From the NCBI GenBank assembly GCA_016743995.1, contig JADGFG010000018.1:1-37364 (forward strand): DNA of 37,364 nt, given 5' to 3'. The notes beneath the pieces were generated by a model that made no database searches, was not told the DNA's origin, and was given only the letters and a program-made list of their open reading frames with translations. The stretch is from Kangiellaceae bacterium. GTDB lineage: Bacteria; Pseudomonadota; Gammaproteobacteria; Enterobacterales; Kangiellaceae. The translations under genes and the position numbers were made by a program. Below are positions 1 through 37,364 of this stretch, in pieces (positions within the stretch are counted from its first letter, which is position 1; each line of letters starts with the position of its first letter).

Positions 1-305
1 ATAAAACTGACTCTCAATATCGAGCAAAACGCAGTTTTGACCTGCTTAAATTAAAACTATTCAATGATGCAGAAGCTCAGGTCATTTCTTATCAGGAAGG
101 GAAAGGAAAATATAAAGGATTAATGGGGGCAATAACAGTCATCAATAATGAAGGGGTGCAGTTTAAAATTGGTAGCGGGTTTAGTGATAAAGAAAGAAAA
201 AATCCGCCTGCAATAGGAAGCATAATTACCTATCGATATCGGGGTAAAACAAAATACAATGTACCTCGATTTGCGACCTTTCTTCGCCAACGCAATCCTG
301 AGTAA
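1..305 (+). CDS. ATP-dependent DNA ligase, C-terminal part (5' end outside window)
   Basis: The open frame runs in from the window edge (first full codon at base 3) to TAA at 303-305, giving about 100 residues. It contains the C-terminal OB-fold of small bacterial ATP-dependent DNA ligases. Recognisable stretches are GKGKYKGLMGA, a KIGSGFSDKERKNPP segment and the final YNVPRFATFLRQRNPE. Such ligases (LigE-like enzymes in Neisseria, Haemophilus and Vibrio) seal nicks using ATP, and many carry a signal peptide. The adenylation domain with its lysine lies upstream of the window, so subtype and localisation cannot be judged. A strong terminator follows directly. The first internal ATG (123) is not the real start, because the conserved ligase sequence continues upstream of it. 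Confidence 0.85.
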   Translation, partial: KTDSQYRAKRSFDLLKLKLFNDAEAQVISYQEGKGKYKGLMGAITVINNEGVQFKIGSGFSDKERKNPPAIGSIITYRYRGKTKYNVPRFATFLRQRNPE

Positions 306-324
306 ACTCTACAGGCATATATTC

Positions 325-369
325 AAACTCCCTGGAAATCCTGGTTTCAGGGAGTTTGGGTATTTTTAA
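325..369 (+). terminator. Rho-independent terminator after the ligase gene
   Basis: A perfect 10-bp stem (AAACTCCCTG at 325-334 pairing with CAGGGAGTTT at 348-357) has a 13-nt loop and is followed by GGGTATTTTTAATTTT. The T tract is on the plus-strand side only, so it ends the ligase transcript. For leuB, arriving from the other side, it is at best a weak stop. Confidence 0.85.
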
Positions 370-426
370 TTTTCAAATCAAATAATTTGCAAACAACTGG
401 TTCAGTTGAATATGCCAGAAGCCGGG

Positions 427-1473
427 CTAAATTAATTCGACAACAGCGTTAGTTGCATCAACGGTTGATACCTGGCTATCGCTATTCAGATCTCTGGTTA
501 AAACCCCATCGGCAATCGCCTGTTGCACAGCTTGCTCAACTGCATCCGCTTCATTGGACAGTTTCAACCAACGAAGCATCATTGCAGCGCTTAAAATTGA
601 TGCGTAAGGGTTTGCTATACCCTGACCTGCAATATCAGGTGCAGAACCATGGATAGGCTCAAACAGGCCACAACCATCACCAAGGGAAGAAGAAGCCAGC
701 AATCCCATAGAACCAGCCAGAACACTCGCCTCATCAGATAAAATATCACCAAACATATTTTCAGTTAATATCACATCAAAATGAGCCGGCTCCTGGATCA
801 ACTTCATCGCACAGGAATCAACTAATTGATGCTCAAGTTGAATTTCAGGATAATTTTCTGCAACATAACCCGTAACAACATCTCTCCACAAACGAGAAGT
901 TTCCAGAACATTTGCTTTATCAACAGACGTTAGTCGCTTGTCTCTCTGCATAGCCAGTTCACAAGCAACTTTGGTAATTCTTTCAACCTCTCTCACCGAA
1001 TATCGACACTCATCCGTCGCAAAATCCTTACCTTTGTGTTTCGCTCCAAAATAGATCCCACCGGTTAATTCTCTGACAACAATAAAGTCAACATTTTTTA
1101 ACAACTCAGGTTTTAAAGGCGAAGCATCCAGTAATGTCGGGAAGACCGTTAAAGGGCGAATATTTGAAAAAACATTCAGTTCACTTCTTAGTTTTAAGAG
1201 TCCCTGCTCCGGGCGAACTTTATTATTTGGATCGTCCCACTTTGGACCGCCAATTGCCCCTAAAAAAACAGCATCAGCTGACTTACAGGCGTTTATCGTT
1301 TCCTCAGGAAGAGGGTTTCCGGTCGCATCGATAGCACAACCACCAATTAAATAATCAGACATTTCAAACTGATGGGAAAATTTTTCAGCGATAGCATTAA
1401 GTACCCTGACAACTGATTCAGATACTTCCGGTCCAATTCCATCACCTGGTAAACAGGCTATTGTAAATTTCAT
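427..1473 (-). CDS. leuB: 3-isopropylmalate dehydrogenase
   Basis: Catalyses NAD-dependent oxidative decarboxylation of 3-isopropylmalate, the third leucine-specific step, in the cytoplasm. The 348-residue protein is close to the family length (350-363). Visible signatures are the N-terminal PGDGIGPEV, the RPEQGLLKLRSEL and RELTGGIYFG substrate-binding segments, the DNMFGDILSDEA-type metal-binding segment (here ENMFGDILSDEA) and the cofactor-binding stretch GLFEPIHGSAPDIAGQGIAN. The start ATG (1471-1473) shares one base with the leuD stop (TAATG), so the gene is translationally coupled. It is last in leuC-leuD-leuB and so falls under the attenuator at 3572-3679. leuA is not in the window. Nothing odd was seen. 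Confidence 0.97.
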   Translation of the reverse strand: MKFTIACLPGDGIGPEVSESVVRVLNAIAEKFSHQFEMSDYLIGGCAIDATGNPLPEETINACKSADAVFLGAIGGPKWDDPNNKVRPEQGLLKLRSELNVFSNIRPLTVFPTLLDASPLKPELLKNVDFIVVRELTGGIYFGAKHKGKDFATDECRYSVREVERITKVACELAMQRDKRLTSVDKANVLETSRLWRDVVTGYVAENYPEIQLEHQLVDSCAMKLIQEPAHFDVILTENMFGDILSDEASVLAGSMGLLASSSLGDGCGLFEPIHGSAPDIAGQGIANPYASILSAAMMLRWLKLSNEADAVEQAVQQAIADGVLTRDLNSDSQVSTVDATNAVVELI

Positions 1474-2054
1474 TAACTATATCTCACTTGTTGTTTTTCA
1501 AATGTATCAATTTTCTCTTCTCGACTTAAAATAAAATCCAGCTGGTCCATTCCATTCAAAAAACAATAACGAGAAAATGGCTCTAACGTAAAGGCAATCG
1601 TTTTATCTTCAGCGGTTATACATTGTTGTTCAATATCAACGGTAATACTCTTGCCATTCAGCCCAGACAAAAACTCATGCTCTTCAGCTGAAACAATAAC
1701 TGGTAATAATCCATTTTTAACGGAATTATTTTTAAATATATCCGCTATAGAAGTACTGATTACCACTTTGATCCCAAAATCGACCAGTGCCCAGGGCGCA
1801 TGTTCTCGAGACGAACCACATCCCAGATTATCTCCTGCAATAAGTATACTGCTATCACGAGTCTCTGCTTTATTGAGTACAAAATCTTTAACCTCAGCTC
1901 CGTGACTATCATAACGCCAGTTAGAAAATAAAAACTGACCAAGTCCCTTTTTATTCGTGATTTTTAAATGTTCTGCAGGAATAATCTGATCAGTATCAAT
2001 ATTCGATATGTCTAGTACTGCAGCAGTTCCTGTTACTTTATTAACAATCTGCAT
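1473..2054 (-). CDS. leuD: 3-isopropylmalate dehydratase, small subunit
   Basis: Small subunit of the LeuCD isomerase, which interconverts 2- and 3-isopropylmalate. The 193-residue protein (about 200 in E. coli) shows the swivel-domain signature GDNLGCGSSREHAPWAL near residues 74-90, and the family N-terminal pattern DTDQIIPAEHLK. Both ends overlap neighbours by one base: its ATG shares the A of the leuC stop, and its stop shares a base with the leuB ATG. This TAATG coupling on both sides suggests matched synthesis of the subunits. No unusual residues were seen. Confidence 0.96.
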   Translation of the reverse strand: MQIVNKVTGTAAVLDISNIDTDQIIPAEHLKITNKKGLGQFLFSNWRYDSHGAEVKDFVLNKAETRDSSILIAGDNLGCGSSREHAPWALVDFGIKVVISTSIADIFKNNSVKNGLLPVIVSAEEHEFLSGLNGKSITVDIEQQCITAEDKTIAFTLEPFSRYCFLNGMDQLDFILSREEKIDTFEKQQVRYS

Positions 2055-3448
2055 TATGCTACCGCCTTAATTTGAGATGCATCAGTGACCTTACCGGCAA
2101 CTGCCGACGCAGCGGCTGTTGCGGGACTAGCCAGTAAAGTCCTTCCACCTGGCCCCTGTCTTCCTTCAAAGTTTCTGTTACTCGTGCTCACACAAACTTG
2201 TCCAGGTAAAATAATATCACCATTCATTCCCAGACACATTGAACACCCAGGTTCACGCCATTCTGCACCCGCCTCAATGAATATTTTGTCCAGCCCTTCC
2301 TTTTCAGCCTGGCTCTTCACCTGATGAGAACCTGGTACTATCATTGTCCTTACATTTTTTGCTACTTTATGACCTTTGAAAACTGCAGCCGCACTTCTTA
2401 AATCAGATATTCGAGAATTCGTACAACTACCAATAAATACGACATCAACATTCTTTCCTATCATAGCGTCTTTCGCTTTAAAGCCCATATAATCAAGCGC
2501 ATGTTGTGCCGAATTTTCTGGTATCAGCTCTGTAACAGGGATACCCATTTCTGGATTTGTTCCAAATGTAATCATTGGCTTTACTTCACTAGCATTCAAT
2601 ACGATCAAACTGTCAAACTCAGCGCCTTCATCAGTATAGAGATTTGACCAGTCACTAACGGCTTTATTCCAATTTTCACCATCAGGCGCATAAGGTCTTC
2701 CTTGTAAATAATCAAAAGTCACTTGATCAGGTGCAATCATTCCCGCCCTTGCTCCCGCTTCAATTGACATATTACACACCGTCATTCGCTCTTCCATATT
2801 CAACGCTTTAATCGCTTCACCAAAGTACTCGATAACATGACCAGTAGCACCACCAATTCCAATCTGAGAAATAATTGCCAGCACCAGATCTTTTGCTGAA
2901 ACATTTTCAGACAATACACCATCAACTCTTATTCCCATTGATTTTGATTTACGTTGTGGAATACATTGTGTGGCAAATGTATAACCGACTTCACTAGTTC
3001 CAATACCAAATGCCAAAGCACCAAAAGCTCCATGAGTACTCGTATGGCTATCACCGCAAACAACGGTTTGTCCAGGTTGAACAATCCCCTGCTCCGGGGC
3101 AACAACATGAATAATTCCCTGCCTGTCATCTCCCAGTTCAAACAATGTTATATTAAACGCTTCACAATTTGCTTTTAGCTTTTCAACTTGCAGCTTTTCT
3201 TTTTCACCGTTAAACAGATACTCTCCAGATTCTGTCGCTGGTGTCGTTGGAGTAGAATGATCCATCGTCGCAAAGGTTCTATCCGGGCGGCGTAGCTTTA
3301 AGCTTCTGGAACGCAACATATCAAAAGCCTGCGGAGAGGTTACCTCATGAATTAAATGAGTATCAATATAAAGAACCGCAGGTGTATCAACACTTTCTAC
3401 TGATACCTGATGCGCATCCCAAACTTTATCAAAAAGCGTTTTCTTCAT
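2054..3448 (-). CDS. leuC: 3-isopropylmalate dehydratase, large subunit
   Basis: Catalytic aconitase-family subunit of isopropylmalate isomerase, carrying a [4Fe-4S] cluster. At 464 residues it matches E. coli LeuC (466). The cluster ligands are visible as one Cys in [10 protein letters not shown] and the CxxC in [13 protein letters not shown]. Family signatures AFGIGTSEV and [20 protein letters not shown] are also present. The ATG at 3446-3448 has an AGGA Shine-Dalgarno sequence seven bases upstream. It is the first structural gene of the operon. About 280 bases of leader precede it, containing a Leu-rich peptide and an intrinsic terminator, which implies control by leucine supply. Confidence 0.97.
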
Positions 3449-3571
3449 ACAAATTCCTGCTCAATATTGTGTTTAAAAAATTTTCTACAAACATGACATT
3501 CAAATATAGCTATCAAATACAACTAACAAACATAGTCGTTATCATTAGTCAGATAACAAGCTGTTTAAAAC

Positions 3572-3644
3572 AAAAAAACCCTGTAGTGTTACTACAGGGT
3601 TTTTTATTCTTAAATACAAAAATCCCCGTCAATAATTGACAAGG
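3572..3644 (-). promoter_or_regulatory. Leucine attenuator: protector, antiterminator and terminator hairpins
   Basis: Read on the minus strand, three alternative pairings are visible. (a) Protector: CCUUGUCAA (3644-3636) pairs with UUGACGGGG (3632-3624) around a UUA loop, a 9-bp helix with two G-U pairs. (b) Antiterminator: GGG plus UUUUU (3626-3618) pairs with AAAAA plus CCC (3605-3597) with one A-A mismatch. (c) Terminator: ACCCUGUAGU (3600-3591) pairs with ACUACAGGGU (3587-3578), extended by A-U pairs and followed by seven Us, G and four Us. The protector's 5' arm lies inside the Leu codons. A ribosome stalled there would free GGGG, form the antiterminator and allow leuCDB transcription. 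This is the classical E. coli leu/his mechanism, inferred here from sequence. Confidence 0.85.
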
Positions 3645-3679
3645 AGGAGTAACAAACTATTTTGAATTATTTGCGTCAT
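3629..3679 (-). CDS. leuL: leu operon leader peptide
   Basis: A 16-residue peptide, MTQIIQNSLLLLLVNY, starts at ATG 3677-3679 and stops at TGA 3629-3631. Residues 9-13 are five consecutive leucines encoded TTG TTA CTC CTC CTT. Only one codon is repeated (CTC, twice). A Leu run directly before an intrinsic terminator and upstream of leuC is the hallmark of a leucine attenuation leader, comparable in role to E. coli LeuL but unrelated in sequence outside the Leu run. The Shine-Dalgarno sequence is weak. A second tiny frame, ATGATGTTAGTGAACATATGA, overlaps its start. The peptide itself probably has no function beyond sensing charged tRNA-Leu. Confidence 0.85.
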   Translation of the reverse strand: MTQIIQNSLLLLLVNY

Positions 3680-3730
3680 ATGTTCACTAACATCATGTTT
3701 CTATCAGTTAAACCAGTGCTTACTGGCTCT

Positions 3731-3736
3731 ATTATA
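3731..3736 (-). promoter_or_regulatory. Candidate -10 element of the leu leader promoter
   Basis: A perfect TATAAT lies on the minus strand at 3736-3731, about 50 bases before the leader-peptide ATG. No good -35 is visible 16-18 bases upstream (AAATAT or similar), so an activator such as Lrp or a LysR-type protein could be needed. The predicted start near 3724 is followed by an inverted repeat CCAGTAAGCACTGG (3713-3726). Confidence 0.45.
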
Positions 3737-3812
3737 AATAATACGGCTTTTAAATATTTCTTTATCTGCTCAAATCTAATGAATCCAGTGATATTTGTCA
3801 AATAATTTCTGG

Positions 3813-4748
3813 TTAACCTTTTGACCGGCGATTAATAAAAGAAGTAGGGTTAACGTTTCGACCGTTCTTTAAAATCTCATAATGGACGTGTGCTCCGGTT
3901 GAACGACCTGAATTTCCCATTAACGAAATAATTTGGCCTTTACTGACAACATCTCCTTTTTTCACCATTGCCTTTTTATTATGTCCGTATCGAGTCACAA
4001 AACCATCACCATGATTGATTTCTATTAATAATCCATAGCCATATCGATCACCTACCCAGGAAACAATACCCGCCGCAGTACTGATAACGCTATTACCTTC
4101 TTTACCTGCAAAATCAACCCCTGCATGCCAGGCAGGTTTACCAGTAAAGGGATCATTTCTTTCACCATAAAATGAAGACATCCAGCCTTTCTTAATTGGC
4201 CGACCAGAAATGTAACGCTCCACACCCATGTGTTTATCCATCAATAAAGACTCTAATACATTTAATTGCTGCTCGCGAGAATCTAACTGTTGATCAATAT
4301 TATCCAGCGATCCCAGTAAACCTGACAAATTAGCACTCTTTGAAATGGAAGCTCTTTCTGGACCACCTATCGCGGGGTTCTGACTAAAGTTAAACTCCTT
4401 AGCATCTAACCCGGCAACCTTGATAATGCGCTCCCCGGCAGCATTTAATCGCCTGACATGAGCTTGCATCATACCAAGCCGGGCAGCAAGCGCGTTCAAT
4501 TTGTGCTCAGAGGACTTTTTCGCATGACTTAATTCAAGCCACTGATCGGCTAACTCCTGTTTCCAGTTATCGATTGTCACTTGTTCAACATTAGCAACCT
4601 GAGCCTTTTTAAGCGCAAAAACATACCCGCTAACACCTGCTAGCATAGGTAATATAACCAACGCCCCAAAAACACTGTACAAATAGCGGTTTTTTAGCTT
4701 GATGCTTCTCATACCTTGCGGTGATCTTTGTAAAATTGTAATACTCAT
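3813..4748 (-). CDS. Membrane-anchored M23 (LytM-type) peptidase
   Basis: A 311-residue protein. One N-terminal membrane segment (about residues 23-46) follows a basic cytoplasmic tail, a helical probably coiled-coil region (about 50-110 and 145-175) comes next, and a C-terminal M23 endopeptidase domain (about 185-305) closes it. All zinc and catalytic residues are present: H208 and D212 in HAGVD, H256 in YGHN, and H287/H289 in GAHVHYE. The domain would face the periplasm and cut, or regulate cutting of, peptidoglycan cross-links. It resembles the M23 gene found next to lpxC and the DUF721 gene in Pseudomonas, where secA follows. Here leuCDB takes the place of secA. dciA is divergent, 195 bases away. 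The exact substrate is unknown. Confidence 0.88.
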   Translation of the reverse strand: MSITILQRSPQGMRSIKLKNRYLYSVFGALVILPMLAGVSGYVFALKKAQVANVEQVTIDNWKQELADQWLELSHAKKSSEHKLNALAARLGMMQAHVRRLNAAGERIIKVAGLDAKEFNFSQNPAIGGPERASISKSANLSGLLGSLDNIDQQLDSREQQLNVLESLLMDKHMGVERYISGRPIKKGWMSSFYGERNDPFTGKPAWHAGVDFAGKEGNSVISTAAGIVSWVGDRYGYGLLIEINHGDGFVTRYGHNKKAMVKKGDVVSKGQIISLMGNSGRSTGAHVHYEILKNGRNVNPTSFINRRSKG

Positions 4749-4943
4749 TGAAAACTCTTTTTACTAATACATACCATAATGTTTGTGTTATGTTAAAATT
4801 CCAATATAAAAGTAGAACATCACCTTTATAGACATAACGTCAAACCATAACAAGCTTCTAAACTAACAAGCACACGCTTCCAGATAACACAAATGGATAA
4901 AAACCATAACAAAAACATACTGTTAAAGTCAGCCTTTTAATAT

Positions 4944-5249
4944 ATGAATCGTCGACCCACTCACAATATAACTAATCTGGTTTCTCAGCCAAATGGCGAA
5001 ATAAAATCACTTTTAGATCAACTAGCCAAAATCCAAACACTGAACGATACCTTAAAAAACAAGCTAAATGCAACAGCGATTAAACATTGCCGAATAATAA
5101 ATTTGCGTAAAAGTACGCTGGTCATCGCTGTAGACAGCCCCGCCTGGGCTAATAAAATACGATTTCAACTCCCTGATTTATTGTCATTTTTTCGTGAAAA
5201 AGGCTATTTTGGACTCGCTAATATTGAAGTTATCGTCCGCCCGGAATAG
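4944..5249 (+). CDS. dciA: DciA-type replicative helicase loader (DUF721)
   Basis: A 101-residue protein of the DUF721 family. The KH-like core is recognised by the pattern at about residues 55-85, where strands with LVIAVDSPAWANKIRFQ lead into LPDLLSFFR. DciA is the ancestral bacterial loader of the replicative helicase DnaB, used in lineages that lack phage-derived DnaC. In many gammaproteobacteria the gene sits beside lpxC and secA, and it has been confused with secM because of that location. No signal peptide or arrest motif is visible, so SecM is excluded. The ATG at 4944 has no strong Shine-Dalgarno sequence. The gene stands alone on the plus strand between the M23 peptidase gene and lpxC. 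Confidence 0.82.
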   Translation: MNRRPTHNITNLVSQPNGEIKSLLDQLAKIQTLNDTLKNKLNATAIKHCRIINLRKSTLVIAVDSPAWANKIRFQLPDLLSFFREKGYFGLANIEVIVRPE

Positions 5250-5421
5250 TTCTTTAGTAATAAAGTTATAAAATTAACAAATATTAGAAGTTCATCGTAA
5301 TTATCTTGCGAATAGAGGTGAATGGTAGAATTTCAAGCCGTTATTATCGCATAAGCAAATAAAACTCTATTCTCTGTACTCTATGAAAGGAACTTTCCAC
5401 AAAATGGAGCGCTTTAATAAA

Positions 5422-5468
5422 CAACAAAAAAAGCTCAAAAAACGAACAACTGTCATTTCTTGAGCTTT
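5422..5468 (-). terminator. Rho-independent terminator of lpxC
   Basis: On the minus strand AAAGCTCAA (5468-5460) pairs with TTGAGCTTT (5438-5430), followed by a T-rich run (TTTTTTTGTTG). The loop of about 21 nt is long, but the position, 36 bases after the lpxC stop, and the U tract support a terminator. The plus-strand side ends in TTTGGT and is weak. The rest of 5250-5503 holds nothing recognisable. Confidence 0.75.
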
Positions 5469-5503
5469 GGTATTTAATTAAACAACATTTTAGCGCTTAT
5501 TTA

Positions 5504-6418
5504 TCAGACAGCCAGACCTGGTTTCATAATATAAGAAATTGGAGCCGCATCAGCATCTTCAAAGGTAACAACCTCCCAGGCTTCCGCATCAGCAACAAGA
5601 GCTCTCAATAATTTATTATTTAGATCATGACCTGATTTAATTCCAGTAAAGGCTCCAACCAGACTATTGCCCAGCAAATAAAGATCACCAATTGCATCCA
5701 GGATTTTATGCTTTACAAATTCGTCATCATATCTCAGACCATCTTCATTCAATACTCGGTATTCATCAAGAACAATAGCATTGTCCATACTGCCACCTTG
5801 AACCAGGTTTTTAGCACGTAAATGCTCAATGTCATTCATAAAGCCAAAAGTACGGGCTCTACTCACTTCTTTCACAAAAGAAGTTGCTGAAAAATCAATT
5901 TCTGAAAATTTAGAGCTTGTCGAAAAAACAGGATGCTCAAAATCGATCCCAAATGACACTTTAAAGCCGTCAAAAGGTTCAAAAATTGCTTTTTTATCAC
6001 CTTCAACCACTTCAATACGCTTTTTGATACGAATAAATCGCTTAGCCTTGTTTTGTTCTTCAACGCCCGCGGACTGAATAAGAAAAACAAAAGGTCCTGC
6101 GCTACCATCCATAATGGGAACTTCAGGGGCAGAAACATCAATATAGGCATTATCAATGCCAAGCCCAGCCATAGCTGCTAATAAATGCTCTACTGTCGAT
6201 ATCCGTACATCATCTTTAACCAGACAAGTCGAAAGCGTTGTATCACCCACATTTTCAGGGGCTGCACAAATTTCAACCACAGGGTCAAGATCGATCCGTC
6301 TAAAAACGATACCTGAATCGACTGGTGCCGGACGTAAAGTCAGATAAACTTTATCACCGGTATGAAGGCCAACACCTGTCGCTCTAATTGCAGTCTTAAG
6401 CGTACGTTGTTTAATCAT
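5504..6418 (-). CDS. lpxC: UDP-3-O-acyl-N-acetylglucosamine deacetylase
   Basis: Zinc-dependent deacetylase catalysing the committed step of lipid A synthesis in the cytoplasm. The 304-residue protein aligns end to end with E. coli LpxC (305). Zinc ligands are visible in STVEHLLAA (His) and in [12 protein letters not shown] (His and Asp). MIKQRTLK at the N terminus and [10 protein letters not shown] near the C terminus are family hallmarks. I chose the ATG at 6416-6418 because it matches the family start and has GGAGAG ten bases upstream. A frame-extending TTG at 6434-6436 overlaps that Shine-Dalgarno sequence and is rejected. A terminator and a 494-base gap separate it from ftsZ, so it is probably transcribed independently. 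The C-terminal tail, a target of FtsH proteolysis in E. coli, ends in MKPGLAV. Confidence 0.97.
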
Positions 6419-6521
6419 AATTGAATGACTCTCCAATTAACATCACATTAAGCTCACTATTTTGGGGTTATCGTCCCTATATTCAAGGTCGATAACTCAA
6501 ACAGTGCTCACGGATAAACTA

Positions 6522-6538
6522 AACTCATCGGATGAGTT
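6522..6538. repeat. 17-bp perfect inverted repeat in the lpxC upstream region
   Basis: AACTCATC-G-GATGAGTT is an 8-1-8 palindrome about 105 bases upstream of lpxC. It could be an operator or an RNA hairpin. On the minus strand it is followed by TTTAGTTTATCC, too poor in T for a convincing terminator. Apart from this and the ftsZ terminator, the 494-base gap at 6419-6912 contains only short direct repeats (CCTGTAAAAT followed by T/C-AAT, twice between 6878 and 6909). No gene was seen there. Confidence 0.5.
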
Positions 6539-6725
6539 ACTTTAAATTTCGCCGCATATTAGCACAAACTCCAACACATAACACGTTTCCTCACCCTGTA
6601 CTCGCAGAGTTTCACCAAATTTAACTCATTTTGTAGATACATAGACAGCAATATAAGCAATAGGTTGTAAATTATTCCAAAAAATGCTGTTTTTTATATC
6701 TATAGGTTAAAACCACCAATATTTT

Positions 6726-6798
6726 GTTAAAAAAACAGAAAAAAGAACAACGCTAATATAAAAGGAGAAGGGGGTCCTCAATATTAGCCATTGTTGTT
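6726..6798 (-). terminator. Terminator downstream of ftsZ
   Basis: On the minus strand an 8-bp stem GCTAATAT/ATATTAGC (6788-6781 with 6759-6752) is extended by GTTGTT-type pairing across a 4-nt bulge (AACAAC at 6746-6751 with GTTGTT at 6793-6798). The loop is about 21 nt and the 3' side continues into CTTTTTTCTGTTTTTTT. It closes the dcw transcript 115 bases after ftsZ. Confidence 0.7.
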
Positions 6799-6912
6799 CA
6801 TTAGCCTGTGTGAGTCCATTCATCTTATCTGTATCTTAGCGCTGTACAATTCACAGCCGATACAGGCATTAACCTACCTGTAAAATTAATATCTGCCTGT
6901 AAAATCAATAAG

Positions 6913-8055
6913 TTAGTCAGCCTGTTTACGCAGAAATGCTGGAATATCAAGATAATCCATATCACTACCTACAGCCTGCTTAGGCTGTGTTGCCTGCTGA
7001 CGTAAAATAGTTGGTCTTTCCAGTTCAGGGTAATTATTACTTCCATCGGCTCTTCGAGTATTGTCTACCTCAACTTTCGGCGCTGATACCGTATGTTGCC
7101 CAATTCCTGTCGCAACAACAGTCACTCTTATTTCATCTTTAAGTTCAGGATCAATTGCGGTTCCAATAACAACCGTTGCATCATCAGCAGCAAAATCCTG
7201 CACCACACTGCCCACATCAGAGAATTCATCAATACTCATATCTTCACCTGATGTAATATTAACCAATATCCCTTTTGCGCCGGCAAGATTAACATCTTCC
7301 AGTAGAGGGCTAGATACCGCCAGTTCTGCCGCTCGACGAGCACGGTCTTCACCATTGCCAATACCATTACCCATCATAGAAGTTCCCTGCTCTGACATTA
7401 CCGTTCTAACATCAGCAAAATCCACATTGATCAGGCCTGGACAGGTCATTAATTCAGCAATTCCCTGAACAGCACCATGAAGTACATCATTTGCAGCTCT
7501 GAAGGCTTCCGTTAATTTTTTACCCTTCATGACATTAAGTACTTTATCATTAGGTACAATAATTAATGAATCAACATGCTGACGAAGTGCAGCAATTCCT
7601 TCATCGGCAACACTCATTCTTTTCTTCATTTCAAAAAAGAAAGGTTTAGTAACAACAGCGACAGTTAACACGCCAAGTTCTTTAGCGATTTCAGCGATCA
7701 CCGGTGCGGCCCCAGTGCCAGTTCCACCACCCATTCCGGCGGTGATAAAAACCATATCAGTATCCGTTAAAAGCTCAGCAATTCTTTCACGGTCTTCAAT
7801 AGCGGCCTGACGTCCAATTTCGGGATTTGCCCCTGCACCAAGCCCTTTGGTAATTGTAGTGCCCAGTTGAATCGTCATAGTTGCTAACGATCGGTTCAAT
7901 GCCTGTGCATCGGTATTAGCACAAATAAACTCAACACCATCAACACTGGATTTCAGCATGTGTTCAACAGCGTTACCGCCGCCGCCGCCCACTCCAATCA
8001 CTTTGATTACTGCATTTTCACGACAGTTATCAACTAATTCAAACATATTAGCCAT
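6913..8055 (-). CDS. ftsZ: Cell division GTPase (tubulin homologue)
   Basis: Forms the cytoplasmic Z-ring by GTP-dependent polymerisation. The 380-residue protein (E. coli 383) has the GTP-binding loop VGGGGGNAVEHM near residue 22, the tubulin signature GGGTGTGAAPVIA near 107, and the T7 synergy loop NVDFADVRTVM. After a short variable linker comes the conserved C-terminal peptide DYLDIPAFLRKQAD, which binds FtsA and ZipA. The ATG at 8053-8055 has AAGGGG eight bases upstream. It is the last gene of the dcw run, 73 bases after ftsA, and is followed by a terminator. Confidence 0.98.
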   Translation of the reverse strand: MANMFELVDNCRENAVIKVIGVGGGGGNAVEHMLKSSVDGVEFICANTDAQALNRSLATMTIQLGTTITKGLGAGANPEIGRQAAIEDRERIAELLTDTDMVFITAGMGGGTGTGAAPVIAEIAKELGVLTVAVVTKPFFFEMKKRMSVADEGIAALRQHVDSLIIVPNDKVLNVMKGKKLTEAFRAANDVLHGAVQGIAELMTCPGLINVDFADVRTVMSEQGTSMMGNGIGNGEDRARRAAELAVSSPLLEDVNLAGAKGILVNITSGEDMSIDEFSDVGSVVQDFAADDATVVIGTAIDPELKDEIRVTVVATGIGQHTVSAPKVEVDNTRRADGSNNYPELERPTILRQQATQPKQAVGSDMDYLDIPAFLRKQAD

Positions 8056-8128
8056 GTTATTTCCCCTTCGTTTTATTAACTCAATGTTAAAATCTAAAAT
8101 CTAAAAATAAAATTATCTGATAATTCTT

Positions 8129-9361
8129 TTAAAACCCGCTAAACCACTGCTTCATGCGTTGGACTAGCTTGCCAAGCCCTGACTCACTCTCATCATAATT
8201 ATGATGTTGTGTATTTTGCTGCTGACCGTACAATAACAAGCCAACTCCTGTAGAGTGAATGGGGTTTCTCACAACGTCTACCAGCCCCTGAATACCTTGT
8301 GGTAAACCAAGCCTGACTGGCATATGAAAAACTTCTTCTGCCAACTCCATCAAACCTTCCATTTTGGATGAGCCACCAGTCATTACAATTCCTGCGGGAA
8401 TAATTTCTTCAAAACCACTACGTCTTAATTCAGCCTGAACTAAAGTAAACAATTCTTCATATCTTGGCTCAACAACTTCCGCAAGAGTTTGTCGCGAAAG
8501 TCTGCGCGAATTTCTATCGCCGACGCCAGGAACCTCAATCGTATCTTCCAGAGAAGTTAGCTGGCGTAATGCGCAGGCATATTTAATTTTTATATCTTCA
8601 GCGTGTTGAGTAGGTGTTCTTAATGCAACCGCAATGTCATTAGTAACCTGATCGCCAGCAATAGGGATAACTGCGGTATGCCGAATAGCACCTTCAGTAA
8701 ACACTGCAATATCAGTTGTCCCCCCACCGATATCAACAATACAGACTCCAAGTTCTTTCTCATCACTCGTTAATACCGAATAAGAGGAAGCAAGTTGCTC
8801 CAAAATAATATCGTCAACGTCCAACCCACAGCGACGGATGCATTTAACAATGTTCTGAGCCGCACTTACAGCACCAGTTACCATATGAACTTTAGCTTCA
8901 AGACGAACCCCTGACATACCTACTGGCTCACGAATTCCTTCCTGATTATCTATCACAAATTCTTGCGGTAAAATATGCAGAATTCTCTGATCCGCTGGTA
9001 TTGCAACAGCCTTAGCCGCGTCAATGACTCGCTCAACATCACCCGCATTAACCTCACTATCTCTGATTGCAACAATGCCATGAGAATTTAAACTTTTAAT
9101 ATGACTACCGGCAATACCAGCAAACACCGAGTGAATCTGACACCCTGCCATTAACTCAGCCTCTTCTACGGCACGCTGTATCGATTGCACAGTGGATTCA
9201 ATATTAACCACAACACCCTTTTTTAATCCGGTTGAAGGGTGGCTACCAATACCAATAATATCCGTTGAACCTTCCGTTCCAATTTCACCAACAATAGCAA
9301 CAACCTTGGAAGTGCCAATATCTAATCCAACAATCAGTTTTTTATCTTGTATCTTTGACAT
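8129..9361 (-). CDS. ftsA: Cell division protein FtsA, actin-like membrane tether
   Basis: Links FtsZ to the inner membrane and recruits late division proteins. The 410-residue protein has the actin-fold phosphate loops VGLDIGTSKVVAIVGE (N terminus) and VCIVDIGGGTTDIAVF (mid-protein). The SHS2/1C subdomain lies between them. A C-terminal amphipathic helix (LVQRMKQWFSGF) forms the membrane target sequence. The spacer before this helix is rich in Gln, Asn and His, which is common. The ATG at 9359-9361 has an AGAGAG Shine-Dalgarno sequence. The gene is 15 bases after ftsQ. Confidence 0.97.
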   Translation of the reverse strand: MSKIQDKKLIVGLDIGTSKVVAIVGEIGTEGSTDIIGIGSHPSTGLKKGVVVNIESTVQSIQRAVEEAELMAGCQIHSVFAGIAGSHIKSLNSHGIVAIRDSEVNAGDVERVIDAAKAVAIPADQRILHILPQEFVIDNQEGIREPVGMSGVRLEAKVHMVTGAVSAAQNIVKCIRRCGLDVDDIILEQLASSYSVLTSDEKELGVCIVDIGGGTTDIAVFTEGAIRHTAVIPIAGDQVTNDIAVALRTPTQHAEDIKIKYACALRQLTSLEDTIEVPGVGDRNSRRLSRQTLAEVVEPRYEELFTLVQAELRRSGFEEIIPAGIVMTGGSSKMEGLMELAEEVFHMPVRLGLPQGIQGLVDVVRNPIHSTGVGLLLYGQQQNTQHHNYDESESGLGKLVQRMKQWFSGF

Positions 9362-9376
9362 AATAAGTGGCTCTCT

Positions 9377-10195
9377 TTAGCCGTTTACAACGGGGTCACC
9401 GCTAGTTTGTGATTCATTTTCGTTTTGCCACTCAACTGCCAGACCATTGTGATAACGTAAATCAATCGATTTAATTTTACTTTTATTCTGAATAGAAGAA
9501 AAAACTCTGACAAGTCGGTCCACGCGTTCCGTTCTCTGTTTTCTTCCCAAATTTAACTCCAGGCCATTCATAAATTTCATCCGCCAGTTTTTAACCGGGT
9601 CAATATACAATCCCTGCAACTCCAAAGACAATAATTCAAACTGCCTTTTCACCTGCTTAAACTCTCTCCATACGCGCTGGTAATGTTCCAGCTCAACGGT
9701 TTCACTATGATAAAAATTAATTTCAGGTAATTGGCTAAAAAGCACTTCATTACCAACCTGTTTAATCTTTGTTCCTTTTTGAGTTAAAATAAAATCATCT
9801 ACTCTGGCAACCGGTTTGTGTTCAACAACCTTAAAAACGAGTTGTTCTGGCCACACTTTTCGTATTTCAACCGACTGAATCCAGTCAATACTTTTAGCTG
9901 CCTGCTGTAAATCATCCAGGTCAATTGACAACAGTCCTTTTACTTTCTGTTGCTGCATAAAATCCTGTATGTCAGACGCTTTCAAATAATGCGTATCGCC
10001 TTCTAACAGAACACGCTGCACTGGCCAGATATTACTCCAGAATTGTTTTCCCATCGTCACAACAAAAAACACAGTAGAACCAATCATTAACAATAATAAT
10101 AAACGTACAAAAATTTTACTTGCATTCAGTTCTCTCTTCGGAAAATTAATCCAGGATGAATACTGTTTTTTTATTGCCATTTTTGATTTGGTCAT
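9377..10195 (-). CDS. ftsQ: Cell division protein FtsQ
   Basis: Bitopic inner-membrane protein of the FtsQLB complex that regulates septal peptidoglycan synthesis. The 272-residue protein (E. coli 276) has a basic cytoplasmic tail, one membrane segment (about residues 31-50) and a periplasmic POTRA domain starting at VLLEGDTHYLKASDIQ. The beta domain follows with KVWPEQLVFKVVEHKPVA. Its ATG overlaps the ddlB stop by four bases (ATGA), the usual coupling of this cluster. The last residues (NENESQTSGDPVVNG) are polar and probably disordered. Confidence 0.95.
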   Translation of the reverse strand: MTKSKMAIKKQYSSWINFPKRELNASKIFVRLLLLLMIGSTVFFVVTMGKQFWSNIWPVQRVLLEGDTHYLKASDIQDFMQQQKVKGLLSIDLDDLQQAAKSIDWIQSVEIRKVWPEQLVFKVVEHKPVARVDDFILTQKGTKIKQVGNEVLFSQLPEINFYHSETVELEHYQRVWREFKQVKRQFELLSLELQGLYIDPVKNWRMKFMNGLELNLGRKQRTERVDRLVRVFSSIQNKSKIKSIDLRYHNGLAVEWQNENESQTSGDPVVNG

Positions 10196-11172
10196 ATCCT
10201 GGCACCATTATCAAAACTTGTATCCAGAATATGGAGAACTAAATCTTTAAAACTAACACCGACCGCATTTGCTGCTTTAGGTACAAGTGAGGTTTCCGTC
10301 ATACCAGGAACTGTATTGGCTTCTAAAATAAGAAACTCACCATCAATACCATCTCGAATAAAATCAACTCTTCCCCAACCCTGACAGCCTAATAATTCAA
10401 AAACTCTCAAAGCCAATTGACTTAAAAAAGCTTCTTCACCATCGGATAAACCACTTGGACAAAAATACTCAGTAGTATTCGCCTGATATTTTGCTTCATA
10501 ATCATAAAAGTCTCTTGGCGTCTGCATGCTGATACTGGGCAACGCCACACCTTTCAAAATGGAAACCGTATACTCTTTACCAGAAATAAAACTTTCTATT
10601 AACGCATAATCATCAAATTGATGCGCCAGCTTAACCGCTGTAATCAATTCATCAGGTGTTCTAACTTTAGACATACCGACGCTGGAGCCCTCATTTACCG
10701 GTTTAACAAATAAAACAGGTCCTAACCTCGCAAAAATAAGTCTGGCAGCATCTTGATCAAATGGCTCATTTTTTCTTATCGCACTAAATTGAGCTGTAGC
10801 AATCTCAGCCTGCTGAAATAATCTTTTACTCAACAGCTTATTCATCGAAACAGATGCGCCTGAAACATTTGATCCAGTAAAAGGGATCCCCAATACTTGC
10901 AGGAACCCCTGCACAACACCATCTTCACCATCTCTCCCGTGAAGCGCAATAAAAGCTCTTGTTATCTTCTGCTCTGACAAAGACTGATAAAGGTCTTTCT
11001 GAGTATCAATTTTTACAACATCAACACCAGCAGCCGTCAGTGCAAGATAAATCGCCTGTCCAGAACTTAATGAAACCTCTCGCTCAGCTGAACAACCACC
11101 GCACAAAACAGCGACTCGACCGTAATCCTCAGCTTTTCGGGTTAAATTTAATTTTTCATTCATTAAGTTCAT
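10192..11172 (-). CDS. ddlB: D-alanine--D-alanine ligase
   Basis: ATP-grasp enzyme making D-Ala-D-Ala for MurF. Family sequence is clear throughout: VLCGGCSAEREVSLSSG at the N terminus, FIALHGRDGEDG, the ATP-binding VKPVNEGSSVGMSKV, DYEAKYQANTTEYFCPSGL and the catalytic C-terminal ILEANTVPGMTETSLVPKAA. Three in-phase starts exist: TTG 11178, ATG 11172 and ATG 11163. None has a strong Shine-Dalgarno sequence. I take the first ATG (326 residues), which leaves a 15-20 residue extension relative to E. coli DdlB (306). It lies 24 bases after murC, and its stop overlaps ftsQ. Confidence 0.95.
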   Translation of the reverse strand: MNLMNEKLNLTRKAEDYGRVAVLCGGCSAEREVSLSSGQAIYLALTAAGVDVVKIDTQKDLYQSLSEQKITRAFIALHGRDGEDGVVQGFLQVLGIPFTGSNVSGASVSMNKLLSKRLFQQAEIATAQFSAIRKNEPFDQDAARLIFARLGPVLFVKPVNEGSSVGMSKVRTPDELITAVKLAHQFDDYALIESFISGKEYTVSILKGVALPSISMQTPRDFYDYEAKYQANTTEYFCPSGLSDGEEAFLSQLALRVFELLGCQGWGRVDFIRDGIDGEFLILEANTVPGMTETSLVPKAANAVGVSFKDLVLHILDTSFDNGARI

Positions 11173-11196
11173 ATTCAAATATCTGTTTAATCAACT

Positions 11197-12669
11197 CTAC
11201 TGACTAATTTCTCTATAATCATTTACAAATAACAACTGATTTTCTGACCAGTTTTTTGCAATACCACCAACATTTCCCGCCCCCTGAGTAACAACAAGGT
11301 CATCATCTTTAAGCACTGCAGCCAGAGTCGATTCCAGTTCAGAGCGATCTTCTACAAAGATAGGATCAAGTTGTCCTCTTTGACGAATTGAACGACAAAG
11401 TGATCGAGCATCAGCTCCGGCTATCGGTGACTCTCCGGCAGAATAAACATCTAGCATAATCAAGACATCGACTCGAGAAAGCACCGAGGAAAAATCTTCA
11501 AATAAATCTCTGGTTCGAGTATAACGATGAGGCTGAAAAACCATAACCAGTCTTTTATCTTTCCAGCCATCCCTCACCGCACTGACTGTTGCCGCAACTT
11601 CAGTAGGATGATGACCATAATCATCGACCAACAAAATCTTTCCAGCATTAGTCTCATATTCACCACAAAACTGAAAGCGTCGTCCAATTCCACCAAAATT
11701 TTGCAGTGATTTCACCAATGCAGGCGCTCTGACTCCATCCTCGTTAGCCACTGCAAAAGCAGCCAGAGAATTAAGTACGTTATGCTTACCTGGCATATTA
11801 AGTTTAATTTCGAGTAATCCTGGCTTACCTTTACGTTTAACTTTATAAAAACTAACTGCGCCTTCCTGATGAAATTCTACCGCCTGATAATCAACCCCTT
11901 CCGAAAATCCGTAAGTAACATAAGGTCTCATCAGTGAAGGAATAATCTGCTTAACGCCATCATCATCGCCGCACAATACTGCTAAACCATAAAAGGGCAA
12001 ATTGTGCAAAAACTCAACAAACGTCTGTTTAACTTTCTCAAAATCACCATCATAAGTTTCCATATGATCCATATCAATATTGGTCACTACCGATACCATA
12101 GGCTGCAAATGTAGAAAAGAGGCGTCACTTTCATCAGCCTCGGCAATAAAGTAACGGCTTTTTCCTAAACGTGCATTGGCTCCAAGACGGTTTAACAATC
12201 CACCAATCACAAATGTTGGGTCTAACCCGGCATCACCAAAAATTGTTGCTAACAGACTCGTTGTCGTTGTTTTTCCATGTGTGCCAGCTATTGCAACACC
12301 ATGTCTGAATCGCATAAGCTCAGCTAACATTTCAGCTCTGGGAACAATTGGAATTCTTCTCGAACGTGCAGCTTCTAGCTCGGGATTATTTTTTGGTATT
12401 GCCGTGCTCACAACAACGACATCAGCGCCCAATACATTATTAGCGGTATGCTGATGAAAAACTTCAGCGCCTAATGAAACTAATCGTTTGGTCACAGGCC
12501 CATCACCAGGATCTGAACCAGTAACCAGATAACCCTGGTTTAAAAGTACTTCAGCAATACCACACATACCGGCACCGCCAATTCCAATAAAATGAATAGA
12601 CCGAATACGCCGCATTTCTGGAATGTCAATTTGCGCATTATTAATAACTTGATTATCGACTCTTCTCAC
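11197..12669 (-). CDS. murC: UDP-N-acetylmuramate--L-alanine ligase
   Basis: Adds L-Ala to UDP-MurNAc in the cytoplasm. The 490-residue protein (E. coli 491) has the N-terminal Rossmann motif [18 protein letters not shown], the Mur-ligase P-loop [11 protein letters not shown] near residue 128, [22 protein letters not shown] and the C-terminal [14 protein letters not shown] and [13 protein letters not shown]. It begins with GTG (12667-12669), forming a GTGA overlap with the murG stop. The next ATG (residue 19) is too far into the conserved [12 protein letters not shown] region to be preferred. Confidence 0.97.
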
Positions 12670-13790
12670 GCTTTCACTCCAAATACATTACAATAGTCGG
12701 CGACTTTCTCAGCTGCATTTAATAAAGCGGCGTTTTTTGCTCGACCTGCTATTTCATTTATTTTTTCTGGCTGACTAATCAGCTGATTAATTTCTGATAT
12801 ACAACTCGTACTGGTCAGTTCCTTCTCCTGAACACAAATTGCTCCACCCTGTTCAACCAGCCAACTTGCATTCACTGCTTGATGATCATCAACGGCATAA
12901 GGAAAAGGCACAAATATTGCGCAAATTCCAACTGTTGAAACTTCCGACACAGTAGATGCACCAGCTCGACAAATAATGATATCTGCCCATTCAAATGCTT
13001 CGCTCATTTTTTCAATAAACTCACACAAAACAACACTTTCTTTATTCGCCAGTTGATTCGCGGCATAAAATTTCTGTGTTTCTATTATTCTGTTTTTTCC
13101 GACCTGGTGTTTTACCTTCACTTTTCCCAGCAATAGCGACTCTTTCAACAATACAGGTATGTTTTTATTCAATGCCAGCGCACCACGGCTACCGCCTACG
13201 ACCAGCACATTAATAACTGAGCTTTCGGTGTTATTCAGCTCAATAGGTACCTTTTTCTCTTTCGTATTGAGCATTTCAATTTCTTTTCGTACCGGATTAC
13301 CTACGGTTTCAACTTTGTTTGCAGGTTGAAAAGCTCCCGGGAATGCCTGAAATATTTTTCTCGAAAATATGCCAAGAACTTTGTTAGTAAAACCAGCTAT
13401 CGCATTCTGCTCGTGAATAACCAATGGAGTTCTGGTTAAAAAGGCAGCGATACCACCAGGACCTGATGCAAAACCACCAAAACCAATCACTACTTCTGGT
13501 TTTACTTTTTTTAATACTTTTATCGCCTGATAAATCGCTTTACATAAAGTTAATGGTGCAGCAATCCAACCAGTAATCCCATTACCTCTTAAGCCGGAAA
13601 CAGAAATTAAATTCAGATTAATTGAGTGCCCGGCAACTAACTGCTCTTCCATTCCGCCCCTGGAACCCAGCCAGTCAACATTCCAGCCTTTCTGCTTTAA
13701 TGAGTTGGCGACCGCTATTCCAGGAAAAATATGTCCCCCGGTTCCACCCGCCATAATTAATGCCGTAGATTGTCTGTGTAGCTGGTTCAT
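12666..13790 (-). CDS. murG: UDP-GlcNAc:lipid I N-acetylglucosaminyltransferase
   Basis: Transfers GlcNAc to lipid I, making lipid II on the inner leaflet of the cytoplasmic membrane. The 374-residue GT28-family protein shows [19 protein letters not shown] (G-loop 1), [18 protein letters not shown] (G-loop 2), [12 protein letters not shown], the third glycine loop [12 protein letters not shown], and the donor-site region [17 protein letters not shown] and [12 protein letters not shown]. Its ATG shares a base with the ftsW stop (TAATG). At the 3' side it overlaps murC by four bases. Slightly longer than E. coli MurG (355), mainly because of loops around residues 175-190. Confidence 0.97.
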
Positions 13791-14953
13791 TATTTTTTTC
13801 CCCCAGCTTTCTTTCTGACACCGGGCTGTGTATTTTCCTGCAATCTATTTTCGTAATCTATCCGTAATAAAATTGCGACGGCCATTCCGCAGGCAATCAG
13901 GCTGTTTCCACCATAACTGATAAATGGTAAAGTTAAGCCTTTAGTCGGTAACGCTCCGCTAGTCACCCCCATATTGATCAACGCCTGAAAGGTTAACCAG
14001 AAGCCTATTCCGTAAGCGAGATAAGCAGCATAAGGTTTTTCTAATAATAATGCGGCGCGACCAATTTTCATTGAACGAAAAAAGAACACAAAGAATAATC
14101 CTAATACGAAAGCGACACCAAGCAACCCTAATTCTTCAGCTAATACCGCAAAAATAAAATCGGTGTGCGCCTCAGGTAAATAAGATAATTTCTGCAAACT
14201 ATTACCCAGGCCCTGCCCCCAGATACCGCCTCTACCAAAAGCGATTAGCGATTGTGTAAGCTGATAACCACTTCCAAAGGGATCAGCCCATGGATTTAAA
14301 AACGTCATTAACCGTTCAAGACGATAGGGCTGACTCACGGCAATTAAAGCCAGAATTCCCCCAACGGCCAATGATAAACCGATAAACTGCCATAAACGCG
14401 CTCCCCCCAGAAATAACATTGCCAGAGAAGTTGCCAGAATAACAACTGACGCACCAAAATCAGGTTCTAACAACAAAAGACCAGTGATTATTGCCAGTAC
14501 TAATAATGGTTTAACAAAACCGGTAATCTGAGTCTGTAACTCATCAGTACGTCTCACCAGATACCCGGCAAGGTATACAACGACAAACAATTTAATGGCT
14601 TCTGAAACCTGAAAAGTTAATGGTCCAATGGCAAACCAGCGTCGACTACCATTAACCGTCCGGCCAGCAAAAAGTACAAAAACAAGCAGTATCAATCCCA
14701 ACACTAATAAATAGGGCCCATATTTTTGCCAGCGAGAAACCGGTTGAGTTAACACCACGCAAACACAGACAAGAGAGATCAACAAATAAATAAAATGACG
14801 AATAACAAAATAGTCAGTCTTTCCATTCAAACTATTTTCAGCAAAATAAAGTGAACTAGACGTCACCATAATCATACCAATAGCAACAAGTGTTAAGACG
14901 GTCACGACCATGACTTTGTCATACCACAATGGAGAATTCGTTACCTTATTCAT
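13790..14953 (-). CDS. ftsW: SEDS-family septal peptidoglycan glycosyltransferase FtsW
   Basis: Polytopic membrane protein that polymerises lipid II at the septum together with FtsI. About ten hydrophobic segments are visible. Family hallmarks include NGSRRWFAIGPLTFQVSEAIKLF, LLEPDFGASVV, AHTDFIFAVLAEELGLLG and the near-C-terminal TLPFISYGGNSL. The ATG at 14951-14953 makes an ATGA overlap with the murD stop and gives 387 residues. The upstream TTG (14957-14959) would add two residues and is less likely. The C-terminal tail is short, basic and cytoplasmic. Confidence 0.97.
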   Translation of the reverse strand: MNKVTNSPLWYDKVMVVTVLTLVAIGMIMVTSSSLYFAENSLNGKTDYFVIRHFIYLLISLVCVCVVLTQPVSRWQKYGPYLLVLGLILLVFVLFAGRTVNGSRRWFAIGPLTFQVSEAIKLFVVVYLAGYLVRRTDELQTQITGFVKPLLVLAIITGLLLLEPDFGASVVILATSLAMLFLGGARLWQFIGLSLAVGGILALIAVSQPYRLERLMTFLNPWADPFGSGYQLTQSLIAFGRGGIWGQGLGNSLQKLSYLPEAHTDFIFAVLAEELGLLGVAFVLGLFFVFFFRSMKIGRAALLLEKPYAAYLAYGIGFWLTFQALINMGVTSGALPTKGLTLPFISYGGNSLIACGMAVAILLRIDYENRLQENTQPGVRKKAGGKK

Positions 14954-16332
14954 GCGCAATTCCTTACTGCATGCGTAAATGCATCACCACGAACTTCGAA
15001 ATTACGGTACATATCCAGGCTTGCGCAAGCAGGCGACAATAAAACCAGGTTTCTACCCGGCGAACTATTATTTTCCTGACATTCTGTTTTTGAACCTCTC
15101 AACAAATAGCCTCTGGCAATACTTACTGCGTCATCCATATCTTTTGCCAGCTGATATTTACTTTTATCAACCAGATTAGTGAAACGCTCTGCATCTCTTC
15201 CCATAAAAATACAGTAATTCACTTTTTTCTGGAAAATATCCTTTAATACACTCAGATCACTACCTTTTGAATCGCCACCGGCAATCAGCACAACCTGAGA
15301 GTAATAATCACCATCAATGCTGTCCAGTGCAGCACAGGTCGCCCCCACATTAGTTGCTTTTGAATCATTGATCCAGTCTGTCTGTTGACGCTTATCAATA
15401 AGCTGAAAACGATGAGGCAAACCTGAATATGCTTTTATTTCATTAACTATCTTTTCATTAATTTCAACACCAGCTTCACTCACCAATGCTAATGCAGCTA
15501 GTATATTGCTCCAGTTCTGAGCACCAACAATATTCAAATCGTTAACATTAACGATTGGCTGGCCATCAGCGACTAACCATGTCTGGTCTGCCATATTTTC
15601 AACACGATATTTTGAGCCACTATTTTTCAGACTAAACGAAACAGAATCTCTATTCTCTTCTGGGTAAGTTAGCTTGTCATCGAAGTTACACACCAGTGAC
15701 TTTGCATGATGATATATCGTTAACTTGGATTTTTTATAATGCTCAAAATCAGGATACCTATCCATATGATCTTCTGAAATATTAAGTACTACTGCGGCAT
15801 CCGGTTTTAGCGAGTGCGATGTGTCTAACTGAAAGCTGGACAACTCAAGAACATAAACATCGGCATCATTTTCTGGTAAAAAGTCCAATACGGGCTTACC
15901 AAAATTGCCGCCAATCTGAGCATTGATTCCTGCTGCTTTTAAAAATCGATAAGTTAAGTCTGTAACAGTACTCTTGCCATTGGAGCCTGTAATTGCAATC
16001 ACCTTACTGCGATTAAGTTGAGCAAATAATTCAATATCTCCTATAACAGGAACACCCGCAAAAATTGCACTTCTAACTCTTTCGTTCTCAGGTGATACAC
16101 CAGGACTCAAAATGATCTTTTCCGCCTGATTAAGCAAATTCTGATCGATATCCCCAAACCAGCTGGCCTGACAATAAGAAAGCTCGTCAAGAGTCTCTTT
16201 TCCTGAAGGAGTATCTCGAGTATCAAATACAAAGAATGGTTTTTTAATTCTCTGAAAATAGCGCGCAGCTGCAATTCCAGACATTCCCAGTCCGAAAATA
16301 CAGATTAACTTGCTAATTTCATTATTCTTCAT
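14950..16332 (-). CDS. murD: UDP-MurNAc-L-alanine--D-glutamate ligase
   Basis: Adds D-Glu to UDP-MurNAc-L-Ala. The 460-residue protein (E. coli 438) has the N-terminal uracil-binding fold (GLGMSGIAAARYF), the P-loop AITGSNGKSTVTDL, ELSSFQLD, NISEDHMDRY, the domain-3 motif WINDSKATNVGAT, and VLLSPACASLDMYRNFEVRGDAF near the C terminus. The extra length lies partly in a short insert (CQENNSSPGRN) before that last motif. The ATG has an A-rich upstream with GGGA 13 bases away. A 50-base gap without recognisable signals separates it from mraY. Confidence 0.97.
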   Translation of the reverse strand: MKNNEISKLICIFGLGMSGIAAARYFQRIKKPFFVFDTRDTPSGKETLDELSYCQASWFGDIDQNLLNQAEKIILSPGVSPENERVRSAIFAGVPVIGDIELFAQLNRSKVIAITGSNGKSTVTDLTYRFLKAAGINAQIGGNFGKPVLDFLPENDADVYVLELSSFQLDTSHSLKPDAAVVLNISEDHMDRYPDFEHYKKSKLTIYHHAKSLVCNFDDKLTYPEENRDSVSFSLKNSGSKYRVENMADQTWLVADGQPIVNVNDLNIVGAQNWSNILAALALVSEAGVEINEKIVNEIKAYSGLPHRFQLIDKRQQTDWINDSKATNVGATCAALDSIDGDYYSQVVLIAGGDSKGSDLSVLKDIFQKKVNYCIFMGRDAERFTNLVDKSKYQLAKDMDDAVSIARGYLLRGSKTECQENNSSPGRNLVLLSPACASLDMYRNFEVRGDAFTHAVRNCA

Positions 16333-16382
16333 TTTTTTCTTTATTTCCCGATCTTCTCTTTATTAATTAAGATTCTCTTTTC

Positions 16383-17465
16383 TTAGCGAATTTTTAAAGT
16401 AGCCAGCCCTACCAGCACAAGTACCACAGAAATGATCCAGAAACGTACAATAACCCTGGGCTCTGGCCAGCCCTTCAATTCATAGTGATGATGAAGCGGC
16501 GCCATGTTAAATATTCTTCGTCCGGTTAACTTAAAGGAGGCAACCTGAAGAATGACAGAAATAGTTTCCATCACAAAAATACCGCCCATAATAAACAACA
16601 CTAGCTCTTGTCGAACAATCACAGCAACAGTCCCTAATGCAGCCCCTAATCCCAGCGAACCAACATCCCCCATAAAAACCTGTGCGGGATAGGTGTTGAA
16701 CCATAAAAAACCTAATCCGGCACCAGCCATTGCACCACAAAATATAATAAGCTCACCCGTTCCGGGTATATACGGAATCTCCAGATAAGCAGAAAAATTT
16801 ATATGACCGGTAACATAAGCAAAAATACCCAGTGCACCAGCAACCAGGACCGTTGGCAAAATAGCCAGTCCATCTAACCCGTCGGTTAAATTAACCGCAT
16901 TGCTAGTGCCAACAATCACAAAATAAGTCAACACCACATAAAAAATCCCCAGACTGATTGCAACATTCTTAAAAAATGGAAAAATCAGTTCAGTTTCTGC
17001 TGGCAATTCAGCGGAACTATATAAATAGATAGCAGCAACAATACCGACAACCGATTGCCAGAAATATTTCCACCGCGATGCCAGACCTTTAGGATCCTTA
17101 TAAACCAGCTTTCTGTAATCATCAATCCAACCAACAAGACCAAATCCTAGCGTTGTCAGTAACACAGTCCAGACAAAACGATTTTCAAGATTAGACCAGA
17201 GAATGGTTGAAACTGTGATTGCAATTAAAATCAACGCGCCGCCCATTGTTGGTGTACCCGCCTTACTCAAATGAGACTGCGGACCATCATCTCGTACCGT
17301 TTGACCAATTTGCTTTCCAGATAATTTTCTTATCATCAAAGGGCCTAACAACAGTGCAATCAGCAAAGCAGTTAAAACCCCCAGAATTCCTCGGATCGTC
17401 AGATAGCTAAATAAATTAAATCCAGAATGGTATTGCTGTAAATATTCAGTAAGCCAGAGCAACAT
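16383..17465 (-). CDS. mraY: Phospho-MurNAc-pentapeptide translocase
   Basis: Inner-membrane enzyme that links the UDP-MurNAc-pentapeptide moiety to undecaprenyl phosphate, giving lipid I. At 360 residues it equals E. coli MraY. About ten membrane segments are interspersed with the active-site loops: [29 protein letters not shown] (DD pair), [29 protein letters not shown] and the [15 protein letters not shown] His cluster near the C terminus. It lies two bases after murF. Confidence 0.98.
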
Positions 17466-17467
17466 AT

Positions 17468-18856
17468 TTAATACTCCCCTTCAGGTGAATCGACACTCGT
17501 TTTCTGGTTTGCCATATCCTCTGATAAAGAAAATACAACCTCTTCCATATGCGCACTACGAGAGCCTTTAACCAACATCGTCGTATTACTCTTAACTTCC
17601 TGCATTAATTTTTTTATTAATTTTTTCTTTTCGGTAAAATGTTCACCTTTACCATTAAATCTGGCATGAGAAAACTGTGTCAAAATTCCACAGGAGTACA
17701 TTTTATCAATGCCCGCCTGTGTCGCCAGCTCACCAATTTTTTCATGGCATTCTCGACCAAATTGCCCCAGCTCGGCCATATCGCCAATCACCAGGATTCT
17801 TTCATCGTCATAACCTTTCAACAAATCTATTGCTACTTTCATAGAGTCCAGATTCGCATTGTAAGTATCATCAATCACACAACAACCATTAGTCAGTTTT
17901 TTCATCGTCAATCGCCCTGAAACCAATGGCGTATTCTCCAACCCCTTCACCACTTGCTCCAGGCTATGGTTAAGCGCCAGAGCACAAGCAGCTGCTGCCA
18001 GAGCGTTATTAACATTATGCCGGCCTGCCAGCGGTACATTGACCCGTTTTGTCAGCCCTTTAAAGACCAGGTCAAACTGCGGACAATGCTCATTGTCCAT
18101 ATTAATATTTTTAGCAACTAAATCTGCGTTTCCAATGGCAGAAAAAGTAAAGATTGTGTTATTAATGTGCTTCTTCCAAAAATCAGCAAACTCATCATCA
18201 TTATTAACAACAGCAATACCGTTCTTTTTTAACTCTGAATAAATCTCCCCTTTTGCTCTGGCGACCCCCTGCAAATCACCAAACCCTTCAAGGTGAGCTG
18301 CGGCGACATTATTAATCACAGCCACATCAGGCTGTGTTAAAGACGCCGTATAGGCAATTTCTCCGGGATGATTCGCGCCTAACTCAATCACAGCAAATTC
18401 ATGCTCTCTACTCATCTCCAGAAGCGTTAGTGGCGCCCCAATTTCATTATTAAAATTGCCATGCGTTGCCAGGGTACAACCTGAATTTCGAAAAATTGAT
18501 GCCAACATTTCTTTAACCGTTGTTTTACCGCTACTTCCAGTGATAGCGACACACCGAGCACTCGATTTTGAACGATTAAATCTGGCCAGTTCACCCAGAG
18601 CCAGTTTTGTATCTTTAACAATTAGTTGTGGAATATCTGACTCTATTGCTTTTTCCACAACAATTGCCGCTGCATTCTGGGCAATAACATCATCCAGAAA
18701 ATGGTGTGCGTCAAAATGTGGGCCTTTAAGCGCAACAAATAACCCACCTTCTCTTCGCTCTCTACTATCGGTATACACCTGCGAAATTTCAACATCATCA
18801 CCTGATAGTTGAGCATTAAGATGGTTAGCCAGAATTGATAATCTTGTTAAAATCAT
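17468..18856 (-). CDS. murF: UDP-MurNAc-tripeptide--D-Ala-D-Ala ligase
   Basis: Adds the D-Ala-D-Ala made by DdlB, completing the pentapeptide. The 462-residue protein (E. coli 452) shows [20 protein letters not shown] at the N terminus, the P-loop [44 protein letters not shown] and [14 protein letters not shown]. The C-terminal [15 protein letters not shown] is the family end motif. Its ATG overlaps the murE stop (ATGA). No anomalies were seen. Confidence 0.97.
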
Positions 18857-20364
18857 ACTTTATACCTCTCGATTGCTTTTTCAGCAATTTCAAGGTCACT
18901 CAAATGTTTTTTCCGGGTTCCAATTATCTGATAGTCTTCATGGCCTTTTCCCGCAATTAATATGGCATCACCAGGCCTTGCTTTTTCAATCGCAGTGGCA
19001 ATTGCCTGCTCTCTATCTTCAATGTACTGTGGTTTTTCAGGACGTTTAAACCCAGAAAAAATACCTTCTTTAATTTTATCTATCGACTCAGTTCTCGGAT
19101 TATCCAATGTCACTACAACGCGATTTGCCAGTTTTTCAGCAATACGTGCCATTAACGGACGCTTGCCACTGTCTCTATCTCCACCACAACCAAAAATACA
19201 CCAGATCAACCCGACACAATGCTCTCTGAGAGCCAATAACGACTGTTCCAGCGCATCAGGCGTATGCGCATAATCAACAACTGCAAGCGGTGTATTGGCA
19301 TCACCAAACTTCTCCATTCTGCCAGGTGCTGAACGCACATTTTTTAAAGCTCTCAAAATGGGTGAAACATCTTTTAAAATACTACCCAGAGTAGCAATAA
19401 CAATAAGCAGATTAGACAAGTTAAACTGCCCAATCAGTGGTGAGTCAAGCGAACCACTTCCCCATGGGGTATAAACCTTTGCATGTAAACCGGTAATAGA
19501 AAAAGAGATTTCTTCAGCCCACACCCAACGATTTAGATTTGACCCTGAAGTTGGCAGCTTGGTTGTTACCAGCCACTTTGTCGCACTAATTTCTTCATCC
19601 TTAGCCAGCTTACGTCCAAATTTATCATCCATATTAATGACAGCATTTTTTAAACCAGGCATTAAAAATAGCTTTCTTTTTGCCGCCGCATAATTTTCCA
19701 TCGTCTCATGATAGTCAAGATGGTCTCGCGTTAAATTTGTAATAATTGCCGTATTAAACAGAACAGAATCAGCTCTGCCCTGGTCCAGTCCGTGTGATGA
19801 TATTTCCATTGAGGCAAATTGTGCTCCCGCCTCCACAGCGTGTGACAAAATAGTCTGCATAGTGATCGCATCAGCAGTTGTATTTTCATTAACCTGCAAC
19901 TGCCCACATCGCCCGACACCAAGCGTGCCCAACAAATAGCACTCAAAGTGCATTTTCTGTAACGTTCTGGCTATCAGGTAAGAACAACTGGTTTTTCCAT
20001 TGGTTCCTGTCACGCCAATTGTTTTTAAAAAATGAGATGGGTGATCAAAATAATTTGAGGCTATCTGACTAATGGTAAGCTGTAAATTTTCAATCCAGAT
20101 TACCGCATCAATTTTACTAATTAAATCGACATATTGTTCTTTATCATTCGCTTCAGAAAATATCAGGCTAGCACCTGAATCTAGTGCACTATTGATAAAT
20201 TTCCGACCATCAGTCTGATGACCCGACATTGCAACAAAAGTATCACCCGGTTGTATCTTCCGGCTATCAAGTACAAGCCTTCCGACTTCAATATTAATTT
20301 GAGCATCACAAACCGGGCTATAACTCACCTCGGCCAACACTTGCTGTAATTGTGGTTTACCCAT
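18853..20364 (-). CDS. murE: UDP-MurNAc-tripeptide synthetase, meso-diaminopimelate adding
   Basis: Adds the third amino acid of the stem peptide. The P-loop GVTGTNGKTSCSYLIA, EISSHGLDQGRADS, TNLTRDHLDYH and VVDYAHTPDALEQSL are present. The substrate-selecting motif is DNPR (in TLDNPRTES), which indicates meso-diaminopimelate rather than lysine, as expected for a Gram-negative. I chose the ATG at 20362-20364 (503 residues) because AGGTGA lies six bases upstream and the E. coli protein (495) starts at the same place. An earlier ATG (20386-20388) has no Shine-Dalgarno sequence and would overlap ftsI by 32 bases. With the chosen start the overlap is 8 bases. Confidence 0.97.
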   Translation of the reverse strand: MGKPQLQQVLAEVSYSPVCDAQINIEVGRLVLDSRKIQPGDTFVAMSGHQTDGRKFINSALDSGASLIFSEANDKEQYVDLISKIDAVIWIENLQLTISQIASNYFDHPSHFLKTIGVTGTNGKTSCSYLIARTLQKMHFECYLLGTLGVGRCGQLQVNENTTADAITMQTILSHAVEAGAQFASMEISSHGLDQGRADSVLFNTAIITNLTRDHLDYHETMENYAAAKRKLFLMPGLKNAVINMDDKFGRKLAKDEEISATKWLVTTKLPTSGSNLNRWVWAEEISFSITGLHAKVYTPWGSGSLDSPLIGQFNLSNLLIVIATLGSILKDVSPILRALKNVRSAPGRMEKFGDANTPLAVVDYAHTPDALEQSLLALREHCVGLIWCIFGCGGDRDSGKRPLMARIAEKLANRVVVTLDNPRTESIDKIKEGIFSGFKRPEKPQYIEDREQAIATAIEKARPGDAILIAGKGHEDYQIIGTRKKHLSDLEIAEKAIERYKV

Positions 20365-22093
20365 TACCGTCACCTGCAGCCTTAACATTCACAGCATAGT
20401 TTTCTTTTTGGTCCGGTTTCACGTTTAATAACCGCAATGCCTCTTCTGCTACTTTAGCAAAAACAGGAGCAGCAACATCACCCGCATAATATTCTTCACT
20501 ATTGGGTTCATTCACAAAAACAACCATGGCTATTTTTGGATCACTGACAGGGGCTATACCAGCAAAAAATACAGTATATTGATCACCGTAGGACCCCGCT
20601 TCCGCTTTTCGAGCTGTACCGGTTTTGCCTGCAATTCGATAACCAAAAACTTTCGCCTTCGTTCCCGTACCGCCTTTAGCCACAACCGTCTCCATCATGT
20701 TGATGACCTGTTTGCTTACTTTTCGCGATAAAACCTGTTCTCCCTGAGGTACGCCTGTATTTCTGATTAATGACAACGGACGTTTAACACCATAAGCTCC
20801 CAGTACTGCATAAGCCTGCGCCAACTGAACCGGAGTAACCATAAAACCATAACCGAATGAAACATTGGCCTTCTCTATCGCACTCCAGTTATCTCGAAAA
20901 TTCATTCTTCCCGCGCTTTCTCCAGGAAAACCACTGGCAGTGTCAACTCCAAAACCAACCTGATAAAAAGTTCTTAAAAACTCTTCATTTGTCATCATTT
21001 GTGCCAGTTTTGAAACCCCGACATTACTTGATTTTTGTAATACGCCACTCACATTGAGCAACCCATGATTACGGCTATCTTTCACCCAATAGCCATTAAG
21101 TCGATAACGGCCTGGAGACGTATTAATTTTACTCGATGGACTCACAACACCCGATTCAAGTGCACTGGCAACAGTAAAAGGCTTCGCAGTAGAGCCAGGC
21201 TCATAACTATCAACAAAAGCAGAGTTCCGAGTAAAGCGAGGATACCTGGAATCAAAACGGTTTGGGTTATAAGAAGGCTGGCTAATCAAGGCCAGAACCT
21301 CTCCAGAGTCCACATCCAGCATCACTAATGCGCCAGAGCGAGCTTTGTGTTTTAATACCGCTGTTTTTAATGCTTTGTACGCGATAGCCTGTATACGGCT
21401 ATCGATACTTAACTTTAAGTCCAGTCCCTTTTCGGCCACTTTTATCACTTCTTCCTGCTCAATCACACGACGCTGTAAATCCAGTCTCACCTTTTCCTGA
21501 CCAGACTCTCCACTCAATAAATCATTATAAGATTTTTCAAGTCCTTCTCGCCCTTTATCATCAACGTCAGTAAAGCCAACAAGATGCGCTGTAATTTCAG
21601 CCGATGGATAATAGCGTCGAAACTCATTTTGTAAATAAACACCGGGTAAATCTAATGTTTTAATCAGACTTGCCGTTTTTGGATCCAGATGTCTGGCAAC
21701 CCAGGCAAAACGACGACCTTTACGCTTCACCATCCATTGCTTAAATTGTTTCGGTTTTTTATCTGCAATGACCGCCAACCGATTCCATCCGTCTTCGCTC
21801 AACAGAGGTGACTTCTCCATCACTTTGGTCATATCAACCCAGACTGATTTAACCGGCACACTGACCGCCAGTTCTATACCATTTCTATCGGTAATTACCC
21901 CTCGATGAGTCACTATCTTTTTATTTCTGACACTACGTGAATCAGCTTTACCATGTAGTACTTTCGACTCATCAACTTGCAAATAAGCCGCTCTGGCAAA
22001 CAATCCTAAAAATGCTGTCGCCAGAGTTACCATCAAGACATAATAGCGACCCCGGCCTAAAGGAATTGAAGTAGGTTTTCTCGCATGACTCAT
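20357..22093 (-). CDS. ftsI: Septal peptidoglycan transpeptidase (PBP3)
   Basis: Class B penicillin-binding protein that cross-links septal peptidoglycan with FtsW. The 578-residue protein (E. coli 588) has one membrane segment (about residues 17-37), a pedestal domain, and a transpeptidase domain with all three catalytic motifs: S301-T-A-K304 (in YEPGSTAKPF), SSN at about 355-357 (SSNVGVSK) and KTGTA near residue 490. Its ATG overlaps the ftsL stop by four bases. The tail (KPDQKENYAVNVKAAGDGNG) is polar. E. coli processes its C terminus, and whether that happens here is unknown. Confidence 0.97.
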   Translation of the reverse strand: MSHARKPTSIPLGRGRYYVLMVTLATAFLGLFARAAYLQVDESKVLHGKADSRSVRNKKIVTHRGVITDRNGIELAVSVPVKSVWVDMTKVMEKSPLLSEDGWNRLAVIADKKPKQFKQWMVKRKGRRFAWVARHLDPKTASLIKTLDLPGVYLQNEFRRYYPSAEITAHLVGFTDVDDKGREGLEKSYNDLLSGESGQEKVRLDLQRRVIEQEEVIKVAEKGLDLKLSIDSRIQAIAYKALKTAVLKHKARSGALVMLDVDSGEVLALISQPSYNPNRFDSRYPRFTRNSAFVDSYEPGSTAKPFTVASALESGVVSPSSKINTSPGRYRLNGYWVKDSRNHGLLNVSGVLQKSSNVGVSKLAQMMTNEEFLRTFYQVGFGVDTASGFPGESAGRMNFRDNWSAIEKANVSFGYGFMVTPVQLAQAYAVLGAYGVKRPLSLIRNTGVPQGEQVLSRKVSKQVINMMETVVAKGGTGTKAKVFGYRIAGKTGTARKAEAGSYGDQYTVFFAGIAPVSDPKIAMVVFVNEPNSEEYYAGDVAAPVFAKVAEEALRLLNVKPDQKENYAVNVKAAGDGNG

Positions 22094-22428
22094 AACGAAA
22101 GCACCACTTCATTTTTGGTAGTAACTTCAATCATTCCCAATTGTTTTCTTGCAAGATTTGAAATTCGATCGGCTTCGGAAATGGTTGTTAGCTCCAGACG
22201 AGAAGCTTCCCAGGCTATCTGTTGTTGATGATGAGCATGACGAAGGCTCTGCCACTCTGCGGTTAGTCTTCTCACTTTATGACTAGTATGAGCTCGCATC
22301 ATGGATGAGCTGACAAACAACACAGCAAGTACGCTCACAAACCAGTGACGCACTAATAAATCCCCCCCAATAGCCTTCAATAAAGAAGGAGGTTGATTCG
22401 CTGTATTTTTTTGCTTGTTTTTACTCAT
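22090..22428 (-). CDS. ftsL: Cell division protein FtsL
   Basis: Small bitopic protein of the FtsQLB complex. At 112 residues (E. coli 121) it has a basic cytoplasmic tail, a membrane segment (about residues 28-44, HWFVSVLAVLFVSSSMM) and a periplasmic leucine-zipper-like coiled coil to about residue 95. The family is poorly conserved. Assignment rests on topology, the ending RISNLARKQLGMIEVTTKNEVVL (typical of FtsL) and position between rsmH and ftsI. Its stop overlaps ftsI. A 75-base T-rich spacer separates it from rsmH. Confidence 0.93.
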   Translation of the reverse strand: MSKNKQKNTANQPPSLLKAIGGDLLVRHWFVSVLAVLFVSSSMMRAHTSHKVRRLTAEWQSLRHAHHQQQIAWEASRLELTTISEADRISNLARKQLGMIEVTTKNEVVLSL

Positions 22429-22503
22429 TATTCCTTATGCTTTTCGTTTTTTAATTAATTTCAGCAACTCGGTTTAAATTTTGTTCTACTGATTCATGGC
22501 AAA

Positions 22504-23448
22504 CTACAAACGTTCCGCTACTCTCAATACCGCACTACGTGAGCGAGGGTTACATTTCACTTCTTCCGGGCTGGCTTTTATTGCCTTACCCATTTTTTTT
22601 AATTCAATATTTAAATCATTTGCCAATATCGGTAAATCTTTTGGAAACTGATCACCTGTCGACTTTTTCCTGATGAATCGTTTAACCATTCTGTCTTCTA
22701 ACGAATGAAAACTAATCAGCGACAATCTGCCTGATTTTGCTAAAATAGTTGTCACAACATTAAGTATATTTTTTAACTCACCCAGTTCATCATTGATAAA
22801 TATCCTTATTGCCTGGAAAGTCCTTGTTGCAGGATGTTTAAATTTATCTTTCACCGGACAGGCCGCATCAACAATTCTGGCTAACTGGGCAGTCGTTAAA
22901 ATGGCTTCTGTCTGTCTGTACTCAACAATGCCTCTGGCAATACGAGTTGCAAACTTTTCCTCGCCATATTCTTTTATCACCTTTTTAATTTCATCAACCT
23001 CAGCAACAGCCAGCCAGTCAGCAGCAGACATTCCCTGAGAGGTATCCATTCGCATATCCAGCGGGCCATCTTTCATGAAACTGAAGCCCCTGTCCGCCTG
23101 ATCGAGTTGTGGTGATGACACCCCCAGATCCAGTAAAATTCCATCAATCTTACCCACCAGATTTTTCTGTTCCAGTAAAGGTAAAATACTGGCAAAATTC
23201 TGATGATAAAATTCAAATCGCTTATCATCTTTTAGCTTTTCTGCAGTAGCCGCAGCCTGTGGGTCTCGGTCAATCCCAATCAACCTGCCATTTTCCCCTA
23301 ATTTTTCCAAAATGAGTCGGCTATGCCCACCACGACCAAAAGTACCATCAATATACAAACCCTCAGGCTTGATATTTAAACCTTCAACGGCTTCCTGTAA
23401 AAGCACGGTAATATGCGCTTTATCTGTCTCACCTGTATTTTCCTGCAC
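22504..23448 (-). CDS. rsmH: 16S rRNA (cytosine1402-N4)-methyltransferase
   Basis: Methylates C1402 of 16S rRNA in the decoding centre (formerly MraW). The 314-residue protein (E. coli 313) has the SAM-binding [47 protein letters not shown], the insertion domain and [21 protein letters not shown], ending with [14 protein letters not shown]. The start is GTG (23446-23448), 21 bases after mraZ. Family homology begins at ITVLLQEAV, so the start could vary by a few codons. Confidence 0.97.
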
Positions 23449-23469
23449 GTTATCTGGTCGCCTGTTTAT

Positions 23470-23925
23470 TTAGTAATAAAGGTCAGGTAATTCATTAGAA
23501 TCAAGCTCGTCATCGGACAAAACGGCCAAATCTTCTTCAGCCAGTTTGTTCCACTCATTCTCATTCCATACCTGAAACGTTTTGCCCTGACCTATCAACA
23601 TAACCGCTTTATCCAGACTGGCTCTTTCTCGTAAAACAGGTGGCATTAACAAACGACCACTAGTGTCCATATCCACCTCAGTTGCATGGGCCAGCATAAT
23701 CCGCTTTAATCGTCTGTGGAGAGAGTTCGAGTTAGAAAGTGACTGTAAATCGGCTTCTGTTGACTCCCAGTGTTCCAGGGGAAATAGCAAAAGGCAGTTT
23801 TCATAAGGGTCACAAGTGACTATCATATGAGACTCACAAGATTCAACGATGCCGCTACGATACTTTTTGGGTATCGCAATACGACCTTTTGAATCAAGAT
23901 TTATTGAGTTAGCTCCACGAAACAC
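23470..23925 (-). CDS. mraZ: Transcriptional regulator MraZ
   Basis: DNA-binding repressor of the dcw promoter in E. coli, made of two SpoVT/AbrB-like halves that form ring-shaped oligomers. The 151-residue protein (E. coli 152) has both DxxGR motifs: LDSKGRIAIPKKYR near residues 10-23 and MDTSGRLLMPPVLRERA near 86-102. It starts with GTG (23923-23925) after AGG and an A tract, matching the MFRGA start of the family. It is the first dcw gene and lies directly downstream of Pmra and the phased repeats, which implies autoregulation. Confidence 0.97.
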   Translation of the reverse strand: MFRGANSINLDSKGRIAIPKKYRSGIVESCESHMIVTCDPYENCLLLFPLEHWESTEADLQSLSNSNSLHRRLKRIMLAHATEVDMDTSGRLLMPPVLRERASLDKAVMLIGQGKTFQVWNENEWNKLAEEDLAVLSDDELDSNELPDLYY

Positions 23926-23965
23926 TTTTTTTACCTAGTCAATCAGGGCTCAATGATCAGTTGAA

Positions 23966-24010
23966 CCAAAAAACTACACAAAACGACACTTTTCTCCACT
24001 AAAGTGCACT
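23966..24010 (-). promoter_or_regulatory. MraZ operator: AGTG-type repeats with 10-bp phasing
   Basis: On the minus strand the ten-base units AGTGCACTTT, AGTGGAGAAA, AGTGTCGTTT and TGTGTAGTTT follow one another (24010 to 23971), with a weaker TTTGG after them. Known MraZ sites are 5-bp GTG/TGGG-type repeats spaced by 5 bp upstream of mraZ. The same geometry here, starting inside the -10 element, marks this as the MraZ operator. Confidence 0.75.
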
Positions 24011-24037
24011 ATAGGTAGTAGAGGTACATTTTGTCAA
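24008..24037 (-). promoter_or_regulatory. Pmra, sigma70 promoter of the dcw cluster
   Basis: TTGACA (24037-24032) and TATAGT (24013-24008) are separated by 18 bases on the minus strand, with a predicted start near 24001, about 75 bases before the mraZ GTG. A consensus -35 and 5/6 -10 make this the clearest promoter in the window. Confidence 0.85.
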
Positions 24038-24159
24038 GGAGAAAGCGGCATTATAAATGTGAGATACTGCTTATTTCACAAAGACTTAGCGAAGCTTAAC
24101 AAGTTCAATTTTTAGTAATAAATTGAATAAGACTATAATTCATCAAGTTAAGGTTCAAA

Positions 24160-24178
24160 CTTAAAGTAATACTTTAAG
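24160..24178. repeat. 19-bp palindrome between Pmra and rnpB
   Basis: CTTAAAGTA-A-TACTTTAAG is a perfect 9-1-9 inverted repeat. It lies about 120 bases upstream of Pmra and about 195 bases downstream of the rnpB terminator stem. No T tract follows on either strand, so a protein-binding site is more likely than a terminator. The rest of 24038-24359 shows no gene. Confidence 0.45.
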
Positions 24179-24355
24179 TGTTAAAGGAAAAGGACAGTTT
24201 TTTACAACTTCTAACAGGACAAGGCTTTTATTTGCGCTAAAATGGTGCGTTTTGCTTGAAAATATGCGGGTTTATTTTACTAAATGTTCAGCGAAGATAG
24301 AGCAGAAATAATTAAAAATGTTCAGAGATACACCCAGACTCCCTGAAAATAAATC

Positions 24356-24390
24356 AAAACATTGAAGTTGAACCCGGCATGTGCCGGGCT
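24356..24390 (-). terminator. Terminator of RNase P RNA
   Basis: On the minus strand a GC-rich stem AGCCCGGCA/TGCCGGGTT (CCCGGCA core, 24388-24382 with 24379-24373) is closed by a 2-base loop as drawn, so the real loop is probably larger. It is followed by the modest U-rich run CAACTTCAATGTTTTG. It lies 11 bases beyond the RNA's 3' helix. Confidence 0.65.
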
Positions 24391-24400
24391 CATCAACAAT

Positions 24401-24829
24401 AAGGTGGGTCAACCTATAAGCCGGATTCTGTCCAGGACAGTCATTCATCTTGGCATCAGATCACCCTGATGCTCATGCGGCCTACCCGGTTCCAACGCGA
24501 GCCACGCCTTGAAACTTCCAGAGGAAGTTTACAGGAACCCTATTTGGCCTTGCTTTGAGTGGGGTTTACCCTGCCACTAATGTTACCATTAGCGCGGTGC
24601 GCTCTTACCGACACCTTTTCACCCTTACCGACCAGACGATAAATCGTTCCGGCAGGCGGTTTATTTTCTGCGGCACTTTCCGTAGGCTTTCGCCTCCCAG
24701 GCGTTACCTGGCACTCTGCTCTATAAAGTCCGGACTTTCCTCCATTTGCGTCTCTCTATGACCAGCTTTACCTTTACAGGAAAAATCGATGATAAAAATC
24801 AACAAACAGCGACTGCCCAGTCAACCCAC
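24401..24829 (-). ncRNA. rnpB: RNase P RNA (bacterial class A)
   Basis: Catalytic RNA that matures tRNA 5' ends. Conserved blocks are clear on the minus strand: GGAGGAAAGTCCGGAC, GTGCCAGGTAACGCCTGG, GGTAAGAGCGCACCGCG, AGCAAGGCCAAATAGG, AACCGGGTAGGC and AGAATCCGGCTTATAGG. Ends were set by the P1 helix: GUGGGUUGAC (24829-24820) pairs with GUUGACCCAC (24413-24404). P2 pairs GGGCAGUC with GACUGUCC. The RNA is therefore about 429 nt, longer than E. coli's 377. Part of the excess is an enlarged P3 (24742-24809). Location next to mraZ is shared with Pseudomonas. Confidence 0.95.
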
Positions 24830-24833
24830 GCGC

Positions 24834-24862
24834 ATTCTATCAATCAGTCAATCGGTTGACGA
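24834..24862 (-). promoter_or_regulatory. Probable rnpB promoter
   Basis: TCGTCA (24862-24857, 4/6 to -35) and TAGAAT (24839-24834, 5/6 to -10) have a 17-base spacer, with a start expected at about 24828, matching the 5' end deduced from P1. It sits in the gap between the stop of the upstream surface-protein gene and rnpB. Confidence 0.5.
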
Positions 24863-24871
24863 GCAATTTTA

Positions 24872-27610
24872 TCACTTTATTCTCAGTTTCCGTCTAATGG
24901 TCATCATTAGCAACATGATGACGAATACAACTGGCAATCCACCACCACCTGACGAAGGTTTAATCACTGTCACTTGTACCCGCCCCGTTGACTGACCCGC
25001 TTTTATATCCGTAGCTGTCAGTGAAAACTCGAGCGTTGTAGCCTCTGAAGGCGCTACAAATGACGCGGTGAGCTGTTCACTCGTTACAATTGTCGTTGCC
25101 GGGCCAGATACCTGTAGCCACTGAAAACTAAGCTCATCATTTTCCGCATCATCAACAGTCGCAGTCAATTTGACGGTCTGACCAGAATTAACCTGAAAAC
25201 TCTCTGGCATTGATATATCAGGGTTTGTATTCGACTCATCATCAGCAATAGTGACTGCTATTAATGAATGAACCCCAAGTCGACTTTCACCCAGACTGGT
25301 TAACACAATATTAAAGACTTCATTGCTTTCTTTATCTTCATCATTAATTAATACAAGTGGAATCAGCCGTGAAGAACTATCACCATCCTCCCAGCTTAAA
25401 GTCCCTGTTGATGAAACAAAATCTTCCGACTCTGTTGCGGAAACGGCCTGCATCTGATAACTCACACTCGTCAGCCCTTTTGCACTACCGGATCGACTAA
25501 CTCTCACGCTTGCAGAATGACCATTTTCAGCGATAATCACACTGGCAGCTCCAAAACCTATCGCACCAGTATCAACCCGTCCTTTCAGGTTAACCGTCAG
25601 ATAACTGGGTGTCGTTAATGTTGCACCAGATGCCGGATCATACAGACGAACATAAAACTGTTCATAAAACTCGGCTCCGCCAGGATCATTGGCAATTGAT
25701 ACTGTTATCTGTTTACTACCGGTTTCATTACCAGCCCACTCTAAAGTACCACTCGATGATACAAAATCTTCTCCTTTAACCGCACTGCCTGAAATAAGCT
25801 CATACTTCACATTCGCCGAAGTGGCAGCTGGTGCTACACCTGTCCGGTTCACAGCTAATTGAATGTCTCCGCCCTGCTCAACTTCTACTGAAGAAGTTGC
25901 AAAGCTGAAACTTCCCTGCACCGGATGACTCACCTGAGGTTTTAAGATATAGAGACCACTGTTAATATCGCTGACCAACACCAGGCCTGACGGTAAAAAC
26001 GGGTAAACGCCCCAGGCTCCATTAAATGAAGCTCTGTCACTCATTGGAAAAGTATCAAAATATCCAACCTGCTGTGGATTAGCGGGATCGCTGATATCCA
26101 GAATAGTCAGGCCACGCTCGTAGTTAGACATATAATAACGATTGCCACGAACAAAGCCGTTATGGTCAATCGCTCTGGTCGGTCCGGTCCACTGACCGAT
26201 TTTAACCGGATTGATCAACGACTCAATTGAAAAAATTCGAACTGTTGAGTTGAGACCCCCTCGGTATTCATCAAATTCATCATGCAGATAAACATACCGC
26301 TTATCTTCACTCACCCAGCCGGAATGAACATACTGATGAGTTAAAGGCACATCATTGTAGCCAATCTGAGACAGCTTGTGCGTATCATCAGGCCTGGTAA
26401 TATCCCATAACACCATCTCATTTTCGTTAAAATCCACAAAAACAGTACAGTTCTCGCCTCCATTAACACACTCTGAGTTTTTTCGACCATCAGTAATCAA
26501 TACTGACGTTGCGTCATGGGTGTATCCCTGAAAACTCGACTGTCCCGGTTTCATTACAATGGTTTCAGGGTCAGTCAACGCATAACTATGAAAGGAACCC
26601 GCGAAACGGTTAGTTCCCACCAGTTGAAGGCTCGGTTGAGCTGAATCCAGCGGAATATTTAAACTGTGATCAACATTAGAAACATAAAGATTATGTGCCT
26701 GACCAACAACCTGACTCCGTTTAACAAGGCTAACTTGCTCAGGTAGCTGATTTAAATCGATAATACTGACCCCTTCCGATGAGCTGTCCACCGTGGCATA
26801 AGCGTAGGCTCGCCAGAGATTAACCTGCCTGTCAAAAAACTGATAAACCTTAACATCTCTCCAGGTCGAAGAACTCCCGGCGATTGTCCCCACCTCTACC
26901 GGTTTTTCCGGATTGCTGATATCGACAATAACAATTCCATTGAGTAACCCCATAATGGCGTACTCTCTGCCGTTGTTCAGATCAACATGCCCCCAGATAT
27001 CACTGGCACTTCCTGGCTGAGAACTCAACAGTGATAAAGGCATGTGAGCAACCAGATCAACATTGTCACAGGGAAACCCCGCAGCAACGCCGCTAATACA
27101 GGTTGAAGCAGCCTGAGACTGGTGTAAGGTTTTAAAAGCAGTCATTTTTTGAGTCAGCTGTTGAACAACCTGAGAGTTGTTAACTGCAGTATTTTTTCCA
27201 TCAGCTATCACCTGAAATCCCTTTTCTGACAAGGCTGCGCGCATCACAACAGGAATACCCGATAAAAATGTCAGGTTGGAATCTGGGCTCTGACTCTGAA
27301 AATGATCGAAACGATTATATCCCCCCAGTATTGGAACAATTTCACTCTGTAGATAAAACAACTCTTCACTGGTATTAATCTGATAGCGGCCACCGGCCAC
27401 CAATATCCGATCACCTTTATTGGCATGTTGAACGGCATAGATAATTGTTTTACAAGGACGAAGTGAATTATCACAAAAACCAATATCCTGACCTTCTGCA
27501 GCAACAAAACGCGCTTTATCGTGCTCGGAATGAGCAAGAACCGAAGTGCTCCTGAATATCAGTAACGTTAAACAGATAAACAGATAAAATGTGAAAACCC
27601 GCCTGACCAT
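24872..27610 (-). CDS. Secreted choice-of-anchor B / Calx-beta protein with GlyGly-CTERM tail
   Basis: A 912-residue surface protein. Residues 1-26 form a signal peptide (cleavage after STSVLA). Residues about 33-85 resemble the first rung of pectin-lyase-like proteins (FVAAEGQDIGFCDN, GDRILVAGGRYQI). The choice-of-anchor B region (about 180-555) has LVIVD-type repeats: DIWGHVDLNNGREYAIMG, GIVIVDISNPEKPVEVG, GLTILDISDPANPQQVG. Two Calx-beta domains (about 565-680 and 685-795) follow, each with EDFVSSSGTL-like motifs, then a PKD/REJ-like domain (about 800-885). Residues 886-912 are a GlyGly-CTERM signal: SSGGGG, a hydrophobic helix, then RRKLRIK. Such tails are processed by rhombosortase after type II secretion. 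The gene is divergent from mbnP/mbnH-like genes. Molecular function is unknown. Confidence 0.85.
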   Translation of the reverse strand: MVRRVFTFYLFICLTLLIFRSTSVLAHSEHDKARFVAAEGQDIGFCDNSLRPCKTIIYAVQHANKGDRILVAGGRYQINTSEELFYLQSEIVPILGGYNRFDHFQSQSPDSNLTFLSGIPVVMRAALSEKGFQVIADGKNTAVNNSQVVQQLTQKMTAFKTLHQSQAASTCISGVAAGFPCDNVDLVAHMPLSLLSSQPGSASDIWGHVDLNNGREYAIMGLLNGIVIVDISNPEKPVEVGTIAGSSSTWRDVKVYQFFDRQVNLWRAYAYATVDSSSEGVSIIDLNQLPEQVSLVKRSQVVGQAHNLYVSNVDHSLNIPLDSAQPSLQLVGTNRFAGSFHSYALTDPETIVMKPGQSSFQGYTHDATSVLITDGRKNSECVNGGENCTVFVDFNENEMVLWDITRPDDTHKLSQIGYNDVPLTHQYVHSGWVSEDKRYVYLHDEFDEYRGGLNSTVRIFSIESLINPVKIGQWTGPTRAIDHNGFVRGNRYYMSNYERGLTILDISDPANPQQVGYFDTFPMSDRASFNGAWGVYPFLPSGLVLVSDINSGLYILKPQVSHPVQGSFSFATSSVEVEQGGDIQLAVNRTGVAPAATSANVKYELISGSAVKGEDFVSSSGTLEWAGNETGSKQITVSIANDPGGAEFYEQFYVRLYDPASGATLTTPSYLTVNLKGRVDTGAIGFGAASVIIAENGHSASVRVSRSGSAKGLTSVSYQMQAVSATESEDFVSSTGTLSWEDGDSSSRLIPLVLINDEDKESNEVFNIVLTSLGESRLGVHSLIAVTIADDESNTNPDISMPESFQVNSGQTVKLTATVDDAENDELSFQWLQVSGPATTIVTSEQLTASFVAPSEATTLEFSLTATDIKAGQSTGRVQVTVIKPSSGGGGLPVVFVIMLLMMTIRRKLRIK

Positions 27611-27625
27611 TGAGTACCCTCAGTT

Positions 27626-27674
27626 AATCAATCCATATCAATCCATATCAATCCATATCAATCCATATCAATCC
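27626..27674. repeat. Tandem 10-bp repeat, about 4.9 copies
   Basis: The unit ATCAATCCAT is repeated without mismatch from 27626 to 27674, only 15 bases upstream of the surface-protein start codon. The minus-strand reading is GATTGATATG repeated. The period equals one helical turn. It could be a phased protein-binding array or a slippage-prone tract that changes leader or promoter length. There are no unique spacers, so it is not a CRISPR. Confidence 0.9.
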
Positions 27675-27713
27675 TACCACAGTATCATATCCCACAGCCT
27701 TCACTAAGAATAG

Positions 27714-27727
27714 TTTAAACTTTAAAC
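27714..27727. repeat. TTTAAAC direct duplication in the divergent promoter region
   Basis: Two adjacent TTTAAAC heptamers (27714-27720, 27721-27727), with GTTTAAC nearby, lie in the 215-base divergent region 27611-27825. A TATATT (about 27775-27780) could be the -10 of the mbnP-like gene, but no good -35 is seen. The role is unproven. Confidence 0.3.
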
Positions 27728-27825
27728 AATTTGCCTGTTTAACGCTTTTGCGCTACAAAATCTGGCCTAAACAGTATATATTCCCCGCCTGCCTTGAGAA
27801 ATAATACTGATTTTAATCGTTACTT

Positions 27826-28683
27826 ATGAAAATTTGTCTGCTTCCTCCCATTTCAGTCCAGCTGGTTGAATTGCTCCGTAAAAGCAGGCAATTTACCTTT
27901 TCTTTACTACTACTATTATTGACTAGCAGCTGTCAGCAATCATTAAACTCTCATCAAATTCAATTTGTCATTGATGATGAAATAAAACAGCTAGTCTGCA
28001 AGCCTCAACTAACGATTAATAAAGAGCGCTGGCAAATATCGCAATTACAATTTTATATCCATGACATCTACCTTAAGAATACCGCTGGCGACTGGGTTGC
28101 TACGCAGCCGACAACAAACACCACGCCTCCAGCCAATGAAGCCTCGCAGAATAAAAAGAATAAAACAAATACACAAATTTCTTTGTCAGGCGGCTATTGC
28201 AATCAAAAACAAAACTGGAAATTAACAGTTTTATCGCCACTAGCTGAAAATGAAATTAACGGACTTAAATTTACACTGGGAGTACCCGCTTCACTGAACC
28301 ATCTGAATCCCTTAACTCAGCCAGCACCGCTGAATCAGCCAGATATGTTCTGGTCATGGCAGCTGGGGCACAAGTTTTTACGTCTTGAAATGAAAAGTGA
28401 GAGTAATAAGTGGCTTTATCACCTGGGCTCTACCGGCTGCTCTTCACCCAGTCCGGTTCGTGCGCCGAAAGACTTATGTAAAAATCCAAACCTTGGTCAG
28501 GTTGAATTAAATAACTACAAAGCCGATACCGCTATCAATATTGACATCTTATCCCTGGTTAAGGATATCCCTTTAAATAAAGACAATAGCTGTCAGTCAT
28601 CTCCAGCCAGACAATCTTGTAAAAACTTGCTACCACGAACTGTCGCAGGAAAACAGCAGGTATTATTTAAGGTTGCGCAGTGA
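27826..28683 (+). CDS. MbnP-like protein (metallo-mystery pair four-Cys protein, TIGR04052)
   Basis: A 285-residue predicted lipoprotein or exported protein (hydrophobic L27-L32 then TSSC36). Family hallmarks are ISQLQFYIHDIYL, GLKFTLGVPASLNHLNPLTQPAPLN, MFWSWQLGHKFLRLE with W176 and W178, and WLYHLGSTGCSSP, with further Cys in GGYC, DLCKNP, SCQ and QSC. In methanotrophs MbnP is a periplasmic copper-binding protein whose tryptophan is oxidised to kynurenine by the di-heme enzyme MbnH. The partner gene follows here with a 4-base overlap, so the pair is probably functional. An insert rich in Thr, Asn and Lys (about residues 90-118) is unusual. The ATG has no clear Shine-Dalgarno sequence. A TTG at residue 16 is a possible alternative start. 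Confidence 0.88.
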   Translation: MKICLLPPISVQLVELLRKSRQFTFSLLLLLLTSSCQQSLNSHQIQFVIDDEIKQLVCKPQLTINKERWQISQLQFYIHDIYLKNTAGDWVATQPTTNTTPPANEASQNKKNKTNTQISLSGGYCNQKQNWKLTVLSPLAENEINGLKFTLGVPASLNHLNPLTQPAPLNQPDMFWSWQLGHKFLRLEMKSESNKWLYHLGSTGCSSPSPVRAPKDLCKNPNLGQVELNNYKADTAINIDILSLVKDIPLNKDNSCQSSPARQSCKNLLPRTVAGKQQVLFKVAQ

Positions 28684-29870
28684 AGCTTTCAATTGACTCA
28701 TTCTCAACAGGCTCATTTCCAAAGCGCTTATTGATGATACTCAGCTTTATTGCTTTATTAAGTGCCTGTAATGAGACACAACAAGCAACAACTTATGACT
28801 GGCAGTTAAGAGAAAATTTTCCAATACCGCAGGTGCCCGAAAATAATCCCATGACCCAGGCAAAAGTCACCCTGGGACGGGCACTCTTTTATGATAAAAA
28901 TCTTTCAGCAAACCAGACACAATCCTGTGCCAGTTGTCACTTTCAGATAAACGCATTTGCCGAACCAGAAGTTACATCAACAGGGTCAACAGGAGAAAGG
29001 CATCGAAGAAATGCACCTGCACTGGTTAACATCGCCTACAACAAAACGCTCACCTGGGCACACGATGGTTTAACAACCATTGAAAAACAATTACTGCTTC
29101 CCATGTTTGGTGAATCACCAGTCGAACTAGGCATTACAGGCCATGAAAAAAAAGTTTTAGACCGATTTAACACTCCCTATTACCAGGAGCTATTTCACAA
29201 AGCCTTTCCCGAACAAAGCATTGATTTTAACTTGATAGTCAAATCCCTCGCCAGTTTTGTCAGAAGTCTGGTCTCACTTAATTCACCGTTTGATCGTTAT
29301 GCCTACGACCAGGATGATCATGCAATCAGCGAGTCGGCAATCAGGGGGATGACACTTTTCTTTTCTGAAAAATTTGAGTGCCACCATTGCCACGGAGGAT
29401 TCAATTTTACACAATCCACCTCACATGAAAAACAACTTATAGACCGTAGACCTTTTCACAATACCGGACTTTATAATATTCAGGCTGAAGGTGGTTACCC
29501 ACAGAGCGATCCGGGATTATCAGAAATAACACTTAACCCAGAAGATAACGGACGCTTTAGAGCGCCCACACTCAGAAACATTGCCGTTACCGCACCTTAC
29601 ATGCATGACGGCAGCATCGCAACACTGGAAGCGGTTATTGAGTTTTATGCGGCAGGTGGGCGCCATATTACCACCGGAAAACTATCTGGTGATGGTAGAA
29701 ATAATCCACTTAAAAATCCATTAATAAAAGGGTTTGATTTAACCAAAATAGAAAAGCAGGACTTAATCAGTTTTTTAGAAACATTAACTGACGAGAATTT
29801 TTTAATTGATGAGAGCCATTCAGCGCCTTCAGTCAATGATCAGTCAATGATCAATAACAGCATTCATTAA
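28680..29870 (+). CDS. MbnH-like di-heme enzyme (cytochrome c peroxidase superfamily, TIGR04039)
   Basis: A 396-residue exported protein starting at GTG (28680-28682), which overlaps the mbnP-like stop as GTGA with AAGG seven bases upstream. The signal ends in LLSAC30, a lipobox. Two heme c sites are present: C83-A-S-C-H87 and C234-H-H-C-H238. Typical MbnH/MauG-like sequence follows: GRALFYDKNLS, RRNAPALVNIAYNKTLTWAHDG, FGESPVELGITGHE, FRAPTLRNIAVTAPYMHDGS. MbnH uses a bis-Fe(IV) state to convert a Trp of MbnP to kynurenine, tuning copper binding. Maturation needs the cytochrome c assembly system, which fits the CcmI-like gene downstream. Ordinary cytochrome c peroxidase is the alternative but is disfavoured by the partner gene. 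Confidence 0.9.
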   Translation: MKLSIDSFSTGSFPKRLLMILSFIALLSACNETQQATTYDWQLRENFPIPQVPENNPMTQAKVTLGRALFYDKNLSANQTQSCASCHFQINAFAEPEVTSTGSTGERHRRNAPALVNIAYNKTLTWAHDGLTTIEKQLLLPMFGESPVELGITGHEKKVLDRFNTPYYQELFHKAFPEQSIDFNLIVKSLASFVRSLVSLNSPFDRYAYDQDDHAISESAIRGMTLFFSEKFECHHCHGGFNFTQSTSHEKQLIDRRPFHNTGLYNIQAEGGYPQSDPGLSEITLNPEDNGRFRAPTLRNIAVTAPYMHDGSIATLEAVIEFYAAGGRHITTGKLSGDGRNNPLKNPLIKGFDLTKIEKQDLISFLETLTDENFLIDESHSAPSVNDQSMINNSIH

Positions 29871-29871
29871 T

Positions 29872-29891
29872 ACACTGATTTAAATCAGTGT
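29872..29891. repeat. 20-bp perfect palindrome, FNR-box-like
   Basis: ACACTGATTTAAATCAGTGT lies two bases after the mbnH-like stop. Its core TGAT-N4-ATCA matches the FNR/ANR consensus TTGAT-N4-ATCAA except for the outermost bases. No T tract follows, so it is a poor terminator. It lies about 58 bases upstream of the CcmI-like gene. A related CTGATTTTAATCG occurs just before the mbnP-like start (about 27807-27819). Confidence 0.4.
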
Positions 29892-29948
29892 TATTAAGAA
29901 TAATTCTCATTACAATAAGTCACTTACTTTTCAAAAGACGATGACAAG

Positions 29949-30398
29949 ATGAAATATTTTATATTACCTTTATTATTCATTTTATCAAACGCAGCTTACT
30001 CCGTTGATAATAGTCATGGCAAAGCTAATCAGAGACAAATAAAAGTCGATGTGACCATTGAGCGAAATTTTTTACCCAGCGATCCAGAGAACTGGACCTT
30101 ATACGTTTATGCAGCCCGACCAGGTACTTGACTCCCCTTATCAAACTACAAAGGAAAACTCAGCCAGATTCCACTTCAGGTCAAACTGGACGAAACCATG
30201 TTTTTGCTGCCTGAACTCACACTCAAACAAACAGAAAAAGTGATTATCATCGCCAAAGCGACAAAAAGTAAAAACCCACATGATAAAAGTAATAGTGACA
30301 TTATTGGAACTTCAGAAGAGCTCTCTTTTAACCACACCAATCAGCTATCAACCAAAGTTAGCATTAATAAATTTGATCACTTTAAATCAGTAAAATGA
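29949..30398 (+). pseudogene. Secreted CcmI/CycH C-domain-like protein, interrupted by in-frame TGA
   Basis: One reading frame encodes a signal peptide (about residues 1-19, ending NAAYS) and a CcmI C-terminal-like domain, broken only by TGA at 30129-30131 (codon 61). Residues before it include QIKVDVTIER and WTLYVYAARPGT. After it come LPLSNYKGKLSQIPLQVKLD, ETMFLLPELTL, KVIIIAKATKS and GTSEELSF, ending at TGA 30396-30398. In CcmI the matching stretch is usually GPRMPLA, so the stop replaces an expected Arg. CGA to TGA is one transition. CcmI's periplasmic domain binds apocytochrome c during heme attachment. Here it stands alone without TPRs. It is probably a very recent pseudogene. Readthrough cannot be excluded. 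Confidence 0.7.
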
Positions 30399-30406
30399 AA
30401 ACTAGC

Positions 30407-31681
30407 TCACTGACATAATGAATATTCATCAATACCTCTGCTATGTGTATTGAATAAAACAGAATGAGTTCCTGACAACATTAATTCCAGCGCCGCTCCA
30501 TAACGTAAAGATTGCGGCCCTTTTTCCAGAAGTAAAATCAATTGCTGCTGATCCCGCATTTTACCCAGCAGATAACTTTGAGAAGGTTCAAATCTGGCAT
30601 TTTGAGATTGCCACCATGAACTGACTTTGCCGGCATCAGGCCATGGCAGGTCACAATCCTCTTCTTCTGCCTGAACATCGTTTCCAGTATTATCTGGCGC
30701 TTTGGCAACTAACTGATTGGTCGTTAATACTGCGCCGGTCATTGTTGAAAAAGCCTCTCCAGCAATCCGTGAGAAAGAAACATGACTCATCAGCTTTATT
30801 AACCAGGGAATATGACTGATTATGCCAGCAATACCACTAGCCATAATTGCCTGGCGTTGCAAAGCCTCATTTCTGCTCATAATATGAATCATATTTAATG
30901 CTTCATTAAGCGGTAAAGCTCGAATTGCTAATGATAATGCACGGTTTTGACAGGGGTGCCCGGTGCTTTGCATAATATCGCAAAGTAACTTCAGTGCCTT
31001 ACTCCGATCACCGATCAACACTAATGACCATGCGGCCCAGAATTGCTGTTCGCCTTTCAGGTGTGTCAGATATTCATAGAGTTGAGATCGATACCGTTTA
31101 AGCCCCAGTTCACCCACCGCACGTATCGCTCTGGTTTGTATAGCTGTTCCCCGTTTTGTTAATGCCATCGATAAATAATCACCAGGGTCAATGCGTCGTA
31201 ACGCACAAATAGCAATGCCAGCTTCAATATGTTGTTCCACCTGTGACTGAAGTAACTGCTGTACGAGTGGCATTACATTTTTTTGATGACACCAAACACA
31301 GGCAGACAAAAAACCTTGTTGTATTTGTGGTTCTTCCAGCATGAAATCCAGTAGTTCAGTTAAATGTTTATCCCAACTGACATCAGCAAGAGCAACAGTG
31401 GAAGCCACAAACATTTCTCCTGAACTTTTAAATTGTTTTAGTGCATTCCATGCCAGACGCCAACCTGCCTGTCCAGCCACACAAATCCCCTTAAGGTGAG
31501 CATCGATTTTCTGGTCCATTTCCAGAATACTCTTAAAATAGGCGGCTGGCGAGTGTACAAAAGAATTGCGTTGCTGCCAGAAAAAAGCAGCATCTTCAAT
31601 GTGGCGATATACAATATCGTGAACAATCGGTTTTTCAAGGTCAGGAAAAAGCATTGAGTCTAATCTAGCCTGGCCAGCCAT
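30407..31681 (-). CDS. TIGR02270-family HEAT-like protein of the T6SS island
   Basis: A 424-residue all-helical protein. Recognisable family features are the N-terminal DIVYRHIEDAAFFWQQRNSF and LDAHL-like segment (KIDAHLKGICVAGQAGW), several HEAT-like helical pairs through the middle, and the C-terminal EDCDLPWPDAGKVSSWWQSQ followed by SYLLGKMRD. TIGR02270 proteins accompany type VI secretion effector clusters. Their molecular role is not established, and an accessory or loading role is inference. It overlaps the DUF3396 gene by 22 bases if the first ATG is used. An ATG at 31652-31654 would remove the overlap, and neither start has a strong Shine-Dalgarno sequence. It converges with the CcmI-like gene, with only 8 bases between stops. 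Confidence 0.78.
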   Translation of the reverse strand: MAGQARLDSMLFPDLEKPIVHDIVYRHIEDAAFFWQQRNSFVHSPAAYFKSILEMDQKIDAHLKGICVAGQAGWRLAWNALKQFKSSGEMFVASTVALADVSWDKHLTELLDFMLEEPQIQQGFLSACVWCHQKNVMPLVQQLLQSQVEQHIEAGIAICALRRIDPGDYLSMALTKRGTAIQTRAIRAVGELGLKRYRSQLYEYLTHLKGEQQFWAAWSLVLIGDRSKALKLLCDIMQSTGHPCQNRALSLAIRALPLNEALNMIHIMSRNEALQRQAIMASGIAGIISHIPWLIKLMSHVSFSRIAGEAFSTMTGAVLTTNQLVAKAPDNTGNDVQAEEEDCDLPWPDAGKVSSWWQSQNARFEPSQSYLLGKMRDQQQLILLLEKGPQSLRYGAALELMLSGTHSVLFNTHSRGIDEYSLCQ

Positions 31682-32673
31682 TCATTAGAAGCTTCAGCAT
31701 TACTCTGTTGATTTCGATCCGGTGATTTAATTAAAAAATGACCTTCGGGAAAGCTCATACGAACAGGCTTAAGCTTACGAGCAAGCTGCTGATAATAACG
31801 TGGGATATGCTGTTGATTAACATCCCCCAGTTGCGGCATGATTCCAGCCTGAATGAGCACCCCACCATCATATTCATAAAAAGTAAACGCTTCTCCTAAA
31901 TCCCCCAACACAGCATCTCGCCCGCCCAACTCTTCAAAACATTGATCATCCAGCGCAGTGAGCCAGTTAACGCCTTTTATTTTTAGTTGCTCTCCCCCCA
32001 TCGTCATTTTGGAAGCGACTGTCCCGGGTTTATCCACTTCCAGTCCGGGAAAACGTCTGGCTAATGGATAAACCAGATGGTTAGTACGCTTTTTTTCAAC
32101 TTCATGCATACTTTGAATAGCGCCTATCCCCGCATAAGCATGAAAAGGTTTTAATATCTTACACCAGTCAACGATAAGCTTCTGGAAGGCCCCCTCTCCT
32201 TCTTTATTTTTTAGCCAGCCAAGCGGCAAAATTGCAGAAAAATAAGCCGGTTCATCTTTAACCGGAGAATCTTCCTGACTACTGGCAAAAATATCCAGGC
32301 CGTAAGAAGCGGCAACATAAGGATCTTTATCACCAAAAAAACAGGGTGCAAAATCTTTTGTTTCAATGTCATCCTTTTGCTGAATATATTCAACAAGGTT
32401 GACTCCTTGCTCAGGATAAAGCCTGGAGCTACCGCAACCATCAGGTTTGATATAAGATTTTAAATGTTCAGCCGCCAGTCGCTGATAATGATCACCACAT
32501 TGAGCAAGCGCCAGACGAACTTCAGGGCTATGCGGATCGCGCATATAAAAAGAACACATCAAACCGATGCGAACCGCAACAATTTTTTGAGGATCCTCCT
32601 CATTGATAATTTGTAGCTTATCAAGGTCTTCAAGGCTAAAGTCATTGGGTATTGATTGCCATTTATCTTTCAT
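31660..32673 (-). CDS. DUF3396 family, predicted T6SS immunity protein
   Basis: A 337-residue cytoplasmic protein of the DUF3396 ('type VI immunity') family, recognised from IVAVRIGLMCSFYMRDPHSPEVRLAL at the N terminus, the central FHAYAGIGAIQS, RRFPGLEVD and VNWLTALDDQCFEELGG, and a C-terminal GVLIQAG segment. Members (for example TsiV proteins) neutralise DUF4150 or VRR-NUC effectors encoded just upstream, and that is the arrangement here: it starts 39 bases after the effector stop. No signal peptide is present, fitting protection against a cytoplasmic nuclease. The ATG at 32671-32673 has GAG in an A-rich leader. Confidence 0.8.
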   Translation of the reverse strand: MKDKWQSIPNDFSLEDLDKLQIINEEDPQKIVAVRIGLMCSFYMRDPHSPEVRLALAQCGDHYQRLAAEHLKSYIKPDGCGSSRLYPEQGVNLVEYIQQKDDIETKDFAPCFFGDKDPYVAASYGLDIFASSQEDSPVKDEPAYFSAILPLGWLKNKEGEGAFQKLIVDWCKILKPFHAYAGIGAIQSMHEVEKKRTNHLVYPLARRFPGLEVDKPGTVASKMTMGGEQLKIKGVNWLTALDDQCFEELGGRDAVLGDLGEAFTFYEYDGGVLIQAGIMPQLGDVNQQHIPRYYQQLARKLKPVRMSFPEGHFLIKSPDRNQQSNAEASNEWLARLD

Positions 32674-32712
32674 TTTTTTCTCAGTCTATTTTTAAATCTA
32701 TTTATAATATTG

Positions 32713-33798
32713 TTAATTCACAAAAGCCGATGTCCAGGTGGCAGCTGCGAGCGAGCCGAGCGCCACTTCTCCCGCCGGTCCGTCAAAAGGACATATCGCA
32801 GCAGCCACGGTCGCTACGCCTAATAATACGGCACCGCCCACCAGCCACCAGTTGACTTCAGGCTCAGGCTCCCATTCAGGTTCAACCACAGGCAGAGGAT
32901 CTGGAACGGGCTCTGGCACAGGCTCCTTTTCCCCATCATCGTCTTCACAAATACAGCTTTTTCCTTCTTCCAGCACAACCAGTTTTTCTTCACCAAATAT
33001 TCTTTCATAAGCTTTTATCTGTTTCCTGGCTGCATCCGTATCAGAAGGATCTCCATCAAATTTCATTTCCACCACCGTACGAATATTCCCCAGCATAGGA
33101 GGGCTCCCATCGGTAATAACGACATCCGGACGACGATGTCCTCTTATAAACCAATTTTTAGTGGCCCGCCAGGGTTCATTTAAACTCATATAAGGGTTAC
33201 CTGTGGCAGGATTAAATGGAACTTCCGCTTTCATGGTAGAGCGCCCACCAGACGCCGCGTCAAGCAGCATTAATTTTGCGGCAATACGATCTTGCTTTCG
33301 ACCAGCCTGATCTTTTTCTTCACACATCATATTGCATAAAATTTCCAGTTCCAACGCACTTTCAGGGTGCTCCAGCAAAATCGATTCCTGCACAATGCCA
33401 GCAAGGCACGCAGTATTCCCCTTATTCATTAATAATTTATCAGATAAACGGCAAGCATTTTTTCCTTCCATCATCACATCAAAAGAATAGGAAAGCCAGG
33501 TTGCCTCTTTTAATTGAGTACCAGATTTAACGCCACCAGCAGTGCCAGGTTCATCGCCGGTGCAACGACTTAACTGCGATCCTTTAACGGCGGCTGAATT
33601 ACCGCCATCAACTAATACCGTTTGAGTACCGTCTTTCAGGTCAGCAGCAAAAGAAATAATAACCGGATACGGAATAGGAATGGGTCCGCCAGGAGAAGGA
33701 GTTTTACACACATCAGGTAAGGTGCTTTTCACAATGCCACCACTCCCCTGATGCACCAGGGAAAGGTTGGTTCCATTAACTTTAACCGTCACTGCCAT
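32713..33798 (-). CDS. T6SS effector: DUF4150 PAAR-like domain fused to VRR-NUC nuclease
   Basis: A 361-residue protein. Residues 1-135 are a DUF4150 PAAR-like domain (TPSPGGPIPIPYPVI, VLVDGGNSAAVKGSQLSRC, GDEPGTAGGVKSGT), which would cap a VgrG spike. Residues about 200-285 form a VRR-NUC nuclease: D225 (RRPDVVITD), E244 and K246 (VVEMKFDGD) and Q260 give the PD-(D/E)xK pattern. Residues about 288-314 are Pro/Glu-rich. A hydrophobic segment (about 316-336) and a further apolar tail end the protein. Salmonella TseV effectors use VRR-NUC to damage DNA with DUF3396 immunity, so the same function is inferred. A perfect AAGGAG lies six bases before the ATG. Context: DUF2169 and thiolase-like genes upstream, immunity gene downstream. 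Confidence 0.83.
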   Translation of the reverse strand: MAVTVKVNGTNLSLVHQGSGGIVKSTLPDVCKTPSPGGPIPIPYPVIISFAADLKDGTQTVLVDGGNSAAVKGSQLSRCTGDEPGTAGGVKSGTQLKEATWLSYSFDVMMEGKNACRLSDKLLMNKGNTACLAGIVQESILLEHPESALELEILCNMMCEEKDQAGRKQDRIAAKLMLLDAASGGRSTMKAEVPFNPATGNPYMSLNEPWRATKNWFIRGHRRPDVVITDGSPPMLGNIRTVVEMKFDGDPSDTDAARKQIKAYERIFGEEKLVVLEEGKSCICEDDDGEKEPVPEPVPDPLPVVEPEWEPEPEVNWWLVGGAVLLGVATVAAAICPFDGPAGEVALGSLAAATWTSAFVN

Positions 33799-33813
33799 AA
33801 AAAACTCCTTACA

Positions 33814-34857
33814 TTATTGACTGTTTATCGGCGGTTGAAATAAGGCTGCGCCACGTCCATCACGCATTGAACTGGCCCACAACAGAATAGGCCCACTTTG
33901 TTCTTTTTTAACGACCGGTGATTCGGTTGCTAACACCATACTCAATAGACCTGTTGCAGCCCCCACATCTCCCCAACAATCAGCCGGTGCCGTAAAATGT
34001 TCGGGAGAATGAAAGTACTGACTCAACCGGGTTAAAGTAAAACCATATTCATCACTTCGATGGGGCTCACCATTTAAATCACCTATCGCATGGCGAATTT
34101 TTGCTTTACCATGAGAAAAGTGTATTACCTCTCTCATCACCTTCGTTAACCCCTGACCAGTGCAAACGCCACTACGATGATAAATGGGCTCCAATGTGTG
34201 ACTAAATCCGGTAAGAGCTCCCAGGCTATCAAGCTGATATTTTTTTTGTGTTTGCTCAGAGCAGAACACAAGACAGGCAGCCGCCTCACCGGGAACAAAG
34301 CCATAAGGATTATCAGTCGTGTGTACCTGTTGATTAAGATCCAGAATATTTAATGTCATACTATCAATGTAACTATCAACGCCAGCTAACAGGCAAAACT
34401 CATGACCCGGTTCCTGCAGATAATTATAAACTTGCTCAAGTGCTTTATAAGCTGCTGAGTGCCCTTCACAATAAACATCTTGCGAAGTTAATTTTAGCCC
34501 GGGACAATCCTTCATCAGCTGCTGAACAATCTGACGTACCTGTTGAAAATTAAAGGTTGAGCATTCTTCTGGCAGACACAACACGCATGGCATAGAGTCG
34601 GGTAAATTGTTTTTACCAGAAAAACAGTCACATAAAGCATAGCCAAGCAAATCACTAAAACGTGGCGTTCCCTGCTTTTTTGGATCGATATAAGGTGCCA
34701 TCGCGACAACATACGGCTCCCCCTGAACATCCAGTAGATATGGGTGTCTGGTAAAATTTGCGATGCGCGCTTGCACCGCCGCAAGCGTAGCTGTTGTGTA
34801 ACCGCCAATAGCTGTCGCCATACCAGTGGTAATAATATGCAGTGGTGTTCTATTCAT
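33814..34857 (-). CDS. Thiolase-fold (ketoacyl-synthase-like) protein of the T6SS island
   Basis: A 347-residue protein with the thiolase/KAS fold pattern: IITTGMATAIGG at the start, DVYCEGHSAAYKAL (about 127-140), LAGVDSYID, NPYGFVPGEAAACLVF, GDLNGEPHRSDEYG (about 259-272) and CWGDVGAATGLLSM (about 294-307). Such proteins occur between DUF2169 and DUF4150 genes in T6SS loci, for example the vgrG1b region of P. aeruginosa (recalled as PA0097-PA0099). By motif alignment the usual Cys-His-His triad appears replaced (H133, N262, D297), so an enzymatic role in fatty acid synthesis is doubtful. Its role in effector loading is unknown. It lies 15 bases before the effector gene. Confidence 0.72.
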   Translation of the reverse strand: MNRTPLHIITTGMATAIGGYTTATLAAVQARIANFTRHPYLLDVQGEPYVVAMAPYIDPKKQGTPRFSDLLGYALCDCFSGKNNLPDSMPCVLCLPEECSTFNFQQVRQIVQQLMKDCPGLKLTSQDVYCEGHSAAYKALEQVYNYLQEPGHEFCLLAGVDSYIDSMTLNILDLNQQVHTTDNPYGFVPGEAAACLVFCSEQTQKKYQLDSLGALTGFSHTLEPIYHRSGVCTGQGLTKVMREVIHFSHGKAKIRHAIGDLNGEPHRSDEYGFTLTRLSQYFHSPEHFTAPADCWGDVGAATGLLSMVLATESPVVKKEQSGPILLWASSMRDGRGAALFQPPINSQ

Positions 34858-34941
34858 AGATATCCGTATTATTTTGTTAAAAGCCTTTATTAAATTTATT
34901 CTTGATTATTGAGCCTTGATTCTTATTAGTCATTGTCCAGC

Positions 34942-35991
34942 TTACGCCATCCAGACATTGTTATTATTCATATTGTGTGAAATACGTTTTTTAAGTTGAA
35001 CGCTGGTACTCTCCAGTTGATTAACCTGATGATGACAACGTAGATGACTGTGCCATACCATCATTATCCGATGATTATCCGGTTCAATAATCACAGTATG
35101 CAACTGTGCACGATGTAATTTTTTATAACCATTAGTAAATCGAGTACTCAGATGAAAAGAAGCTTTTGGTAAACGAAAAGACAAGGTATCAATTGGTGTC
35201 AGATGAGTCAGCGTGACCCGCTCCCCGCCTTTTAAAAATCCGACCGCTTGCTGATCAACGGGGGCTACCTGAAAAAATCGAGGATCAAAATCTTCCGGTA
35301 ATAATGGATGCCGCTGGTTTTCCCATGCGTCATCATAAGTACCAGCAAAGCAGGTACGAGCCTGCCAGTGAGAAGGAATTGCAGAAAACCCGGCTGGCGC
35401 AGGTTTATCTCGCCATTCTTTTATTGGCGTCGATGAATATTCAATTTGAGGTAAAGGCGACTCAATTGCAACAGGCTTAGCTGACATGTAGCCCAACCCT
35501 ACGGGATTTAATGAGTAAAAAGCTGATTGTTCATCTGTACCAGGTGATGTTTTTCCGCCAAAAGCATAGCAATACTTTAATGGCAGTGACCGCATAAGTT
35601 CTGGTTCGCTAATCACAGGATTTAAGAAATCTTGCTGCCAGCAGCGCTTTCCACTAATCAACAATGTTTTGTTAATCGCTCCCACAGACAAATTAACCAT
35701 CCATTGCTTTTGCCGTTGTTGACCGGGCGCATAAGCAGTACCATTGAGAATAACATCGGTTGCCAGTTTATATTCTGGTAAATCCGTATCGTAAAGCAAC
35801 TCAGTATTATTATCATCTGCATATTCTGGTGCCAGTATGACAGGAAGCTGTTGTTCACTTAAAGTAACTTGTCCCGTTGCAGAAAAATCAAAAGTGCCTT
35901 TTAAGGCAACAACCCAGACTTCTGCGCCATTTTTATCACGCACCCAGGCACGCTCAGCCGCAAAAGGTGTCTTGTTATTTAGTGACCACAT
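34942..35991 (-). CDS. DUF2169 domain protein, putative T6SS effector adaptor
   Basis: A 349-residue protein of the DUF2169 family. Characteristic segments are the N-terminal TPFAAERAWVRDKNGAEVW and VALKGTFDF, YDTDLPEYKLATDVILNGTAY, YCYAFGG, NPVGLGYM, GFSAIPSHWQAR, YDDAWENQRHPLLPEDFDPRFF and the final SFRLPKASF, IIEPDNHRIMMVWHS. DUF2169 proteins are encoded with PAAR-like effectors and VgrG and behave like adaptors in several T6SS clusters. That role is inferred here from context. It lies 38 bases after the DUF6484 gene and 84 bases before the thiolase-like gene. That gap holds nothing recognisable. Confidence 0.82.
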   Translation of the reverse strand: MWSLNNKTPFAAERAWVRDKNGAEVWVVALKGTFDFSATGQVTLSEQQLPVILAPEYADDNNTELLYDTDLPEYKLATDVILNGTAYAPGQQRQKQWMVNLSVGAINKTLLISGKRCWQQDFLNPVISEPELMRSLPLKYCYAFGGKTSPGTDEQSAFYSLNPVGLGYMSAKPVAIESPLPQIEYSSTPIKEWRDKPAPAGFSAIPSHWQARTCFAGTYDDAWENQRHPLLPEDFDPRFFQVAPVDQQAVGFLKGGERVTLTHLTPIDTLSFRLPKASFHLSTRFTNGYKKLHRAQLHTVIIEPDNHRIMMVWHSHLRCHHQVNQLESTSVQLKKRISHNMNNNNVWMA

Positions 35992-36029
35992 AACGTACTC
36001 TCAATATCAAATAAAGCTAACCAAAATAC

Positions 36030-36545
36030 TTAATTGATTTGTACCGTTCCGCCTTTGATTGTCTGCATCCCAGAAGCACAACTTGAAATATATTTGCCCC
36101 GCAATAATATCTTGCCATCCTGAGTAAGCGTAATACTAGCGTCACCACATTGAAGTGTAATGTTATTTTTTGCTGTAAAATTTAGTGTTTCTTCTTCGTC
36201 AACCTGAACACGGGCTGATAGCACTTTATTTTTCTGTTGAGTATTTTCTGGTTTAATACTTTCTTTGACTATCCCTATAATCATTGGTTGCTCAATATTG
36301 CCATGAACAAAAGTCAGTGCAACACTCCCACCAATATCATCGTAATTTAAAGGCGAAATAAAGGATGCTGGCATTGCTATTTTCTGAGCGTTATGTGGAA
36401 AGGCAACCAAAGGCCTGCCAAAATCATCAAACCCTGTCAACACACCTGTCATCACTTGCAAGCTAAGGTGGGGACTACTGACAGGTAATTTTTTATTACT
36501 GTCAGGTTGCTTGTTACTAACAAACGGCTTTATTTTATGAGTCAA
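36030..36545 (-). CDS. DUF6484 domain protein (spike-associated)
   Basis: A predicted 171-residue protein. The core begins at VMTGVLTGFDDFGRPLVAFP, continues with GGSVALTFVHGNIEQPMIIGIV, and ends with NITLQCGDASITLTQDGKIL and SGMQTIKGGTVQIN, resembling the beta-prism repeats of VgrG/gp5 baseplate proteins. I chose the TTG at 36543-36545 as start: AAGGAG (36558-36553) lies seven bases upstream. The longer frame, with TTG 36659 or ATG 36611, has poor ribosome sites, and its first codons coincide with a sigma70 -35. DUF6484 proteins are encoded beside DUF2169 in T6SS clusters. Their role, probably adaptor or spike accessory, is not established. First gene of the island's operon. Confidence 0.75.
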   Translation of the reverse strand: MTHKIKPFVSNKQPDSNKKLPVSSPHLSLQVMTGVLTGFDDFGRPLVAFPHNAQKIAMPASFISPLNYDDIGGSVALTFVHGNIEQPMIIGIVKESIKPENTQQKNKVLSARVQVDEEETLNFTAKNNITLQCGDASITLTQDGKILLRGKYISSCASGMQTIKGGTVQIN

Positions 36546-36630
36546 TTTTCTTCTCCTTGATAAGCATCTGGCATTCACAAAATATGTTGGCGGCAAAATG
36601 TCTACCAGCATAAATCCATTGTGATGACCA

Positions 36631-36659
36631 ATACTATTATCACAATAAGTAACGGTCAA
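36631..36659 (-). promoter_or_regulatory. Candidate sigma70 promoter of the T6SS island
   Basis: TTGACC (36659-36654) and TAGTAT (36636-36631) have a 17-base spacer on the minus strand, with a start near 36624. This leaves a leader of about 80 nt before the TTG with the consensus Shine-Dalgarno sequence at 36545. Confidence 0.55.
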
Positions 36660-37075
36660 CTAATTCCAGGTAATTTTAAAAAAAACAATTCGAGCGAGTG
36701 GGTTTTATAAAGACTTCAATTTTACCGCATTTTATCTTGAATCATTGTACTTAACTAACAGTAACATTATCACTAAAAAATCAACCCGCTATAACTAGCT
36801 GATACATAAGCGTTATACACTTATCGATATAATGCTTTTGTTATAAATATGATTGAAGAATATATCGCTACTTTAATATAAATAAAAGGGAATCAATAAA
36901 AGGGTCAATGTTAATTAAAGAATATTAATCCAGGTAATAGACGTATTGGCTTATCTGCAAGTCAGGAAGTAAAACAAAAAACAAATCTCTATCCGCAGTA
37001 AAGACGTATCTTCTTCATGATGAAAGTTGAGTCTCAGCCTTTTGAACTCTACATGAAAGAGACAATAATTTATCG
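36660..37075. other. AT-rich intergenic region without recognisable gene
   Basis: No coding sequence of usable length was found on either strand in these 416 bases. A 10-bp direct duplication AATAAAAGGG (36881-36890 and 36895-36904) is the only structure noticed. The strong AT bias and broken frames suggest decayed or horizontally acquired sequence upstream of the T6SS island, where a vgrG gene would be expected. Confidence 0.5.
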
Positions 37076-37325
37076 ATGAAAATACATTTAAAAATTGCTT
37101 TAGTTATTCTATCCCTCATTTTCTGTTAACGCACAAAACTATACACAACCACGAAAGTCTGACATTATCATCGTGACACGTCAGTATTCCAGCCATGTAA
37201 CCATACGTGCTCAAACAGTTATGACTTGTGATATTCTGGCTCACTCCTGTCAGGGAATTGGCGTTCAGGAGTACAAATTTTACGGTTTTTCTATCACTTC
37301 AAGCAACAACCCAACTCCCGACTGA
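37076..37325 (+). pseudogene. Small secreted protein, frameshifted in a T run
   Basis: ATG 37076 begins a signal-peptide-like MKIHLKIALVILSLIF that runs into TAA at 37127-37129. Shifting frame at TTTT (37119-37122) continues with SVNAQNYTQPRKSDIIIVTR, later VMTCDILAHSCQGIGVQEY, and stops at TGA 37323-37325. One T too many restores a sensible AXA-like cleavage site (VNA before QN). The reading frame after the shift has no start codon of its own. It is therefore either a broken gene of about 80 residues or a sequencing error. I do not recognise the family. The two Cys suggest a small disulfide-bonded periplasmic or secreted protein. Confidence 0.5.
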
Positions 37326-37364
37326 TATTACAAAACGGGCCTGAATACTCGCTTTGTATTTTTT

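Follow-up and report, generated by a model that had tools for sequence, protein, structure and literature searches.

A predicted leucine attenuator upstream of leuCDB in a Kangiellaceae bacterium and serial attenuators in its relatives

What controls a leucine operon that begins with leuC and has no leuA? Such an operon, leuC-leuD-leuB, lies in the 37,364-nucleotide stretch of a marine Kangiellaceae genome analyzed here (the window), and an initial annotation had read the sequence before leuC as a complete leucine attenuator. Judging from sequence and an energy model, we consider it very probable that leuCDB is under ribosome-mediated leucine transcription attenuation. Support comes from the sequence, its alternative folds, the effect of ribosome position in the energy model, conservation, gene context, and a second attenuator at leuA. 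The element is a conserved switch of a known kind, and its gene context is unusual and probably derived.

The central elements of the annotation were recovered in the window (Table 1). The 16-codon leader with five consecutive Leu codons has the sequence and coordinates it had been given; the ORF (MTQIIQNSLLLLLVNY) reads ATG ACG CAA ATA ATT CAA AAT AGT TTG TTA CTC CTC CTT GTC AAT TAT TGA. The proposed 9-bp protector was found as hairpin 1:2, whose length (9 or 10 bp) varies with the choice of stretch for folding; its 5' arm lies within the Leu codons and overlaps the last of them, and the stop codon and GGGG are on its 3' arm. The terminator stretch (3613-3572) folds at -19.4 kcal/mol, and leuC starts ∼125 nt past the terminator stem. 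One-base overlaps join leuC to leuD and leuD to leuB. As the next features past leuB are a palindrome (324-358) and an ORF of convergent orientation that carries a DNA-ligase OB domain, leuB is the end of the operon, which, as had been noted, lacks leuA. The candidate promoter matches the sigma-70 consensus at 10 of 12 positions and, with two such sites found against 2.6 expected, is not significant alone. Two further observations concern the neighborhood. The palindrome (window 315-380) belongs to a dispersed repeat family with 55 matches in the genome, some of them both strands of one place. A 6-codon ORF, MMLVNI (3696-3676, minus strand), was also read by eye; its TGA overlaps the leader start as ATGA, an overlap that may reflect translational coupling or chance.

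Table 1. Coordinates of the leucine leader, its operon, and the serial attenuators of sister genomes
Feature	Coordinates	Strand	Remarks
Leader peptide ORF MTQIIQNSLLLLLVNY	3679-3629	-	16 codons + TGA
Regulatory codons, 5 consecutive Leu (TTG TTA CTC CTC CTT, codons 9-13)	3655-3641	-	Leu-rich run kept in relatives' leaders
Hairpin 1:2 (protector/anti-antiterminator)	3645-3623	-	Folding and alignment
Alternative antiterminator 2:3	3635-3589	-	GGGG and U run against A run and CCC, extended
Intrinsic terminator hairpin 3:4, then U run	3605-3573	-	15 bp, 3-nt loop
Candidate sigma-70 promoter TTGACA-N17-TAGATT	3801-3773	-	93 nt upstream of leader ATG
leuC, isopropylmalate isomerase large subunit	3448-2054	-	PF00330; first structural gene
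leuD, isopropylmalate isomerase small subunit	2054-1473	-	PF00694
leuB, 3-isopropylmalate dehydrogenase	1473-427	-	PF00180; last operon gene
M23 peptidase gene	4748-3813	-	PF01551; upstream neighbor of leader
Serial Leu attenuator pairs	L156:1916-2260, L143:924-1229, L144:777-1126, L139:1129-1447		Four sister genomes

The leader was compared with shuffled and simulated sequences. A 121-nt leader region (-33.8 kcal/mol) had a z of -4.6 and a 91-nt region a z of -6.0, and in both cases 0/200 shuffles were equally stable. Both window strands were scanned for short ORFs (8 to 40 codons) with at least four consecutive Leu and a downstream terminator; the sole match was the leader ORF, reported twice owing to an inner TTG start, and none of 60 simulated windows contained such a match. 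When the threshold was relaxed to at least three Leu, 1 in 60 simulated windows did. A looser pattern, CTY x3 ... GGG ... AACCC, matched only the window leader in the whole genome; its reversed control also matched once, and taken alone this result is weak.

A simpler explanation for the hairpin could be that it is merely the factor-independent terminator of the M23 peptidase gene, with the leuC promoter lying in 3572-3449 and the Leu-rich ORF being fortuitous. The terminator stands ∼207 nt past the M23 stop codon, and inspection of the sequence upstream of the leader ATG revealed no obvious Shine-Dalgarno sequence, both of which fit this explanation. Against it, the Leu run, GGGG, and CCC are kept in relatives, even in G002, which has no M23 gene upstream; the run of at least four Leu with a terminator did not arise in the 60 simulated windows; and a promoter scan found no minus-strand consensus promoter between the terminator and leuC. 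We therefore regard an M23 terminator with a chance ORF as very unlikely.

The alternative pairing proposed for an attenuator, GGGG and U5 with A5-CCC, was examined by folding nascent RNA with a ribosome footprint assumed to end 10 nt past the A-site codon. If the RNA is made to 3588, so that arm 4 is absent, and the A site is on any of the Leu codons (9 to 13), the antiterminator folds at -12.7 to -13.9 kcal/mol. In this state, the partner of GGGG (3627-3624) is 3596-3599 and that of the U run is the A run, and further pairs extend the helix. When the A site is on codon 15, codon 16, or the stop codon, the pairing of GGGG with 3596-3599 is gone, and with arm 4 present and the ribosome at codons 15 to 17 the terminator forms. 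Protector, antiterminator, and terminator, the three mutually exclusive structures that had been described, are all present on folding. In the energy model, the antiterminator is exclusive with the terminator, and the protector overlaps the regulatory codons. The antiterminator is likewise the preferred fold of RNA that stops short of arm 4 and carries no ribosome (-17.4). Wherever the ribosome is placed, full-length RNA at equilibrium prefers the terminator (-19.4 to -33.8), and the switch must therefore be kinetic and depend on timing. Classical attenuators are likewise timing dependent.

We propose the following mechanism from the sequence and its predicted folds. When Leu-tRNA is scarce, the ribosome would stall within the Leu run (codons 9 to 13) and cover arm 1; arm 2 (GACGGGGAUUUUU) would then pair with arm 3 while arm 4 is still to be synthesized, and this pairing would preempt the terminator and allow leuCDB to be transcribed. 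With ample leucine, the ribosome would reach the stop codon and cover arm 2, and the terminator would form. Transcription start, leader translation, stalling, termination, and the leucine response at the leuCDB leader are all predictions of this scheme.

Could the same terminator instead serve a ligand- or tRNA-binding riboswitch or a T-box that controls leuC? A terminator and an alternative hairpin are present, as such an element would have. At gathering score, though, no T-box or riboswitch family matched anywhere in the window, where the only Rfam match was the bacterial class A RNase P RNA; other matches, at E up to 10, fell far below their gathering scores and were weak and terminator driven. 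What is conserved in the leader, moreover, is a Leu-rich frame with pairing arms, and we find a riboswitch or T-box here barely conceivable. The RNase P RNA itself (RF00010, 307 bits) lies at 24401-24828 on the minus strand. The Rfam model of the known leucine leader (RF00512, Leu_leader) did not match the window at gathering score. Across the whole genome, it returned 22 places at E up to 10, none on the window contig and none over the cutoff; one weak place (L161) proved on reading to be a tRNA with a terminator.

A covariance model (R1) was built from the attenuator 1 sequences of five sister genomes with the window left out. In a blind search, the window element scored 56.8 bits (E of 1.6e-10 in the window, the best site there) and was the best match in the 4.68-Mb genome (E of 2.1e-8). 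The second genome-wide match at E up to 0.01 was an ILV-rich attenuator (C313) before the genome's second acetolactate-synthase gene. Among 197 genomes of the order, 19 had R1 matches at E up to 0.001; of the 19 places, the one in the window reached 56.8 bits, against 34 to 41 for the remainder. A leader scan of 17 R1-match stretches (L199-L215), run together with the family stretches L186-L198, gave an ILV-type leader in L199 and nothing else convincing among the 17.

Covariation was counted on a seven-sequence alignment fitted to the structure, which held the five sisters, the window, and G011 of genus g2; the remaining three g2 sequences did not reach the cut set for the alignment. Pairing holds in 97.7% of its cells (43 to 61% in slid controls), and both-sided changes occur in 5/19 pairs (shuffles as high, 1/500), amounting to 7 such cells (0/500). 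The seven-pair core of hairpin 1:2 is paired in 98.0% of cells, and 4 pairs of the twelve-pair terminator core changed on both sides. The antiterminator pairing 2:3 holds in 91.4% of cells; its covariation is not significant (shuffles as high, 84/500), and 5 of its 10 pairs are invariant. The five sisters alone, aligned with MAFFT without the window, were paired in 96.8% of cells, with 2 double-change pairs, which is not significant (shuffles as high, 78/500), and 3 double-change cells (25/500). MAFFT alignments A1 and A2, which include the window, misplace one hairpin-loop codon, and A1, A2, A3, and A5 are outside all counts. Conservation with compensatory changes is thus shown for helices 1:2 and 3:4 on the structure-fitted alignment. 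Of the conserved Leu runs and compensatory changes that had been anticipated in relatives' leaders, the Leu runs are kept and the changes are found in the protector and the terminator, but the antiterminator does not covary significantly.

In several relatives (L088, L090, L143, L157, and L139), promoters of the form TTGACS-N17-TANATT have a -10 box ending 6 to 7 nt before the leader start, compared with 93 nt in the window. The short spacing suggests that leader-peptide mRNAs are leaderless in these relatives, the window excepted. This difference in promoter-leader distance, together with the window's 56.8 bits against 89 to 104 for the five sisters that built R1, could mean that the attenuator is real but a relic, of little weight since leuA moved away. 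Such decay sits poorly with pairing arms, Leu codons, stop codon, and U run that are all intact and with compensatory changes that occur in the window sequence itself, and we judge a relic to be extremely unlikely.

The gene context of the presumed working attenuator is best seen from the window's genus. The window genome (G000) was placed in the same genus as G001, and in 5/6 same-genus genomes (G001-G004 and G006) leuA lies directly upstream of leuC; attenuator 1, a Leu leader of the same architecture, precedes leuA in 5/5 of these. An M23 peptidase gene stands before attenuator 1 in four of the five (G001, G003, G004, and G006) as it does in the window, and was not seen upstream of attenuator 1 in G002. 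The shared neighbor places the window leader at the same locus as the sisters' attenuator 1. Because the sisters have leuA between attenuator(s) and leuC, the leuC-first arrangement of the window is probably derived. The sixth genome, G005, has a divergent leuC (52% identity) with an in-frame TGA, and no credible leader was found at that locus.

The suggestion that leuA might have its own attenuator elsewhere held true. The sole leuA of the genome (520 aa; L245:4331-5893) lies inside contig C38 and has its own Leu leader MNPILSLILLPFLLLFWWGGI (L114:3105-3170, minus strand), with a terminator of -16.0 and an antiterminator of -19.7. Absence of leuA through a contig end is ruled out, since the convergent ORF follows leuB and leuA is interior to another contig. 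C38 is unlikely to be a contaminant: its GC content is similar (0.391 versus 0.411), and the genome holds no other leuA or zwf; the zwf on C38, with 44 to 49% identity to genomes of three genera, is not diagnostic. The LeuA of the window genome carries the allosteric domain PF08502. The LeuA of Aliikangiella coralliicola, whose genus NCBI places in Pleioneaceae, is 404 aa and lacks PF08502, and those of the other four sisters are similarly short (403 to 434 aa). In a 17-row tree, where the program warned of meeting long branches for LeuA, the window genome's LeuA groups with g2 LeuA (100/100), apart from a clade of the five sister LeuA (100/100). For LeuC, the window genome sits close to the sisters inside the g1+g2 clade, without a resolved branching order. 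The simplest account is that the locus lost attenuator 2 and the short leuA, and that a g2-type leuA was gained or kept elsewhere. No second R1 site or remnant of attenuator 2 was found between the window terminator and leuC by model search or by eye.

Genus g2 offers a second arrangement. Among its genomes with leuC (G008-G012; G007 has no leuC match of its own), 4/5 have one attenuator followed by a small ORF and leuC; none was seen in G010, where the upstream sequence is only 432 nt. In 5/5, a same-strand leuA, broken or cut in G012 and G011, lies 1.7 to 2.1 kb past leuC. This gap has room for leuD and leuB, so the g2 order is probably leuC-D-B-A. The small ORF, present in 5/5 g2 genomes with leuC, has no Pfam match and is absent from g1 at E up to 1e-3. 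In L088, L090, L091, and L092 it ends in DVFEFEPxGFMSxGRW. The short LeuA proteins of the sisters have similar tails (ATQYLGGRRW and HFMETRRW), and the end of the small ORF is perhaps a docking tail. A leader scan of 110 leuC loci gave credible leaders only in L003-L005, L083, L084, L088, L090, and L092, with several genomes represented twice, and none in 77 named loci outside these groups (L006-L082) or 20 loci of other genera (L093-L112); such zeros do not prove absence, as the Leu criterion missed the G012 leader, found by eye, and some upstream flanks were short. A reverse-strand match in L086 lies within a gene and was judged spurious.

Four of the five sisters (G001, G002, G004, and G006) have two Leu attenuators in series before leuA-leuC. 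In each, the second leader (e.g., MKIQTINLTLLLSLLLLYRRRRAIVC) has its own terminator and antiterminator, and 123 to 164 nt separate the first stop codon from the second start. G003 (L157) has a second Leu-rich ORF, for which no terminator was found. A serial layout also occurs in the Kangiella-like group g5 upstream of an operon with a second LeuA-type gene, which we infer to be ilv-leuA: two ILV-rich leaders with terminators were present in 9/9 leader regions examined (L193, L194, and L234-L240). The promoter scan found no consensus promoter in the 123- to 164-nt gap; the same scan found none upstream of the g5 pairs either, which makes the lack of a promoter between attenuators weak evidence. 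A single ILV-rich leader precedes an acetolactate-synthase gene in six same-genus genomes, including that of the window (L228-L233).

These arrangements lead us to propose that leuA-leuC was ancestrally preceded by a tandem pair, of which the window element is probably attenuator 1; the window's species would have lost attenuator 2 and the short leuA, and would be served from elsewhere by an allosteric-type leuA that has an attenuator of its own. A broader proposal, which we hold as likely to fail as to stand, is that BCAA attenuators are modular and serial in this lineage, that a series may steepen or deepen control where LeuA lacks an allosteric domain, and that the window species dismantled its pair into leuCDB and an allosteric-type LeuA with one attenuator each. 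The window element extends a textbook mechanism to a lineage missed by Rfam's model. It suggests that the attenuator itself, and not the genes alone, is a unit kept, lost, or duplicated in operon rearrangement. Of more interest than the window element are its surroundings: relatives have attenuators in pairs, and in this genome regulation is split between leuA and leuCDB. The serial pairs are natural material on what a second attenuator adds, and they bear on whether transcriptional control replaces lost enzyme feedback. Titles and abstracts yielded no published description of amino-acid leader-peptide attenuators arranged in series upstream of leu or ilv operons, most of the subscription literature being outside the scope of that search.

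In E. coli and Salmonella, leuABCD is preceded by leuL, a leader ORF with a run of Leu codons, followed by mutually exclusive hairpins and an intrinsic terminator (RF00512). The window likewise has a Leu-run leader ORF, exclusive hairpins, a terminator, and a leu operon downstream. Its leader differs from leuL in being shorter, of other sequence, and without an RF00512 match, and its operon differs from leuABCD in beginning with leuC, leuA being unlinked. The trpL of Sinorhizobium is leaderless; several relatives' leader ORFs similarly seem to begin at or next to the transcription start, unlike the spacing in the window. In the Shewanella leuA operon, the attenuator comprises a terminator, an antiterminator, and an anti-antiterminator that overlaps the leader ORF, and compensatory changes are seen among species (PMC2659441). 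The window shares this architecture, but the Shewanella element precedes leuA and the window's precedes leuC; the word "tandem" does not occur in the main text of that paper. Tandem attenuators, with two leader ORFs in one long leader, are described for Salmonella mgtCBR (PMC3641672). The leu leaders of the sisters and the Kangiella-like ilv leaders share this two-ORF layout. Unlike the sisters' operons, mgtCBR is not amino-acid biosynthetic, and the window attenuator, for its part, is single.
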